From Desulfonauticus submarinus (GTDB lineage Bacteria; Desulfobacterota; Desulfovibrionia; Desulfovibrionales; Desulfonatronovibrionaceae), in the NCBI RefSeq assembly GCF_900104045.1, contig NZ_FNIN01000001.1, positions 62,001 to 126,000 of the forward strand: a stretch of DNA of 64,000 nucleotides, read 5' to 3'. The position numbers were made by a program, and so were the translations under genes. Positions 1 to 64,000 of the stretch are shown here, one piece after another (the stretch's first letter is position 1; every line of letters starts with the position of its first letter). The notes below the pieces were generated by a model. It was given only the letters and a program-made list of their open reading frames with translations. It was not told where the DNA came from and did not search any database.

Positions 1-3000
1 ATGATAGCAGTGAGACGTATGAGGGATATTTTATCCCTACTAAGAATTATAAAAAAATAGATGGGGTATGGCAAGAGACTAATGATCCTGAAAGTTGTAG
101 TTTTACTCAGGCAGCACGTACTTACGTTAGTGGAAGAAGTATTTCTGGAGTATGTAGTGGAAGTAAGCTTAACTTTGCTAGAATGGCAAGAATAGATTTG
201 TTGCGCTGGGCTATTACTGGGGGAAGGCCAGATAGTTGTGGAGGAGTTACAGATAAAGATTGTGATCCTGATTTAGCGTGTACAGGAAGTTACTGTACAT
301 TAAAAACAAATTATGGAGTATTAGTAAAAGTACCCACGTCTAGAATAGATGGTCTTGTCCAACGTTTAAGAGAGGAAAAGCCAGAGTCAAGGCCGAGGCT
401 AGGGGTGTTATTTTATAGTACGTATATTTATCCGGATAAAGTATATATAGGAGATTACCCTAATGGTGGAGAAGCAGATACTGATCATCCTTATACTTAT
501 TTTACTCGTTATATTAATGCAATTAATCCTGGTGGTTATACAGCTACAAGTCCAGCAATGTGGGAAGCTTATGATTATTTTAAACAACATAATGATCATC
601 GATATTCTAATGGATTTTTAATGAAAGATAGTAGTCATTTGTTTAGAGATCCTTTGTATGTTTGTGATGCGAATAAGCAGAACTGTGAATTTGTGCCATG
701 TGCTAAAAATTTCATTATATTAGCCTCAGATGGTCAATGGAATGTGGGAGGTAATCCTATCATAAGAACATGTAGTATTAATACTAATTTTGAAAATTAT
801 TCAGCAGACCCTGTAGTACCAGCGTATAGAGTTCATGCCGATGTTTTAAGGCAAGCTAATGGCATAGATGTCAACGTAAATAAGGTATATTCTCTCGGAT
901 TGTTTTTAGGAGGAACAGGAGAACTTTCTTTAAAAAACGTGGCTATGTATGGATCTTTTGATACTTCTGGGAATAAGAGATGGCCAGGGAATAAAAGTGG
1001 CTATCCTTTTGATGTTTGTTTTATGGATGACTGTGGCAATGGCGCTGGGAGTGCATGTACAAATTTACCTCCTTCAAGTTATGATTGGGATACTGACGGG
1101 AATGGTGAACCAGATACTTTTTTTAATGCTAAAACTGCTTCTGAAATTAAGGATACAATTACAGCTTTTATTCAGGCTATTTTAAAAGAAGCATCTTCTG
1201 GTACATCTGTGTCTGTGCTTTCCGAGAAAAGAAAACAAGGAGCTTTAATTCATCAGGCAGTTTTTTATCCGCAGAAAAGATTTTTTGATGCAAATGGAAC
1301 GAGTAAAAAGGTAGATTGGATTGGGAATATATTTACTTATTGGTTCCTTAATACCAAGGAGGCTCAAAATATTCGGGAAGATACAGATCAAGATAAAATT
1401 TTAACAGTTTTAAGCGATAATATTTTAGGCTTTAGTGTGGATAATCAAACAGGTGAGCTTACAATAAATGTTTATAACAGTAGTGCTAACGGTAGTGCGG
1501 ATGTGCAGGTTGGTTCGTATTCTGCTTTAGAAGAAATTAAAACTTTGATCAATGTAGGAAAAGTTTTGGAGCTTACTTCTGCAGATGATAGAAAAATTTA
1601 TGGAGCATATACAGATACAGAGATGGCAGAATTTACTGTTGCTAATAAAACTAAATTTCAAAATTTATTGTATCAAGATTCATCTAAAGTTGATAGTTGT
1701 CTTACAAGTTCTGGAGATGTTGCAGAAAATATTATTAAATATATTAGAGGAGAAGATATTAGTGGCTGTAGAGTTAGAAGGATGGCTAATGGAGTTTGGA
1801 AATTAGGTGATATAATTTATTCTACTCCAGCTGTTGTAAATTATGGTGAGTATGGAGTAATTTTTACAGGTTCTAATGATGGTATGTTACATGCGTTTAA
1901 GGTGGGTAAAACAAGGGCTGATGGTCTTAGTAAAGGACAGGTAGTAAAGTTATGTGATGATAGTTCTGCGGTATGTCAAACAGTAGAACTTGGAAAGGAA
2001 TTATGGGCGTTTATACCTAAAAATGCAATGCCTTATTTGCGGTATTTAGCTGATCCTGATTATCCTTCTTGTCATTTATATTATGTAGATATGCCTCCTT
2101 ATATAATAGAAATGGGTTCTAAAACAATATTAATTGGAGGAATGAGGCTAGGCGGAGGATGTGGTGCTTCTGGAAGCGATGTGGTTCATCCACCTAGTGA
2201 CGTATGTTCTGATCCTGCAAGTTCTAGTTGTGTGGGTAGATCATCTTATTTTGCTTTAGATATTACAGACCCAACAACCCCAAAATTCCTATGGGAATTT
2301 AGTAATAAAGATTTAGGTTTTACTTATTCTGGACCTGCACATATAAAATATGGTGGTAATCATTATATTATATTTGCCTCTGGCCCAACAAGTTATAGAG
2401 GAGATGTAGAACAAGATTTAAAGATATTTGTTCTTAAACTTACAAGTGAAGGAAAAATTGCTTTAAACTATCCAAAAACTATTAATATAGCGCAGAAAAT
2501 TCCTTATTTTGCAAATTCTTTTGCAGGCAGACTGTTTAGTGAAGGGATAGATATGGATAGCAGTGGACGAAAAAATGGCTCTTCGGACTATTTGTATTTA
2601 GGTGTTAATAAAAAGGATGGAAGTTCATGGGTTGGGAATCTGTTGCTTATAAAAATAAATAATGATAATCCAGAATATTGGGGATATGAGAAAGTATTTA
2701 ATACTGATTTGGAACCAGTTGTCTCTAAAGTAGAATATATGAAATGTTTTGATAAGAATTTTATTTACTTTGGTACTGGTAGGTGGTTTTATAAAGAAGA
2801 TAGCCCTGGAAGTGGTTCAAGTGATGTTAATAGTTTATATGGCGTGAGAATTGACGATTGTATTCAAAATGATAATTGTGAGGTAAGTTCTATTGTTGAG
2901 ACACCTGCAGATGCTTGTCATTCTATAGATACAAATGATCTTGGTTTTGCTTGGAGAAAGAAGTTAGATCCAGAAAGTGGTGGATACTTTAAAGAACGAA

Positions 3001-3350
3001 TGATTTCAGATCCTGCTGTGGCTTCAGACTATGATGTAGTCTTTTTTGCTACTACAGAACCAAATGGAGATGTTTGCTCTTTTGGTGGAAGATCGAGGTT
3101 ATGGGGGTTAAATTGTATTTCTGGAGCTGGTTTGACTCAGGATTGTAATGGAAAATATAAACCTAAAGCATTTGATAAAACCGTATATTTACAATTGTCT
3201 AAGGGAAATATTGAACAGATTAAAAAAGATGATTTAGGTGCAGATGGTTCAAGTGGATGGTTTACAGGAGTTACCCCGGAAACAGCTCCCATTATTCCTC
3301 CCTCTCCTGGAGGAAAAGTGGGTAAAATTTTATTATGGATTGAAAAATAG
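1..3350 (+). CDS. pilY1: PilY1-type pilus tip/adhesin protein, 5'-truncated
   Basis: The reading frame is already open at base 3 and runs to a TAG at 3348-3350, so about 1,115 C-terminal residues are present and the true start lies upstream of the window. The first internal Met is at base 183, but translation before it is uninterrupted and protein-like. Visible elements are the end of a von Willebrand A-like fold (IILASDGQWN near base 720), an EF-hand-like acidic loop (DTDGNGEPD near 1090-1115), and a C-terminal beta-propeller beginning near base 1805, where GDIIYSTPAVV and FTGSNDGMLHAF match the hallmark PilY1 propeller blade. It is rich in Cys, as expected for a secreted disulfide-bonded protein. 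Family knowledge: PilY1 sits at the type IV pilus tip with minor pilins and affects adhesion and retraction. The four prepilin genes directly downstream support the call. Confidence 0.9.
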   Translation, partial: DSSETYEGYFIPTKNYKKIDGVWQETNDPESCSFTQAARTYVSGRSISGVCSGSKLNFARMARIDLLRWAITGGRPDSCGGVTDKDCDPDLACTGSYCTLKTNYGVLVKVPTSRIDGLVQRLREEKPESRPRLGVLFYSTYIYPDKVYIGDYPNGGEADTDHPYTYFTRYINAINPGGYTATSPAMWEAYDYFKQHNDHRYSNGFLMKDSSHLFRDPLYVCDANKQNCEFVPCAKNFIILASDGQWNVGGNPIIRTCSINTNFENYSADPVVPAYRVHADVLRQANGIDVNVNKVYSLGLFLGGTGELSLKNVAMYGSFDTSGNKRWPGNKSGYPFDVCFMDDCGNGAGSACTNLPPSSYDWDTDGNGEPDTFFNAKTASEIKDTITAFIQAILKEASSGTSVSVLSEKRKQGALIHQAVFYPQKRFFDANGTSKKVDWIGNIFTYWFLNTKEAQNIREDTDQDKILTVLSDNILGFSVDNQTGELTINVYNSSANGSADVQVGSYSALEEIKTLINVGKVLELTSADDRKIYGAYTDTEMAEFTVANKTKFQNLLYQDSSKVDSCLTSSGDVAENIIKYIRGEDISGCRVRRMANGVWKLGDIIYSTPAVVNYGEYGVIFTGSNDGMLHAFKVGKTRADGLSKGQVVKLCDDSSAVCQTVELGKELWAFIPKNAMPYLRYLADPDYPSCHLYYVDMPPYIIEMGSKTILIGGMRLGGGCGASGSDVVHPPSDVCSDPASSSCVGRSSYFALDITDPTTPKFLWEFSNKDLGFTYSGPAHIKYGGNHYIIFASGPTSYRGDVEQDLKIFVLKLTSEGKIALNYPKTINIAQKIPYFANSFAGRLFSEGIDMDSSGRKNGSSDYLYLGVNKKDGSSWVGNLLLIKINNDNPEYWGYEKVFNTDLEPVVSKVEYMKCFDKNFIYFGTGRWFYKEDSPGSGSSDVNSLYGVRIDDCIQNDNCEVSSIVETPADACHSIDTNDLGFAWRKKLDPESGGYFKERMISDPAVASDYDVVFFATTEPNGDVCSFGGRSRLWGLNCISGAGLTQDCNGKYKPKAFDKTVYLQLSKGNIEQIKKDDLGADGSSGWFTGVTPETAPIIPPSPGGKVGKILLWIEK

Positions 3351-3364
3351 GAAGATTTGTGCTT

Positions 3365-3820
3365 ATGAAAAAGAACAGTAGAGAAGGATTTACTTTAACT
3401 GAGGTTTTAATTGTTATAGTGATTATTGGGATTATGACGGCAATGGGAGTACCTGCTTTTACTAAATGGATTCAAAAATATCATATAGAATCTGATGTAA
3501 AAAATATGGCAGCTCTGTTACAAGAAGGAAGGGTGCGTGCTTTTACTCATAAAGTTAGTTTATCTTTTAGTATAAGTAATAAGCAGGCTTGCTTAAAAGA
3601 GAATACAGCTATTATAAAGTGTATAAATTTAAATACAGGATTTAATAATGCTACTCTTAACATAAGCAAAAGAGGATATTTTGAGAATCAATCTAGCGTT
3701 ATTCCTAGTAATATCGCTAGTGTTGTTAATGTTAGTCCAGAATATTCTTGTATAACTGTTTCTAGGTTAAGAGTAAGAATGGGGGCAGTAGATAGAAATG
3801 GTGCGTGTATACTTAAATAA
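3365..3820 (+). CDS. Prepilin-like minor pilin, FimT/GspH type
   Basis: About 151 residues with a classic class III prepilin leader and N-terminal helix: a basic leader, then EGFTLTEVLIVIVIIG, with processing expected after Gly and Glu at mature position 5. The body is a GspH/FimT-sized globular domain with a late Cys pair. A GTG at 3359 is an alternative start. ATG 3365 is preferred because AGGAAG (3349-3354) is then about 10 nt upstream instead of 4. It follows pilY1 by about 14 nt and overlaps the next prepilin gene by 23 nt, so it is surely cotranscribed. Expected role: minor pilin in the tip complex that primes pilus assembly. FimT and FimU cannot be separated by eye. Confidence 0.85.
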   Translation: MKKNSREGFTLTEVLIVIVIIGIMTAMGVPAFTKWIQKYHIESDVKNMAALLQEGRVRAFTHKVSLSFSISNKQACLKENTAIIKCINLNTGFNNATLNISKRGYFENQSSVIPSNIASVVNVSPEYSCITVSRLRVRMGAVDRNGACILK

Positions 3821-4196
3821 AAATAATATGAAAGGTTTTACTTTAGTTGAGGCTATTGTTTCAATGCTTATCTTGTCAATCCTATTAATAGGATTGCTTG
3901 CTTCTTTTTTAAAAGCAATAGATATTAATGTTTATAATTATTTAAGAGATGAGGCAGTGAAAATAGCTCAATTTGAATTAGAAGAGTGTAGAAATAAACC
4001 ATTTTCTAACATTGTAAATAGTAATTCTACAGTAAATGTTCAATTTAGAAATTCTAATTATGTTTATAATGTAGTAAAAACAGTAAATGATTTAGTTGGT
4101 ATGAAAGAGGTTAAGGTTCAGGTAGATTGGAGTTATAAGGGAAGAAATTGTTCTTATTCTGTAAGTACGGTAATTAGGGACCAATCAAACTACTAA
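3798..4196 (+). CDS. pilV: Prepilin-like minor pilin, PilV type
   Basis: 132 residues. The leader ends in MKGFTLVEAIVSMLILSILL: Gly-Phe cleavage site, Glu5 and an unbroken hydrophobic helix, all typical of PilV-like minor pilins. The start is uncertain. ATG 3798 overlaps the preceding gene and gives a 13-residue leader. ATG 3828 gives a minimal leader of only MKG. Neither has a strong Shine-Dalgarno. The C-terminal part (DWSYKGRNCSYSVSTVI) resembles the PilV C-terminal strand region. Second prepilin of the four-gene set, probably translationally coupled to the first. Confidence 0.8.
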   Translation: MVRVYLNKNNMKGFTLVEAIVSMLILSILLIGLLASFLKAIDINVYNYLRDEAVKIAQFELEECRNKPFSNIVNSNSTVNVQFRNSNYVYNVVKTVNDLVGMKEVKVQVDWSYKGRNCSYSVSTVIRDQSNY

Positions 4197-4210
4197 TTGG
4201 GAAGATTGTT

Positions 4211-5095
4211 ATGAATAATAGAGAAAAAGGTGTTGGCTTAATCGAAGTATTGGTATCAATGGCAGTTATTTTATTAATTCTTGGCATTACGTATAAAAGT
4301 TATAATACTTTATTGGGTGGATTTAAAGAAGAAACTAAGTCTGTGGAAACTCAGATAGAAAAATTAACTTCTTTAGAACTCATTAGGTTAGATATTGAGC
4401 ATGCTGGATATGGGATTGCTTCAGATACCAATGATAAAATTATTGCTTTTGATAATTCTACAAAAACATTAACTATTAGAAGTACAATCAACAATACTGA
4501 CAAATCTACGCGAGGTTATGTGTTAGCTGATTGTATATCAAATAAATGGGAAGATAGAAGAGAAGATCAGACAAATAATAATTTAGTTTATATTTCATTA
4601 GGAAACAAAACATTTGTCTCTAATGGAGTATATAATACTTGTCCTGGGACAGATGTTTATTTAGGCTTTCCTTATGAAACAAATGCCACAGGATGTAGTT
4701 CACAAAAATGTAGCAAAATAGAATACGCTTTAAGCAATAATCAGGATTTGGATAAATGTAATCCATATACTCGTAATTTGCAGAGATTGGTTGGAGGAGG
4801 AACGACTCCTATTGTTAATTGCGTGGCTGATTTTCAAATTCGGTTTGAACTTGATACAAATGATGATGGAGTAATTGATAATATAACTACAACTGCTCCT
4901 ACTACTAATAGTGATATTAGAAAACAACTAAAAGCTGTGAGAGTTTATTTATTGGTTCAAGAAGGACAAGAGGATAAGAAATATAATTTTACAGGTAACT
5001 CTACAATTGATGGCATAAATTTACAACTTCCTACAGATTATCAACATTATAGATGGAAGGTTATTAAAATGATTGTGAAACCTCTTAATTTATAA
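4211..5095 (+). CDS. pilW: Prepilin-like minor pilin, PilW/PulJ type
   Basis: 294 residues, the largest of the pseudopilins, as is usual for PilW. The N-terminus reads REKGVGLIEVLVSMAVILLIL: cleavage after Gly, Glu at mature position 5, then a hydrophobic helix. Several Cys in the globular domain (CISNK, TCPGTD, CSSQKCSK, CNPY, NCVADF) suggest disulfides. An acidic DTNDDGVID segment (bases about 4850-4885) looks like a calcium-binding loop; that is inference from the motif alone. GGGAAG lies 8 nt before ATG 4211. It lies 14 nt after pilV and before the PilX-like gene. Confidence 0.82.
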   Translation: MNNREKGVGLIEVLVSMAVILLILGITYKSYNTLLGGFKEETKSVETQIEKLTSLELIRLDIEHAGYGIASDTNDKIIAFDNSTKTLTIRSTINNTDKSTRGYVLADCISNKWEDRREDQTNNNLVYISLGNKTFVSNGVYNTCPGTDVYLGFPYETNATGCSSQKCSKIEYALSNNQDLDKCNPYTRNLQRLVGGGTTPIVNCVADFQIRFELDTNDDGVIDNITTTAPTTNSDIRKQLKAVRVYLLVQEGQEDKKYNFTGNSTIDGINLQLPTDYQHYRWKVIKMIVKPLNL

Positions 5096-5108
5096 ACAGA
5101 GGATAATA

Positions 5109-5522
5109 ATGATGAGAACAAAATATAATGAATCAGGTATTGCTTTAATAAGCACTTTAGTTTTAGGTTTAATTGCAATGGGATTTATCTCTGCCTTGTT
5201 TTATATGCTAACAACAGGTAGTACTCTTTCTGGAAGTCAGAAAAAATATGAAGGAGCATTAGAAGTCAGTAAAGGTGTAACTGACTATATAATTGTTAAA
5301 ATTCTTGATGATCAACTAACATGCAATGGAGGCGGTACATGCAATAAAAATAGTACGGTTGATATTGTTGGTTTTAATGTTCCTGGGTATACAATGAATG
5401 CAACTTTAGTAGATAAAATTGGCACTGTTAATTATTCTATTTATGCATTTCAGATAGATGTTAATTCTACAGTAGGTGGAGAAAAGGCCTCTATTGAATT
5501 TGTGTATAGGGTTGATTTGTAA
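5109..5522 (+). CDS. pilX: PilX-like minor pilin
   Basis: 137 residues beginning MMRTKYNESGIALISTLVLG. The Gly-Ile cleavage site and hydrophobic helix are those of a PilX N-terminal domain, but mature residue 5 is Ser rather than Glu. Lack of Glu5 is a known property of tip-capping GspK/PilX-type subunits. GAGG precedes the start by about 7 nt. Last gene of the pilus operon, followed by a strong hairpin at 5546-5575. Confidence 0.78.
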   Translation: MMRTKYNESGIALISTLVLGLIAMGFISALFYMLTTGSTLSGSQKKYEGALEVSKGVTDYIIVKILDDQLTCNGGGTCNKNSTVDIVGFNVPGYTMNATLVDKIGTVNYSIYAFQIDVNSTVGGEKASIEFVYRVDL

Positions 5523-5545
5523 TTTTGATTTTTGAGATAATGAAC

Positions 5546-5575
5546 AAAAAGGGGGATATATCCCCCTTTTTTATT
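5546..5575. terminator. Bidirectional rho-independent terminator between pilX and uraA
   Basis: A perfect palindrome GGGGGATATATCCCCC (5551-5566) is flanked by A5 on the left and T6 on the right, so it has a U-tract on both strands. It lies between two convergent transcription units, and its right arm overlaps the uraA stop codon. Confidence 0.92.
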
Positions 5576-6809
5576 CTCTTTTTCCAGGTAAAATCAAATT
5601 TAAAAATACACCAACAATACCTGCAAGTCCAATTCCTTTTAGAGTAAACTCGCCTGCAGAAAAAGCCATTCCTCCTACACCAAAAATAACTATAATTGCC
5701 ACTATAGCAAGATTACGGGCTTCCATTAAGTCTGTTTGAGCTTTTACTAATGTATTTATTCCTACAACCATAATGGCTCCAAAAAGTAAAATAAGTATTC
5801 CTCCCATTACAGGCACAGGAATAGTTTGAAGAAATGCGCCTAATTTCCCTACAAATGAAAGTAAAATAGCACAAATTGCTGCCCAGGTCATAATTGCAGG
5901 ATTAAATATTTTTATTAAAGCTACAGCTCCTGTAACTTCTGAATAAGTTGTATTTGGTGGGCCTCCTAAAAAAGAGGCTAAAGAAGTTGCAAGACCGTCT
6001 CCTAAAAGTGTCTTATGTACTCCAGGATCTTTTAAATAGTCTTTTCCTGTAACTGAACTTATAGCTAAAATATCTCCAAAATGTTCAATTGCAGGTGCAA
6101 TGGCTACTGGTGCTATAAATAATATAGCTTGAAGGTTCCATTCTGGAAAAGTAAAGTTTGGTATTGCAAACCAAGGGGCTTTTAAAACTGGGCTAAAGTC
6201 TACTAAGCCTAGGGGAATAGAAATAATATAACCTACGATTATACCACATAAGATAGGAATAAGTTTAAATATACCCTTTCCAAAAAGGGATACTATTACA
6301 GTAGTAATTAACGATATCATAGATACTGCAATAGCTATTTTTTCAGGTACTAATACAACACTTCCGTCTCCTGTTTTTCCCATTGCCATATGCACTGCAA
6401 CAGGAGCTAAGATAAGTCCTATAACCATAATAACAGGACCAGTAACAATCGGAGGAAGCAGATTTTCTAAAATTCTTACTCCTTTAATGGATATGAGTAT
6501 ACTTAAAAGAATATAAATTACCCCTGCTGCTGCCAAACCACACAAAGTACCTGGTATGCCCCATGTTTTTACTCCGTATATGATAGGGGCAATAAAGGCA
6601 AAGGAAGATGCAAGAAATACAGGTACTTTGCCTTTAGTAATTATTTGAAAAAGTAGAGTTCCTGCCCCTGCAGTAAATAGAGCTACATTAGGATCAAGTC
6701 CTGTTAAAATTGGTACTAATACTAATGCACCAAAGGCTACAAAAAGCATTTGTGCTCCGATAATAGAGTCTTTTAGCCTAAAATTGTACTTTGTTGGATC
6801 TTGCGCCAT
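5571..6809 (-). CDS. uraA: Uracil permease, NCS2/nucleobase-cation symporter-2 family
   Basis: 412 residues, very hydrophobic, about 14 membrane segments expected. It imports uracil with a proton. Key family residues are present at nearly the E. coli UraA positions: Glu242 in APAIEHFGD and Glu291 in GGPPNTTYSE. The N-terminal QMLFVAFGALVLVPILTGLDP and NTTYSEVTGAVAL are standard NCS2 signatures. It lies directly downstream of upp on the same strand with a good ribosome-binding site (AAAGGAGG) before ATG 6809, but a terminator hairpin separates the two genes. Confidence 0.94.
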   Translation of the reverse strand: MAQDPTKYNFRLKDSIIGAQMLFVAFGALVLVPILTGLDPNVALFTAGAGTLLFQIITKGKVPVFLASSFAFIAPIIYGVKTWGIPGTLCGLAAAGVIYILLSILISIKGVRILENLLPPIVTGPVIMVIGLILAPVAVHMAMGKTGDGSVVLVPEKIAIAVSMISLITTVIVSLFGKGIFKLIPILCGIIVGYIISIPLGLVDFSPVLKAPWFAIPNFTFPEWNLQAILFIAPVAIAPAIEHFGDILAISSVTGKDYLKDPGVHKTLLGDGLATSLASFLGGPPNTTYSEVTGAVALIKIFNPAIMTWAAICAILLSFVGKLGAFLQTIPVPVMGGILILLFGAIMVVGINTLVKAQTDLMEARNLAIVAIIVIFGVGGMAFSAGEFTLKGIGLAGIVGVFLNLILPGKRE

Positions 6810-6844
6810 AAAACCTCCTTTTACCGTTCAATGGTTTTTAAAAA

Positions 6845-6879
6845 GATCAAAAAAATAGGCACCCTTTTGGTGCCTATTT
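6845..6879 (-). terminator. Intercistronic terminator/attenuator between upp and uraA
   Basis: On the minus strand an 11-bp stem (arms 6869-6879 and 6853-6863, 5-nt loop) is followed by a run of seven T that includes the base of the stem, then GATCTTTT. The upp stop codon (6874-6876) is inside the stem. The form is that of an intrinsic terminator, but uraA starts only 43 nt further on, and I see no convincing promoter in between. Confidence 0.8.
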
Positions 6880-7500
6880 AGTGCCAAATATTTTATCTCC
6901 TGCATCTCCAAGCCCAGGTAAGATATATCCTTTGTCGTTTAGTCGATCATCTATAGCAGCAGTAAATATTTCCACATCAGGATGTTTTTCTGTAACCTTT
7001 TTTAATCCTTCTGGTGCAGAGACTAAAAAAAGTCCTTTTATTTTTTGACAACCAGCTTTTTTTAAAAGTTCTATGGTAGCTATTAAAGTTCCGCCAGTAG
7101 CTAACATAGGGTCTAGAATAAGGGCAATTCTATTTTTGATATTTTTAGCTAGTTTTACATAATATTGAACAGGTTTTAATGTTTCTTCATTCCTATATAA
7201 TCCTACAATACTGACTTTTGCCCCAGGTATTAGGTCTAAAACACCATCTAACATGCCAAGTCCTGCTCTTAAAATAGGTACAACAGTGATTTTTTTACCT
7301 TTTATGGTTTCTACTTCTACATTACCAGCCCATCCTTGAATTATCATTTTTTCTGTTTCTAAGTCTTTAGTTGCCTCGTAAGTTAACAGTCTTGCTATTT
7401 CTGAGGCTAGTTCTCGAAAATTTTTAGTGCTTATATCGTGTTTGCGCATTATCCCAAGTTTATGTTTTACAAGGGGATGGTCTACTAGAGTTACAGCCAT
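6874..7500 (-). CDS. upp: Uracil phosphoribosyltransferase
   Basis: 208 residues, the usual length. It converts uracil and PRPP to UMP in pyrimidine salvage. The PRPP-binding loop DPMLATGGT is present, as are [10 protein letters not shown] and the C-terminal uracil-contact region [21 protein letters not shown] 7500 is preceded by AAAGGAGG. It pairs with the uracil importer uraA downstream. Confidence 0.97.
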
Positions 7501-7759
7501 TTTTTCCTCCTTTTTTTGCCAAATTGCCTATGCTTAATCGGAAATGGTTTGTTGGGTCAAGTAAAGTTTTGAATATAAAAAGGTAGAAGTCAGGCTTGAA
7601 AATTAGATAAGATAATTACTTATTTTTTTGTTTAACTTATATAATTTTTTGTAATTGTTAGGATTTTTTAATTTTTTGTTAATTAAAGAATGATGGACTT
7701 GACTTTTTGATGATAATGCTCATCTTTTTATTATTTTTTTGAGTTAAAAAGAGGGAGCT

Positions 7760-8305
7760 ATGGATAAGATAAGAATAGGTCCAGAAAATTTTTATCTTGT
7801 ACACGGAGATATTACAAAGGCTAAAGTTGATGCTATTGTAAATGCAGCTAATCCACAATTAGCTGGTGGGGGTGGCGTAGATGGAGCTATTCATAGAGCT
7901 GCTGGCCCTGATCTTTTAAAAGCAGGACAAGAAATAGTAGCTAAGCAAGGATTTCTTGCTACTGGAGAAGCTGTGATTACTCCAGGCTTTAACCTTTATG
8001 CAAGGCATGTTATTCATACAGTGGGTCCTATCTGGCAAGGAGGGCGTAATAGAGAAAAAGAGCTATTAAAAAAAGCATATTTTTCTTGTTTAAAGTTAGC
8101 ATATGATTATAAGATTAAAACAATTGCCTTTCCAGCTATAAGTTGTGGAGTATATGGTTTTCCTTTAGATTTGGCAGCACCTATTGCCTTGGATGCTTTG
8201 AATGAAGGTTTAAAAAATAAATGGATCCAAGAGATTTATTTTTATCTTTACAATAAGGAAGTGTTTAGAGTGTTTTTAGAGGAAGCTAAAAGATTGTTTA
8301 AATAG
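7760..8305 (+). CDS. Macro-domain protein, YmdB/O-acetyl-ADP-ribose deacetylase-like
   Basis: 181 residues consisting of a single macro domain. Motifs in order: [25 protein letters not shown] (adenosine and distal-ribose binding, with the Asn and the glycine loop), VIHTVGPIW and [12 protein letters not shown] (phosphate loop). These are the residues that hydrolytic MacroD-type enzymes use to remove O-acetyl from ADP-ribose or ADP-ribose from proteins. The Cys in AISCGVYG is where Thr is commoner. GAGGGAG precedes ATG 7760. The stop is 10 nt before hslV, so it is probably cotranscribed with the HslVU protease. The substrate cannot be read from sequence. Confidence 0.9.
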
Positions 8306-8315
8306 GAGTGAATTT

Positions 8316-8849
8316 ATGGAAGTTAGAGGTACAACTATTTTGGCTGTTAGAGCTAAAGATGAAGTGGCTATGGGAGGTGATGGCCAAGTAACAATGGGAC
8401 AAGCTATTGTTTTAAAACATAAAGCCAAAAAAGTAAGACGTCTTTATCAAGGAAAGGTTTTAGCTGGTTTTGCAGGAGCTACAGCAGATGCATTTACTTT
8501 ATTTGAAAAGTTTGAAGGGAAACTGGAAGAATTTAATGGTAATATCTTACGGGCAAGTGTGGAATTGGCCAAAGAATGGAGAATGGATAAATATTTAAGA
8601 CGATTAGAGGCTATGTTAATAGTAGCAGATAAAGAACATATTCTAGTTTTAAGTGGTACAGGAGATGTAATTGAACCAGATGATGGGGTTGTGGCAATTG
8701 GTTCTGGGGGAGCATACGCCTTAGCTGCTGCTAGAGCTTTACTGAGGAATACAGATTTAAAAGCAAGAGAAATAGTTAAGGATTCTTTAAATATAGCTGC
8801 TGAAATTTGTGTTTATACAAATCAAAATATTGTTTTAGAGGTTTTATAA
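8316..8849 (+). CDS. hslV: ATP-dependent protease subunit HslV
   Basis: 177 residues; threonine peptidase that forms the proteolytic core of HslVU (ClpQY). The protein begins [12 protein letters not shown]. The catalytic Thr that normally follows Met1 is here Thr6, so a five-residue leader MEVRG must be removed. Downstream motifs are canonical: [29 protein letters not shown] and [23 protein letters not shown] precedes ATG 8316. hslU follows after about 50 nt. Confidence 0.95.
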
Positions 8850-8900
8850 TTTTTAATTGGTCAAGCCAATAAGTTAGAAAATATCAAAGAGGAGATGCAT

Positions 8901-10214
8901 ATGGAAAGTACTCTTACTCCACGAGAAATAGTTTCAGAGTTGGATAAATTTATTATAGGACAACAAGAAGCAAAAAAAATGGTAGCTATTGCCCTTAGAA
9001 ATAGGTGGAGAAGACGTCAACTTGATCCTGAGCTTAGGGATGAAATTGCACCTAAAAATATTTTAATGATTGGTCCTACTGGAGTAGGAAAAACAGAGAT
9101 CGCTAGAAGACTTGCTAAATTAGCAGGTTCGCCTTTTTATAAAGTTGAGGCAACAAAATTTACAGAAGTAGGTTATGTGGGACGAGATGTGGAATCTATG
9201 ATCCGAGATTTAATGGAAATAGGTGTTAATATGGTTAAAGAAGAAGAGGCAAAGAGAGTTAGGTTGAAAGCTGAAGCCAATGCTGAAGAAAAATTATTGG
9301 ATATTTTGTTGCCCAATATTAAAAGTGATGACTCTCATAATACAAGAGAAAAATTTAGAGAATTGTGGAGACAAGGTAAACTAGATGATAGATTAGTAGA
9401 AGTGAATATAAGATCTTCAAGTGGTCCTAGAATAGAAGTAATGGCTATTCCAGGTATGGAAGATATGGAAATGCAGTTTAAAGATATGTTTAGTAGATTT
9501 TTTCCTAAGAAGAAAAAGAGTAAAAAAGTAAAGGTAAAAGAAGCCTTTGAATTATTAGTGCAAGAAGAATGTGAACGTTTAGTGGATATGGATAAAGTTA
9601 TAGAAATGGCTAAAGAAAGAGTAGAACAAAGTGGCATTATTTTTATTGATGAAATAGATAAAATTTGTGGTGGAAATGGACAAACTAAGGCAGAAGTTTC
9701 TAGGGAAGGAGTACAAAGAGATTTGTTGCCAGTAGTGGAAGGGTGTGTGGTAAATACAAAGTATGGAATGGTTAAAACAGATCATATTTTATTTATTGCT
9801 GCTGGTGCTTTTCATCTTTCCAAACCTTCTGATTTGGTACCAGAGTTACAGGGTAGGTTTCCTTTAAGGGTAGAATTAAAATCTTTAACCAAAGATGATT
9901 TTTATCGCATTCTCACAGAACCTCAAAATGCTTTGACTAAACAATATAAAGCTCTACTTGCTACTGAAGATATAGATCTAGAGTTTACAGATAGTGCTTT
10001 AAAAGAGATGGCAAGCTTTGCTCAAAAGATAAATGAAGAAACAGAGAATATAGGAGCTAGAAGGCTTTATACTTTAATGGAAAAGATTTTAGCAGACTTG
10101 TCTTTTGAAGCTCCTGAAATGAAAGGACAAAAAGTAGTGATAGATGCAGAGTACGTTAAAGATAAACTTAAAGATGTAGAGGAAAATAGAGATTTATCTA
10201 GATATATTTTATAA
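8901..10214 (+). CDS. hslU: HslU ATPase, unfoldase subunit of HslVU
   Basis: AAA+ ATPase that unfolds substrates for Hsl[21 protein letters not shown] at the N-terminus is diagnostic. Walker A is GPTGVGKTE, Walker B is IIFIDEIDK, with sensor 2 [11 protein letters not shown] and the C-terminal tail DLSRYIL that docks into HslV. ATG 8901 is chosen over ATG 8895 because AGAGGAG (8888-8894) abuts the earlier codon but is 6 nt from the later one. Length of 437 residues is normal. The I-domain carries a lysine-rich stretch near bases 9506-9540. Confidence 0.96.
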
Positions 10215-10234
10215 GTAGTGTTGTTTAAAAGAGG

Positions 10235-10270
10235 AAATAAAAATGGGGGCACTTTAAAAAGTGCCCCCAT
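10235..10270 (-). terminator. Intrinsic terminator downstream of adk
   Basis: Near-perfect inverted repeat with arms ATGGGGGCACTTT (10243-10255) and AAAGTGCCCCCAT (10258-10270). On the minus strand it is followed by TTTTATTTCC, giving a usable U-tract for adk. On the plus strand no T-run follows the stem, so termination of hslU here would be weak. Confidence 0.85.
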
Positions 10271-10313
10271 CTGCTAAAGAAAAGATTGTGGATTTAAAGA
10301 TTGTAATCTTAAG

Positions 10314-10985
10314 TTAATCTAATTGGGCTAAAAGAGTATCTTTTATTTCTTCTATTGTCCCTTCGCCATTTAATTCTATATATTTAAACCCTGCTTTAGG
10401 TGCTAATTCTTTAAAATAGTAAGCTGCAGCAAGAGTTCCTGTATTAGTATCATAATAAATATCATGTCTTTTGTTGATAGCAGCTTCGTCTTGATCATCT
10501 GAGCGGCTTTTTAACTCGCCACCACATACTCTACATTTTCCATCCACAGGCTTTATAGCATCGATATAGATATTGTTAGGATGATTAGGATCATTCACGC
10601 AGATACGACGTCCCATAATTCTATTTTTAGCTATTTCTCTGGGTAATAAAATTTCTATTACATAGTCTAATTTCATTCCAGCTTCTTGAAGGGCTTCCCA
10701 TAATTTTTTAGCTTGATTGATATTGCGAGGGAATCCATCTAATAACCAACCATCTTTTCCTTTTTCTTTTAATGTTTCTAAAACCATAGGAATAGTAATT
10801 TCATCAGGCACTAATTCGCCTTTATCAATATACTCTTTTGCTTTTTTACCTAATTCTGTGCCTTGAGAAATATGTTCTCTAAAAATAGCCCCAGATTCAA
10901 TATGGGCTAAATTGTATTTTTTCTTAACTAAAGATCCTTGAGTCCCTTTACCACTTCCATTTGGTCCAAAAATTAGAATATTCAA
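10314..10985 (-). CDS. adk: Adenylate kinase with a zinc-type LID
   Basis: 223 residues; interconverts ATP + AMP and 2 ADP. P-loop GPNGSGKGTQ; DGFPRN for AMP binding; GRRIC opening the LID. The LID contains CVND followed by CRVCGGE, that is three Cys plus an Asp where zinc-binding LIDs usually have a fourth Cys, so metal binding is plausible. The start codon is TTG at 10985 with GGAGGAG about 7 nt upstream. The upstream region carries a direct repeat at 11105-11131. Single-gene unit ending at the terminator 10235-10270. Confidence 0.93.
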   Translation of the reverse strand: MNILIFGPNGSGKGTQGSLVKKKYNLAHIESGAIFREHISQGTELGKKAKEYIDKGELVPDEITIPMVLETLKEKGKDGWLLDGFPRNINQAKKLWEALQEAGMKLDYVIEILLPREIAKNRIMGRRICVNDPNHPNNIYIDAIKPVDGKCRVCGGELKSRSDDQDEAAINKRHDIYYDTNTGTLAAAYYFKELAPKAGFKYIELNGEGTIEEIKDTLLAQLD

Positions 10986-11104
10986 TTTTACTCCTCCTTT
11001 TTATTTCTTTTTATTTAAGAAAATTTTCACAATCCTAAACTCTTTGTCTTGTTTTGTCAATTAGTGGGAATAACGGTGTTTAAAAACTTAGGAATAATAT
11101 TTTT

Positions 11105-11131
11105 AGTTGTTAGTTTGGTCAGTTGTTAGTT
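11105..11131. repeat. Tandem 11-bp direct repeat upstream of adk
   Basis: AGTTGTTAGTT occurs at 11105-11115 and again at 11121-11131, a 16-bp period. It lies about 120-145 bp upstream of the adk start. An inverted repeat TTAAGCAA/TTGCTTAA (11136-11143, 11160-11167) follows. Two copies 16 bp apart could be binding sites for an unknown regulator; function is inference. Confidence 0.4.
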
Positions 11132-11341
11132 AATTTTAAGCAAAGAAAAATGGAAATAATTGCTTAATTAAAGATATTTTTTTCACAAACAATATGGACT
11201 TTAATAAACAATTCAGCGTATACTCAGGCACAGGCCTTCACATACTACAGCTTGATATTTACAATAGGGGCGTTCAAGTTTGTTTAGAGGAAGTTTTTGG
11301 TGGCAAGAAGGTGAGTGAAATTTTTTGGCATTTAAAAAAAG

Positions 11342-11369
11342 AAAAAACCTCTTATGAAAGAGGCTTTTT
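11342..11369 (-). terminator. Terminator of the tRNA-Val/tRNA-Asp unit
   Basis: On the minus strand the stem AAGCCTCTT / AAGAGGTTTTTT closes over a short loop and runs into a T-tract, 40 nt past the 3' end of tRNA-Asp. The arms are CCTCTT (11348-11353) and AAGAGG (11358-11363), with A/T flanks. Confidence 0.7.
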
Positions 11370-11408
11370 AAAAAGTGCCAAACAAAGCTAATATGCGTTC
11401 AGTTTTAA

Positions 11409-11485
<77 letters not shown>

Positions 11486-11496
11486 GCTTATCAAAG

Positions 11497-11572
11497 TGGT
11501 GGGCGGAACAGGGCTCGAACCTGTGACCCCCGGCTTGTAAGGCCGATGCTCTCCCAACTGAGCTACCCGCCC
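11497..11572 (-). tRNA. tRNA-Val (anticodon UAC)
   Basis: 76 nt with an encoded CCA. Acceptor GGGCGGG pairs with TCCGCCC. D-arm GCTC/GAGC, anticodon loop CTTACAA giving TAC, and T-loop TTCGAGC are all canonical. First gene of a two-tRNA transcript. Confidence 0.97.
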
Positions 11573-11585
11573 CCGTGAGGCACAC

Positions 11586-11614
11586 TTTTTATATATTTGG
11601 GTATTGCTTGTCAA
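11586..11614 (-). promoter_or_regulatory. Sigma-70 promoter for the tRNA-Val/Asp unit
   Basis: Minus strand: a perfect -35 TTGACA (11614-11609), a 17-nt spacer, and -10 TAAAAA (11591-11586), 14 nt before the 5' end of tRNA-Val. Position and strength fit a stable-RNA promoter. Confidence 0.8.
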
Positions 11615-11658
11615 CATTTTTTTTAAATGAAAAAAAGATGACATTTTAAAATAGTTGT

Positions 11659-11674
11659 GTTAGTAAGTGCTAAC
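11659..11674. promoter_or_regulatory. Candidate TetR-family operator in front of the efflux operon
   Basis: GTTAGTAAGTGCTAAC has 5-bp inverted arms around 6 nt. It sits 22 bp before the regulator's preferred start (ATG 11696) and just after a -10-like TAAAAT at 11647-11652. Its position between promoter and gene is typical for autorepression by the divergon's own TetR protein. The assignment is inference. Confidence 0.55.
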
Positions 11675-11695
11675 TTTCATTACTTGGGGGATGTG

Positions 11696-12289
11696 ATGAA
11701 TAAAGTAGAAAGTACAAGGGATAAAATTATTACAGCAGCATACAATTGTTTTTCTGAAAAAGGGTATTTAGGTACAAGCACAAAAGAAATCGCAAAAGTT
11801 GCAGGTGTTTCTGAAATTACTTTGTTTAGGCATTTTGGTAAAAAAGAGGGTATTTTTGAAGCTGTTATTAGGAATTATTCGATTTTATCTGAATTACAAA
11901 AAATTTCTTTTCGGATAGAAGGGGCAAGTTTGTATGATACTTTAAAAATTATTGCTGAAAGGCTTTATTTTACATTAAAAGATAGAAAAAAATTTATAAA
12001 AATTGTGTTTTCTGAAATTAATAGATATTCTGATAAAATTAGAGAAATTTATAAAAATTTTATTGAAGAATTAGATAATCTTATAGTAGATATACTTGTA
12101 AAATATCATAAAAAATCTATATCTAAAGATATAGATATAAAAATAGCTGTGAAAGGTTTTATTGGTATGGTTTTTTGTTATTTTCAAACTAATGAAATTT
12201 TCTTATGTGAAGAAGTAAGCTTTGAAGATATAGACATTGCTTTATCAACTTTTGTTAATATTTTTTTAAAAGCTTTAAAAAATATGTAA
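11696..12289 (+). CDS. TetR/AcrR-family transcriptional regulator
   Basis: About 197 residues. The N-terminal helix-turn-helix is clear: DKIITAAYNCFSEKGYLGTS, then TKEIAKVAGVSEITLFRHFG, matching the TetR signature. The remainder is a variable ligand-binding domain. ATG 11696 (after CTTGGGGG) is preferred over GTG 11657, because the earlier start would put the candidate operator inside the coding region. It is the first gene of the unit regulator-MFP-RND-OMF, 14 nt before the fusion-protein gene, so it very likely represses that pump and itself. Confidence 0.9.
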   Translation: MNKVESTRDKIITAAYNCFSEKGYLGTSTKEIAKVAGVSEITLFRHFGKKEGIFEAVIRNYSILSELQKISFRIEGASLYDTLKIIAERLYFTLKDRKKFIKIVFSEINRYSDKIREIYKNFIEELDNLIVDILVKYHKKSISKDIDIKIAVKGFIGMVFCYFQTNEIFLCEEVSFEDIDIALSTFVNIFLKALKNM

Positions 12290-12303
12290 TTTGGAGGTAT
12301 GGT

Positions 12304-13446
12304 ATGAATGTAAAACGCATTATTTGTGTGAAAATTTTAATAATAAATTTTTTGTTAATATGTTTACTTGTTGCTTGTGATAGGGAAGAAAAAAAATCTT
12401 CTATGTCGAGGCAGCTGCCTAAAGTTTCATACATAATAGTTAAGCCTGAAAAAGTGGTATTAAAAACAGAGTTGCCTGGTAGAGTTTCTTCGTTTCAGTC
12501 TGCTCCAATTATTCCCCAAGTAAGTGGTCTTATAAAGAAGAGGCTTTTTAAAGAAGGTTCTATGGTAAAAAAGGGAGATTTACTCTATATAATTGATTTT
12601 TCAAGATATGAGGCAACACTAGACGCAGCCAAAGCTTCTCTTGAAATGGCTCAGGCTAAGTTATTGGCTTTGGAAAAAAAGTGTAAGCGTTTTAGTGAAC
12701 TTATTAAGACAAAATCTATTAGTCAGCAGGCTTATGATGATACTTTGGCTGCGTTAAAACAGTTAAAGGCAAATATAAAACTTTATAAAGCTCAGATAAA
12801 ATTAGCTCAAATTAATTTGAATTATTGCTATATCAAAGCTCCTATTTCTGGTAAAATTGGCAAATCATTTATCACAGAAGGAGCAACAGTTGTTGCTTAT
12901 CAGCCATCTCCTCTTGCTATTATCCAGAATTTTGATCCCGTTTATGTGGATATTCCTCGTTCTATTGCTGAACTTGAGGAGTTAAAAAGGAAAATTAAAT
13001 ATGGTGTGTTAAAAAGTGGTGACAAATTAAGAAATAATGTTGAATTAATTTTAGATAACGGGAGAATTTATAAATATAAAGGAAGATTACAATTTGAAGA
13101 TGTTACAGTTGATAAAACAACAGGATCAATTAATTTAAGAGCTATTTTTCCAAATAAAAAATATGAATTATTGCCAGGAATGTTTGTAAAAGCAGTTATT
13201 ACTGAAGGAATAAAGCAAGATGCTATTTTAGTCCCTCAGGAAAGTGTTTTAAGAGATCATAAAGGAACTCCTTATGTGTATGTAGTAAACGATGATAATA
13301 AATTGCAAATAAAATATATAAAGGTAGATAGAGTTATAAAAAATAAATGGTTTGTAAGAAGTGGTTTAAAATCAGGTGATAAGGTAGTTGTTTATGGGAT
13401 TCAATTTATTAGGCCGGATATTTCTGTAATGGCAGAACCACTTTAA
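12304..13446 (+). CDS. RND efflux membrane fusion lipoprotein (AcrA type)
   Basis: 380 residues. Signal peptide with lipobox LVAC (Cys25), followed by Asp26; in E. coli an Asp at +2 retains lipoproteins at the inner membrane, which is where AcrA-type adaptors sit. Domains in order: beta-barrel/lipoyl first half (APIIPQVSGLIKKRLFKEG), an alpha-hairpin at about residues 110-165 (KASLEMAQAKLLALEKK, LAQINLNYCYIKAPISG), the second lipoyl half, then the barrel domain ending LLPGMFVKAVI. It bridges the RND pump and the outer-membrane channel. GGAGG lies before ATG 12304. A 142-nt gap separates it from the pump gene. Confidence 0.94.
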   Translation: MNVKRIICVKILIINFLLICLLVACDREEKKSSMSRQLPKVSYIIVKPEKVVLKTELPGRVSSFQSAPIIPQVSGLIKKRLFKEGSMVKKGDLLYIIDFSRYEATLDAAKASLEMAQAKLLALEKKCKRFSELIKTKSISQQAYDDTLAALKQLKANIKLYKAQIKLAQINLNYCYIKAPISGKIGKSFITEGATVVAYQPSPLAIIQNFDPVYVDIPRSIAELEELKRKIKYGVLKSGDKLRNNVELILDNGRIYKYKGRLQFEDVTVDKTTGSINLRAIFPNKKYELLPGMFVKAVITEGIKQDAILVPQESVLRDHKGTPYVYVVNDDNKLQIKYIKVDRVIKNKWFVRSGLKSGDKVVVYGIQFIRPDISVMAEPL

Positions 13447-13496
13447 ATTTTATAGGAAGTGTTTTGTAATTTGAAAGCTGGAGATTACAGGTGGTT

Positions 13497-13510
13497 AGTT
13501 AGAAATAACT
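13497..13510. promoter_or_regulatory. Inverted repeat in the gap between fusion-protein and pump genes
   Basis: AGTTA-GAAA-TAACT, immediately preceded by GGTT. It lies in an otherwise featureless 142-nt gap inside the operon, and shares the GTTAG core with the candidate operator at 11659-11674. It could be a second regulator site or an mRNA hairpin. Confidence 0.35.
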
Positions 13511-13588
13511 TTTCTAAGTAAGATGAAGATTTATGTTTTTTAAAATTAGCTGTTTTTAAGTATTAGTGATAGAAGTAGGAGGCTTTGA

Positions 13589-16500
13589 ATGTCGCGATTT
13601 TTTTTAAAACGTCCAGTTTTTGCATGGGTAATTGCTATTGCTATTATGTCTTTTGGACTTTTGGGAATAAAATTTTTACCTGTTTCTCAGTATCCAGAAT
13701 TAGCTCCTCCTATGATTTCAGTAGAAGCATTTTATCCTGGAGCTTCAGCTGAAACAGTAGAGAGTACTGTAACGCAAATTATTGAGCAAAAATTAACAGG
13801 ACTTGATGGTCTTTGGTATATAAGTGCAAAAAGTAGTTCTTCTGGACAAAGTAGAATAGATCTTACTTTTGCTCCGGGGACAGATCCTGATATTGCTTGG
13901 TCAAAAGTGCAAAATAAGGTGCAATTAGCTACAGCGAGCTTGCCTGACGTAGTACAGCAACAGGGAGTTAGGGTTAGTAAATCTACAAAAAATTATCTTT
14001 TGATTTTAGGTATTGTTTCTAATGATGGGAAATACACAGGAAATGATTTAAAAGACTATGCAAAATCAAATATTGAGACAATTTTGGCAAGAATACCTGG
14101 TGTTGGAGAAGTAGAAGTCTTTGGTACAGAGTATGCGATGCGTATTTGGTTAAATCCAGATAAGCTTAATAAATATAACTTAACTATAGAAGATATTGTT
14201 AAAGTTTTAAAATCTTATAATGTAGAGGTTTCTGCAGGACAATTGGGTGGTGCTCCGTCTGTAAAAGGTCAAAGGCTTAATGCTGTAATTATTGTGCAAC
14301 ATTATCTTCAAACTCCAGAAGAATTTTATAAAATACCTATAAAAATTAAACAAAATGGTAGTTCTATTTATATCAAAGATGTTGCAAAAGTAGAATTAGG
14401 TACTGAACGTTATGATATATTAGCACATTATAATGGAAAACCATCTGCATTTTTAGCTATTAGAAAGCAGGCTGGAACAAATTCTCTTGAGGTCGCAGAT
14501 AAAATAAAAGAAAAAATGGAAGAAATGAGCAAATATTTTCCTCAAGGAGTAAAAGTAGTATATCCTTATGATACTACTCCTTTTACAAAGGTTGCAATTC
14601 ATGAAGTTGTAAAAACACTTTATGAAGCTATAATTTTGGTTTTCATTGTTATGTTTATATTTTTGGGGAGTTTTAGAGCAACAATTATACCTACAATTGC
14701 AGTTCCTGTTGTAGTTCTTGGAACGTTTGGTGTTATTTGGGTCTTAGGTTTTTCAATAAACATGCTTACAATGTTTGCAATGGTTCTTGCTATTGGTTTG
14801 CTTGTTGATGATGCTATTGTGGTAGTGGAAAATGTAGATAGAATCATGGAGGAACAAGGTTTATCTCCAAGAGAAGCAGCTCTTAAATCCATGGAGGAAA
14901 TTTCAGGGGCGTTGATTGGGATTGGACTGGTTCTCTCTGCAGTTTTTTTACCAATGGCATTTTTCCCAGGCTCTACTGGAATTATTTATCGGCAGTTTTC
15001 AGTAACTATTGCTGCAGCAATGTTACTATCTGTTATAGTCGCTTTAATTTTGACTCCTGTGCTTTGTGCAACAATATTAAAGCCTAAGAAAAGAGGACAG
15101 CCTATTTATGAAAACACATTTTTTCTTTTTAAACCATTGTTAAAGATATTTAATAAGGGTTTAGATAAAGGTAGAAATATTTATATTTCTGTTGTTGGGT
15201 ATACGCTTGAAAAAAAAGTAAGGCTTATTTTTATTTATATTATTATTGTAAGTATTACTGGTTATTTATTTCTTAATATGAAAACAGGTTATTTACCAAA
15301 TGAAGATCAGGGAATTTTACTCGTACAGGCAGTGTTGCCTTCTGGTTCTACATTAGAACAGACTGAACAAGTTATGAAGAAAATAACAAAATATATTGAT
15401 GAAAATGAGAAAAATGCAATAAAATCTTTTGCCTATGCAGCAGGAATGTCTTTTGGAGGACAAGCGCAAAATGTGGCTTTGGGTTTTATAAGTTTAAAAG
15501 ATTGGAATCTAAGACAAAAAGAGAATTTATCTGCCACTGCAATTGCAGGACGTTTAATGAGATATGTATCAACTTTTAATGAGGCAAGGGTTTTTGCTTT
15601 TCTACCTCCTGCTATTATAGAGTTAGGCAATGCAGCAGGTTTTGATTTTGAGCTTCTTGATTATGGAGGGGGTGGTTATCAAAAATTAATGCAAGCAAGA
15701 AATAAATTGTTGTATATGGCAATGAAAGATCCACGATTGATAAGAGTAAGACCAAATGGCATGGATCCAGTTGCTGAATATAAAATTGATGTGGATTGGG
15801 AAAAAGCAGGTAGCTTAAAATTACCTATTCAATCTATAAATTTAAATATAGCTGCTGCTTTTGGAGGAATGTATGTAAATAATTTTGTAAAAAGTGGACG
15901 AGTGAAAAAGGTATATCTACAGTATGATGCTCCTTATAGAATGTTACCAGAAGATTTAAAAAAGATTTATATTAGAAATATAGAAGGTAAAATGGTTCCT
16001 TTTAGCTCATTTGCTAAAGGGAGATGGATATACGGCCCCCAACAACTTGAAAGATACAATGGTTTTCCTTCTATCAATATATGGGGAGAGCCAGCTCCAG
16101 GCTATAGTTCTGGTGATGCTATGAAAATTATGGAAGAACTTGTTAGTAAATTGCCAAAAGAAATAGGTTATGCTTGGACAGGATTATCATATCAGGAGAA
16201 GATGGCGACAAATCAGGGTCCCCTTGTGTATGCCTTTGCGATTTTTGTTATTTTTTTAGTACTTGCTGCTCTTTATGAGAGTTGGCCAATACCAATTGCT
16301 ATTTTGTTAAGCATGCCTTTAGGCGTAATTGGTGGAATTATTGCAACAAACTGGAGGGGATTTGATAATGATGTGTATTTTCAAATAGGCCTTATTACTA
16401 CTCTTGGATTGACCACTAAAAATGCTATTTTGATTGTTCAATTTGCTAGAGAAAGAGTTGATGCAGGTTATGAATTAATAAAAGCTGTACTGGAAGCTGC

Positions 16501-16735
16501 AAAGCTTAGGCTTCGTCCTATTTTGATGACTTCTTTTGCTTTTGGATTTGGTGTTTTGCCCCTTGCTATATCAAATGGTGCTGGAGCTGGAGCACAAAAT
16601 GCAATAGGAACAGTTGTTTTAGGCGGTACAATAACTTCTACATTTCTTGCTACTTTATTAATTCCACTTTTTTATGTTCTCATATATAAACTATTAGGAA
16701 AATATAAAAATAAAATTGAAGTGAAAAAGTTGTAA
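13589..16735 (+). CDS. RND multidrug efflux pump, HAE1 family (AcrB type)
   Basis: 1,048 residues, essentially AcrB length; proton-driven inner-membrane transporter of hydrophobic compounds. It starts with the family N-terminus MSRFFLKRPVFAWVIAIAIM. TM4 carries Asp407 and Asp408 in GLLVDDAIVVVEN, and TM10 carries Lys944 in TTKNAILIVQ, the proton-relay triad. Periplasmic porter repeats are present (PGASAETVESTVTQIIEQ, PNEDQGILLVQAVLPSGST). AGGAGG precedes ATG 13589. The gene for the outer-membrane partner starts 19 nt after its stop. Substrate range cannot be predicted. Confidence 0.96.
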   Translation: MSRFFLKRPVFAWVIAIAIMSFGLLGIKFLPVSQYPELAPPMISVEAFYPGASAETVESTVTQIIEQKLTGLDGLWYISAKSSSSGQSRIDLTFAPGTDPDIAWSKVQNKVQLATASLPDVVQQQGVRVSKSTKNYLLILGIVSNDGKYTGNDLKDYAKSNIETILARIPGVGEVEVFGTEYAMRIWLNPDKLNKYNLTIEDIVKVLKSYNVEVSAGQLGGAPSVKGQRLNAVIIVQHYLQTPEEFYKIPIKIKQNGSSIYIKDVAKVELGTERYDILAHYNGKPSAFLAIRKQAGTNSLEVADKIKEKMEEMSKYFPQGVKVVYPYDTTPFTKVAIHEVVKTLYEAIILVFIVMFIFLGSFRATIIPTIAVPVVVLGTFGVIWVLGFSINMLTMFAMVLAIGLLVDDAIVVVENVDRIMEEQGLSPREAALKSMEEISGALIGIGLVLSAVFLPMAFFPGSTGIIYRQFSVTIAAAMLLSVIVALILTPVLCATILKPKKRGQPIYENTFFLFKPLLKIFNKGLDKGRNIYISVVGYTLEKKVRLIFIYIIIVSITGYLFLNMKTGYLPNEDQGILLVQAVLPSGSTLEQTEQVMKKITKYIDENEKNAIKSFAYAAGMSFGGQAQNVALGFISLKDWNLRQKENLSATAIAGRLMRYVSTFNEARVFAFLPPAIIELGNAAGFDFELLDYGGGGYQKLMQARNKLLYMAMKDPRLIRVRPNGMDPVAEYKIDVDWEKAGSLKLPIQSINLNIAAAFGGMYVNNFVKSGRVKKVYLQYDAPYRMLPEDLKKIYIRNIEGKMVPFSSFAKGRWIYGPQQLERYNGFPSINIWGEPAPGYSSGDAMKIMEELVSKLPKEIGYAWTGLSYQEKMATNQGPLVYAFAIFVIFLVLAALYESWPIPIAILLSMPLGVIGGIIATNWRGFDNDVYFQIGLITTLGLTTKNAILIVQFARERVDAGYELIKAVLEAAKLRLRPILMTSFAFGFGVLPLAISNGAGAGAQNAIGTVVLGGTITSTFLATLLIPLFYVLIYKLLGKYKNKIEVKKL

Positions 16736-16754
16736 AGAGAAAATGGGAGGTGTA

Positions 16755-18197
16755 ATGAAAAAAGAATTTATTATAATTTTATTTATATTTACTATGCTTA
16801 GTAGTTGTAGTTTTAAACCAAAATATGTAAGACCTAATGCTCCGATTCCTAAAGAATTACCTACAGATGGAGTCTATAGTAATATTTCTTATGAAAATAT
16901 AGATATTCCAAATAAATTAAAATGGGAAGATTTTTTTATAGATTCAAAGTTAAAAAATATTATAAAAATAGCACTGGAAAATAATCGTGATTTAAGACTT
17001 GCCATTTTAAATGTAGAAAAAGCAAGACAAATTTATGGCATTAAGCGGGCTGATTTATATCCTTCTATATATGCTACTGCCAATAGCAGTAGAAAACGTA
17101 TCTCAGATGATCTTTCTCCATTAGGAAAAGGATATATTCAAAGTGAATATAGTGTAAATTTAGGACTTGCAGAATGGGAAATAGATTTTTTTGGTAGAAT
17201 TCGTAGTTTAAAAGAAGAAGCATTAGAACATTTTTTTGCGGCTAAAGAGAATAGAAGGTCGGCACAGATTTCCTTAATTACAGAAGTTGCTCGAGTATAT
17301 TTTATTTTAGCATCTGATATAGAACATTATAAAATTGCAAATAAACTTTATAAAATTGCTGAACATAATTTTAAGTTAATAGATAGTCAGTATAAAGCTG
17401 GCATTGCAAGTGATATTGATTTAAACAGAGCAAAAAGTGTTTTAAATGAAATAAAAATAAATATAATAACTTATGAGCAACAAATAGAAAAAGATAAAAA
17501 TGCTTTGAATTTGCTTGTAGGAAATAAAGTTAGTAAAGATTTATTACCAAGTGGTTTGCAATCTAACTTTCCAATGAAAGATTTTTCGCCAGGACTTTCT
17601 TCTTTGGTCCTTTTAAATAGGCCTGATATTTTAGCTTTAGAACATAAACTTAAAGCAGCTTATGCTAACATAGGGGCTGCAAGAGCTGCTCTTTTTCCTA
17701 GAATAAGTCTTTTAGCAGGAATTGGGACAGCAAGCAATGAGCTTTCTGGATTATTTGGTTCTGGTTCTTATGTGTGGAAAATAAGCGGAAATGCGGCTTT
17801 GCCTGTATTTGATGCTAGAGTATGGACAGCATATAAATTAAGTAAATTACAGAGAAAATTATATTTAATTCAATATGAAAGGACAATACAGAACGCATTT
17901 AAAGAGGTTTTGGATACGTTGGTTATTAGATCTACTATTGATAAGCAAATAGCATCGCAAAAAAATGTTATACAATCATTGCAACATATTTATAATCTTG
18001 CCTATAATAGGTATAGGCAAGGTATAGATAGTTATTTTTTTGTGCTTACAGCTCATAAAAATTTGTTATATGCAAAACAAAAACTTATAAGATTAAAATT
18101 AGCTAAATACATAAATCATGTAATGATGTATTCTGCTTTTGGTGGTGGAGGAGATTTTAATGAAGAGAATGATAAAAATATTTTAAGTGAAAAGTAA
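16755..18197 (+). CDS. Outer-membrane efflux lipoprotein, OprM/NodT family
   Basis: 480 residues. Lipobox LSSC (Cys18) with Ser at +2, consistent with outer-membrane sorting. Two OEP repeats: the first around NNRDLRLAILNVEKARQIYG and the second around LLNRPDILALEHKLKAAYAN, where the phrase RPDI.A.E..L.AA.A is a hallmark of NodT-type channels. ATG 16755 is used because GGGAGG (16745-16750) lies between it and an earlier ATG at 16743, and is correctly spaced only for the later one. Completes the tripartite pump. The last coding region before a 549-bp gap. Confidence 0.93.
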   Translation: MKKEFIIILFIFTMLSSCSFKPKYVRPNAPIPKELPTDGVYSNISYENIDIPNKLKWEDFFIDSKLKNIIKIALENNRDLRLAILNVEKARQIYGIKRADLYPSIYATANSSRKRISDDLSPLGKGYIQSEYSVNLGLAEWEIDFFGRIRSLKEEALEHFFAAKENRRSAQISLITEVARVYFILASDIEHYKIANKLYKIAEHNFKLIDSQYKAGIASDIDLNRAKSVLNEIKINIITYEQQIEKDKNALNLLVGNKVSKDLLPSGLQSNFPMKDFSPGLSSLVLLNRPDILALEHKLKAAYANIGAARAALFPRISLLAGIGTASNELSGLFGSGSYVWKISGNAALPVFDARVWTAYKLSKLQRKLYLIQYERTIQNAFKEVLDTLVIRSTIDKQIASQKNVIQSLQHIYNLAYNRYRQGIDSYFFVLTAHKNLLYAKQKLIRLKLAKYINHVMMYSAFGGGGDFNEENDKNILSEK

Positions 18198-18667
18198 ATA
18201 TTTTTTTAAAATATATTTTTTAAAGAAGATGTTAATAAGGTTAAGTTAGAACTTAATTAAAATGATTTTTATTTAAAATTTTTAGTATACATTAACTTTG
18301 ATTTATTTTTATTTTATTCAACTAAAATCAATTATTTAAGAATAAATGTGAAAATTGTTTAGGATAAATATGTTTATGAGCTTGATTTAAAAATTATCTT
18401 GAGATAGTTAGAAAAACAATTAGAGAAATTGGATTTATATATAAAAAATATTAAACAATTTTTTATTATACTAATATAAAAAATTGATTTCTATAATATT
18501 TATCTATTTATTAAAAAATAAAAAGTAAGATTCATTGCAAAGAGGTTATGGTTAGTTGTTATGGAGATTGTGCTCAAAAATATAGTGTTTTAAAAGATAA
18601 AGCTTACCTGATTATTAAAAAATAAGGTCTTTTTTTGTTTTGTAATTTTTTCTTCAAAAACATTCCC
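18198..18667. other. Long AT-rich gap after the efflux operon
   Basis: About 470 bp of very AT-rich sequence between the outer-membrane channel gene and the pyrG promoter. I see no family-like coding region on either strand. The only notable item is a 25-codon open frame at 18548-18625 followed by a weak hairpin (ACCT..TATT / AATAAGGT, 18606-18628) and seven T. It may be decayed sequence left by acquisition of the efflux cassette. Confidence 0.5.
18548..18625 (+). CDS. Possible 25-residue small protein
   Basis: ATG 18548 is preceded by AAAGAGG at about 5 nt. It encodes a peptide with a CYGDC motif near the N-terminus and a basic C-terminal end, then TAA. A hairpin plus T-run follows directly. 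No family is recognised and an open frame this short can arise by chance in AT-rich DNA. Confidence 0.2.
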   Translation: MVSCYGDCAQKYSVLKDKAYLIIKK

Positions 18668-18696
18668 TTGGCAAAAAACTAGGTCTAAGTTATAAA
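18668..18696 (+). promoter_or_regulatory. Sigma-70 promoter for the pyrG-kds-lpt run
   Basis: -35 TTGGCA (18668-18673), a 17-nt spacer, -10 TATAAA (18691-18696), about 50 bp before the pyrG ATG. Good match at both hexamers with ideal spacing. Confidence 0.7.
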
Positions 18697-18746
18697 GTCT
18701 AATTGTGAGTTTTGGTATAAGTACTTTTTAAACAAAGGAAGGAAAA

Positions 18747-20414
18747 ATGAGTGCTATTGTTAATTCTAAATTAAAGACCAAGTTTATTTTTATAACAGGA
18801 GGAGTTTTATCCTCGTTGGGCAAAGGTTTAGCAGCAGCATCTTTAGGAGCATTGTTAAAAGCGAGAGGATTGAAAGTAACAATTCAAAAATTAGATCCTT
18901 ATATTAATGTTGATCCTGGAACAATGAATCCATTTCAACATGGAGAGGTATATGTTACCGAGGATGGTGCTGAGACAGATTTGGATTTGGGGCATTATGA
19001 GAGATATTTGGATCAGTATTTTGGACAGATTAATAATTTTACGTCTGGTCGTATTTATCATTCGGTTATTTCTAAAGAAAGAAGAGGAGATTACTTAGGA
19101 GGAACTGTTCAAGTTATTCCTCATGTAACAGATGAAATTAAAAGAGCTATTTTAAGTGTAGCTCAAAATGAAGAAGATGTGGCTATTATTGAGATAGGGG
19201 GTACAGTAGGAGATATAGAGGGGCTTCCTTTTCTAGAAGCAATTAGGCAGCTTAGAACAGACTTGGGTAAAGAGAATGTTTTATATATTCATTTAACTTT
19301 AGTTCCTATTATTCGAGTGTCTGGAGAATTAAAAACTAAGCCTACTCAACATAGTGTTAAGGAACTTAGAAGTATTGGTATCCAGCCAGATATTATTTTA
19401 TGCCGTTCCGAAGTTGATTTATCAGATGAAATAAAGGCAAAAATTGCTCTTTTTTGTAATGTAGATAGGGATGCAGTATTTACTGCCAAAGATGTAGAAA
19501 ATATATATGAAGTTCCTTTGGCTTTATATGACGAAGGAATTGACCAAAAAGTAGCAATTTTACTTAGGCTTCCTGCTAAAAATCCAAATTTAGATCAATG
19601 GGAGCAACTTGTTTATAAATTAAAACATCCCAAAGGCGAGGTTACCATTGGTATTGTTGGGAAGTATGTAGAGTTAAAAGAGTCTTATAAAAGTTTACAC
19701 GAAGCATTAGTTCATGGTGGAGTAGCTAATGACCTTAAAGTAAAATTAAAATATATTAACTCTGAAGAATTAGATAAAAAGAATTTGGAAGTTAAACTTA
19801 GTGGAGTAGATGGAATACTTGTTCCTGGTGGATTTGGTTCAAGAGGCGTGGAAGGTAAAATTTTAGCGATTAAATATGCAAGAGAAAACAAAATACCTTT
19901 TTTTGGTATTTGTTTGGGAATGCAGTGTGCTGTTATTGAGTTTGCAAGAAATGTTTTGGAACTTGAAAATGCAAATTCTGAAGAGTTTGATCCAAAAACA
20001 GATCATCCTGTTATTTATCTTATAACAGAATGGTATGATTATCGCGCAAATAAAATTCAAAAAAGAGATAAGAATAGTGATAAAGGTGGGACTATGCGTT
20101 TGGGGGCCTATCCTTGTGTATTAAAAGAGGGCACAAAGGCTTTTGATGCTTATAAAAAGCGAGAAATTATGGAAAGGCATAGGCATAGATATGAGTTTAA
20201 TAAAAAATATGCTAAAGACATGGAAAAGGCAGGCCTTATTATTAGTGGAGCTTCTCCTGATGGAGAATTAGTTGAAATTGTAGAATTAAAAGAACATCCG
20301 TGGTTTTTAGGATGTCAGTTTCATCCAGAATTTAAATCTAACCCTATGAAGCCTCATCCTCTTTTTAGAGATTTTATAGCAAGCGCAAAAAGTTATAAAA
20401 ATAAGAAAGGTTAA
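18747..20414 (+). CDS. pyrG: CTP synthase
   Basis: 555 residues; makes CTP from UTP, ATP and glutamine. The N-terminal synthetase domain starts with [20 protein letters not shown] and contains [19 protein letters not shown]. The C-terminal class I glutamine amidotransferase domain has the nucleophile Cys in [11 protein letters not shown], and His/Glu in [16 protein letters not shown] precedes ATG 18747. CTP is also the cofactor for CMP-KDO formation, which fits its place 2 nt upstream of kdsA. Confidence 0.98.
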
Positions 20415-20416
20415 TT

Positions 20417-21229
20417 ATGGATTGTTTCAAACTTTTTGAACAAACTAAAAAAAAATTGTTTTTTATTGCAGGGCCATGTGTCTTAGAAAATTTAGATTTG
20501 GCTTTAAAAGTAGGTGAAGAACTTGCAGAGATCAGGAATAAATTAGGAGTTACAATTGTTTTTAAAAGTTCTTTTGATAAGGCTAATAGAACATCCTTAG
20601 AAAGTTTTAGAGGTCCTGGCTTAGATTTAGGTTTAAAATGGCTGGAAAAGATAAAAAAAATTACAGAACTTCCTGTTTTAACAGATTATCACTTGCCTGA
20701 ACAAGCTAACGTTGTTGCTGAAGTGGCAGATATTTTACAAGTCCCTGCATTTTTATGTAGACAGACAGATTTACTAATAGCTGGAGCAAAGACAAATAGG
20801 ATTGTAAATATAAAGAAAGGTCAGTTTATTGCACCTTGGGATATGAAAGCAGTAGTTGGTAAAGTTGAGTCTTTTGGGAATAAAAAAATTTGGCTCACTG
20901 AAAGAGGCTTTTCATTTGGATATAACAATTTGGTAGTGGATATGAGAAGTGTGCCTTTAATGGCAGAGTTGGGTTATCCTGTTGTTTTTGATGCCACTCA
21001 TTCAGTTCAAATACCTGGAGGAAGAGGCACTAGCTCTGGTGGAAATAGAGAATTTGTTCCTTGTTTAGCAAAGGCAGCTGTTGCTGCAGGAGCTTCTGGA
21101 GTGTTTATGGAAGTTCATCCTGATCCTGACAAGGCTTTATGCGATGGTCCAAATTCTTGGCCTTTAAATCAAACTTATTCTCTTATGAAAAAATTATTGG
21201 AAATATGGGAAGTTGTTTATGAAAAGTAG
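20417..21229 (+). CDS. kdsA: 3-deoxy-D-manno-octulosonate 8-phosphate synthase, metal-dependent type
   Basis: 270 residues; condenses PEP with arabinose 5-phosphate to KDO-8-phosphate for lipid A core synthesis. Active-site strings FIAGPCVLEN, FKSSFDKANRTS, DATHSVQIPGG and MEVHPDPDKALCDGPNSW are all present. Cys21 (in AGPC) occupies the position that is Asn in E. coli KdsA and Cys in Aquifex KdsA, which marks the divalent-metal-dependent class; the His, Glu and Asp ligands are also there. 2 nt after pyrG; it overlaps kdsC. Confidence 0.97.
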   Translation: MDCFKLFEQTKKKLFFIAGPCVLENLDLALKVGEELAEIRNKLGVTIVFKSSFDKANRTSLESFRGPGLDLGLKWLEKIKKITELPVLTDYHLPEQANVVAEVADILQVPAFLCRQTDLLIAGAKTNRIVNIKKGQFIAPWDMKAVVGKVESFGNKKIWLTERGFSFGYNNLVVDMRSVPLMAELGYPVVFDATHSVQIPGGRGTSSGGNREFVPCLAKAAVAAGASGVFMEVHPDPDKALCDGPNSWPLNQTYSLMKKLLEIWEVVYEK

Positions 21230-21752
21230 AGTCTTTGATTTGGCTAAGAAAATAAAATTATTGGTTTTAGATGTTGATGGAGTATTAACTGATGGTGGAC
21301 TTTATTATAATTTAAATGGTCAAGTTTTAAAACGGTTTGATGTTCAAGATGGGATGGGCATAAAAATTGCCCAAAGGGTGGGCTTAAAAATAGCAGTTAT
21401 TTCTGGTTTAAGATCAGAAGTGGTGAAGGCTAGATTAGATGAATTAGGAGTATTAGATTATTTTCCTGGATATAATCATAAATTACCTAAATTAAAAGAG
21501 TTAAAAGAAAAAAACGTGTTACAATGGTCAGAAATAGCTTATTTAGGAGATGATTGGGTAGATGCTGCACCTCTAAAACAAGTGGGATTGCCAATGGCAG
21601 TGGCTAATGCTGTACCAGAAATTAAAAAACTTGCTCTTTGGGTTAGTTCTAAAAAAGGAGGGCATGGAGCAGTAAGAGAAGCCATTATGTTTATTTTGAC
21701 TGCGCAAAATAAATTAGATGCTGTCTGGAAAGAGTGGGTTAGTCTTGATTAA
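21219..21752 (+). CDS. kdsC: KDO-8-phosphate phosphatase, HAD family
   Basis: 177 residues from ATG 21219, the usual KdsC size without a cap domain. HAD motif I is LLVLDVDGVLTDGG, motif II is VISG in IAVISGLRS, and motif IV is YLGDDWVDA. It removes phosphate from KDO-8-P, the product of the upstream enzyme. ATG 21219 overlaps the end of kdsA; an in-frame TTG at 21213 is possible but less likely. Confidence 0.95.
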   Translation: MKSRVFDLAKKIKLLVLDVDGVLTDGGLYYNLNGQVLKRFDVQDGMGIKIAQRVGLKIAVISGLRSEVVKARLDELGVLDYFPGYNHKLPKLKELKEKNVLQWSEIAYLGDDWVDAAPLKQVGLPMAVANAVPEIKKLALWVSSKKGGHGAVREAIMFILTAQNKLDAVWKEWVSLD

Positions 21753-22284
21753 AAAAATTGGTACTATAGGTCTGATTTTTTTACTTGGTTTAATTTTGTT
21801 TTATTTTATTGGAAAAGAGGAAGTTCCTTCTTCTTTAAAAATTAGTAAAATTAGGGGTAAAATGCATCTACAAGGGATTGAACTCTTGGCTGGAAATAGT
21901 GGAAAGTTAAAATGGAAGCTTAAGGCGAAGCAAGCAGACTATGTAGGAAAGGAGATAATATTAAAAAATATAGTTTTTGAGTATATGTTAGATAAACATA
22001 TTTTTGTATATAGTGATGAAGGCAAAATAATAGATAATAACTCTCTTATTTTATTATATCCGCGTGTAAAAATAAAAATGAGTGATGTTATTTTATTTTG
22101 TGATAAATTTATTTATGATAAAAATAAAAAGAAAATATTTATGAATGATAATTTTGAGATGAAAAAAGATAATTATTTTAAAGTAATATCCAATAAAGCT
22201 TTATTTGATATAAAAAGTAATAGCTTTTATATTTTAAAAAATGTTAAAAGTATATGGTGGTTAGAAAATGAGAACAATATGTAA
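21718..22284 (+). CDS. lptC: LPS export protein LptC-like
   Basis: About 188 residues: one N-terminal transmembrane helix (IGTIGLIFLLGLILFYFIG) followed by an LptC/YrbK-type beta-jellyroll periplasmic domain with poor sequence conservation. Identified mainly by topology and by position between kdsC and lptA. The start is uncertain: ATG 21718 overlaps kdsC by 35 nt, while TTG 21745 would give a shorter overlap and still keep the helix. It receives LPS from the LptBFG transporter and passes it to LptA. Confidence 0.82.
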   Translation: MLSGKSGLVLIKKIGTIGLIFLLGLILFYFIGKEEVPSSLKISKIRGKMHLQGIELLAGNSGKLKWKLKAKQADYVGKEIILKNIVFEYMLDKHIFVYSDEGKIIDNNSLILLYPRVKIKMSDVILFCDKFIYDKNKKKIFMNDNFEMKKDNYFKVISNKALFDIKSNSFYILKNVKSIWWLENENNM

Positions 22285-22786
22285 TATATTAATGTTTTTT
22301 TTAATGTTTCAAGCTATATGCTGGGCAGAAACGAATAAAGAGCCTATTAAGATTGATTCTGATAAAATGGTCTATAAAAAGGAAAAAAATATTGTAGAAT
22401 TTGTAGGTAATGTTCACGTTGTTCAAGGAAAATTAAATTTATGGGCTGATAAAATAGATGTATATTTAAAGGGGAATACAAATAAGGTGAGTTTAGATTT
22501 AGCAAATTCTGCTCAGAAACAGAAAATAGAAAAGATTATTGCGAGGAATAATGTAAAAATTCAACAGGAAGATAAGTTTGCTATTTGTGGTAAAGCTGTT
22601 TATTGGCCTGCATCTCAAAAGATTGTTTTAGAGTTAGAGCCAAAACTGAGACAAAAGAAAAATGAGATTAAGGGAGAAAAAATAGTTTTTTATCTTAATA
22701 ATAGCTCAGTGGAGGTTCTAGGTAGTAAAAAGAAAAGAGTGGAAGCGATATTTTTTCAGGATTTAAAGGATAAGAAAGGTGAGTAA
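22268..22786 (+). CDS. lptA: LPS transport periplasmic protein LptA-like
   Basis: 172 residues. Signal peptide ending AICWA, then an OstA/LptA domain: EPIKIDSDKMVYKKEKNIVE and FVGNVHVVQGKLNLWADKID are the characteristic repeats, continued by GKAVYWPASQKIVLE. It forms the periplasmic bridge carrying LPS to the outer membrane. Overlaps lptC by 17 nt and lptB by 8 nt, so it is translationally coupled. Confidence 0.9.
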   Translation: MRTICNILMFFLMFQAICWAETNKEPIKIDSDKMVYKKEKNIVEFVGNVHVVQGKLNLWADKIDVYLKGNTNKVSLDLANSAQKQKIEKIIARNNVKIQQEDKFAICGKAVYWPASQKIVLELEPKLRQKKNEIKGEKIVFYLNNSSVEVLGSKKKRVEAIFFQDLKDKKGE

Positions 22787-23501
22787 GTTAGAGGGGATAG
22801 ACTTAAGAAAACGTTATGGTCAGAGAGAAGTTGTTCGAGGTATTCGTTTAGAAGTTTTGCAAGGAGAGGTTGTAGGTCTTTTGGGGCCAAATGGGGCAGG
22901 AAAAACTACTACTTTTTATATGTTGGTGGGAATAATTTCTCCTACAAAAGGAAAAGTTTTTTTAGATGGGAAAGAGATTACTTTTTTATCTTTGCCCAAA
23001 AGAGCTAAACTGGGAATTAGTTATTTGCCTCAGGAAAACTCTATTTTTAAAAAGCTAACTGTAGAGGAAAATTTACTTATTATTTTAGAGTATACTAAAT
23101 TGAGTAAAAAGGAACAAAAAGAACGAGCAGAAGAATTAATGGAAGAATTAGGTATTAGCAAACTGGCTAAACAAAAAGCCTCTTATTTGTCTGGAGGAGA
23201 AAGGAGACGTCTAGAAATTGCAAGATGTTTAATTTTAAGCCCTAAGTTTATTCTTTTAGATGAGCCTTTTGCAGGTATTGATCCCATCGCCATAGATGAT
23301 ATTCAAAAGATTATTATGCGTTTGAAAGAGAAAAATATAGGGGTGTTGATTTCAGATCACAATGTGAGAGAAACTTTGAGAATATGCGATAGGGCTTATT
23401 TGGTTTATGATGGGCAAGTATTTTTAGAAGGAAGTCCTAAGGATATTGCTAATGATGCTCAGGCTAGAAAACTATATTTAGGTGAGACTTTTTCTTTGTG
23501 A
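22779..23501 (+). CDS. lptB: LPS export ABC transporter ATP-binding protein
   Basis: 240 residues. Walker A GPNGAGKTT, Q-loop LPQENSIF, signature LSGGERRRLEIAR, Walker B FILLDEPFAGIDP and switch His in ISDHNVRET are all canonical. GTG start at 22779 inside the end of lptA. It powers LPS extraction with LptF/LptG, which are not in this window. Confidence 0.97.
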   Translation: MSKLEGIDLRKRYGQREVVRGIRLEVLQGEVVGLLGPNGAGKTTTFYMLVGIISPTKGKVFLDGKEITFLSLPKRAKLGISYLPQENSIFKKLTVEENLLIILEYTKLSKKEQKERAEELMEELGISKLAKQKASYLSGGERRRLEIARCLILSPKFILLDEPFAGIDPIAIDDIQKIIMRLKEKNIGVLISDHNVRETLRICDRAYLVYDGQVFLEGSPKDIANDAQARKLYLGETFSL

Positions 23502-23635
23502 TTAAATTTAAATTTTTTTAACTTAATAATCTTAGTAAGATAATGCCCCTCATGATATTGTTTCTATTAAAAGATTTACACCATAGAATTTGTTGATTAT
23601 ATTTATAATAATTAGGTTATTTAGAAGGAATAAAT

Positions 23636-25069
23636 ATGGCTCTTCAGTTGAAACAACAATTAAAACTTAGTCAGCAGCTAGTAATGACTCCTCAACTTCA
23701 GCAGGCAATCAAGCTGCTGCAGCTTTCGAGAATAGAATTAGTAGATTTAGTTCAACAGGAGCTGTTAGAAAATCCTCTTTTAGAGGAAGCTGAGAATAAT
23801 GAGAGTATTGAAAAGATACAAAAGGAAGAAGATGAATTTTCTGAATTTAAAGTAGAAGAAGAAAGTTTAATTAAAAATGCCGAATGGGAAAATTATTTGG
23901 GCCAGTTTTCTAGTTTTTCTAAGGATTATAAGGAATTGGAAATTCCAGAAGAAATACTTTCTGTAGAAGCTAGGTATGCTCCTAAGCCTAGTTTAGAAGG
24001 TCATCTGCTGTGGCAATTAAATTTAGCTCCTTTTACAGAGAAACAAAAGGAAATAGGTAGAGAAATTATAGGTAATCTTGATTCGAGAGGATATCTGACA
24101 GTAAATACTTCAGAGATTGCATCATCTTTAGATGTAAAAGAGGAGGAAGTAGAAGAAGTCTTAAAAAGGATACAACAGTTTGATCCTATTGGGATAGCAA
24201 GTAGAAACTTAAAAGAGTGTCTTTTGATTCAATTAAAACATTTTGACTATGATGATCCTATATTAAATTTGCTAGTAGAGCATCATTTAGAGGATATAGA
24301 AAAAAGAAAGATTGATAATATATTAAAAAAATTAGGTATTTCAAAAGAAAAGTTACATGAATATATAGAGATATTAAAGTCATTAGATCCTTATCCTGGA
24401 TCTCAATATTCTAATGAAGATGTTGTTTATATTAGTCCAGATGTATATGTGTTTAAATATGAAGATGAGTTTGTTATTTTATTAAATGAAGATGGTATTC
24501 CTAATCTACGTTTAAATCCTTTATTTGAAGAAATAGAAATTAAGAGGGGGCGTAAAAAAAAGAACTCAAGTAAAGATATAGAATATCTACAAGAAAAAAT
24601 GCGTTCTGCTGTTTGGTTGATTAAGAGTTTACAGCAAAGGCAAAGGACCTTGTATAAGGTAGTAGAAAGTATACTTTATTTTCAAAAAGATTTTTTTGAA
24701 AAAGGTGTTTCTTGTTTAAAACCTCTTACATTACGGGATGTGGCAGAGTATATTGGTATGCACGAATCTACTATTAGCAGAGTAACAAGCAATAAATATA
24801 TTTCTACTCCTTTTGGCTTATTTGAGTTAAAATTCTTTTTTAATAGTGGACTTAGTACCAAAGATGGTAGTAATGTAGGTTCTGAGAGTATTAGAGCTAG
24901 AATAAAAGAGATTATTGATGCAGAAGATAAAAAAAAGCCTTTAAGTGATGAGGCTATTGCCAAAAGATTACAAAAAGAGTTAGGAGTTAGTATAGCAAGA
25001 AGAACGGTTGCAAAATATAGAGCTGCTTTAAATATTCCTTCTTCTTCAAGGAGGAAGAAGATATTTTAA
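23636..25069 (+). CDS. rpoN: RNA polymerase sigma-54 factor
   Basis: 477 residues. N-terminal activator-interaction region MALQLKQQLKLSQQLVMTPQ with the Q/L-rich pattern, an acidic linker, the core-binding domain, an HTH (TLRDVAEYIGMHESTISRVT), and the RpoN box ARRTVAKYRAALNIPSS near the end. The conserved neighbourhood rpoN-hpf-ptsN-rapZ supports the call. About 134 bp separates it from lptB, so it may also have its own promoter, but I could not identify convincing hexamers there. Confidence 0.98.
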   Translation: MALQLKQQLKLSQQLVMTPQLQQAIKLLQLSRIELVDLVQQELLENPLLEEAENNESIEKIQKEEDEFSEFKVEEESLIKNAEWENYLGQFSSFSKDYKELEIPEEILSVEARYAPKPSLEGHLLWQLNLAPFTEKQKEIGREIIGNLDSRGYLTVNTSEIASSLDVKEEEVEEVLKRIQQFDPIGIASRNLKECLLIQLKHFDYDDPILNLLVEHHLEDIEKRKIDNILKKLGISKEKLHEYIEILKSLDPYPGSQYSNEDVVYISPDVYVFKYEDEFVILLNEDGIPNLRLNPLFEEIEIKRGRKKKNSSKDIEYLQEKMRSAVWLIKSLQQRQRTLYKVVESILYFQKDFFEKGVSCLKPLTLRDVAEYIGMHESTISRVTSNKYISTPFGLFELKFFFNSGLSTKDGSNVGSESIRARIKEIIDAEDKKKPLSDEAIAKRLQKELGVSIARRTVAKYRAALNIPSSSRRKKIF

Positions 25070-25092
25070 CCTTAAACTGTTAGGAGGCGTGT

Positions 25093-25632
25093 ATGCAAAT
25101 TAAATTTAATTTTAAAAATTTTGAGCCGTCTGATCATTTAAAAAGTTATGCTCAAACTAGATTTGAAAAATTAGCCAAATATCTAAGCAAAAACGATAAT
25201 CCTGAACTTCAAGTGAACTTTGAAGTAGAAAAATATAGACATATAATAGAGGCAATTTTAACTGCTAAAAATTTACATATTTCTGCTACAGAAGAAAATG
25301 AGGATATGTATGCTAGTGTAGACCTGGTTTTAGATAAACTAGAAGCTCAGGTTAGAAAAATAAGAGAAAAGGCAAAGGATAAACATAAAAGTAAAAGTAA
25401 GACTAAAGTTAGAATGGATATTATTAAATTTAATAAAGAAGAAAAAAGTGGTCCTATTATTGAAAAAACAGATCATTTTGAACCAAAACCAATGAGTGTG
25501 GAAGAGGCTGCCTTGCAGTTGGATACTTTAAAATATGACTTTTTAGTATTTTTAAATGCAGAGAATGAAAGGGTAAATGTTATTTATAAAAGAAAAGATG
25601 GAAATTTTGGTTTAATTGATCCAGGAATATAA
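25093..25632 (+). CDS. hpf: Ribosome hibernation promoting factor, long form
   Basis: 179 residues, the long form. The N-terminal domain (about 1-100) has the S30AE/YfiA fold pattern and a basic stretch KDKHKSKSKTKVR. The C-terminal dimerisation domain starts near residue 120 with KPMSVEEAALQLDTLKYDFL and ends VIYKRKDGNFGLIDPG. Long HPF alone can dimerise 70S ribosomes into 100S particles during starvation. Strong GGAGG before ATG 25093. Confidence 0.96.
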   Translation: MQIKFNFKNFEPSDHLKSYAQTRFEKLAKYLSKNDNPELQVNFEVEKYRHIIEAILTAKNLHISATEENEDMYASVDLVLDKLEAQVRKIREKAKDKHKSKSKTKVRMDIIKFNKEEKSGPIIEKTDHFEPKPMSVEEAALQLDTLKYDFLVFLNAENERVNVIYKRKDGNFGLIDPGI

Positions 25633-25635
25633 TTT

Positions 25636-26085
25636 ATGAAGTTATCTAATTATATTAATGAAAAATTAATTATTTCAAACCTTTCTGCCAGGACTAAAGT
25701 AGATGTCCTGGCAGAAATGGTTAAGTATGTGGAGAAATTATATCCATCTCTTCAAGATAAAAATGTCTATGAACTATTAGTTGATAGAGAAAAATTGGGC
25801 ACTACAGGCATTGGCAATGGAGTTGCTATCCCCCATACTAAGCTAGAAGGAATAGATAGAGTAATTTTATTAGTAGCTCGAAGTATTGAAGGAGTAGACT
25901 TTGAATCATTAGATCAGAATCCAGTGCACATTTTTTTCTTATTGCTTGCTCCTGAAGAGAATCTTGGAGAGCATCTTAGGATTTTAGCCTATATATCTCG
26001 TCTTTTACAAGACGAAAGTTTTAGAAAAGCATTTTTAGAAGCTCAAGATAAAGGTGAATTGTATATGCTTTTAAAAGGTGTCTAA
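25636..26085 (+). CDS. ptsN: PTS EIIA-Ntr regulatory protein
   Basis: 149 residues, PTS_EIIA_2 domain. The phosphorylatable His67 lies in GIGNGVAIPHTKLEG, and FFLLLAPEENLGEHLRILA is a typical family segment. Regulatory phosphocarrier, not a sugar transporter. 3 nt after hpf; its stop overlaps the rapZ start (TAATG). Confidence 0.95.
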   Translation: MKLSNYINEKLIISNLSARTKVDVLAEMVKYVEKLYPSLQDKNVYELLVDREKLGTTGIGNGVAIPHTKLEGIDRVILLVARSIEGVDFESLDQNPVHIFFLLLAPEENLGEHLRILAYISRLLQDESFRKAFLEAQDKGELYMLLKGV

Positions 26086-26963
26086 TGAATTATACATTTT
26101 CTCTTGTTCTTATAAGTGGGTTATCTGGTGCTGGTAAAAGTACAGCGTTGAAAGTTTTTGAAGATTTGGGTTTTTTTTGTATTGATGGATTGCCTTTTTC
26201 TTTAATAAAACCTTTAATTGAGTTGTTTGAACAAAATTCTCTTAAAAAATATCGTGGTCTTGCCTTAGGAATTGATATTAGACAATTTGATTTTGGGTCT
26301 GGTTGGGATGAATTAGAGTCAACTCTTAAAAAGAGAAATGTTTATTTTGAACTTATATTTTTAGAGGCCAGTGAAGAGATAATAGTTAAAAGATATTTTA
26401 CCACAAGACGTCCCCATCCCTTAAGTAGTGAGGGTAAAGGATTAGAAAAAGCTATTTTGGAAGAAAAACAAAAACTTTCTGTGCTTAGAGAAAAGGCCCA
26501 TTTGGTTATTGATACTACATTTTTTTCTATTCATGATTTAAGACGCACTTTACAAGAGAAATGGATATGTCATGATAGTGTTTGTGCAGGGCTTCGAGTT
26601 CATCTTATTTCTTTTGGATTTAAGTATGGTGTCCCTTTGGAAGCAGATATTGTCCTTGATTTAAGATTTTTGCCAAATCCTTATTTTAAGGAAGAGCTTA
26701 GGGATTTATCTGGTCAAGAAAAGATAGTCCAAGAGTTTATTTATGGAAATAAGGAATCTAAAAAATTTTTAGAAAAATTAAAAGAGTTTTTAGAGTTTAC
26801 TTTACCTCTTTATGCTAAGGAGGGAAGGTATAGACTTACCATAGGTTTTGGTTGTACTGGAGGAAGACATAGATCTGTTGCTACTACAGAATTAATAGCA
26901 TTGTTTTTAAGAGAGAAAAAATATTTAATATCAGTAGAACATCGTCATTTGGAGTTAGGTTAA
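26085..26963 (+). CDS. rapZ: RNase adapter protein RapZ (P-loop, YvcJ family)
   Basis: 292 residues. Walker A GLSGAGKS at residues 12-19, FFCIDGLP, IDIRQF, the arginine cluster TTRRPHPL, and the C-terminal signature IGFGCTGGRHRSV. In E. coli RapZ binds small RNAs and controls glucosamine-6-phosphate synthase mRNA; in other phyla its role is less clear. Its place among PTS genes is conserved. Confidence 0.96.
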   Translation: MNYTFSLVLISGLSGAGKSTALKVFEDLGFFCIDGLPFSLIKPLIELFEQNSLKKYRGLALGIDIRQFDFGSGWDELESTLKKRNVYFELIFLEASEEIIVKRYFTTRRPHPLSSEGKGLEKAILEEKQKLSVLREKAHLVIDTTFFSIHDLRRTLQEKWICHDSVCAGLRVHLISFGFKYGVPLEADIVLDLRFLPNPYFKEELRDLSGQEKIVQEFIYGNKESKKFLEKLKEFLEFTLPLYAKEGRYRLTIGFGCTGGRHRSVATTELIALFLREKKYLISVEHRHLELG

Positions 26964-26964
26964 A

Positions 26965-27375
26965 ATGGTTGGATTTGTAATTGTTACTCATGGTAAATTT
27001 GGAGATGGACTTTTGAATGCAGCTGAAATGATAGTAGGGGATATTCCACACTGTACTGTTATTAGTGTGGATGCTAAAAGACCAATAGAGCAAATTTTAA
27101 AAGAAATTGAGCAGTCTGTTAAACTCACAGATAATGGAGATGGGGTATTGGTTTTTACTGATATGTTTGGTGGAACGCCTACGACATTGAGTCTTTCTTT
27201 ATTGGGTAAGAAGTCTAATTTAGAAGTTATTACAGGTGTTAATCTACCTATACTTATAAAAGCTGCTACCTCTAGAAATTTGTCTCTTTTAGAGTTGGCG
27301 AGTGAATTAAAAAAGGCTGGAAGGCAGGGGATTAAAGTTGCTGGAGAAATATTAAAAAACCCAGTAAACAGTTAA
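26965..27375 (+). CDS. PTS mannose/sorbose-family EIIA component
   Basis: 136 residues, EIIA-Man fold. His9 in GFVIVTHGKFG is the phosphorylation site; VFTDMFGGTPTTLSL is the second family signature. It starts 1 nt after rapZ and is followed by EIIB and EIIC genes. It would accept phosphate from HPr, which is not in the window. Confidence 0.93.
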   Translation: MVGFVIVTHGKFGDGLLNAAEMIVGDIPHCTVISVDAKRPIEQILKEIEQSVKLTDNGDGVLVFTDMFGGTPTTLSLSLLGKKSNLEVITGVNLPILIKAATSRNLSLLELASELKKAGRQGIKVAGEILKNPVNS

Positions 27376-27395
27376 TTTCTTGATGGGTAAAGAGT

Positions 27396-27845
27396 ATGTG
27401 GGTTAGGATAGATAATAGATTGCTTCATGGCCAGGTATTAGAAACATGGCTTCCTTATGTGAATGCAAAAACTATCCTTGTAGTAAATGATCCTTTAGCA
27501 GCTAATACCATTCAACAAGATATAATGCGTCTAGCTGTTCCAAGAGGAATAGATATTTATTTTCTTTCTTTAAGACAAGTTTTGACTTTTTTAAAAAATA
27601 AAAAATGTACAGATGCTCTGGTTCTATTTGCTAATTGTGCTGATGCAAAGATAGCCTTTGACAGGGGATTTACTTTTAAGATATTGAATATTGGTAATCT
27701 TCATTATGAACCAGGCAAAGAACAAGTTTGTGATCATATTGCTTTAAGCAAGGAGGATATTTCTTGTTTACGTTATTTAATTAGAAAGGGAGTAAGCTTA
27801 GATTTTAGGTGCGTTCCCCATAAACAGGTACAGGTTACTTTATGA
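27396..27845 (+). CDS. PTS mannose/sorbose-family EIIB component
   Basis: 149 residues. The EIIB active site RIDNRLLHGQV contains phospho-His11. VVNDPLAANTIQQDIMRLAVP and LNIGNLHYEPGK follow the family pattern. The stop codon overlaps the start of the EIIC frame in an ATGA arrangement, which shows that EIIC was meant to be translated with it. Confidence 0.93.
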   Translation: MWVRIDNRLLHGQVLETWLPYVNAKTILVVNDPLAANTIQQDIMRLAVPRGIDIYFLSLRQVLTFLKNKKCTDALVLFANCADAKIAFDRGFTFKILNIGNLHYEPGKEQVCDHIALSKEDISCLRYLIRKGVSLDFRCVPHKQVQVTL

Positions 27846-28554
27846 GCTTTTTAAACTATCAAATAATTCTTTTAATTAGTTTTTTTTTGCTCTTTTTTCT
27901 GCCTTTCGTTTTCAAATCAATATAGGATTTTTTGAACGACCCTTAGTTTTATCTTTTTTTTGGTCTCTTGTTTTTAAAGATAACCTTCCTTATCTAAATA
28001 TAGGAATATTTTTTGAGCTTTTTTGGTTAGATCTTTTTCCTGTTGGAACATTTGTGCCTCCACAACATATTGTTTCTACTATAATCAGTCTATTTATAGT
28101 ATATACTTTCAAAGTAAAAAGCTTAAATCATATTTTATTTATTATTATTATGGCTAATTTATTTAGTTATTTTTGGGATTGGTTTGAAGTTAAAACTAGG
28201 CAATGGAATAATTATATTTATAATAAAATATTAAAAAGTTTAAAATTACGTTCTGAGATAAATATGTCTAATATAATATTATCTTCTATTGGAAAGATGT
28301 TTATAATGAATTTTATAATCTTTTTTGTTGTTTTGATTTTTAGTTTTTATATATACGAATATATATCTTTTTATATACCACAAACAAAAATTTTAACTTG
28401 GAATGTTTTATTTATTATATCGTTAGTTGGTGCTGTATTAGGATTACGCTTACAAAAGTTATATATAGTTTTATCTTTAGGTATTATGTTTATTCTTTTT
28501 TGTTATTTAATTGTTTGGAATGGTTGGATAAATATAAATATCCTAAACCTATAA
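27842..28554 (+). pseudogene. PTS mannose/sorbose-family EIIC, frameshifted in a run of nine T
   Basis: ATG 27842 overlaps the EIIB stop (ATGA). This frame encodes MSFLNYQIILLISFF and then runs to a TAG at 27923-27925. From the T-run onwards a neighbouring frame encodes a full EIIC: ALFSAFRFQINIGFFERPLV, FFELFWLDLFPVGTFVPPQ, then several membrane helices to a stop at 28552-28554. The two frames meet in T9 (27880-27888). One extra T would give a continuous 237-residue protein, close to the family length. Either the gene is inactivated, or the run is expanded by slippage, or it is a sequencing error. The last 65 bp overlap the 3' end of rsmE on the other strand. No EIID gene follows. Confidence 0.85.
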
Positions 28555-29224
28555 TAGTTGCTGTCTCTATTCTTAAAATAGAATTACCTAAAGATATAGG
28601 TAAAAATTTTTGCTCAATTAAAAACTTATATTCCTGGGGACAAAATCCACCTTCTGGACCGATTATTACTAAAATGTCTTTTCTAAATTTGAAGTTGGAG
28701 ATAAGATTTTTTTTTTCTTTTTCCCAAAAGAAGATCTTATTCTCAATAGTATCATAGCTCGAACAGAGATCTCTTAAACTAGAATAGAGTTTAATTTGAG
28801 GGATCCATAAATTTTGAGATTGTTTGGCCGCAGAAATTATTTTTTTTTCCCAAGAAGATTTTTTTTCTTTAGGAAAAGGTGGAGAATATGTTCCGGGCCA
28901 AAATATTATTTCCCAACATTGAAGTTCTACACATTTTTCTAAAATAAGATCTCTTTTATTTGCTCTTTGCCATGCTAATCCTACGATAATTTTACTTTGA
29001 GGTTCAGGATGCACTTTTATATTTAAACATTCTAATTCAATTTGTTTTTTTTGAATGTTTTTTACTTTAAAAAGACCTTCTTTTCCTTGGCCATCAAAAA
29101 GTCTTATAATATCCCCTTTTTTACCTCTTAATACTTTTAAAAAGTGATAACTTTCCTCTTTGTCCAAATGAAAAGGGGGCGTCCATTTTTGAGGACAAAG
29201 ATAAAAAGAATTTAACCTAGGCAT
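28490..29224 (-). CDS. rsmE: 16S rRNA m3U1498 methyltransferase
   Basis: 244 residues. SPOUT-class methyltransferase with the RsmE pattern: LEKCVELQCWEI, a SAAKQS variant of AAEQS, the SAM-binding knot segment VIIGPEGGF, and SLGNSILRIETATIIGL. It methylates U1498 in the small-subunit decoding region. First 50-70 residues form the PUA-like domain. It lies 7 nt downstream of gcvT and its C-terminal end overlaps the EIIC gene convergently. Confidence 0.94.
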   Translation of the reverse strand: MPRLNSFYLCPQKWTPPFHLDKEESYHFLKVLRGKKGDIIRLFDGQGKEGLFKVKNIQKKQIELECLNIKVHPEPQSKIIVGLAWQRANKRDLILEKCVELQCWEIIFWPGTYSPPFPKEKKSSWEKKIISAAKQSQNLWIPQIKLYSSLRDLCSSYDTIENKIFFWEKEKKNLISNFKFRKDILVIIGPEGGFCPQEYKFLIEQKFLPISLGNSILRIETATIIGLGYLYLSNHSKQLNNKKE

Positions 29225-29231
29225 TGGAATG

Positions 29232-30308
29232 TTAAATTAATTTTATTCTTGCTGTGCCCTTTTTATAAAAAGGAAGAGTTGTTTTTTGGGCTGGAAGTTC
29301 TTTTTTCCCTTGGTTGATAGAAAAATTTTCTTTATCAGCATATTCTTTTTTTACATAAGCGAGAGCGATAGAGTGTCCTAATGACGGAGCAAAAGAGCCG
29401 CTGGTTATTTTGCCTATTTTTTGTTCTTCAAAGTAAATAATATCATTATGTCTAGGACTACGCCTACTTTTAATTTCTAATGCTATTAGTTTTTCTTTGA
29501 TTTTAGCTAAATTATTTTTTCCAATAAAGTTTTTTTGAGAAGTGATTAAAAATCCGTATCCTGCTTCTATAGGAGTATGATTTTCATCTAATTCTTGTCC
29601 ATATAAAGGTAAACCCACTTCTAAACGTAGTGTATCTCGTGCTCCCAAACCAGCTGGTTTTACTAAAGAATGAGATAATAAGGTTGTCCATATGAGCTCG
29701 GCCTTATCCCATGGTAGGTAAAGCTCGTATCCTAATTCACCTGTATAACCTGTACGGCTTATTAAAATAGAGAAGTCTTTAAACTTTGTTTGGATAAAAG
29801 AAAAATATTTTAAGTTATGAAAGTCTTGTTTAAATACCTCTTCTATAACCTGAATGGATTCTGGACCCTGAACATCAATTTTAGCAGTTTCAAAAGATTT
29901 GTCTTCTATTGTACTGGTTTTTAAATGTTCTTTTAACCAATTAAAATCTTTTTCTATTCTAGCTGCATTTACTACTATCATAAAGCTTGTAGGGCTAAGT
30001 TCATAGACAATCAGATCGTCAATAACGCCGCCATTTTCATTTAACATAAAACCATATTTGCATTTTCCTGGAGATAACTTATCAAAATCATGCGTTAATA
30101 TAGAAGCCAATTCTTCTTTAGCATTATTACCAGAGACAATAAATTCTCCCATATGAGATATGTCAAAAATACACACTTTTTCTCTGCAATGCTTATGTTC
30201 TTTAATTATTCCTTCATATTGAACAGGCATTTCCCAACCGCCAAACTCTACCATTTTTCCTTTATTATTTTTATGCCAGGAATTAAGTGGTGTTTTATGT
30301 AATGTCAT
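29232..30308 (-). CDS. gcvT: Aminomethyltransferase, glycine cleavage T protein
   Basis: 358 residues. It opens KTPLNSWHKNNKGKMVEFGG, then the conserved VCIFDISHMGEF, ISRTGYTGELGYELY (folate site) and GLGARDTLRLEVGLPLYG. It transfers the aminomethyl carbon of glycine to tetrahydrofolate. No gcvH or gcvP is visible next to it, so the other components must be elsewhere. AAAGGAG lies before ATG 30308. Confidence 0.95.
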   Translation of the reverse strand: MTLHKTPLNSWHKNNKGKMVEFGGWEMPVQYEGIIKEHKHCREKVCIFDISHMGEFIVSGNNAKEELASILTHDFDKLSPGKCKYGFMLNENGGVIDDLIVYELSPTSFMIVVNAARIEKDFNWLKEHLKTSTIEDKSFETAKIDVQGPESIQVIEEVFKQDFHNLKYFSFIQTKFKDFSILISRTGYTGELGYELYLPWDKAELIWTTLLSHSLVKPAGLGARDTLRLEVGLPLYGQELDENHTPIEAGYGFLITSQKNFIGKNNLAKIKEKLIALEIKSRRSPRHNDIIYFEEQKIGKITSGSFAPSLGHSIALAYVKKEYADKENFSINQGKKELPAQKTTLPFYKKGTARIKLI

Positions 30309-30319
30309 TATTTTCTCCT

Positions 30320-32029
30320 TTATTGCACTTTATTTTTTTGGATTGCTTTTAGTTCGTCAAATAAGGCTACTAATCTTCCGTAAAGTTTTTTTATTTTTAG
30401 GCCATATGTTGTTAACTTTTCATCTTTTTGTTGGATATATTTTTTTTGTAAGTATCTATCATTTAAGATTTTTTCAATTATCGAGATAGCTTTAGAAATA
30501 ATATCTTCAAAATAATTTACAGCTTCAAATCGTAAGTCGTTTAAAATTTGTATACATAATTCTAACATAGTAAGGTAGTCAATTTTTTTATTGTTATACA
30601 CTCTATTTTTCAAGTCTTCTAAGGTTTTTATTTTTCTTGCTTGTCTAATATAACTATATTTTTCCCATACCTCTCTATAGAGAAGATTATATTCATTAAA
30701 AATATCAAACATATCAGAGTTTAATAGATAATTATCTAAAACTTTTGTAACATTAGCATAAAATTCATCTGAATATCCTATAATTCTTCTTTGATGTTTA
30801 GATAACCAAGAATATAAAAATTTTAACCTTTTTTCGTGTGTATCTGTTCCTTCAACAATTTCTCTCTTATATTTTACTCTACCTGTAAATTCGCCTTTAA
30901 TTATGTCATTAAGTTTTAGCACTAAAGTATAGGTGTCTTTTATAATATTGATATTATTTATAACCTCTCCAGTTAAAGGATGTATGATTTCTTGTTCACT
31001 AATTGATAAAGCTCTATCTTCTCTTATGTTATTTGGGTCATACTTATGTTGCTTATATAATACTCTTAAGATAACTACTTTTCTTTTTTCATCTAGATAG
31101 AATCCGTTTTTCATTAAAAAGGAGTGGACATCTTTTTTAGGGTTATCAACTTCTACCAAAGCTATTTTTTCAACTTTTGGATAAAATTTATTGCTAGGAT
31201 GATAATAAAGAGTGGTAATAGTTCTATCTGATTGGCCTAAAACTCTAATAAGAAATTTTTCTCCCAGTTTATAAAGTCTGCGAGCAAAGAGAGCAGCAGA
31301 GGTTCTTCTTTCCGAGACAATGGGAAAACCATATAGTTCCATTAAAAATTGATAAACAAAATTGCGGTTTAACTCGTAAAGAATGTTGTCATTGGGTTTA
31401 AATTTTTTTATCCTTAACCCAAATCTTTTGAGCTCTGTATCTAAATCTGATGGAAATGAGGCGTAAATTCCTGCTAGATAGAAGTTTTTTTCCCCGTTTA
31501 AGGCCAAAACATGGCCTCTATCCATTTGAAGAATAAAAGGTAATAAATCTGGATAACTAGCAAGAGAGGTTAAGTCTTGGATCTTAAATTTAGTTCTAAA
31601 TTTTTCTTGAAGTGTTTTGGGTAGTCTGGCTAAAAAAGTGTTGAGGTTGTTTTCTTGAATTATATCAGGAAGAGGGCATACTTCTTGATTTTCACCATGT
31701 TCTTTTAAAGAGTGAAGAATATCAAATTGAAAAATTTCATTGAAATAATCTAAATTTCTTTCAAGCGCTACTAAACTAAAGCCAGGGAGGTTTTCATATT
31801 CGTACAAATCTGCTTCAAAAGAGGGTAAAAGTTCTCGTGCTTCTACTATGGGATATTTAGGGAGTGTAAAGTAGGGTTTTACTAAACAGAGTTTTATCTG
31901 GACGATATCTAAAAAAAATTTTAGATTAGCAATGGAGTTTAATTTGCACGCACACGAGGGAGTTGTATTGTTTAGCCAGTTTGTATTAGGTATTTGCGTA
32001 AAAAGTTCTTTCCAAGATTTTAAACCCAT
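30320..32029 (-). CDS. Large protein of unknown function
   Basis: 569 residues that I do not recognise. No signal peptide or membrane helix is evident, so it is probably cytoplasmic. It is rich in Lys, Leu, Ile, Asn and aromatic residues. The N-terminal third contains two Cys in PSCACKLN. A central part (about residues 195-330) reads like a folded alpha/beta domain (GHVLALNGEKNFYLAGIYAS, SERRTSAALFARRLYKLG, TTLYYHPSNKFYPK). The C-terminal 200 residues are predicted helical and charged (KIKTLEDLKNRVYNNKK, FEDIISKAISIIEKILND). ATG 32029 is preceded by GGGAGC. It lies 11 nt upstream of gcvT, same strand, so it is probably the first gene of the unit with gcvT and rsmE. Confidence 0.75.
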   Translation of the reverse strand: MGLKSWKELFTQIPNTNWLNNTTPSCACKLNSIANLKFFLDIVQIKLCLVKPYFTLPKYPIVEARELLPSFEADLYEYENLPGFSLVALERNLDYFNEIFQFDILHSLKEHGENQEVCPLPDIIQENNLNTFLARLPKTLQEKFRTKFKIQDLTSLASYPDLLPFILQMDRGHVLALNGEKNFYLAGIYASFPSDLDTELKRFGLRIKKFKPNDNILYELNRNFVYQFLMELYGFPIVSERRTSAALFARRLYKLGEKFLIRVLGQSDRTITTLYYHPSNKFYPKVEKIALVEVDNPKKDVHSFLMKNGFYLDEKRKVVILRVLYKQHKYDPNNIREDRALSISEQEIIHPLTGEVINNINIIKDTYTLVLKLNDIIKGEFTGRVKYKREIVEGTDTHEKRLKFLYSWLSKHQRRIIGYSDEFYANVTKVLDNYLLNSDMFDIFNEYNLLYREVWEKYSYIRQARKIKTLEDLKNRVYNNKKIDYLTMLELCIQILNDLRFEAVNYFEDIISKAISIIEKILNDRYLQKKYIQQKDEKLTTYGLKIKKLYGRLVALFDELKAIQKNKVQ

Positions 32030-32097
32030 CTTAGCTCCCTTAAAAAAACTAATATTCTTTAGCTCAAAAGAGAAAAATATTCAATACTTAAATTGTA

Positions 32098-32126
32098 TTG
32101 ACCTCTTAGGTGCTGTGTCTTACAAA
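32098..32126 (+). promoter_or_regulatory. Sigma-70 promoter for the Cys-rich protein/GAF/mreB genes
   Basis: -35 TTGACC (32098-32103), 17-nt spacer, -10 TACAAA (32121-32126), 29 bp before ATG 32155 with AAAGGAGG in between. Confidence 0.6.
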
Positions 32127-32154
32127 GGACTGAATTTATAAAAAGGAGGAAACT

Positions 32155-32364
32155 ATGAGTAAAACAGATAAGTGTCCTCGAGCAAAGATAAATGCTAGTT
32201 ATTGTACGTGTACATATCCTGGTTGTCCTAGACATGGACTTTGTTGTGAATGTTTACATTATCATCGGCAACGAGGAGAGCTTCCAGCCTGTTATTTTAC
32301 AGAAGAAGAAGAGAAAACATATAATCGTTCTATTGAATTTTACTGTCAACGCCATATAAAGTAA
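32155..32364 (+). CDS. Small Cys-rich protein, DUF6485-like
   Basis: 69 residues with the pattern [22 protein letters not shown]: closely spaced Cys in CxC, then C, then CCxxC, plus two further Cys near the middle and end. It looks like a metal-binding or Fe-S mini-protein. I recall the same [13 protein letters not shown]-type motif from the DUF6485 family in anaerobes, whose function is unknown. Strong AAAGGAGG before the start; 2 nt before the GAF gene. Confidence 0.8.
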
Positions 32365-32366
32365 TT

Positions 32367-33314
32367 ATGATTAATACAGGGTGTTTAGATAAAATACTTT
32401 CTTTGGTTTGTACTGTTTTTGATGCGTATTCTGCAGTATTTTTTTCTAGAATAACTGATTCTAAGTATATTTTGAAGTCTCATTTTAGTTTAGGAGATAG
32501 TATATCTCGGGATATAGAAGTAGATTGTGGTTGTGGGTTAGTAGGGTGGATTTTAAAGCATGATAAACCGTTGCGACTAAATAAGTTCAACAGGGAGCAA
32601 TCATGCTTAGGATATTATGAGAAAGGCGAGGAAAATAAAATAAAGGCTTTTATGGGATGTCCTCTCCCAGAGGGAAGAGGAGTTTTATGTGTTGACAGTA
32701 AGAGAACACATCATTTTAGTGAGAAAGATTTAAAAATTTTGATTCAATTTGCTGATTTAATAGATTTATTAGATCAGAAATTATGTCAAGCAAGTTTAGA
32801 ATTTAAAAAGATATTATATTATACTTATTTAAAATTAGCTATTTCTTTACCAAAACAGTCATTAAGATGGGATGAATTTTTGAAAAAATTATTAAAGATT
32901 CTTCAAGATGCTTCTGGATTTAAGTATGCTTTTTTTGTGGTTAGGGATGAATTGGGCAAGGCTTTTTTAGTAGAAGGAATGAATAAAGAAATAGAGGGTA
33001 TTCAGGTTGGGGAAAAATATCCTATGTCTACAGGCTTACTTGGCTGGGTTTTTAACTATGGAAAAGATATTATTAGGAGTGAACATGGTAAAAGAGATTT
33101 GTGTCTTTTAGCTGGACAAGATAGTAGAATAGAATTTAGGAGTTTTGTTTGCTTACCTCTCAAAGTTAATAAGAAAACTCGGTCTGTTTTAGTGATAGCT
33201 GATGATGAATTTAAGGAGATAGATAGCGAGTTAGAAGAATTTTTGTATGCTTTAAAAGACTACTTAAGCTTATTTTTAGAAGATTTGTATTTTAAAAACA
33301 AAGCAAAAGGGTAA
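32367..33314 (+). CDS. Protein with two GAF domains
   Basis: 315 residues with tandem GAF-like domains: first about residues 10-135 (CGCGLVGWILKHDKPLRLNK, GVLCVDSKRTHHFSEKDL), second about 160-305 (YPMSTGLLGWVFNYGKDIIR, FVCLPLKVNKKTRSVLVIAD). There is no output domain, so it may act as a ligand- or redox-sensing partner. The first domain has Cys in VDCGCGL and MGCPLP. It lies 6 nt upstream of mreB, a placement that suggests coupling to cell shape control, though this is only positional. Confidence 0.8.
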   Translation: MINTGCLDKILSLVCTVFDAYSAVFFSRITDSKYILKSHFSLGDSISRDIEVDCGCGLVGWILKHDKPLRLNKFNREQSCLGYYEKGEENKIKAFMGCPLPEGRGVLCVDSKRTHHFSEKDLKILIQFADLIDLLDQKLCQASLEFKKILYYTYLKLAISLPKQSLRWDEFLKKLLKILQDASGFKYAFFVVRDELGKAFLVEGMNKEIEGIQVGEKYPMSTGLLGWVFNYGKDIIRSEHGKRDLCLLAGQDSRIEFRSFVCLPLKVNKKTRSVLVIADDEFKEIDSELEEFLYALKDYLSLFLEDLYFKNKAKG

Positions 33315-33319
33315 AATTT

Positions 33320-34342
33320 ATGTTGAGAAAATTATTTGGAATGTTTGGAAAAAGTTTGGCTATGGATTTAGGAACTGCCAATACTCTTTTGTATACTCCT
33401 AAGGATGGTATAGTTTTAAACCAACCTTCTGTAGTGGCTGTAGATGTGAAAGGAGATAAAGTTTTAGCAGTTGGAAATGAGGCCAAAGAGTTTTTAGGTA
33501 GAACTCCAGATAAGATACGAGCTATTAGGCCACTAAAGGATGGAGTAATTGCTGATTTTGAAGTTACTAAAGTTATGATAATGTATTTTTTAAAGGAAGT
33601 GATAAAAGGTTTTAAGTTGTTCAAACCAAAGCTAGTAATCGGAGTTCCTTCTGGAATAACTCAGGTAGAAAAAAGAGCTGTTATCGAGTCAGGTCTTCAA
33701 TCTGGGGCAAGAGAAGTTAAGTTAATAGAAGAACCAATGGCAGCTGCCATTGGAGCAGGTTTACCTATTCATGAACCTAGAGGGAATATGGTAGTGGATA
33801 TTGGCGGTGGCACTACAGAGGTAGCAGTGATTTCTTTATCTGCTATAGCTTATGCTGAATCTGTTCGAGTTGCAGGTGATGAAATGAATGAGTCTATTCA
33901 AAGATATATGCAAGAAGAATTTAAGGTACTTATTGGCGAAAATATGGCTGAAGAAATTAAAATAAGAGTAGGGTCAGCTTATCCTCTTTCTGAAAAGCTT
34001 ATTTGTCGAGTTTTGGGGAAAAATTTAATAGATGGCACGCCAAAATCTGTAGAAGTTACAGATGGTCATATTAGGGAAGCAATTGCTGAACCTGTTAATA
34101 TTATTGTGAAATCAGTTCATATCGCTTTAGAAAAAACACCTCCAGAGTTGGTAGGAGATATAGTAGACAATGGGTTATTATTAGCAGGTGGAGGAGCATT
34201 GATTAGAGGCCTTGATAAACTTATTTCTAAAAAAATAGGTGTAAAAGTTAACATAGATTCTGAACCTCTTACCACAGTAGTAAGAGGTGCTGGACAAACT
34301 CTTCTAGAAGAAAAGAAGTTTAATCAGGTTTTTATAAATTAG
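33320..34342 (+). CDS. mreB: Rod shape-determining protein MreB
   Basis: 340 residues. Actin-fold motifs: phosphate 1 AMDLGTANTLLY, VVIG-type ATP site MVVDIGGGTTEVAVISL, connect/adenosine GLLLAGGGALIRGLD, and the amphipathic N-terminus MLRKLFGMFGKS. It forms membrane-bound filaments that guide lateral wall synthesis. Its stop overlaps that of the convergent Nudix-like gene by 4 nt. mreC and mreD do not follow. Confidence 0.97.
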   Translation: MLRKLFGMFGKSLAMDLGTANTLLYTPKDGIVLNQPSVVAVDVKGDKVLAVGNEAKEFLGRTPDKIRAIRPLKDGVIADFEVTKVMIMYFLKEVIKGFKLFKPKLVIGVPSGITQVEKRAVIESGLQSGAREVKLIEEPMAAAIGAGLPIHEPRGNMVVDIGGGTTEVAVISLSAIAYAESVRVAGDEMNESIQRYMQEEFKVLIGENMAEEIKIRVGSAYPLSEKLICRVLGKNLIDGTPKSVEVTDGHIREAIAEPVNIIVKSVHIALEKTPPELVGDIVDNGLLLAGGGALIRGLDKLISKKIGVKVNIDSEPLTTVVRGAGQTLLEEKKFNQVFIN

Positions 34343-34830
34343 AGGTATATTTTTTCTAATATAGAAATACATAAGGGAGTAAATAGAATTTTAGATTTTA
34401 AGACTGTGATTTCGTGAGGAAAAATACATAATAAATCTTTTGTTTGCAGAATATTGCTCTCTTGATTGATAGTACATTTATAAAGATAAATAAATTCATT
34501 GCAGAGAGTATAGTTAGATTTGATAATATATAAAAAATCAATTCTATTGGGATGAGGTTTAAGTGAGGAATAAATAATATTTTGAGCTAACTCTATGCTA
34601 CTATAAGTAGGGTAAAAATGGATATTGATTAAGTCATAGTGCCCGAAATAGGGCTTATTTTTATTTTTTCGTTTTTTTAAAATAATTTTTTTATCTTTAG
34701 AAAAAGCTAATACTGCAATTAGACGATGTAATAATCCTTGTTTATGGATTTCATTTTCAGGTAAGTGGGCAATTACTCTGTTTTGTTTATCTACTACCTC
34801 TAAAAAATTAATTTTTTTTTGTATCCCCAT
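34339..34830 (-). CDS. Nudix-like protein with a degenerate Nudix box
   Basis: 163 residues. The N-terminus resembles YfcD/IDI-like Nudix proteins: FLEVVDKQNRVIAHLPENEI, HRLIAVLAFSKDKKIILKKR and YFGHYDL. Where the Nudix box GX5EX7REUXEEXGU should follow, the sequence is INIHFYPTYSSIELAQNIIY then SSLKPHP, with the Glu and REXXEE residues absent. It is therefore probably not a pyrophosphatase. Its start codon overlaps that of rimI on the other strand (CATG, 34828-34831) and its stop overlaps the mreB stop, so it exactly fills the space between them. Confidence 0.6.
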   Translation of the reverse strand: MGIQKKINFLEVVDKQNRVIAHLPENEIHKQGLLHRLIAVLAFSKDKKIILKKRKNKNKPYFGHYDLINIHFYPTYSSIELAQNIIYSSLKPHPNRIDFLYIIKSNYTLCNEFIYLYKCTINQESNILQTKDLLCIFPHEITVLKSKILFTPLCISILEKIYL

Positions 34831-35287
34831 GAGTTTAAATTTTAATCAAATTTTTCTAGAAAATCTAGAGCAATTATGGTATATTGAAAATAGCTGTTTT
34901 CCATACCCTTGGACAAAAAAACAATTAGAGAGTGCTTTAAAACAAAGCAAAGTATATTTTTTTGGGATTTTTGTTCAAGAAAAAATAATAGCATATACTT
35001 CATTAGTGTGCTTAGGTTGGGAAGGAGAGATCTGGAATTTAGCTGTTTTACCTAATTGGCGAAGGCAAGGGGTTGGCTCTTATTTACTTTCTAAAAGTTT
35101 GGACTTTTTTAATGATAAGGATGTAAAAGAAGTGTTTTTAGAAGTACGAGAAAGTAATATACCAGCACTTCAGCTTTATTTAAAATTTGGTTTTAAAAAG
35201 ATTGGTATAAGAAAAAATTATTATCCAGATACCAAAGAAGATGCGATTGTGATGAAAAAAGTTTTAATATTGGATAGGATGAAATGA
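34829..35287 (+). CDS. rimI: GNAT acetyltransferase, RimI-like
   Basis: 152 residues. CFPYPWTKKQLESAL is the RimI family N-terminal signature; the acetyl-CoA loop is PNWRRQGVGSYLL; LEVRESNIPALQLYLKFGF and the Tyr in RKNYYPDTKEDAIVM complete the pattern. RimI acetylates the N-terminus of ribosomal protein S18 in E. coli and may have wider targets. The start lies within the opposite gene; the stop overlaps the kinase gene start. Confidence 0.9.
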   Translation: MSLNFNQIFLENLEQLWYIENSCFPYPWTKKQLESALKQSKVYFFGIFVQEKIIAYTSLVCLGWEGEIWNLAVLPNWRRQGVGSYLLSKSLDFFNDKDVKEVFLEVRESNIPALQLYLKFGFKKIGIRKNYYPDTKEDAIVMKKVLILDRMK

Positions 35288-37656
35288 GATTTATAGGGTT
35301 AAGTATAATTTTTATTTGTTTATTTAGTGAAATTTGCTTTGCCCAAAAGATAGTAGTTGTTGGAGATAAAAACTATGCTCCTTTTGAGTTTTTAGATGCT
35401 AATAATATTCCTCAAGGTATTTCTGTAGATATTTGGAAGTTGTGGTCTAAGAAAACAGGGATAAAAGTTGAATATAGACTAATGGAGTGGAATAAGGCTT
35501 TGGAGGCAGTTAAAAATGGAGAGGCAGATGTAGTAGGAGGCATTTTTTATAGCAAAAAAAGAAATAAATTTTTTGATTTCTCAAACCCTTATTTTTCCAT
35601 AGATACAAGAGTATTTTTTAGTAAAAAAATTTTTGGTTTAAAAAACTTGAATTTAAAAGGATTTGAGGTTGGGGTAGTAAAAGGTGATTATGCTGAAGAA
35701 TTTTTGAAAACAAAGTATCCTCATTTACGATTAAAAGATTTTTCTAGTATAGATGATTTAGTAAAAGTAGCTATAACTGGTAAAATAAATGTTTTTGTTG
35801 GAGATAGGCCAGTTGTTTTGTTTTATCTTGCTAAATATAATAAAATGGATTCATTTAAATACTCAAATGATATATTATATGAAATGTCTTTACATGCAGC
35901 AGTTAAAAAAGGAAATAAAAAGTTATTGTCAATAGTAAAGCAAGGTTTTGATTTAATTTCAAAAGAAGAAATAGATAAAATTGTTAAAGAATGGACAGGA
36001 ATAAATGAATATAAGATTTTTTGGAGAAAATATAAAATTGTTTTTATTACCATTATATGGATAACTGTTTTCTTTTTTATTTTAAGTATTATTTTTAAAT
36101 TACAGGTTAAGAAGGCTACAAAAAAGATTAATGAGCAAAACAAACAGCTAAAGGAAATTAATGAAAGGCTAAATATAACATTAGAATCTATTGGAGATGG
36201 GGTAATTGCTACAGATAGTAGGGGAAAAATTACAATGTTTAATTCAGTTGCAGAAGAGCTTACAGGCTGGAAAAGAGATGAAGCCCTAGGTACTTCTTTT
36301 GATTTGGTGTTTGAGATTGTAAATGAAAAAACAGGAGAGAAGGGAATTAGTCCATTTGAAAAGGTGTTAAATACTGGCAAGATTGTAGGGTTAGCAAATC
36401 ATACTGCGTTAATAAGAAAAGATGGAAAACGCTTACCTATTTTAGATAGCGGAGCTCCTATAAAAACAGAGCAAGGAGAAATTATAGGAGTGGTAATCGT
36501 ATTTAGGGATGCCACTCCTCAAAGAAAACGGGAAAATGAGTTAATTCGAATGGAAAAGTTGGAGTCTCTTTCTTTAATAGCAAGTGGTATTGCTCATGAT
36601 TTTAATAATTTGTTAACTGCTATGATAGCTAATATTGATCTTTTAAAACGAGGTATTTCTGAAGAAAAAGATATGCAAAGGTTATCTAGAATAGAACGGG
36701 CTTCTTTTAAAGCTAAAGAGATGGTCCAACGTTTGATGGTATTTGCTAAAAATTGGGAGCCAGTAAAAAAAGGTTTTTTTTACACTGACAAATTGCGGGA
36801 AACTGTGGAATTTATTTTAGCTGGCTCAGGGATTAAAGTTGAATTTAATATATCAGAAGATTTATTTCCTATTTTTGGAAGTGAAACACAAATTAGCCAA
36901 GTGATTGAAAATATAGTGTTAAATGCTAGAGAGGCCATGCACGATAATGGTATTTTAAAAGTTTCTGCTGAGAATTTTATATATTCTGGCAAAAATAATA
37001 AATTACCTTTAAATCCAGGAGAATATATTAAGATTAAAATTGAAGATAGTGGGCCAGGAATTCCTCCTGAAATTAGAGAACATATTTTTGAGCCTTATTT
37101 TTCTACCAAAGAAAAAGGATCTGGGTTAGGATTAGCAGTAAGCCATCAAATTGTTGAGGATCATAAAGGATATCTTGAGTTAGTGGATACAGAACAAGGA
37201 GCCTGCTTTGTTATTTATTTGCCAAAAGCAGAAGTTCGTGTAAAAGATAAACAAAAAGAAAATTTATTTGATTTAGATTTGACTAATAAAAAAATATTGT
37301 TTTTAGACGATGAAGAATTAATAAGAGAAATGATGCAAGATGCATTTAGTGAATTAAATGCACATATTGATACATTTGCTTTAGGAGAAGATGCTTATAA
37401 AGCTTATGAAAGATCTTATAGAAATAAACAACCTTATGATTTAGTTTTTTTAGATTTGACTATTCCTGGCGGTATAGGAGGAAAGGAGGTTGGGGAGAGA
37501 ATTTTAGCCTTAAATCCTCAGGCTAAGATGGTTTTAGTAAGTGGATATAGTGATAGTTTTATTTTAAAAAACTATAAAAAATATGGTTTTTGTGCTATGT
37601 TAAGAAAACCTTTTAGTATAGATGAATTGGTTCATATCTTGCGTAAGATAATTTGA
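35284..37656 (+). CDS. Hybrid sensor histidine kinase with periplasmic solute-binding domain
   Basis: 790 residues. Order: signal peptide (1-20, cleavage after CFA); SBP_bac_3 domain (about 22-240: KIVVVGDKNYAPFEFLD, EADVVGGIFYSKKR); transmembrane helix at about 252-272; coiled linker; PAS (about 295-410: LESIGDGVIATDSRGKITMF); HisKA with His438 in ASGIAHDFNNLLTAM; HATPase_c (NIVLNAREAM, EDSGPGIPPE, GSGLGLAVSHQIV); C-terminal receiver domain with Asp724 in LVFLDLTIPGG and Lys in LRKPFS. The binding domain suggests it senses an amino acid-like ligand directly. The start overlaps rimI (ATGA). No separate response regulator or transporter is adjacent. Confidence 0.95.
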   Translation: MRFIGLSIIFICLFSEICFAQKIVVVGDKNYAPFEFLDANNIPQGISVDIWKLWSKKTGIKVEYRLMEWNKALEAVKNGEADVVGGIFYSKKRNKFFDFSNPYFSIDTRVFFSKKIFGLKNLNLKGFEVGVVKGDYAEEFLKTKYPHLRLKDFSSIDDLVKVAITGKINVFVGDRPVVLFYLAKYNKMDSFKYSNDILYEMSLHAAVKKGNKKLLSIVKQGFDLISKEEIDKIVKEWTGINEYKIFWRKYKIVFITIIWITVFFFILSIIFKLQVKKATKKINEQNKQLKEINERLNITLESIGDGVIATDSRGKITMFNSVAEELTGWKRDEALGTSFDLVFEIVNEKTGEKGISPFEKVLNTGKIVGLANHTALIRKDGKRLPILDSGAPIKTEQGEIIGVVIVFRDATPQRKRENELIRMEKLESLSLIASGIAHDFNNLLTAMIANIDLLKRGISEEKDMQRLSRIERASFKAKEMVQRLMVFAKNWEPVKKGFFYTDKLRETVEFILAGSGIKVEFNISEDLFPIFGSETQISQVIENIVLNAREAMHDNGILKVSAENFIYSGKNNKLPLNPGEYIKIKIEDSGPGIPPEIREHIFEPYFSTKEKGSGLGLAVSHQIVEDHKGYLELVDTEQGACFVIYLPKAEVRVKDKQKENLFDLDLTNKKILFLDDEELIREMMQDAFSELNAHIDTFALGEDAYKAYERSYRNKQPYDLVFLDLTIPGGIGGKEVGERILALNPQAKMVLVSGYSDSFILKNYKKYGFCAMLRKPFSIDELVHILRKII

Positions 37657-37664
37657 AATTTATC

Positions 37665-38591
37665 TTAAGTAATTTTTATGAATTTAAATATTTTGGGTAT
37701 ACTGTTATCTATATATTTAAATCCCATTTTTTTAGCTAGGTTAATATATTTAGCTATAGTTTCATAACTTACACTTTGATTAAGTTCTGGATATTTATCT
37801 GCTAGGTAGTGAGGATAGTATTGGCTCATTATATTCAAATAGATATTGTGTAGTTTGTGTTTATGCAAAAAAAAGAGCCATTTTTCCGTTTCACTTAAAT
37901 TATTTGGCAATACAAGATGTCTGATAATTAATCCTTTATTAGCAATATTATTTTTTAATTTAATCCCACCAACTTGCTCATACATTTCTAATATATTTTG
38001 TTTTGCTATTTTTGAATAGTTTTTCGCATTACAATATTTTTGAGATTTGTCTCTAGAAAAGAATTTAATATCAGCTAAATAAATATCTACAATATTTTTT
38101 AACTTTTTTAGTGTTTTAATTCCATCAAAACTGCTTGTATTGTAAACTATAGGAATAGATAGCCCTTGTTGTAATGCTATCTCGAGTGCTTTTAATATAG
38201 CATATACAACATGAGATGGTGTTACCAAGTTGATATTATGAGCTCCTTTTTTTTGTAGTTTAAGCATTATATAGGCAAGTTGATTATGATGCATGGTTTG
38301 GAATTCTGAGTTAGTTTGACTTATTTCATGATTTTGACAAAAAACACAACCCAAATTGCAATGAGCAAAGAAAATAGTTCCAGAGCCTTTTTGGCCTACT
38401 AAGATATCCTCTTCGCCAAAGTGAAGGTTAAAACTTGCTACTTGGGAGAGAGCAAGAGTTTTGCAAAATCCTTTTTCTTGTTTTAAGCGGTTTACTTTGC
38501 AATTTCTTGGGCAAAGATTACAGTTTTGTAAATTTTTTTTAAACCACGGAATAATTTTTTGGATTGCTTTAGTTTTAGCGTTTTTATTCAT
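37665..38591 (-). CDS. Radical-SAM protein, PflA-like activating enzyme family
   Basis: 308 residues. Radical SAM motif CNLGCVFC (Cys78, Cys82, Cys85) preceded by GSGTIFFAHC. An N-terminal Cys set CNLCPRNC plus Cys43 probably holds an accessory cluster, as in the COG1313 group annotated as putative pyruvate-formate-lyase activases. LVTPSHVV, PIVYNTSSFDG and DIYLADIKFF match that group. No glycyl-radical enzyme is nearby, so the substrate is unknown. The gene stands alone and converges with the kinase gene. Confidence 0.87.
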   Translation of the reverse strand: MNKNAKTKAIQKIIPWFKKNLQNCNLCPRNCKVNRLKQEKGFCKTLALSQVASFNLHFGEEDILVGQKGSGTIFFAHCNLGCVFCQNHEISQTNSEFQTMHHNQLAYIMLKLQKKGAHNINLVTPSHVVYAILKALEIALQQGLSIPIVYNTSSFDGIKTLKKLKNIVDIYLADIKFFSRDKSQKYCNAKNYSKIAKQNILEMYEQVGGIKLKNNIANKGLIIRHLVLPNNLSETEKWLFFLHKHKLHNIYLNIMSQYYPHYLADKYPELNQSVSYETIAKYINLAKKMGFKYIDNSIPKIFKFIKIT

Positions 38592-38922
38592 TTAAGTTAA
38601 CTTTTAATTTTTAAGATTGTCATCTAATAAATTTTGGACTGAGAGGTTTATTAATTCAAGAATTATTTGAAAACAAGTTTTTATAGTATGAATTAAAGAC
38701 ATATTGTTGAGAATATAACAAGAGAATATAAATCTTAGAATACTATATTCTTAAAAAGTTTTAAAAAGAAATTTGAAGGTTATTTTAAAATTTGCTGTAT
38801 GTTTTGTTTTTGATTCTTCTAAGAGTTGAAAATTGGTATTTTTTCGGTTAATAAAATATCGAGTTAACCTATTTTTTTAGAGGAAAAACCTTTAAAATAT
38901 TTTTATTTTAGGAGTTTATTGT
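38592..38922. other. Gap upstream of pgk with an inverted repeat
   Basis: 331 bp without a gene; it must contain the radical-SAM and pgk promoters. TTGAAA at 38825-38830 with TAATAA about 17 nt further is a weak candidate. The inverted repeat GGTTAA (38846-38851) / TTAACC (38864-38869) lies about 55-75 bp before the pgk ATG and could be an operator. Confidence 0.35.
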
Positions 38923-40125
38923 ATGCGTTATTTAGCTGATATTGATGTAAAAAATAAAAAAGTTTTGGTAAGAGTGGATTTTAATGTTCCTTTAGAAGAT
39001 GGAGTAGTGCGAGATGATACTAGAATTAGGGCTAGTTTAAAAACTATTGACCATCTTCAAGAACAAGGGGCAAAGATTATTTTATGTTCCCACCTTGGAA
39101 AACCAAAGGGAGAAAAAAATCTTAAATTTTCTTTAAAACCAGTGGCTCAACGTTTAGGTGAACTTTTACATAAAGAAGTTAAATTTTGTCCTGATTGTAT
39201 AGGAGAAATAGCTCAAAGCATGGTAAAGGAACTTAAAAGTGGAGAAGTTTTGCTTTTGGAAAATCTTAGATTTTATCCAGGAGAGCAGCAAAATGATTTA
39301 GATTTTGCCAAGGAATTAGCAAAATTGGCAGATATTTATATAAATGATGCCTTTGGTGTTGCCCATAGAGCCCATGCTTCTGTGGTAGGAGTAACTAAGG
39401 CAGTAAAAGAGTGTGGTGCTGGTTTCCTGTTGCAGAAGGAAATAGAGTATTTATCCAAGGCCTTGAAACAGCCAAAGCGTCCTTTTGTGGCAGTACTGGG
39501 AGGAGCTAAGGTTTCTACTAAATTGGGAATTTTAAAGGCATTTTTAGAAAAAGTAGATAAAATTATAGTTGGCGGAGCAATGGCTAACACGTTTTTAAGT
39601 GCGAAAGGCTATAAATTAGGTGCCTCTTTAGTGGAAGTAGATTTGTTGGAAACAGCACGAGAAATTTTAAATAAAGCCAAGAAAAAGAATGTTGCCTTTT
39701 ATTTACCTGTAGATTTTATTTGTGGTCCTGGTCCTGAAGAAAAGGTAGGCAAAGGCGTATGTCCTTTTTTGGAAATACCTGAAAATGAAATGGCTTTAGA
39801 TATAGGTCCTGCTACTTCTATTTTATATGCAGAAGCTTTAAAAGATGCTAAAACAGTAGTTTGGAACGGACCTATGGGAGCTTTTGAAAATCCAGCATTT
39901 TCTCAAGGATCTTTAAATCTTGCTGAAGATATTTCAAGGGTAGACGGTCTTACTATTGTAGGAGGAGGAGATACTGACGCTCTTATTCATAAAGCAGGAG
40001 TTGTAGAAAAATTGAGTTTTGTTTCTACAGGTGGAGGCTCTTTTTTAAAGTTTATGGAAGGTAATGAATTACCTGCGTTGTTGGCTTTGGAAGAATGTGA
40101 ACAGAAAAAAGGAGAAAGGAAATGA
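38923..40125 (+). CDS. pgk: Phosphoglycerate kinase
   Basis: 400 residues. VLVRVDFNVPLEDG, CSHLGKPKGEKN, LLENLRFYPGEQ, the nucleotide region FVAVLGGAKVSTK and VWNGPMGAFENPAF, and the C-terminal STGGGSFLKFMEG are all canonical. It interconverts 1,3-bisphosphoglycerate and 3-phosphoglycerate. Its stop overlaps the tpiA start (ATGA). TTAGGAG before ATG 38923. Confidence 0.98.
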   Translation: MRYLADIDVKNKKVLVRVDFNVPLEDGVVRDDTRIRASLKTIDHLQEQGAKIILCSHLGKPKGEKNLKFSLKPVAQRLGELLHKEVKFCPDCIGEIAQSMVKELKSGEVLLLENLRFYPGEQQNDLDFAKELAKLADIYINDAFGVAHRAHASVVGVTKAVKECGAGFLLQKEIEYLSKALKQPKRPFVAVLGGAKVSTKLGILKAFLEKVDKIIVGGAMANTFLSAKGYKLGASLVEVDLLETAREILNKAKKKNVAFYLPVDFICGPGPEEKVGKGVCPFLEIPENEMALDIGPATSILYAEALKDAKTVVWNGPMGAFENPAFSQGSLNLAEDISRVDGLTIVGGGDTDALIHKAGVVEKLSFVSTGGGSFLKFMEGNELPALLALEECEQKKGERK

Positions 40126-40871
40126 AACAACTAATAGCAGCTAATTGGAAAATGTATAAAAAGTGGGAAGAGGCCTTAAGTACTGCAAGAGAAATATTAG
40201 TGGGGACTCATAAACAACTTCCTGATAACAGGGAAGTTCTTATTTTCCCCTCATTTCCTTTATTAAAAGTAGTGAGCGAAATTATTGCTGAGCAAAAGGG
40301 ATATTATTTAGGTGGCCAAAATTTTTATCCTGCTTTAGAAGGAGCTTTTACTGGAGAAGTGAGTCCTGTTCAACTTTTGGACTTGGGGTGTTCTTATGCA
40401 TTGGTAGGCCATTCTGAACGTAGACATATTTTTAAAGAAGATGATTCTTTTTTAGCAAAAAAAGTAAAGTTTGGATTAGAGCAAGGTCTTAAAATAGTTT
40501 TTTGTATAGGAGAAAAATTAGAAGAAAGAAAAGCTAATAAAGTAAAAGAAGTTTTGCTCTATCAATTAGAAACTGGCTTACAAGATATTGTCCTTGAAGA
40601 TTCTGAAACATTAACTATTGCTTATGAGCCTGTTTGGGCAATTGGGACCGGAGAGGTTGCTAACACAGAAGATATTTTAGAAGCTCATAAAATTATTAGG
40701 GATTTTTTAAAAGAGAGATTTAAATTTGGAGAAGAGATTAGGATTCTTTATGGAGGAAGTGTAAAGCCGGCTAATGCCTCTCAAATACTATCCCTTGACA
40801 ATGTGAATGGAGTCTTGGTAGGTGGAGCAAGTTTAAGTGCTGATAGTTTTAATCAAATTATCTTGGCTTAA
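40122..40871 (+). CDS. tpiA: Triosephosphate isomerase
   Basis: 249 residues. ANWKMYK (catalytic Lys), LVGHSERRHIF (catalytic His), IAYEPVWAIGTGEVA (catalytic Glu) and the phosphate loop ILYGGSVKPANA and GVLVGGASL. Overlaps pgk by 4 nt. Confidence 0.98.
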   Translation: MKQLIAANWKMYKKWEEALSTAREILVGTHKQLPDNREVLIFPSFPLLKVVSEIIAEQKGYYLGGQNFYPALEGAFTGEVSPVQLLDLGCSYALVGHSERRHIFKEDDSFLAKKVKFGLEQGLKIVFCIGEKLEERKANKVKEVLLYQLETGLQDIVLEDSETLTIAYEPVWAIGTGEVANTEDILEAHKIIRDFLKERFKFGEEIRILYGGSVKPANASQILSLDNVNGVLVGGASLSADSFNQIILA

Positions 40872-40898
40872 AAATAGCTTTTTAAGGAGGCGGTTAAG

Positions 40899-41252
40899 TT
40901 GGAAACTTTTATTATAACTATCCATATTATTGCCTGTATTGCTTTGGTTATTTTAGTTTTATTGCAGTCAGGAAAAGAAGGAATGGGAGTTATTTTTGGA
41001 GGAGGGAGTAGTACAGTATTTGGGAGTTCGGGCGCTGGAGGATTGTTGGCTAAACTTACTGCTGGAGCTGCGATTATTTTTTTCTGTACTTCTCTTACAT
41101 TTACGTATCTTTCTGCTAAAAAACACGTGCAAGAGAAGTCTTCTGTAATTTTAGACAATCCTGTAGAGCAGCCAGCTTCTACTAGTCCTGCACCAAATGT
41201 GAACCCAAATAAGTCTGATATTCAAGAAAAAACTGGACAAAATAAAAAGTAG
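40899..41252 (+). CDS. secG: Preprotein translocase subunit SecG
   Basis: 117 residues. Two membrane helices (HIIACIALVILVLLQSG; LLAKLTAGAAIIFFCTS) around the conserved GMGVIFGGGSSTVFGSSGAG loop. The C-terminal tail is Pro/Asn/Lys-rich and variable. TTG start at 40899, supported by AAGGAGG 8 nt upstream. The order tpiA-secG-tRNA-Leu is a common bacterial arrangement. Confidence 0.94.
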   Translation: METFIITIHIIACIALVILVLLQSGKEGMGVIFGGGSSTVFGSSGAGGLLAKLTAGAAIIFFCTSLTFTYLSAKKHVQEKSSVILDNPVEQPASTSPAPNVNPNKSDIQEKTGQNKK

Positions 41253-41314
41253 AGGATATAAGCCCATCTTCTTAAAGTTAAAGCAATGTTAATGTTCTTT
41301 AAAATCAAATAGAT

Positions 41315-41400
41315 GCCGAAGTGGTGGAACTGGTAGACACGCCATCTTGAGGGGGTGGTGGGCCACGCCCGTGGGGGTTCGAGTCCCCCCTTCGGCACCA
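41315..41400 (+). tRNA. tRNA-Leu (anticodon GAG)
   Basis: 86 nt with an encoded CCA. Acceptor GCCGAAG pairs with CTTCGGC. The anticodon arm CCATC-TTGAGGG-GGTGG gives GAG. A long variable arm (GGGCCACGCCC) marks a class II tRNA; T-loop TTCGAGT. Immediately downstream of secG. Confidence 0.97.
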
Positions 41401-41427
41401 TTTTTTTAATTAAGAAATTAAGAAAAT

Positions 41428-41457
41428 AAAAAACCCAGCTTGTAAGCTGGGTTTTTT
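41428..41457. terminator. Bidirectional terminator between tRNA-Leu and dapL
   Basis: Stem AACCCAGCTT / AAGCTGGGTT with a 2-nt loop, A-run on the left and T6 on the right, so it has a U-tract in both directions. Confidence 0.93.
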
Positions 41458-41489
41458 ATTTGGGTAGTTTATTAAAGATATGATTACAA

Positions 41490-42710
41490 TTAGAGTATAT
41501 TTTTAATTCTTTGCATTGCTTCTTCTACATTTTCTTTGCTATTAAAGGCGCTAAGTCTAATATATCCCTCTCCACATTTACCAAAACCTTCTCCAGGAGT
41601 ACATACTATTCCTGCTTTTTCGAGTAAAAAATCAAAAAAGTCCCACGAGTTTTGTTTACATTCTATCCATATATATGGTGAATTTTCTCCACCTACACAA
41701 TGGAATCCTAAATTTTGGATAGTGTTTTTAATAAGTTTTGCATTATTTAAATAATAGGTAATATTTTGTTTTACCTCTGTTTTACCTTCAGGAGAATATA
41801 CTGCTTCAGCAGCCCGTTGAACAGGATAAGAGACTCCGTTGAACTTTGTTGACTGGCGTCTTAGCCAGAGACTATGAAGTGATACAGGTTTTCCATTTTC
41901 AGTATAAGCAACACATTCTTTAGGCACCACAGTAAAAGCGCATCTTGTGCCAGTAAATCCTGCAGTTTTAGAAAAACTTCTAAATTCAACCGCAACTTTC
42001 TTGGCATTTGGTATTTCAAATATAGAGTGTGGGATGTTAGGCTCTTGAATAAAAGCTTCATATGCAGCATCAAAAAGAATGAGAGCTTTATTTTCTAATG
42101 CAAAGTCAACCCACTTTTGGAGTGTGTTTCTATCAATAGTGGCTCCAGTAGGATTATTGGGGAAACATAAATAGATTAGATCTACTTTTTGGTTGGGAAG
42201 ATCAGGTAAATAATTGTTTTGTTTAGTAGAAGATAAATAAAATAAATTTTTATATTGCCCATTTTTAAATTCACCTGTTCTTCCTGCCATTACATTAGTA
42301 TCTACATATACAGGATAAACAGGATCAGGGACTGCTACTTTAATTGTCTGGGAAAAAAGTTCTTGAAAATTACCTGTATCACATTTAGCTCCATCACTAA
42401 TAAAAATTTCATCAGGTTCAATGTCAATATTATTTTTTTGAAAATCAAATTTGGCTATTTTTTCTCTTAAAAATAGATAACCTTGTTCTGGTCCATATCC
42501 TTTAAAAGTAGATGTATCTGCCATTTCATCTATGGCACAATGCATCGCTTTAATACATGCAGGTGGTAAAGGTAAAGTTACATCACCTATTCCCATTTTA
42601 ATAATAGATACATTTGGATTTTGTTCTTGAAATTTTTTTACTCGTTTAGCTATTTCAGAAAATAGATAAGATGACTTTAGCTTTAAAAAATTCTCATTTA
42701 CCTTAATCAT
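41490..42710 (-). CDS. dapL: LL-diaminopimelate aminotransferase
   Basis: 406 residues; PLP enzyme converting tetrahydrodipicolinate directly to LL-diaminopimelate. DapL features: [47 protein letters not shown], the PLP-Lys in [15 protein letters not shown], and [15 protein letters not shown]. The DapL family has this length and the DGAKCDTGN string, distinguishing it from ordinary aspartate aminotransferases. ATG 42710 follows AAAAGGAG. Strong upstream promoter at 42833-42862. Confidence 0.95.
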
Positions 42711-42832
42711 AACATCTCCTTTTTACAATTTTACATTGACTTATTGTTTTGAGATAAAAAAGAAAATTTTAATTAACTATGTTGTAAAAAATTGTTTTAA
42801 TGGATTAATTTTTGAATGATCTGAATTTATTT

Positions 42833-42862
42833 ATTATATTTATAAATATATAGGTATGTCAA
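42833..42862 (-). promoter_or_regulatory. Sigma-70 promoter for dapL
   Basis: Minus strand: perfect -35 TTGACA (42862-42857), 18-nt spacer, perfect -10 TATAAT (42838-42833). It implies a leader of about 115 nt before dapL, in which I see no recognised riboswitch. Confidence 0.85.
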
Positions 42863-42882
42863 TTTTTTTGCTTTATTTTGAA

Positions 42883-42924
42883 TTGACAGATTAACTAAAA
42901 AAGATAAAAAACACGTTTTTTATC
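42883..42924 (+). promoter_or_regulatory. Promoter of the DMT permease with an overlapping palindrome
   Basis: -35 TTGACA (42883-42888), 16-nt spacer, -10 TAAAAA (42905-42910). A perfect palindrome with arms GATAAAAAAC (42903-42912) and GTTTTTTATC (42915-42924) around AC covers the -10 and expected start point, the usual place for a repressor operator. The two -35 boxes of this region form a divergent pair 20 bp apart. Confidence 0.6.
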
Positions 42925-42963
42925 CTTTTAATAGATTATTAAAAATAATTTTGAGTGAGAAAA

Positions 42964-43869
42964 ATGAGAGATAATTTTAGAATATTAAAAGCTGATATTT
43001 TTTTATTAGTAGCTGCATTTATTTGGGGTGCTGCTTTTGTGGCTCAGCGCGTTGGAATGGATTACCTTCCTCCGTTTTATTTTAATGGAATTAGATTTTT
43101 GTTGGGAGGAATAACTTTATTACCCTTAGTTTTGATAAATAGTAAAAAATCTAATCAATTAAACTTTTTTCAAAAAAGAGATGTAAAGGGAGTATTAGTT
43201 GGAGGGTTTTGTTTAGGTAGTATTTTATTCGTGGCTAGTAGTTTACAGCAAATAGGGATGATTTACACTACAGCTGGAAAAGCTGGATTTATTACAGGTC
43301 TATATGTAGTAATAGTTCCTATTGTAGGATATTTTTTAAAGCAAGATATTCATTTTGGAGTTGTTATTGGAGTTATTTTATCTGTTATCGGTTTATATCT
43401 CTTGTCGATAAATGAAGATTTTACAATCGATAAGGGAGATTTTTTTGTATTTCTATGTTCAGTGATGTTTTCTTTTCATGTTATAGCAATTGGATATTTT
43501 GCTCCTAAATATGATTGTATCTTTCTTTCTTGCATTCAATTTTTTGTTAATGCTTGTTTAAGTTTAATTGTAGCGTTTTTTTGGGAAAGTATTTCTTGGC
43601 AAGCTATATATGGTGGATTGTGGCCTATTTTATATGGTGGTTTTATGTCTGCTGGTATTGCCTTTACTTTACAAGTTGTAGCCCAAAAAGATGCACCCCC
43701 AGCTCATGCTTCTATTATTATGAGTTTAGAATCAGTATTTGCTGCTTTAACAGGTTGGTGGATTCTCGGAGAAGTTTTGTCTTTAAGAGCCCGCTGGGGG
43801 TGCATCTTTATGTTTATTGGTGCTGTTTTAGCTCAAATTTGGCCCTATGTTTTTAAAAGAAATAAGTAG
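42964..43869 (+). CDS. EamA/DMT-family permease
   Basis: About 301 residues with ten membrane helices and two EamA repeats: the first with FIWGAAFVAQRVGMDYLPPF and FNGIRFLLGG, the second with APPAHASIIMSLESVFAALTGWW and the GEVLS end. Family members export amino acids, nucleotides or related metabolites; the substrate is not readable. ATG 42964 is preferred over GTG 42955. It is divergent from dapL; export of lysine-pathway metabolites would fit but is speculation. The 3' end overlaps the next minus-strand gene by 17 nt. Confidence 0.9.
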   Translation: MRDNFRILKADIFLLVAAFIWGAAFVAQRVGMDYLPPFYFNGIRFLLGGITLLPLVLINSKKSNQLNFFQKRDVKGVLVGGFCLGSILFVASSLQQIGMIYTTAGKAGFITGLYVVIVPIVGYFLKQDIHFGVVIGVILSVIGLYLLSINEDFTIDKGDFFVFLCSVMFSFHVIAIGYFAPKYDCIFLSCIQFFVNACLSLIVAFFWESISWQAIYGGLWPILYGGFMSAGIAFTLQVVAQKDAPPAHASIIMSLESVFAALTGWWILGEVLSLRARWGCIFMFIGAVLAQIWPYVFKRNK

Positions 43870-44212
43870 TTACGTTTTCTACTTCTTTATGTTCATTTAA
43901 CCACTTTAATCCTTTGACACATCGTATTATCCACCAGATAAATAGGGCAATAAATAAAAGATACCCTATAAGGATCACACACAATAAGGCAGAAATAAAA
44001 CCTCCAATAAAACTTATCCAAAAAGTTCTAATTTGCCATCTAAAGTGGGTGTTTATCCACTCTGGGTTGCTGTCTTTTTTGTAAATGTAGGCCATAATAA
44101 CTCCAATAATGCTGGTCACACCAAATATAAGTGCTGCTAAATAAAGAAAATAAACAATTTTGGCAGTTTTTACGAGTTGTTGTTCTTGGCCGGATAAGAC
44201 TTCATTTGTCAT
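43853..44212 (-). CDS. DUF4870-like small membrane protein
   Basis: 119 residues with three hydrophobic stretches: AKIVYFLYLAALIFGVTSII, FWISFIGGFISALLCVILIG and a following segment. A conserved-looking core NPEWINTHFRWQIRTFW lies between them, as in DUF4870/YIP-type proteins. GAGGGGG precedes ATG 44212, with its own promoter at 44234-44262. Function unknown. Confidence 0.75.
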   Translation of the reverse strand: MTNEVLSGQEQQLVKTAKIVYFLYLAALIFGVTSIIGVIMAYIYKKDSNPEWINTHFRWQIRTFWISFIGGFISALLCVILIGYLLFIALFIWWIIRCVKGLKWLNEHKEVENVTTYFF

Positions 44213-44233
44213 AATGACCCCCTCTTTGTTTTT

Positions 44234-44262
44234 TTGATATTTTTTAGATTTGCCATTGACAA
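44234..44262 (-). promoter_or_regulatory. Promoter of the DUF4870-like gene
   Basis: Minus strand: -35 TTGTCA (44262-44257), 17-nt spacer, -10 TATCAA (44239-44234), about 20 bp before the ATG. Confidence 0.5.
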
Positions 44263-44376
44263 GTTTGATACTTTCTAACTCAAGATAAAATTTTTGTAAA
44301 TTTATTTGTTATTTAAGTAATAATCTTTGTTGTAAAAAATAGTCGAATAGTGTGTAGAAAGATAGCTGGCGCGTAT

Positions 44377-45987
44377 CTATATGAATATTTTTTGTCCTGT
44401 TTTAGAGGTAATAAATTTTAACCTAGAAAATAATTTATAGAAAATTTCCCATTTAAACTTTTTTAATTCCACAAATTGTTTACCTGTATAGGCATGTAAT
44501 TTTTTTTCATAGATTAGTTTTCTAAGAATTTCTAATCCTATATTGATACGTTTATTAGATGTTTTATGGGATAATAAAAGATTGTTGAGGCTTGTATTGA
44601 TATCAAATTGTTTTAAAAAATTAATAATTCGAGTACAAATAAAAAGAGAATAAATGTCTTCTCTAGAGAAATGTTTAGTTTCTATTGCCATGGCTGAAGA
44701 TCTCGCAAGAAAAAAGTCTTTTTCTTTTAATGGAGAAAATTGGCAGGCAATTTTTGAGCCAGGAGCAAGATAAAATATAGAGGGGCCTATTAAAACTGGT
44801 TGTCTTGCTAAAAAGATAAGAGTTGTAAGCATAGAGGAAATAGATTCGTGAGGTAGCCCTAAAATTTGATAAGCTGTCATATTAAACTTTAATTTAAAGC
44901 CAGTTTGAATAATCTGAGTAAATTTTTTTACAGTATGGGGTCTATGACATGATCGTAATACACTTTCATCAGAACTAACTAATGAAAGGTTGAGATCTGT
45001 AAAACCAATTTTTTTCATTAACAAAAGCAAGTCATTGTCTAAATGAAGATATGAAATTCCATTCATTGCTAAAAATCTAATTTTATTTTGAGGAAATTCT
45101 TTTATAATTAATTTGCATAATTTTTTCATATCATCAATGAAGAAGGTAAGGTTGTCGTCTTCAAAGTCAAAAACCCTATAACCTTGTTTATATCTTATTT
45201 TTATTTCTTCTAAAATATTTTCGACGCTTCTTTTTTTATATATAGGAAAAGTAGATTTTGCAGAGCAAAAAGTACATTGATGAGGACAACCTCTTGATGT
45301 TGTTATGAAATAAAGAGGTTTTTTTTGGAATTGATAATTGTTGAGAGAAAAGTCAGATAAATCTGGTAGAGGTAATTCTTCAAAAGGATAATTAGGTTTT
45401 TTTGGATTTAAAAAGAATTTATTGTTTTTTTTAAATCCAAGATTTGGTACTTGTTCAAATTGTTTATTTCCTTGAAATTGTTTTAGTAGCTCTATAAGAG
45501 GCTTTTCTCCTTCTCCATAAATTACAAAATCAATCCAAGGACTTTGTAATATTGACAAGGGTTCAGCAGAAACATGACTTCCACCAGCTATTATAGGGAC
45601 AGGACATACTTTTTTTATTTCTTTGGCAAGCGTTAGAGCTTCTCGAAAGTAGGAGGAAAATAGGATAGAGATACCTATAATATCAGGATTTTCTTGAGCA
45701 ATTTTTTCAGCTGCTTGTTTAAAATCTGCTCCAAAATGATAATAATGATAGAAAGTGCAAAATGGACTAATATCTGGGCATGGATAAAATTCTCTTAAAT
45801 AGTTTAACTCTGAGGGGAGCGAGATTGTTTTGCGTCCAAAATTTTGATGAAAATCTAGTATTTTTACTGTTATATTGGGTAGAAATTTTTTTATTGCAGC
45901 TTTGAGATAAGCTAGCCCTATAGGTTGAAGACGAATTTTGGTTTCGTAGAAATCTTGAATAGGAGGTTGTATGAGAATAAGTTTCAT
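44377..45987 (-). CDS. B12-binding-domain radical-SAM protein
   Basis: 536 residues. N-terminal Rossmann-like cobalamin-binding-type domain (about 1-170: LILIQPPIQDFY, DIIGISILFSS, PIIAGGSHVSAEP, FVIYGEGEKPL) followed by a radical SAM domain with CPHQCTFC (Cys234, Cys238, Cys241) and FEDDNLTFF. The C-terminal 100 residues are helical. Family members methylate or rearrange unactivated carbons in lipids, hopanoids or natural products. No biosynthetic partner genes lie nearby, so the substrate is open. Confidence 0.88.
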   Translation of the reverse strand: MKLILIQPPIQDFYETKIRLQPIGLAYLKAAIKKFLPNITVKILDFHQNFGRKTISLPSELNYLREFYPCPDISPFCTFYHYYHFGADFKQAAEKIAQENPDIIGISILFSSYFREALTLAKEIKKVCPVPIIAGGSHVSAEPLSILQSPWIDFVIYGEGEKPLIELLKQFQGNKQFEQVPNLGFKKNNKFFLNPKKPNYPFEELPLPDLSDFSLNNYQFQKKPLYFITTSRGCPHQCTFCSAKSTFPIYKKRSVENILEEIKIRYKQGYRVFDFEDDNLTFFIDDMKKLCKLIIKEFPQNKIRFLAMNGISYLHLDNDLLLLMKKIGFTDLNLSLVSSDESVLRSCHRPHTVKKFTQIIQTGFKLKFNMTAYQILGLPHESISSMLTTLIFLARQPVLIGPSIFYLAPGSKIACQFSPLKEKDFFLARSSAMAIETKHFSREDIYSLFICTRIINFLKQFDINTSLNNLLLSHKTSNKRINIGLEILRKLIYEKKLHAYTGKQFVELKKFKWEIFYKLFSRLKFITSKTGQKIFI

Positions 45988-46075
45988 TATATATTTTCCT
46001 TATTTTAGTTTGAATTGAATTTTTTTTTAGATTTAAAATATTAAGATGGCAAGAAAAGGGCTAGACACAAGTTGG

Positions 46076-46094
46076 TTAGTTTCCTAAAAACTAA
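46076..46094. promoter_or_regulatory. Inverted repeat upstream of the LUD gene
   Basis: TTAGTTT-CCTAA-AAACTAA, 70-88 bp before ATG 46164, in the gap between two divergent genes. Possible operator; regulator unknown. Confidence 0.35.
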
Positions 46095-46163
46095 TTTACC
46101 TGAAAACAGACTAGCATTTTTATTCTTTGATTATTGTTTAGGGAGAAAAGGAGGGCTTGTAAA

Positions 46164-46817
46164 ATGAAGGATTTTGTTAAGAAATTTTGGGAGTTACGTT
46201 TATTAAAAGTAAAAGAAGCCTTAGAAAAAAATAATTTTGAGGTTTTTTTAGTTAAAGATGAATTAGAAGCTAAAAATATAGTTTTAAATGAACTTTTGCC
46301 TGCAATAAACCCTAATTCTTTATCGTGGGGTGGATCAATGACTTTTGTTCAAACTGGCCTTTATGATAGTTTAAAGCAAACAGATGAATTTGAGATTATT
46401 GATACCTATGATAAGAGTTTGTCTTCTGAAGATATATTGGAAAAAAGGCGTAGGGCCTTGTTGGTAGATTTATTTTTTACAGGAACTAATGCTATTACAG
46501 AAGATGGATGGCTAGTTAATTTAGATATGATTGGTAATAGGGTTGGGGCTTTAACTTTTGGTCCGAAAAAAGTAATAGTTTTGGCTGGAAAGAATAAAAT
46601 TGTTTCAGACTTGGATGAAGCAATGCTTAGGATAAAAACTTATAGTGCTCCTGCTAATACGATGCGTTTAAACAAAAAAACTCCTTGTTTTAAAACAGGT
46701 TTTTGCCATGATTGCTCTAGCCTTGATAGAATTTGTAATGTATGGAGTATTATTGAGAAATGCTATCCTCAAAAACGAATTTCTGTTATTTTAATTTCTA
46801 AAGATTTAGGACTCTAA
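46164..46817 (+). CDS. Stand-alone LUD-domain protein (lactate utilization family)
   Basis: 217 residues, a single LUD (DUF162) domain: SLSWGGSMTFVQTGLYD, DLFFTGTNAITEDGWLVNLD and NRVGALTFGPKKVIVLAGKN. The C-terminus has a Cys-rich motif CFKTGFCHDCSSLDRIC that is seen in stand-alone members from anaerobes and could bind metal or an Fe-S cluster. No lutA/lutB partners follow. ATG 46164 with AGGAGGG (46149-46155) is preferred over the upstream TTG 46134. Physiological role unproven. Confidence 0.88.
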   Translation: MKDFVKKFWELRLLKVKEALEKNNFEVFLVKDELEAKNIVLNELLPAINPNSLSWGGSMTFVQTGLYDSLKQTDEFEIIDTYDKSLSSEDILEKRRRALLVDLFFTGTNAITEDGWLVNLDMIGNRVGALTFGPKKVIVLAGKNKIVSDLDEAMLRIKTYSAPANTMRLNKKTPCFKTGFCHDCSSLDRICNVWSIIEKCYPQKRISVILISKDLGL

Positions 46818-46876
46818 TAGATTTAATATTTTTTAATTTTTTTACTTTCAAAGGTTGTTTTGAAGGAGATGTTTAG

Positions 46877-49800
46877 ATGTCTTTTACTCATTTACATTGT
46901 CATACAGAATATAGTCTTTTAGATGGTGCTATTCGTTTAAAAGATTTGTGCGCAAGATCGAAAGATTATGGTTTTGATGCTGTATGTATTTCCGATCATG
47001 GTAATCTGTTTGGAGCCTTAACCTTTTATCTTTTGGCTAAAGATTATGAGTTAAAGCCGATTATTGGATGCGAGGTATATCTTACACCAGGGAAAATGGA
47101 AGAAAAGGGACCAGATAGGTTTCATTTGGTATTGCTAGCAAAAAATGAATTGGGATATAAAAATTTAATTAAATTAGTAACCTTAGGATGGAGGAAAGGA
47201 TTTTATTATAAACCTCGCATAGATAAGACAGTATTAAAGCAATATAGTGAGGGTTTGATAGCTTTGTCAGCTTGTTTAAATGGAGAGATACAGGCTGCTT
47301 ATTTTAAATTTGGTCCTGATAGAGCAATTCAAATAGCACAGGAATATGTTCAAATTTTTAAAGATGATTTTTATCTAGAAATGCAGGCTAATGATTTAAA
47401 AGAACAACAAGAAATAAATGAATTTTTATATGAAGTTAGTAAAAAGTATAATATACCTGTAGTTGGAACAAATGATTGTCATTATTTAGATAAAGATGAT
47501 GCAGAAGCTCATGATGTTTTACTTTGTATTCAAACTAATGCTAAAGTAGATGATAGAAAAAGAATGAGATTTGAAACAAAAGAACTTTATTTTAAATCTC
47601 CAGAGGAAATGGAATCTTATTTTTCTTTTTGTCCAGAGGCTTTAAAGAATGTAGAAAGAATTGTAGAACAATGTAATTTGGAATTGAAATTAGGTACTCC
47701 TCATTTTCCTTGCTATGATTTGCCTAAAGGAATTACTTTGGAAGAGGAATTCATAAAATTAGCTAAACAAGGGCTTAAAAAAAGATTACAATATTTAGAT
47801 TATGTTCAAGATGAAAAGGTTTATTGGGATAGATTAGAGCTAGAATTAGATATAATTTGTCAAAAGGGTTTTCCTGGTTACTTTCTTATTGTTCAAGATT
47901 TTATTAATTGGGCTAAAGCTCAAGATATTCCTGTTGGCCCAGGGAGGGGATCTGCTGCTGGAAGTTTAGTGGCATACTCTCTGGGAATTACAAATTTAGA
48001 TCCAATTAGATATAATTTGTTGTTTGAGCGATTTTTAAATGTAGAAAGAATGAGTTTGCCCGATATAGATGTAGATTTTTGCTTTGAAAGACGAGATGAA
48101 GTAATTCAATATGTTACTGAAAAATATGGTAAAGACAATGTAGCTCAGATTACTACTTTTGGGACAATGAAGGCAAAAGCTGCTGTTAGAGATGTAGGAA
48201 GAGCGTTGGGTTTAAAGTTATCTTTAGTGGATAAAATTGCTAAGCTTATTCCTGATGAAGGTAAAATTACTATTAAAAAGGCGCTTGAAATAGAACCAGA
48301 TCTACAAAAACTTTTTGAAACAAGTGAAGAAGTTCAAAAATTATTAACTATTGCTCAAAAACTGGAAGGTCTAGCTAGACACGCATCTACTCATGCTGCT
48401 GGAATTGTAATCTCAGATAAGCCTATGTGGGAGTATTTGCCTTTATATACAGGGAAAAAGGGAGAAGTTGTAACTCAGTATGATATGAAGAGAGTGGAAA
48501 AAGTTGGTTTGATTAAGTTTGATTTTTTGGGTTTAAAAACACTTACTGTAATTAGTAATACTTTAAAATTAGCCCAGAAAAATGGCAAGAAAATTCCAGA
48601 CTTAGATACTTTACCTTTAAATGATAATAAAACCTTTGAGCTTTTATGTAAGGGACAAACAGATGGTGTGTTTCAGTTAGAAAGTAGTGGAATGCGAAAG
48701 GTTTTACAAGATTTACGTCCTAGTTGTTTTGAGGATATTATTGCCCTTTTAGCCTTGTATAGACCAGGACCTATTCAAAGCGGTATGGTAGCAGATTTTA
48801 TTGATCGTAAACATGGGAAAAAAGAGGTTAAGTATCCTCATCCTGATTTGGAAAATATTTTAAAAGAAACTTACGGAGTTATTTTATATCAAGAACAAGT
48901 TATGCAGATTGCCTCTGTTTTAGCCAACTATTCTTTAGGAGATGGTGATATCTTGCGAAGAGCCATGGGGAAAAAAGATCCAGCAGTTATGGCTAAACAG
49001 AGGAGTAAGTTTTTGGAAGGGGCAAGGAAAAAGGGAGTAGAGGAGGAGACAGCAGAATATATTTTTGATTTAATGGAAAAATTTGCTGGATATGGTTTTA
49101 ATAAATCTCATAGTGCCGCTTATGCTTTAGTTTCTTATCAAACTGCATATCTTAAAGCTCATTTTCCAGCAGAATTTATGTCTGCCTTAATTACCTCAGA
49201 AGTTCATAACTCTGATAAAGTGGTAATGCATTTAAATGCAGCTAAAGAGATGGGATTAGAAATTTTGCCTCCTGATGTGAATAAAAGTTTTTTTTATTTT
49301 AGTGTGGAAAATGAAAAGATTAGGTTTGGATTAGGAGCTATTAAAAATGTAGGTATAAGTGCGATTGATAGTATTGTTAATGAAAGAGAGAAAAATGGAC
49401 CATTTTCTTCTTTTTTAGACTTTTGTAGAAGGGTGAATTTACGTAAAGTTACTAAAAGAGTTTTAGAAATGCTTATTAAAAGTGGAGCAATGGATTGTTT
49501 TGGATGTTCCAGGAAATCTCTTTTAGAATCTATTGACAAAGTAGTTGCAGAAGCACACAAAAAGAATAAGATTAAAAATTGTTTGCAAAAAAGTTTACTT
49601 GGTATGGATAATTTTAAAGAAGAATGTAATTTATCTGGATTAGGAATAGATATACCAGAAAAGGATATTAAAGAATTTAGTGAAAAAGAAAAGTTAAGAT
49701 TTGAAAAGGAATCTTTAGGTCTTTACTTAAGTGGCCATCCTTTGTTACCTTATAAAAATGATTTGACTCGTTTAAGTTTAACTACGATCGAAGATTGTAA

Positions 49801-50344
49801 AAAACTTGCTCCTAATACAAAGGTAAATGTATCTGCAATTTGTGTTGGTAAAAAAATACATGTAAACAAAAAAGGTCAAAAGATGGCTTTTTGTCAAATA
49901 GAGGATTTTACTGCTAGTTGTGAATTAGTAGTTTTTGCTAAAATTTTTGAAGAGAGCGTTAATTTATTGGAGCAAGATGAGCCTTTATTTATTGAAGCTA
50001 GAATTAGTAGCTATGAAGGACAAGAGCAAAATAACGGAGAGGAAGGAGTAACAGAAGAAGCAAATAAAGTTGTAAAATTAATAGCAGATAAAATTACATT
50101 GATTAAAGACGTGATTACACGTAACCAGGAACCTGTAACTTTAAATCTCTCGTTAGATAGTGATGTTATGGTAGTTGATCAATTGAAAAATATATTTTCT
50201 AAATATCAAGGTAATACAGAAATAAGATTAAGGATTAATAGTAAGGATAGCTATTGTATTTTACATTTAAATCCTATTTGGCGGATAAATCCTTGTACTG
50301 AATTTTGGAACGAAGTTAATTCTATTTTAAAAATGGAGGTATAG
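46877..50344 (+). CDS. dnaE: DNA polymerase III alpha subunit
   Basis: 1,155 residues. N-terminal PHP domain with intact metal motifs (HLHCHTEYSLLDG, CISDHGNLFGA), which in many bacteria gives or supports proofreading. The polymerase aspartates are in LPDIDVDFCFERRDE near residue 396-400, followed by FGTMKAKAAVRDVGRALG and GPGRGSAAGSLVAYSLG. Then come a helix-hairpin-helix region and an OB-fold (VNVSAICVGKK, FCQIEDFTASCELVVF). Catalytic subunit of the replicase. AAGGAG before ATG 46877. Confidence 0.98.
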   Translation: MSFTHLHCHTEYSLLDGAIRLKDLCARSKDYGFDAVCISDHGNLFGALTFYLLAKDYELKPIIGCEVYLTPGKMEEKGPDRFHLVLLAKNELGYKNLIKLVTLGWRKGFYYKPRIDKTVLKQYSEGLIALSACLNGEIQAAYFKFGPDRAIQIAQEYVQIFKDDFYLEMQANDLKEQQEINEFLYEVSKKYNIPVVGTNDCHYLDKDDAEAHDVLLCIQTNAKVDDRKRMRFETKELYFKSPEEMESYFSFCPEALKNVERIVEQCNLELKLGTPHFPCYDLPKGITLEEEFIKLAKQGLKKRLQYLDYVQDEKVYWDRLELELDIICQKGFPGYFLIVQDFINWAKAQDIPVGPGRGSAAGSLVAYSLGITNLDPIRYNLLFERFLNVERMSLPDIDVDFCFERRDEVIQYVTEKYGKDNVAQITTFGTMKAKAAVRDVGRALGLKLSLVDKIAKLIPDEGKITIKKALEIEPDLQKLFETSEEVQKLLTIAQKLEGLARHASTHAAGIVISDKPMWEYLPLYTGKKGEVVTQYDMKRVEKVGLIKFDFLGLKTLTVISNTLKLAQKNGKKIPDLDTLPLNDNKTFELLCKGQTDGVFQLESSGMRKVLQDLRPSCFEDIIALLALYRPGPIQSGMVADFIDRKHGKKEVKYPHPDLENILKETYGVILYQEQVMQIASVLANYSLGDGDILRRAMGKKDPAVMAKQRSKFLEGARKKGVEEETAEYIFDLMEKFAGYGFNKSHSAAYALVSYQTAYLKAHFPAEFMSALITSEVHNSDKVVMHLNAAKEMGLEILPPDVNKSFFYFSVENEKIRFGLGAIKNVGISAIDSIVNEREKNGPFSSFLDFCRRVNLRKVTKRVLEMLIKSGAMDCFGCSRKSLLESIDKVVAEAHKKNKIKNCLQKSLLGMDNFKEECNLSGLGIDIPEKDIKEFSEKEKLRFEKESLGLYLSGHPLLPYKNDLTRLSLTTIEDCKKLAPNTKVNVSAICVGKKIHVNKKGQKMAFCQIEDFTASCELVVFAKIFEESVNLLEQDEPLFIEARISSYEGQEQNNGEEGVTEEANKVVKLIADKITLIKDVITRNQEPVTLNLSLDSDVMVVDQLKNIFSKYQGNTEIRLRINSKDSYCILHLNPIWRINPCTEFWNEVNSILKMEV

Positions 50345-50345
50345 A

Positions 50346-50726
50346 TTGAAAGGTATTTATCGTTTACGAATAAAAGACAAATTTAGTGCTGCTCATAGTC
50401 TTAGAAATTATAATGGGAAATGTGAAGAATTACATGGACATAATTTTGGAGTTGAAATAGAAGTATATGGTAAAAAATTAGAAAAAGATACTGAAATTTT
50501 AATAGATTTTAAAATATTAAAAAAGTTTTTAAAGGAAGTTTTGAATTCGCTTGATCATAAGTTTTTAAATGATCTTCAATATTTTCAAAAATATAATCCA
50601 TCTTCTGAAAATATAGCTTGTTATATTTATAAAAATCTCCAATCTAAGCTACCCTCAGGTGTGAATTTAAAATATGTAATGGTTTCAGAAGGAGAAAACT
50701 CTATGGCATTTTTTGAGGAGGTTTAG
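50346..50726 (+). CDS. queD: 6-carboxytetrahydropterin synthase (QueD/PTPS family)
   Basis: 126 residues. Zn ligands in FSAAHSL and ELHGHNFGVE; the candidate catalytic Cys26 in GKCEELHGH; LDHKFLND and NPSSENIACYIY complete the pattern. QueD converts dihydroneopterin triphosphate to 6-carboxytetrahydropterin in queuosine synthesis. TTG start at 50346 with GGAGG inside the end of dnaE. Assignment to QueD rather than another PTPS paralogue is likely but not certain. Confidence 0.9.
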   Translation: MKGIYRLRIKDKFSAAHSLRNYNGKCEELHGHNFGVEIEVYGKKLEKDTEILIDFKILKKFLKEVLNSLDHKFLNDLQYFQKYNPSSENIACYIYKNLQSKLPSGVNLKYVMVSEGENSMAFFEEV

Positions 50727-51185
50727 GTGAGGTTAGTAATTCAACGAGTAAAAAGAGCAGAAGTATTAGTAAAGGATGTTGTATTTTCTAAAATTGAAAA
50801 AGGGTTATTAATTTTATTAGGTCTTAATAAAGAAGATAAATTTTTAAAAGATAAAGATATAAATAAAATAGTTCAAAAGGTTTTGAATTTACGTATTTTT
50901 GCCGATAAAGAAAATAAGTTGAATTTAAGTCTTTTAGATGTAGGAGGTGAGATTTTATTAGTTTCCCAATTTACTCTGTATGCTAATTGCCGCAAAGGAA
51001 GAAGACCTAATTTTTCTATGGCCATGCCTGGTGAAGAGGCTAAAAAAATGTTTGCAAAAATAAAAAATATTTTTTTATCTTCCTATAAAAAGGTGTATAC
51101 AGGAGCGTTTGGAGAAGAAATGGAGATTAAACTGATAAATGAGGGACCAGTTACTATAATTTTAGATAGTCAAGACATTTTGTAA
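50727..51185 (+). CDS. dtd: D-aminoacyl-tRNA deacylase
   Basis: 152 residues. MRLVIQRVKRAEVLV N-terminus, LLVSQFTLYANCRKGRRP and NEGPVTIIL, the cross-subunit Gly-cis-Pro motif. It removes D-amino acids and mischarged glycine from tRNAs. GTG start abuts the queD stop; AGGAGG is 6 nt upstream. Confidence 0.96.
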   Translation: MRLVIQRVKRAEVLVKDVVFSKIEKGLLILLGLNKEDKFLKDKDINKIVQKVLNLRIFADKENKLNLSLLDVGGEILLVSQFTLYANCRKGRRPNFSMAMPGEEAKKMFAKIKNIFLSSYKKVYTGAFGEEMEIKLINEGPVTIILDSQDIL

Positions 51186-51206
51186 AAATGGGATGGAAGT
51201 AGAGAT

Positions 51207-52340
51207 ATGGCTAAAAGTAAAGTTTTGATTGCAGATACTTCTGAAGCTACAATAAAAGTGTTATCTGCCTTTTTAAGTGCAGAATTTGAAGTACATAGAG
51301 TATTTGATGGAGAAGAAGTTATTGAAAAATACTATGATATTAAACCAGATATTATTTTATTAGACTTAAATCTTCCTAATATGAATGGATTAGAAATTTT
51401 AAATTATATTCGTAATGTTGTTAATGATCAAGATATTTATATTATTGTGTTTGTAAATGAAGAAAATAATAGATTAAGAATAGAATCTCTTAATGCAGGA
51501 GCAAATGATCTATTAGCAAAACCATTTTCTAAAGATGAAGTAAAAGCGAGAATTCAAGTTGCCAAAAGACAAGTTGTTTTATTACAAAATTTACAAAGAG
51601 CGTATAAGCGCATTAATAAAGAAGTGAATTTAGTATCTGAACTTCAATTAAAGCTTTTGCCAAAAGAAAGTTTTATTTTTAAACATATTGGCTTGCAGTC
51701 TTATTATAGACCATCTGGTCAAGCAAGTGGTGATTATTATGATTATATAAAGATTAATAATAGTCTTTTAAGATTTTGTGTGGCTGATGTTTCTGGGCAT
51801 GGAACAAGAGCAGCATTTATTATGGCTATAGTGAGAACAATTTTTCGTTTAGAAGAAAGTAAAAACTATACTTTACCTAAGGTAGTTGATTTATTAAACA
51901 AAAGTCTCATAGATGTTTTAGGAGATGAGTCAGATTTTGTTACTCTATTTGTAGGAGAAATTGATTTAGAACGAAAAGTTTTTTCGTATATTAACGCAGG
52001 TCATTGTCCAGCAGTAGTTAAGATTGATTCCAAGATAATGCATTTAAAACCAGATTATCCTGTTTTAGGATTTTTTCCTATAGATCCAGAAACAAAGTTT
52101 TTACATTATAAAGATAAATTTAGCATTTTACTTTATACAGATGGATTTTATGAATGGAATATAGATGAAGAGGAACAATTTGGATTAGAAAGATTTTTAC
52201 AATTAGTAGATGAGTATTTAAAAAAGGAAGACAAAATTTATCTTGAAGAAATTATTTTATCTTTAGAAAGGGTTAGCGAATTTTCTCCTATGTATAGAGA
52301 CGATCTAACTGCTTTGTTTGTATATACAAAGGATAGTTAA
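51207..52340 (+). CDS. Receiver-domain PP2C phosphatase, RsbU-like
   Basis: 377 residues. Receiver domain at 1-125: phospho-acceptor Asp in IILLDLNLPNMNG near residue 53 and Lys in AKPFS; the upstream acidic pair is reduced to a single Asp (IADTSE). Linker helix, then a SpoIIE/PP2C domain (about 155-375) with metal Asp in QASGDYYDY, VADVSGHGTRAAF, YTDGFYEW and RDDLTALFV. Such proteins dephosphorylate a STAS anti-anti-sigma protein when the receiver is activated. The kinase and STAS partner genes follow directly. Confidence 0.93.
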   Translation: MAKSKVLIADTSEATIKVLSAFLSAEFEVHRVFDGEEVIEKYYDIKPDIILLDLNLPNMNGLEILNYIRNVVNDQDIYIIVFVNEENNRLRIESLNAGANDLLAKPFSKDEVKARIQVAKRQVVLLQNLQRAYKRINKEVNLVSELQLKLLPKESFIFKHIGLQSYYRPSGQASGDYYDYIKINNSLLRFCVADVSGHGTRAAFIMAIVRTIFRLEESKNYTLPKVVDLLNKSLIDVLGDESDFVTLFVGEIDLERKVFSYINAGHCPAVVKIDSKIMHLKPDYPVLGFFPIDPETKFLHYKDKFSILLYTDGFYEWNIDEEEQFGLERFLQLVDEYLKKEDKIYLEEIILSLERVSEFSPMYRDDLTALFVYTKDS

Positions 52341-52341
52341 G

Positions 52342-52761
52342 ATGGAATTTATTTTAGAAACCAATGCATCATCTAAGGAAGTAAGGCTTGTTATAGTGGC
52401 GGTAATATCTATTTTACGAAGACTGGTCAAAGAAGATGTTTTATATGATGTAGAAATTGCTTTAAGTGAGGCTTGTACAAATGTTGTTATTCATGCATAT
52501 AAAGGTGATATTGATAGCAGAGATAAGAAGATTAGGATAAAGTTAGAGATAGATAAAAAGAAAGGTATTTTGTTGGAAGTAATTGATTGGGGTAAACAGT
52601 TTATACTTCCTCAAAATTTACCAGATCATGATGCTGAATCTGGAAGGGGAATTTATATTATCCGTAAGGTTATGGATAAGTTTTATTATAAAAGGGTGGA
52701 GGAAAGAAACCATATATTGATGTATAAAAAGATGGAGGCTGAGCAATGGAAAATGTCCTGA
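52342..52761 (+). CDS. Anti-sigma-factor-type serine kinase, RsbW-like
   Basis: 139 residues from ATG 52342. GHKL ATPase: N-box IALSEACTNVVIHAY, G1 box VIDWGKQF, G2 box ESGRGIYIIRKVMD. It would phosphorylate the STAS protein encoded next and sequester a target, a sigma factor or other protein. Upstream TTG 52318 lies inside the RsbU-like gene and is less likely. Overlaps the STAS gene by 16 nt. Confidence 0.9.
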   Translation: MEFILETNASSKEVRLVIVAVISILRRLVKEDVLYDVEIALSEACTNVVIHAYKGDIDSRDKKIRIKLEIDKKKGILLEVIDWGKQFILPQNLPDHDAESGRGIYIIRKVMDKFYYKRVEERNHILMYKKMEAEQWKMS

Positions 52762-53084
52762 TCCAGAAGAAAGAGGATATTTACCTAACTAAAATTGTGG
52801 GAGAGTTGATCTTAGAAAATGTAGAAGAACTTAAACCAAGGTTGGAAGAGATCTTAGAAGAGGATTGGAAGGTTTTAGGAATAGACTTATCTGAAATTCA
52901 GTTTATGGATAGTAGTGGCATAGGTTTTTTAGTGGCCTTAAGTAATAAGGTCAAGCAGAAAGGAAAAAAGTTTGTATTAGTAAATCCTTCTGTTCAGGTA
53001 ATTAAAACATTAAAGCTAGTAAATATATATCATTTTTTTGATAAAGTAGATGATAGTGAGGATCTTATTACTTTAATTGAATAA
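52746..53084 (+). CDS. STAS-domain anti-anti-sigma protein, RsbV/SpoIIAA-like
   Basis: 112 residues, one STAS domain. Phosphorylation motif IQFMDSSGIGFLVALS with Ser56/Ser57. It completes a three-gene partner switch with the phosphatase and kinase upstream. No sigma-B-type sigma factor gene is adjacent, so the final target may be something else. Confidence 0.92.
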   Translation: MENVLIQKKEDIYLTKIVGELILENVEELKPRLEEILEEDWKVLGIDLSEIQFMDSSGIGFLVALSNKVKQKGKKFVLVNPSVQVIKTLKLVNIYHFFDKVDDSEDLITLIE

Positions 53085-53102
53085 TTAACAGAAGAAGAGA
53101 TC

Positions 53103-54215
53103 ATGTTATATTATCTTCATCATTACTTTGATCCAGACTTTGATTATCAAAATTTAAAACCTAAAGTAAGTGAACAAGGTAGAGCAGATCATTATAATTT
53201 GGATTATGTCCAAAATGTAATTAGTGGACAGGTTTTAGCAGAATGGAGAGAAATTTCAGAAGAAGAAGCCTCTAAATACGATGCTCGCTTTGTTAGTGAT
53301 AAAAAAACATGGCCTTTGGGCCCTAATGTGGGAATAAATCCTCAAGATAAAAATCAGATTATTGCCAAAGCCAATGGTTATGTTTTTTATTATGATGGAA
53401 AGATTGCAGTAAAAACTGTTTTAAATGTGCGTAGAGATATAGATTTTCATACGGGTAATATTTATTTTGTAGGGGATATGATTATTCATGGCAGTGTCCG
53501 CTCTGGGTTTGAAGTAAAGGCTAATAATATTCGTATTAAAGGCAACGTAGAAGCAGCAAAAATTTTTGTTGGTGGTTCTTTAGTGGTAGAAGGAGGAATT
53601 AAAGGGGGAGGAAATGCAGTTATAGAGGCAGAAGAGAATATAAAAGCAAATTTTTGTGAAAAAGCAAGTTTACGAGCGGGCAAAAAAATTCTAATAACAG
53701 GTTCTGCTCTTCATTCTAGGCTATTTGGGAAAGAATATATTGTTGTTCAAGGAAGGCTACAAGGAGGAATGGCAGTTAGCGAAAATTTGATTTATGCTGA
53801 AGAACAGTTTGGTGGTGGTATGGGGTGTAAAACAGAGTTAATTTTAGGATATGATAGTGATCTTATTAAAGAAAATTTTGAACTAGAACTTGAAATATCT
53901 AAACTTACTAAAGAATTAACAAATCTGAAAATAAAAGTAGAAAAAGGAGAGCCTTATCAAGAAGAGTATGGGCCTAAACTAGAGAAAATAGAAAAAAAAT
54001 TAACTATACTTCATAAAAAAAGAGCTAAAGTACATCAAAAAATGGATATAGATTTTAATAAAAAGGCTAAAGCAGTGTGTCCTGGACAAATTAGACCAGG
54101 AGTAGAAATAAGTATAGGGCCCTATTATTATAGGGTTGATGACTTTTTAGAAAATGGAAGATTTGAAATAATAGATAATGATATAATTTTTAAGCAGCCT
54201 GCTATTCAAAAATAA
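53103..54215 (+). CDS. FapA-like (DUF342) polymer-forming protein
   Basis: 370 residues. N-terminal domain, then a right-handed beta-helix built of short Gly/Ile repeats (about 100-235: DIDFHTGNIYFVGDMIIHG, VRSGFEVKANNIRIKG, VEAAKIFVGGSLVVEG, LRAGKKILITG), then a coiled-coil hairpin (about 260-315) and a small C-terminal beta domain. This is the FapA/DUF342 architecture. In Vibrio FapA binds a phosphotransfer component; more generally function is unclear. It lies between the switch genes and motA, 18 nt after the STAS gene. Confidence 0.85.
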   Translation: MLYYLHHYFDPDFDYQNLKPKVSEQGRADHYNLDYVQNVISGQVLAEWREISEEEASKYDARFVSDKKTWPLGPNVGINPQDKNQIIAKANGYVFYYDGKIAVKTVLNVRRDIDFHTGNIYFVGDMIIHGSVRSGFEVKANNIRIKGNVEAAKIFVGGSLVVEGGIKGGGNAVIEAEENIKANFCEKASLRAGKKILITGSALHSRLFGKEYIVVQGRLQGGMAVSENLIYAEEQFGGGMGCKTELILGYDSDLIKENFELELEISKLTKELTNLKIKVEKGEPYQEEYGPKLEKIEKKLTILHKKRAKVHQKMDIDFNKKAKAVCPGQIRPGVEISIGPYYYRVDDFLENGRFEIIDNDIIFKQPAIQK

Positions 54216-54239
54216 GTTTTTAATGGAGCAGAATACAAG

Positions 54240-54998
54240 ATGGATATAGGGACCATTTTAGGTATAGTATTGGCTTTTGGTTTAATTGTTGGTTCTATTT
54301 TTATGGGAGGGAATTTTGGCGCATTTATTGATATTCCCTCTATTTTAATTGTTGTAGGTGGAACTGTTTCTGTTACCTTTGTAATGTTTCCTATGGGAAT
54401 GGTACTTGGAGCTATTAAAGTTATGCTCAAGGCTTTTTTTGGTTCTTCTCCTGATCCAAAAGCACTAATAAAAAATATTGTTGATCTTGCTAATTTGGCT
54501 AGAAAAGAGAGTGTTGTGGCCTTGGAAAAGGCAAATGTTGATGATCCATTTTTAAAAAAGGGAGTTTTACTAGTTGCTGATGGTACAGAAGAAGGTTTAG
54601 TGCGTTCGGTATTAGAGACAGAGATAGCTTTTATGAAACAAAGACATGCCACAGGACAGGCTATATTTAAGTCAATGGGAGATATGTCTCCAGCTTTTGG
54701 TATGATTGGAACCTTAATTGGTTTAGTTCAAATGTTACAAACTTTAGATGATCCTTCTTCTATTGGTCCTGCTATGGCTGTTGCCTTGCTGACTACATTT
54801 TATGGTGCTGTTTTAGCTAATGTGGTTTTTATTCCTATTTCAAAAAAATTGGAACAAAGAAGTGCAGAAGAAGTTTTATTTATGGAAATTGCTGTAGAAG
54901 GAATTATTTCTATTTTAAATGGGGAAAATCCTCGTATTACTCAAGATAAATTAGAGGCTTTTTTAGCTCCTGCTCTAAGGGAAGGAAGCACAAGTTAA
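54240..54998 (+). CDS. motA: Flagellar motor stator protein MotA (PomA type)
   Basis: 252 residues with four membrane helices. IDIPSILIVVGGTVSVTFV near the N-terminus, the cytoplasmic loop with charged residues, and GMIGTLIGLVQMLQTLDDPS then ALLTTFYGAVLANVVFIPI are the MotA/PomA signature. Forms the ion channel with MotB. It lies 24 nt after the FapA-like gene and 1 nt before motB. Confidence 0.96.
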   Translation: MDIGTILGIVLAFGLIVGSIFMGGNFGAFIDIPSILIVVGGTVSVTFVMFPMGMVLGAIKVMLKAFFGSSPDPKALIKNIVDLANLARKESVVALEKANVDDPFLKKGVLLVADGTEEGLVRSVLETEIAFMKQRHATGQAIFKSMGDMSPAFGMIGTLIGLVQMLQTLDDPSSIGPAMAVALLTTFYGAVLANVVFIPISKKLEQRSAEEVLFMEIAVEGIISILNGENPRITQDKLEAFLAPALREGSTS

Positions 54999-54999
54999 A

Positions 55000-55725
55000 A
55001 TGGCTAGAAAAGAAGAATGCAAATGTCCAGATGGTCTGCCTGGGTGGTTAGCTACTTTTGCTGACTTGATGTCTCTTTTATTAACTTTTTTTGTCTTATT
55101 GTTATCCTTTTCTAATCAAGATGTACAAAAATTTAAAGATATGTTGGGTTCTATTAAAGAAGCTTTTGGAGTACAGGTACAAAGAAAACAAGCTGATTAC
55201 ATAGCTTTTTCTCCTACTAGATACGAAAGAAAAGATATAAAATTGGATAAAGATACCAAAGTACTGTTGGGTATGGTTCTGAAATTAAAGGCTGTATTAG
55301 ATGAAGATGAATTTTTAAAAAAGAATGTAGAAGTTACTTCTGATGATAATGGAGTTTTAATTCGAGTTAGTAGTGGAGTGATGTTTGATCCTGGTGGAGC
55401 GGTGTTAAAACCAAAGGCATACCCTATTTTAAATGAAGTAATAAAGATATTAAAAGAAAATAATTTTGATTTAGTTGTGAGAGGTCATACAGATGATAGA
55501 CCTGTTAGAAGTAAAAAGTTTCCCTCTAATTGGGAACTTTCTGCTGCAAGAGCTGCAGCAGCAGTTCGTTATATTATTCAAAAGGGAGGGATTAACCCTT
55601 CACGAATTAAAGCTGTAGGTTATGCTGATACTAGACCCTTAGTTCCAAATACTTCAGAAGCTAATCGTGCTCTTAACAGAAGGGTAGAATTTTATTTTCA
55701 TCGTCCTCAAGTTGAAAGTTGGTAA
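55000..55725 (+). CDS. motB: Flagellar motor stator protein MotB
   Basis: 241 residues. N-terminal GWLATFADLMSLLLTFFVLL carries the ion-binding Asp22. The periplasmic OmpA/MotB peptidoglycan-binding domain is at about 120-235 (VVRGHTDDRPVRSKKFPSNW, LSAARAAAAVRYII, AVGYADTRPLVPN, ALNRRVEFYF). Anchors the stator to the wall. Confidence 0.97.
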   Translation: MARKEECKCPDGLPGWLATFADLMSLLLTFFVLLLSFSNQDVQKFKDMLGSIKEAFGVQVQRKQADYIAFSPTRYERKDIKLDKDTKVLLGMVLKLKAVLDEDEFLKKNVEVTSDDNGVLIRVSSGVMFDPGGAVLKPKAYPILNEVIKILKENNFDLVVRGHTDDRPVRSKKFPSNWELSAARAAAAVRYIIQKGGINPSRIKAVGYADTRPLVPNTSEANRALNRRVEFYFHRPQVESW

Positions 55726-55746
55726 TATTTAACTATAATTATTTAT

Positions 55747-57330
55747 ATGGAAAAAGAAGATTATTTAGGAGCTTATCCTAATCAATTTTTAAAAAAGGTT
55801 GAAGAAAAATTATCTCATTTATCTAACCATTTGCCAGTCTTTTTAGGCTACTCTTTAAAACTTATATCCTTTTTACAAAAAAAATATAAAACAGCAGCAT
55901 TTGTAGTACCATCTTATGCAAAAGAAAAATTTAAGATAATAAAAGGTTTTTTGTTTATTCAAACGAGTAATCCTGAATTAGCCCTTAATCAACTTACTAA
56001 ATGGCAAATTGCTAATAAAGGCAACCCTTTTTTACCTATAACTATACCTTATTTTTGGAAAAAATATCCTAAATTTTATCGTCCTCTTTTTAAATGCTTA
56101 GAAGCAAATAGAAGGTTTAATTTTTGGCAACAAGCTAGATATAAAAAGTTTAAGAATAAGCCTAAGATCCTTTTAATAACTTCAGAATATTTTTTGATGG
56201 GAGAGGTTATTACAGCGTGTAAGAGACTGGATTATGATTATTATCTTCTTCATTTACCTAATCAAGAGATAGGTTCAGAAGAATTTGTAAAATATTTTTT
56301 ACAAGCAGTTATTACTTTTAAACCAGACTTTGTTTTGACTATAAATCACTTAGGAGTAGATAAGGAAGGTATTTTGATAGATTTATTGGAAAAGATGGAG
56401 CTTCCTTTAGCCTCTTGGTTTGTAGATAATCCTCATCTTATTTTGTATATGTATAATAAAGTAAAAAGTGATTTTACTGTTATTTTTACTTGGGATAAAG
56501 ATAATATTAAAGTTTTAAAAGAAAAAGGATTTGATAAAGTATTTTATTTACCTTTGGCCACAGATGTTCAAAGATTTAATCCTAAGAATAATAGTAAAAT
56601 TAGAAGTCGTTTAATTAGAGATGTATCTTTTGTTGGAAATTCTATGTTTTTTAAAGTTTTAAAAAGAAGAGAAAAGCTAGAACAATTTAAAGATATATTA
56701 GCTAAATATGAACAAATAGCTCTTGATTTTAAAAATAGTGATTTTCTTATAGTAAATGAATTTATAGCTAAATTTTTCCCTGAGATATATAAAAAGTGGA
56801 CTAAGTTGCCTACTATAGAAGACAAGTTGAACTTTGAAACTCTTATAACTTGGCAAGCAACTTTAGAATATAGAAGAGAATGTATTTTAGAGATTTTGAA
56901 GTTTAATCCTTTAATTGTTGGGGATAAGGGATGGTTTAAAATTTTACCTAAGTCTAACTGGATTTATCATAAAGAGTTAAATTATTATTCAGAACTTCCT
57001 TTTTTCTATGGAGAAAATAAAATTAACTTTAATTCTACTAGTGCTCAAATGAAAGGTGCGGTAAACCAGAGAGTGTTTGACGTGCCTGCTAGTGGTAATT
57101 TTTTACTTACTGACTACAGAGAGCAAATAAGAGAATTGTTTGAAATAGAAAAAGAGGTCGTGTGTTATAAAAATAAAGACGAGATTGAAGACTATATAAA
57201 TTTTTACTTAAAGCATAGTAACTTACGATGCAAAATTATTGAAAACGCAAGAGCTAGAATTATAAAAGAACATACCTATGAACAAAGATTAACATTTCTA
57301 TATAAAACAATGTATTCGTGCTTTTCTTAA
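55747..57330 (+). CDS. CgeB-like glycosyltransferase-family protein
   Basis: 527 residues. A variable N-terminal 130 residues are followed by a GT-B-like body: KPKILLITSEYFLMGEVITA, FKPDFVLTINHLGVD, LPLASWFVDNPHLIL and VIFTWDKDNIKVLKEKG. The C-terminal part KGAVNQRVFDVPASGNFLLT and DYREQIRELFE is the CgeB/DUF3880 signature. Probable sugar transferase acting on a surface glycan or protein. It lies 21 nt after motB, so flagellin or envelope glycosylation is a reasonable guess, not shown. Confidence 0.78.
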   Translation: MEKEDYLGAYPNQFLKKVEEKLSHLSNHLPVFLGYSLKLISFLQKKYKTAAFVVPSYAKEKFKIIKGFLFIQTSNPELALNQLTKWQIANKGNPFLPITIPYFWKKYPKFYRPLFKCLEANRRFNFWQQARYKKFKNKPKILLITSEYFLMGEVITACKRLDYDYYLLHLPNQEIGSEEFVKYFLQAVITFKPDFVLTINHLGVDKEGILIDLLEKMELPLASWFVDNPHLILYMYNKVKSDFTVIFTWDKDNIKVLKEKGFDKVFYLPLATDVQRFNPKNNSKIRSRLIRDVSFVGNSMFFKVLKRREKLEQFKDILAKYEQIALDFKNSDFLIVNEFIAKFFPEIYKKWTKLPTIEDKLNFETLITWQATLEYRRECILEILKFNPLIVGDKGWFKILPKSNWIYHKELNYYSELPFFYGENKINFNSTSAQMKGAVNQRVFDVPASGNFLLTDYREQIRELFEIEKEVVCYKNKDEIEDYINFYLKHSNLRCKIIENARARIIKEHTYEQRLTFLYKTMYSCFS

Positions 57331-57331
57331 A

Positions 57332-58699
57332 ATGAAACCAATTTTAATTATTCAGTTACAAAGAATGGGGGATATGATTTTAACTTATCCCCTATTTTTA
57401 TGGTTACAAAAGGCTTATCCTAATCATCCTATTTGTTTTTTTGGAGAAGAACATATTTGTAAGCAAGTAAAAGATTTTTTCCCAGGAGCAATTTTTTTTT
57501 CTTGGACTACATTGGCAAAAGTATTACATACAGACTTTTTTTTTAGTTTAAATTTAAGTCATAGAAAAGAAGCAGCCCGTTTAAATTATCTTGTTAGAGC
57601 TGAACAAAAATATGGATATGTGGAAAATAGAGATGGACACCTTTATATTAAAGGTAAATGGCAACTTTATAGAGCTTCATTAGTTCAAAATAATACATTT
57701 AACGCTTTCCATTGGGCGGATTTAAATGCTCTTGATGTGATTTCTTTAGATACTATTAAGAATCATAAATGGTCTTTTTTAACAAATTCTTTGAGTTTTC
57801 CTTTAAAATTAGGTCTTTTTTTAGGAGCTAGTGAGGAGTCTAAATATCCAAATAGTATTTTTTGGGAAGAACTTATAACCTTTTTTTTAAATAAAAATAG
57901 GAAACCTTTTTTGTTAGGAGGATTAAAAGAAAAAAAATTAGCCAATAGTTTGATTGAAAAATTTGGCCTTCCTAAATCAATGGATTTTACTGGGAAGTTT
58001 AATTTGGTGGAATTTGCTAAAAGTATTTCTTTTTTTGATTTATTTATTACTCCTGATACCGGTCCAATGCATATAGCTACTTTTATGGGAAAACAGGTTT
58101 TAAATATTTCAATGGGAAATGTTAGTCCTTGGGATACAGGACCTTACTTACCTGGAAATATGGTAATTAGAAGATATACAGATTGTTTTCCTTGTTGGGA
58201 ATGTAATTTTAATTATGAATGTAAAAATAACTTTTCTGCTCGTTTTGTGTGTAAACTTTTTGAGAATGAAGGTAACTTTGAAGATAAAGAGTATAGATTG
58301 TATTTTGTAAGTAGAAAAAATGGCTTATTCTATTTAAAATCTAAATTTATGTATAAAAATGATATAGTAAGAGAATTTTGGTTTTTAGTATTCGGAACAC
58401 TATTGGGATTATGGAATGAAGAGTATCAAATAAATAAAATTTTAAGAAGAATATCAATATATGATGAAGATATAATTAATTTACTTTTAGCTCAAGCACG
58501 ATATTGTTTAAATGAAATTAAAGTGATTTTTAAAAATAAAGAGATTAATACTAATTTTTGGAAAAAATTTGATATCTATTTTAGACCTCTCAGTAGTTAT
58601 TTTATTTTAGAATGGCAAAATAATAATTTTAGTATGTCTTGTTTAAAAAGAAGTATTTATTTCTTAGAGAGATTTATTGCTTGGCTAAAGTCAGTTTAG
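57332..58699 (+). CDS. Glycosyltransferase family 9 (heptosyltransferase-like)
   Basis: 455 residues. The first 300 form a GT9 enzyme: IQLQRMGDMILTYPLFLWL at the N-terminus and DLFITPDTGPMHIATFMGK near residue 240. A Cys cluster DCFPCWECNFNYEC follows, often seen in GT9 proteins. The last ~150 residues are a helical extension without a recognised domain. Starts 1 nt after the CgeB-like gene. Acceptor unknown: LPS core or a protein glycan. Its stop overlaps the convergent deaminase gene by 4 nt. Confidence 0.85.
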   Translation: MKPILIIQLQRMGDMILTYPLFLWLQKAYPNHPICFFGEEHICKQVKDFFPGAIFFSWTTLAKVLHTDFFFSLNLSHRKEAARLNYLVRAEQKYGYVENRDGHLYIKGKWQLYRASLVQNNTFNAFHWADLNALDVISLDTIKNHKWSFLTNSLSFPLKLGLFLGASEESKYPNSIFWEELITFFLNKNRKPFLLGGLKEKKLANSLIEKFGLPKSMDFTGKFNLVEFAKSISFFDLFITPDTGPMHIATFMGKQVLNISMGNVSPWDTGPYLPGNMVIRRYTDCFPCWECNFNYECKNNFSARFVCKLFENEGNFEDKEYRLYFVSRKNGLFYLKSKFMYKNDIVREFWFLVFGTLLGLWNEEYQINKILRRISIYDEDIINLLLAQARYCLNEIKVIFKNKEINTNFWKKFDIYFRPLSSYFILEWQNNNFSMSCLKRSIYFLERFIAWLKSV

Positions 58700-59256
58700 C
58701 CATTATAAATTATGCCTTGTTTGTTTTTATATTCTAGTAAGACCTTTCTAGCTTTATCAGCTAAGACATTTGTTTTTAATTGAATACCTTTTTGTTGAAG
58801 ATATTGCCAAGATTCTGGGAATACAGGGCCTTCATCAAATCCTATTTCTCTCGCGTATTTAGCTGGTGCTCCATATACGACTTTTTTAACTCCAGACCAT
58901 AAGCAAGCTCCTAAACACATGGCACATGGTTCTGAAGAAGAAAATAATTCAAATTCTTCGTTATCAAAGTTTAGAGTATAAGATTTTAGTTTTTTTTGAG
59001 CTAAAATAAAAGTTACAATCTCGGCGTGGAGGATGGAAATGTTGGCATAAGTAACTAAATTTACTCCATAAGCGAGAAGTTTATTAGTTTTTGAAGAAAA
59101 GATTGCTGCTCCAAATGGCCCACCTGTTTTTTCTTCAATATTTTTTTTAGCAAGAAAAATGGCAAATTCCATTTTGCTTGTGTCATTAGAAAATGCAGAA
59201 GGTGGAGTTAGAGTTTTGAGCCAAGGCGGTAGAGGAATTGTAATATCTTGGATCAT
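58696..59256 (-). CDS. Cytidine/deoxycytidylate-fold nucleoside deaminase, GuaD-like
   Basis: 186 residues. Zn site His-Ala-Glu in ISILHAEIVTF and PCAMCLGACLWSG; GGPFGAAIF opens the domain. These are the CDA-superfamily catalytic residues. The C-terminal FDEGPVFPESWQYL resembles guanine deaminase/TadA-like nucleoside deaminases, but substrate is uncertain. ATG 59256 overlaps the upstream stop as ATGA, so it is preferred over the earlier TTG 59262. Confidence 0.82.
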   Translation of the reverse strand: MIQDITIPLPPWLKTLTPPSAFSNDTSKMEFAIFLAKKNIEEKTGGPFGAAIFSSKTNKLLAYGVNLVTYANISILHAEIVTFILAQKKLKSYTLNFDNEEFELFSSSEPCAMCLGACLWSGVKKVVYGAPAKYAREIGFDEGPVFPESWQYLQQKGIQLKTNVLADKARKVLLEYKNKQGIIYNG

Positions 59257-60548
59257 AGGCAAGGACTTTGCGTTTTATTAGTCATAATTTCAAGCATTAC
59301 TTCATTTGCCTTTTCCATACCGAAGTCAATTATTTTGCTTAGATTTTTTATAGTATCTTCTCCTGTTAGGCCAACAAATCCATCACTATAAGTGATGCCG
59401 TTGTTATTTAGGGCCATATAAGCAGCTCTTAGACTAGAATCAGCAGAGCTAGCTACTTTAAAGGCACATCCGTTTTTAGCACCGTCACAGAGCATTCCTC
59501 CTAAGTCGCTGATGAGATTGTTTATAGCCAAATAGATTTTATCCATATCTTTACCTGCTTGTTGATACACTATTGCCACTGCAGCTCCTACTCCTGCAGC
59601 AATAGCACATCCGCATAGAGAAGATAGGTTTCCTGTATAACATTTGATGTAACTATTTATTAAATGTGAGAGAGCAATGCTTTTTACTATTTTAGCTTCT
59701 TGTATTTTAAAATATTTGCCAACAAGATATGGTACAAGAATAGCCACAATGCCTTGATTACCACTTCCTCCACTAGACATGACTGGACAATTTAGACCAC
59801 TCATTCTTGCATCAGTAGCTGAAGCAGTGGCTATTTTTATAGTTGCAAAAATATCATTTGAAATAAATCCTTTATGTAAGAGGTCTTTGAGATAATAGCC
59901 CACTTTTTTTAGTTTTTCTCCTTGCTTGGCTGCTTCTAAGTTTAAATCAACTCCTTTTAAAATATATTTATAATCTTGGTCATCAATTTCATTCTCAATG
60001 ATATCAATAAAATTTGCTATGGAAAGTTCTTTTAATTTTTCTTTGTAGGAATAATCATGGCTTTGAGTTTTTTCTTCTTGTTTTAGTATGATCTGATTAT
60101 TTACTTTAATTTGAGTGATATTAGTATGCTCGTCTTGAATTATAACCTCTACAATTTCATTTTTAGTTGATATTAGTTCTATTTTTATGAAAAGTTTAGC
60201 CTTTGAATTATCTAAACATAAAGATGCCTTTTTTTGCTCAATGATTTTTTTAGCTTGGGCAATAATTTCAGGAGTTGATTTTTTTAAAATTTCCATTTTA
60301 AGTTCGGGTTTTTTTATAAGTGCGCCCATTACTCCAGCTATTAAGTTACCTTTTTCTCCATTAGTGTTAGGTATAGTTACTGCAAATCCGTTTTTATATA
60401 CTCCAGGATCAACAGTGATTTTTATGTTTTTTAGTTCAGCAGATGTATAACTTGATGCAGTGCTTGCTGCATAGGAGATAGCAATAGGTTCAGTACAGCC
60501 TAAGGCAGGAAAAACTTCATGTTTTAAGATTTTTTTTAGAATATTCAA
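59253..60548 (-). CDS. UPF0597/L-cysteine desulfidase-like protein (CyuA/YhaM family)
   Basis: 431 residues. LGCTEPIAISYA with Cys18, then SGLNCPVMSSGGSGNQG, YTGNLSSLCGCAIAAG and MLCDGAKNGCAFKV. The family includes the archaeal [4Fe-4S] L-cysteine desulfidase and E. coli CyuA, which release sulfide from cysteine; the spaced Cys are the expected cluster ligands. TTG start at 60548 with GGAGAAA upstream. Cotranscribed with the zinc-ribbon gene (13 nt gap) and the deaminase. Confidence 0.88.
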   Translation of the reverse strand: MNILKKILKHEVFPALGCTEPIAISYAASTASSYTSAELKNIKITVDPGVYKNGFAVTIPNTNGEKGNLIAGVMGALIKKPELKMEILKKSTPEIIAQAKKIIEQKKASLCLDNSKAKLFIKIELISTKNEIVEVIIQDEHTNITQIKVNNQIILKQEEKTQSHDYSYKEKLKELSIANFIDIIENEIDDQDYKYILKGVDLNLEAAKQGEKLKKVGYYLKDLLHKGFISNDIFATIKIATASATDARMSGLNCPVMSSGGSGNQGIVAILVPYLVGKYFKIQEAKIVKSIALSHLINSYIKCYTGNLSSLCGCAIAAGVGAAVAIVYQQAGKDMDKIYLAINNLISDLGGMLCDGAKNGCAFKVASSADSSLRAAYMALNNNGITYSDGFVGLTGEDTIKNLSKIIDFGMEKANEVMLEIMTNKTQSPCL

Positions 60549-60561
60549 TTCTGTTTCTCCA

Positions 60562-61146
60562 TTATTTGTTAGGAGAGTGGGAAGATTTATCGTCCTCTAG
60601 CATTTCTTCTAATTCATCAATATCTTCTAGTAATTCTTCCATCTCTTCCTCTTCTTCTGGTTCTTCTGGAAGAGTGGATGATTCTTCTTCTAAAGATAGG
60701 TCGTCTAGTAACTCAGACATAATTTCGTCATGGTTATCTTGGGAGGCAGTAGAGATAGAGTCCTCAGTACCTTCTGAAGATGGTTCTTCAAAAATATTTT
60801 CTGGAGAAAATTCGATTTCCATTTCTTCAGATTCATTAGAAATGTTTGAGTCTGAAGTAATATTTGCCTCTAGTAGAGGAGCATGCTCGTCTTTTGATTT
60901 TTCTACTGGAGTTTCTTGTTCTAAAGAAAACACTGATTCTTCATTGTTTTCAAATTCAAATTTTTCTTCTTGGGGAGAAATTTTTGTTTCTTCAAGTTCT
61001 TGTGTTTCAAGGTCAGAAAAATTTCCTGACACAAAGTTTAACCATCCTAATCCCAACTTTTCTTTTTCTTCTTGCCAACTTTTTCCACATTTAGGACAGT
61101 TATCAAAATGGTCAAACGTAGTATACTTGCATTTAGCACAATACAT
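60562..61146 (-). CDS. Acidic protein with an N-terminal zinc ribbon
   Basis: 194 residues. The N-terminus MYCAKCKYTTFDHFDNCPKC is a four-Cys zinc ribbon. From about residue 45 onward the sequence is extremely Glu/Asp/Ser-rich and low complexity, ending in long acidic runs (EEPEEEEEMEELLEDIDEL), so mostly disordered. It starts 2 nt downstream of fadD, whose end carries its AAAGGAG. No function is assigned; a scaffold or adaptor role is guesswork. Confidence 0.8.
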   Translation of the reverse strand: MYCAKCKYTTFDHFDNCPKCGKSWQEEKEKLGLGWLNFVSGNFSDLETQELEETKISPQEEKFEFENNEESVFSLEQETPVEKSKDEHAPLLEANITSDSNISNESEEMEIEFSPENIFEEPSSEGTEDSISTASQDNHDEIMSELLDDLSLEEESSTLPEEPEEEEEMEELLEDIDELEEMLEDDKSSHSPNK

Positions 61147-61148
61147 GG

Positions 61149-62852
61149 TTAACTCTCCTTTTGTTGTTTGGGTAATTTTTTTAATTCTTCTTCTTTTAAA
61201 GCCCTTCTTAAAATTTTTCCTACCATTGTTTTTGGTAGTTCTTTTCTAAACTCTACTTGACGCGGAACTTTGTAATTGGCAAGCTTTTCTTTACAAAATT
61301 TTATAATTTCTGCTTTTGTGATAGTTTCTCCTTCCTTAGGCACAATATATGCTTTTACTATTTCTCCTCTTGTAGGGCTAGGTATTCCCACAGTTACAGC
61401 CTCTTTTACTTTTGGATGCTCATAAAGTACTTCATCTATTTCTCTGGGATAAATATTATACCCTCCAGAGATAATTAAATCTTTTTTTCTGTCAACAATA
61501 AAAAAATAACCTTCCTCATCCATATAAGCTATATCTCCAGTATAAAGCCAATTGTTTCTAAGTACATTTGCTGTTTCATCAGGTCTATTCCAATATCCTT
61601 TCATTACCTGAGGGCCTTTTATTATTAATTCTCCTACTTTACCAGGGGGCAGAGGTACTGTGCCGACTTCCATATCTACAATACAGGCATCTGTATCTGG
61701 AAAGGGTAAACCAATAGAACCATATTTCTTTTTTCCTTTTAGAGGATTTAAGTGGGTTATTGGAGAGGCTTCAGTAAGTCCATATCCTTCTATTATTTCT
61801 GCGCCTGTTAACTTTTTAAATCTTTCAATTAATTCTACAGGAATTGGAGCAGATCCTGAAATACAATATTTTATGGAAGATAAATCAAATTTTTGAAGAT
61901 TTTTTTGTTGCAAAATAGCTGTAAATATAGATGGTGCTGAGGGGAAGATAGTGGGTTTTAATTTATCTATGATTTTTAAGACGTCTAAAGGGGAAAATCT
62001 AGGCATTGGTATAATAGTGGCTCCAATAGCAGTAGCGAAATTTACACAAACAGTTAATCCATAGATATGAAAAAACGGCAAAATAGCAAGAAAGGTATTT
62101 TTTTCATTTTTCATTTCATGTAGTATATGTATACATTGCTGAATATTTGTACCCATGTTGTAATGGGTTAACATAACCCCTTTGGAAACACCTGTTGTCC
62201 CTCCTGTATATTGGAGTAGCGCAATATCATTTAAGGGATTTGGTCTAAATTTAATTGATTTATTATTTTTGTTTAATAGTGTTTTCCAAGGAATTACTTG
62301 GGAAGAGAATTTAATTTTAGGAGAAGTTTTTTCTCTTGTTGTTTTAATTTTGTATAAAAGATTTAAAGGAAATTTTAAACAGTCACTTATTTTTGTTATA
62401 AATATTTTTTGAATTGGTAAATGAGGTAACATTTTATTGATTTTAGACCAAAGTAAATCAAGAGTAATAAGAAATTTTGCTTGAGAATCATTGAAATGGT
62501 GGAGTATTTCCTTTTCCATGTAGAGAGGATTTGTCATTACTATTACTCCACCAGCTTTTAAAGCTCCCCAATAACTTAAAATAGTTTGAGGTAAATTGGG
62601 AAGTATAATAGCTATTCGGTCTCCTGGACGAAGACCTTGTTTTTTTAAGTTAGAAGCAATAAAGTCTGTTAGGACTTTTAACTTTTTATATGAAATTTTC
62701 CAATTATTGAAGATAATAGCAGTTCTGTGAGGATATTTTTGAGCTGTACGATCTAAAAATTCGTAAAGAGGCAGTTTCTCGTAGTGAAGTTTTGGGCTTA
62801 TGCCTGGATCATAGTGTTTTAGCCATGGTCTTTTAATTTCATCAATAAGCAT
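61149..62852 (-). CDS. fadD: Long-chain fatty acid-CoA ligase
   Basis: 567 residues, ANL superfamily. AMP-binding P-loop LLQYTGGTTGVSKGVMLTHY, GYGLTEASPITHLNPLKG, WLYTGDIAYMDEEGYFFIVD and the C-terminal catalytic Lys in PKTMVGKILRRAL. Converts fatty acids to acyl-CoA with ATP. First gene of a minus-strand run with the zinc-ribbon, desulfidase-like and deaminase genes. AAAGGAAAA precedes ATG 62852. Confidence 0.92.
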   Translation of the reverse strand: MLIDEIKRPWLKHYDPGISPKLHYEKLPLYEFLDRTAQKYPHRTAIIFNNWKISYKKLKVLTDFIASNLKKQGLRPGDRIAIILPNLPQTILSYWGALKAGGVIVMTNPLYMEKEILHHFNDSQAKFLITLDLLWSKINKMLPHLPIQKIFITKISDCLKFPLNLLYKIKTTREKTSPKIKFSSQVIPWKTLLNKNNKSIKFRPNPLNDIALLQYTGGTTGVSKGVMLTHYNMGTNIQQCIHILHEMKNEKNTFLAILPFFHIYGLTVCVNFATAIGATIIPMPRFSPLDVLKIIDKLKPTIFPSAPSIFTAILQQKNLQKFDLSSIKYCISGSAPIPVELIERFKKLTGAEIIEGYGLTEASPITHLNPLKGKKKYGSIGLPFPDTDACIVDMEVGTVPLPPGKVGELIIKGPQVMKGYWNRPDETANVLRNNWLYTGDIAYMDEEGYFFIVDRKKDLIISGGYNIYPREIDEVLYEHPKVKEAVTVGIPSPTRGEIVKAYIVPKEGETITKAEIIKFCKEKLANYKVPRQVEFRKELPKTMVGKILRRALKEEELKKLPKQQKES

Positions 62853-62942
62853 TGTTTTTCCTTTTGCTATGAAGATAGAAGTCTTTCAGGTAATCTAAAA
62901 AAAAAATTCTCGCAAGTTTTGTCTATATTTGAAATGGGGTAG

Positions 62943-62970
62943 ATTATAAGACAATGGATTGACTAGTTAA
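62943..62970 (-). promoter_or_regulatory. Probable promoter of fadD
   Basis: Minus strand: -35 TTAACT (62970-62965), 16-nt spacer, perfect -10 TATAAT (62948-62943), about 90 bp before the fadD start. Confidence 0.5.
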
Positions 62971-62998
62971 GAGATGGTGATTACTTGGTAAACTTATG

Positions 62999-63010
62999 GC
63001 AGAGCTCTGC
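62999..63010. promoter_or_regulatory. 12-bp perfect palindrome upstream of the protease gene
   Basis: GCAGAGCTCTGC, perfectly self-complementary, 35 bp before ATG 63045. GC-rich against an AT-rich background. Might be an operator or leader hairpin; regulator unknown. Confidence 0.3.
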
Positions 63011-63044
63011 GGTTGAAATTTTTTTCTGCTTAGGGAGGCTAGAA

Positions 63045-64000
63045 ATGAAAAAGCGGGTTTTCTTTTTTAATTTGGTAGTGAGTTTTTTATTTTTGGTTAG
63101 TGTGGCATGGGCTGGATTACCTGATTTTACTGAGTTGGCAGAAAAAGCAGGAAAGGCTGTTGTTAATATTGGAACAGTTAAGGTAATAAAAGGACCTAAT
63201 TTAAGAGGTTTTTTTCATAATTTTCCTAGAGGTGGCACTCCTTTTGATGACTTTTTTGATCAGTTTGAGAAGTTTTTTGGAAGACAATTAGAAAAACCCA
63301 GAAAACAGAGATCTCTTGGTTCTGGATTTATTATTTCTCCTGATGGTTATATTGTAACTAATAATCATGTAGTAGAAGGTGCAGATCAAATTAAAGTTAC
63401 TTTTCATAGTAAAAACGGGGAAAAGACTTATAATGCAAAGATAGTAGGAACAGATCCAGAAACAGATTTAGCCTTGTTAAAAATTAATGCTCATAATTTG
63501 CCTACGTTAGAATTTGGAGATTCAGATAAGTTAAAAGTTGGACAGTGGGTTGTGGCAATAGGAAATCCTTTTGGCTTAGATCATACAGTCACTGCTGGTA
63601 TTGTTAGTGCTAAAGGTAGAGTAATTGGCGAGGGTCCGTATGATAATTTTATTCAAACAGATGCTTCTATTAATCCAGGAAATAGCGGTGGACCTTTGTT
63701 AAATTTAGATGGAAAAGTGATAGGTATTAACACCGCAATTATTGCTTCTGGGCAGGGAATAGGTTTTGCGATTCCTAGTAATTTGGCTAAACGCGTAATT
63801 GAACAGCTAAAAAAGAACAAAAAAGTAAGACGTGGTTGGTTAGGAGTTACTATTCAAGATGTAGATGAAAATACAGCAAAGGCTTTAGGACTAGAGAAAG
63901 CAAAAGGAGCTTTGGTTGCCTCTGTAACTCCTGGAGATCCAGCAGATAAAGCAGGCGTTAAGCCAGGAGATGTGATTATTGCTGTTAATGGAAGACCAGT
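63045..64000 (+). CDS. DegP/DegQ-type periplasmic serine protease, 3'-truncated
   Basis: About 318 residues are in the window and the frame is open at its end. Signal peptide ending VAWA, then the trypsin-like domain with catalytic His ([10 protein letters not shown]), Asp ([11 protein letters not shown]) and Ser ([11 protein letters not shown]). The LA loop [14 protein letters not shown]-type segment lies near residues 50-70. The first PDZ domain starts near residue 260 ([20 protein letters not shown]). Envelope protein quality control. GGGAGG precedes ATG 63045. DegP and DegQ cannot be separated without the rest of the gene. Confidence 0.95.

Follow-up and report, generated by a model that had tools for sequence, protein, structure and literature searches.

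The gene for the membrane subunit EIIC of a phosphotransferase system (PTS) is divided between two reading frames in the window (the whole stretch of 64,000 nt that was analysed; its host genome comprises 2.1 Mb on 23 contigs). The break coincides with a run of nine T residues, which raises the question whether this gene has been lost, is switched on and off, or is expressed across the frame break.

The split EIIC gene and its neighbourhood

The features of the locus are as follows.

23636..26963, + strand: rpoN, hpf, ptsN and rapZ, upstream genes of the same conserved cluster, by gene order in relatives
26965..27375, + strand: EIIA, mannose family (PF03610, 94.2 bits), a neighbour kept in 9 of 9 relatives examined
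27396..27845, + strand: EIIB, sorbose subfamily (PF03830, 148.8 bits), its stop overlapping the EIIC start
27842..27925, + strand: 0-frame leader ORF of 27 aa, hydrophobic (MSFLNYQIILLIS...), giving EIIC residues 1-13 or else stopping at TAG 27923-27925
27877..27879, + strand: TAG in the EIIC frame, abutting the tract on its 5' side (frame 1 translation *FFFALF)
27880..27888, + strand: T9 tract, context AG-T9-G, invariant in 205 split genes
27880..28554, + strand: EIIC body in the shifted frame, 224 aa (codons 27880-28551) plus stop (28552-28554); PF03609 EII-Sor, with ManY relatives by profile and fold

The initial annotation had described an EIIC start that overlaps the EIIB stop, a frame that is split at the T9 tract with the body in the neighbouring frame, and a protein of 237 residues upon addition of one T. 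All of this was confirmed: the ATG at 27842 overlaps the TGA of EIIB (ATGA, 27842-27845), and 13 leader and 224 body residues add up to 237. No upstream start can serve the EIIC frame, because the TAG directly precedes the tract; a ribosome that initiates upstream could therefore read the body only after changing frame. Downstream, the nearest start in the list for this frame is GTG 28054, with which the body would lose its first ~58 residues, the conserved RP and ELFWLD motifs among them.

A T9 tract alone is unremarkable here, since such tracts are not rare in the window, which has a GC content of 31% and contains six T9 and one T10. What exceeds chance, according to the comparison with relatives, is the conservation of T9 among them rather than the tract itself.

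The gene order lptB-rpoN-hpf-ptsN-rapZ-EIIA-EIIB-EIIC is conserved in the nine relatives compared, in one of which (L279) no match for ptsN or lptB was found. On the minus strand, rsmE (28490-29224) is convergent to EIIC and the 3' ends of the two genes overlap by 65 nt (28490-28554). The coding strand of rsmE carries an A10 and an A9 run (28707-28716 and 28840-28848), its frame being nonetheless unbroken. If the polymerase slips at these runs, a share of the RsmE transcripts would be frameshifted.

Identity of EIIC and completeness of the PTS

The EIIC body matches the Pfam family PF03609 (EII-Sor) with 29.6 bits at a cut-off of 26.3. With the leader residues added, the match scores 30.5 bits and is extended toward the N-terminus; for this family search of leader plus body alone, the peptide was read through as residues. 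A profile comparison relates the body to ManY (7dyr/6k1h; E 3e-5). The model of EIIC has a pLDDT of 86.9, and the top nine PDB matches in a fold search are Man-PTS entries (or 6k1h, ManYZ by profile) with probabilities of 0.95-1.00, while E-values of at least 0.008 and TM scores of 0.43-0.54 make the fold support moderate. By its profile and the distant ManY match, and moderately by fold, the body is thus classified as EIIC of a mannose/sorbose-family PTS. As the first helix of the model begins at the truncated end, we infer that the leader would supply the first half of the first membrane helix.

EIIA and EIIB adjoin EIIC, and one EIID and one HPr are encoded 0.3 kb apart on another contig, so that the PTS looks complete from its genes, Enzyme I being left aside.

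The T9 tract across the Desulfovibrionales

EIIC was sought in whole genomes with the body as query. It was found in 222 of the 297 genomes that had been sampled from the order Desulfovibrionales. Among the first 115 loci, which range from 30% to 69% GC, 113 have exactly T9 at the same codon position. For a total of 224 loci, the tract is T9 in the same phase in 206 cases, T10 in four and T8 in five, and nine loci have no such tract; two of these nine (L265, L268) are contig fragments that end short of the region. The split form occurs in 205 of 221 analysable genes, covering 43 genera and 6 families from AT-rich to GC-rich, and the median 0-frame product is 28 aa (203 split genes). Carriers of T9 include Desulfonauticus sp. 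38_4375 (LGER01000021.1), Desulfothermus okinawensis JCM 13304, and MAGs of Desulfonatronovibrio and Desulfonatronospira. Shift site and split frame are hence conserved beyond close relatives, which by sequence comparison marks EIIC as a candidate programmed frameshift gene.

A simple pseudogene or an assembly error that is confined to this genome would be suggested by a split gene in an AT-rich window where T9 is common. However, the same T9 split is found in 205 genes, from drafts as well as from single-contig genomes such as G040, G026 and G087, and the EIIC bodies are open over the order. A genome-specific lesion was rejected, as the relatives share the split, and we assign practically no probability to this reading. 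The initial annotation had also considered a recent loss of EIIC, and had proposed to align the tract in relatives and to look there for further stops and deletions. Within the order, 205 of the 221 genes analysed turn out to have exactly T9, the same split frame and an open body, which contradicts a recent loss.

Replication-level phase variation, with T9 as the OFF and T10 as the ON state between which populations switch, was likewise among the earlier proposals. T10 is indeed in frame in four genomes (L181, L187, L222, L269). With switching, however, T10 and T8 would be expected in many assemblies, while T9 with the split is seen in 205 of 221 genes, T10 is rare and the species compared do not show the expected mixture of lengths. 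Moreover, the product is no surface antigen but a metabolic permease, encoded by a single gene copy within a conserved operon. We regard switching as very improbable. Of the three readings of the tract in the initial annotation, polymerase slippage is strongly supported by the comparison and recent loss is contradicted by it, and ON/OFF switching is disfavoured by the tract lengths between species.

Various near-complete genomes from four genera (g12, g26, g29, g31), many of them small (1.4-2.9 Mb), have no recognisable EIIC. This suggests that the permease has been lost in some lineages.

Coupling of the tract to the start frame

An ATG or GTG in the 0-frame is located 9-22 codons upstream in 203 of the 205 split genes, and two also have a start in the EIIC frame. 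Two split genes have no listed 0-frame start: L267, and L083, whose contig ends there. For each of the 16 genes that are not split, the EIIC frame itself contains a start. Among these are genes in a single frame via T10 (L181, L187, L222), via A+T9 (L099), via T8 with a fitting frame (L049, L168, L221, and L263 with a C+T8 run), and without such a tract (L020, L170, L232, L238, L252, L260, L266).

The start frame bears on the proposal that EIIC has an independent start in the shifted frame, by re-initiation or at a non-standard start codon, so that no frameshift is needed. Some ATG, GTG or TTG upstream in the EIIC frame exists in 57 of 206 T9 genes, but there is none in the other 149. In the window the TAG abuts the tract and GTG 28054 would drop ~58 residues, and an independent start leaves the invariant T9 unexplained. 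Tabulating start frame against split state led to the rejection of alternative starts, to which hardly any probability attaches.

Two loci are peculiar. L259 (genome G091, T8) fits neither class cleanly: its main ATG lies in the wrong frame, an internal ATG being the sole match, and its T8 would require the removal instead of the addition of a base, or a mistake in the assembly. In L269 (genome G206) T10 is in frame and the body is broken off after 45 codons, so that it is possibly a true pseudogene.

On the EIIC tree, a minimum of 13 changes between the split and the single-frame state is required. Since the single-frame genes are scattered among the split ones, the single-frame forms appear to be derived by repeated loss, and the split form appears ancestral to the Desulfovibrionales. 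Single-frame genes have emerged several times, and T9 still predominates. The arrangement is not indispensable, because several lineages have dispensed with it. The 16 single-frame relatives are ready natural controls. Outside the order, 19 loci were compared that belong to other families within the phylum, and none has more than six T in a row near the site. The N-terminus could be placed in 18 of them, each with a start in the EIIC frame; the remaining one (L152) is aligned in its C-terminal part only.

Conservation of nucleotides rather than protein

Across the 205 split genes, conservation reaches 100% at each of the nine T but lies at 0.3-0.85 for most of the bases around them. T1 is the 0-frame wobble base of an Ala, Gly, Ser or Cys codon, and in comparable NNY codons for these residues T is found at 13% (genes with GC >= 0.55). 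Away from the tract, these genes encode Phe by TTT in 39% and by TTC in 61% of cases. The wobble positions at both ends of the tract are thus invariantly T, even though C is favoured elsewhere in these genes. For all four wobble bases to be T, the chance is about 10^-67 when one genome per genus is taken from 32 genera, a value that is indicative only as the genera are related.

The encoded Phe-Phe-Phe is gone in most of the 16 non-split genes. Tractless single-frame members replace it, e.g. by V-F-F, S-L-Y, C-L-F, C-L-Y or L-F-F, which argues that the T run is not kept for the protein. A protein constraint on Phe-Phe-Phe was rejected on these grounds. The comparison presents the tract as an old trait of the order that selection maintains at the nucleotide level, and not as a mishap in one species. 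T9 tracts are rare in three closed or nearly closed GC-rich genomes, with 8-9 per 3.6-4.8 Mb (e.g. eight in the 3.8 Mb of G092 and nine in the 4.8 Mb of G244).

Ribosomal frameshifting or transcriptional slippage

The tract also holds the 0-frame heptamers U_UUU_UUU and U_UUU_UUG. By programmed -1 ribosomal frameshifting, with ...UUU UUU UUG slipping one base back, the same product would be obtained from U9 transcripts. The slippery U_UUU_UUG (U_UUU_UUA in four genes) is in the 0-frame of the split genes, the product keeps the spacing of the family, and in E. coli low-level shifting is seen at many heptamers that have no stimulator (PMC4066793). Yet U_UUU_UUG requires just T4-T9 and the G, while T1, with an expectation of 13% T, is invariant as well and the tract is held at a length of nine. 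The conservation of T1 and of the length could partly be explained by heptamers that overlap along the entire tract.

No stabilised structure was detected after the tract, 59-70% of the gene-body windows being more stable (pseudoknots left out). SD-like elements are barely above control positions (15% vs 12%), though family f3 has many (13 of 17). With a less structured downstream region and a near-control frequency of SD-like elements, the usual, though not obligatory, stimulators of -1 frameshifting are not evident, and neither downstream stem-loops nor SD stimulators emerged as a general feature of the split genes. We judge ribosomal shifting as the source of EIIC to be unlikely; slippage and ribosomal shifting may both contribute.

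Transcriptional slippage that adds a U accounts for the conservation of the whole tract, including T1-T3, and for its length of nine. The RNA:DNA hybrid in transcription has 8-10 bp, which is matched by the length of T9. What is seen at this site is a homopolymer of about nine or more A/T that is conserved as nucleotides, as is expected for a candidate slippage site. In E. coli and Buchnera, insertions become exponentially more frequent as A/T runs lengthen, up to 9-11 (PMC5574713), and there is selection against A/T runs from length nine in a large share of bacterial genomes (PMC1088944).

Judged from this comparison, the cell almost certainly shifts frame at T9 on purpose to make EIIC, and we infer that the shift occurs at transcription. 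Taken together, we consider it highly probable that functional EIIC is expressed only via a programmed frameshift which is ancestral in the order, with transcriptional slippage on T9 as the most likely mechanism.

Proposed mode of expression and its consequences

Under transcriptional slippage, ribosomes would start at the ATG that is coupled to the EIIB stop. On faithful U9 transcripts they would produce a hydrophobic peptide of ~27 residues and then meet a stop. Backward slippage of RNA polymerase on T9 would provide a fraction of transcripts with an extra U, and these would encode full-length EIIC. The slippage fraction would thereby hold EIIC at a fixed, low proportion relative to EIIA and EIIB, the cytoplasmic products of the same operon. 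To make the membrane subunit at such a ratio from the same mRNA may well be the purpose of the arrangement.

The slippage site might, in addition, act as a conserved regulatory valve, where the U10 fraction, and hence the EIIC level and transport, tracks the growth state through the UTP level and elongation speed. We consider this rather doubtful. If true, it would represent an order-wide control of a PTS transporter that is based on transcription fidelity. On U9 transcripts, the untranslated EIIC region of ~600 nt may be exposed to Rho, which would change the expression of downstream genes.

A gene on the same strand follows 3' of EIIC in some relatives (L275 8164-9114, L277 7864-8784) and resembles, by eye, a DHH-family manganese pyrophosphatase. 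Polarity from untranslated EIIC could reach this gene.

Mechanical ORF calling of EIIC yields an internal ORF of 183 aa in L277 and of 166 aa in the window. Annotations will therefore probably list EIIC as a truncated gene or a pseudogene, and reconstructions of the PTS in sulfate reducers may be wrong for this reason.

Comparison with known systems

No report of an EIIC frameshift in Desulfovibrionales was found in the open literature (supplements, such as the GeneTack clusters, and subscription papers were outside its scope), nor was a paper on Desulfovibrio and transcriptional slippage with frameshift or PTS. Papers that join slippage and the phosphotransferase system appear to concern other topics, by title and abstract. 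Neither Antonov 2013 (PMC3711429) nor the available part of Atkins 2016 (PMC5009743) mentions PTS or Desulfovibrio. An unlabelled earlier listing of the EIIC frameshift, e.g. in GeneTack clusters, is possible. Programmed slippage is already known from mxiE, dnaX and IS elements; an order-wide case in a housekeeping transporter was not found in the open literature. Slippage as described in the papers found concerns mobile elements, plasmid genes of pathogens, dnaX, and interrupted genes that are rescued. If a single-copy housekeeping permease relies on a frame change and is kept base-perfect over 43 genera, this would show that slippage can be a stable, selected mode of expression for an ordinary metabolic gene.

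In Shigella mxiE, a U inserted in a U run joins two ORFs (PMC1088944). EIIC would resemble the Shigella flexneri case, where an extra U aligns a short first ORF with the second one, the long product being functional (PMC1088944, PMC5009743). However, mxiE is a plasmid-borne virulence regulator in one pathogen group, while EIIC is a vertically inherited housekeeping permease across an order of environmental sulfate reducers. With dnaX of Thermus thermophilus (A9), EIIC shares a nine-base homopolymer in a chromosomal gene, and slippage in dnaX sets the product ratios (PMC1088944). The direction is reversed: the faithful dnaX transcript gives the full-length product and slippage the shorter one, whereas full-length EIIC would need the slip.

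A frame change at a homopolymer that joins two ORFs would also be common to EIIC and to insertion sequences with A/T-run slippage or -1 frameshifting (PMC1088944, PMC3711429), but EIIC is non-mobile, single-copy, and resides at a fixed locus (rpoN-hpf-ptsN-rapZ-EIIA-EIIB-EIIC). Finally, homopolymer frameshifts are suppressed by RNA polymerase infidelity in tssM of Citrobacter rodentium (PMC4256274) and in endosymbiont genes (cited in PMC5009743). Such cases are described as rescues of interrupted genes, while in EIIC the exact T9 has been kept in 43 genera.
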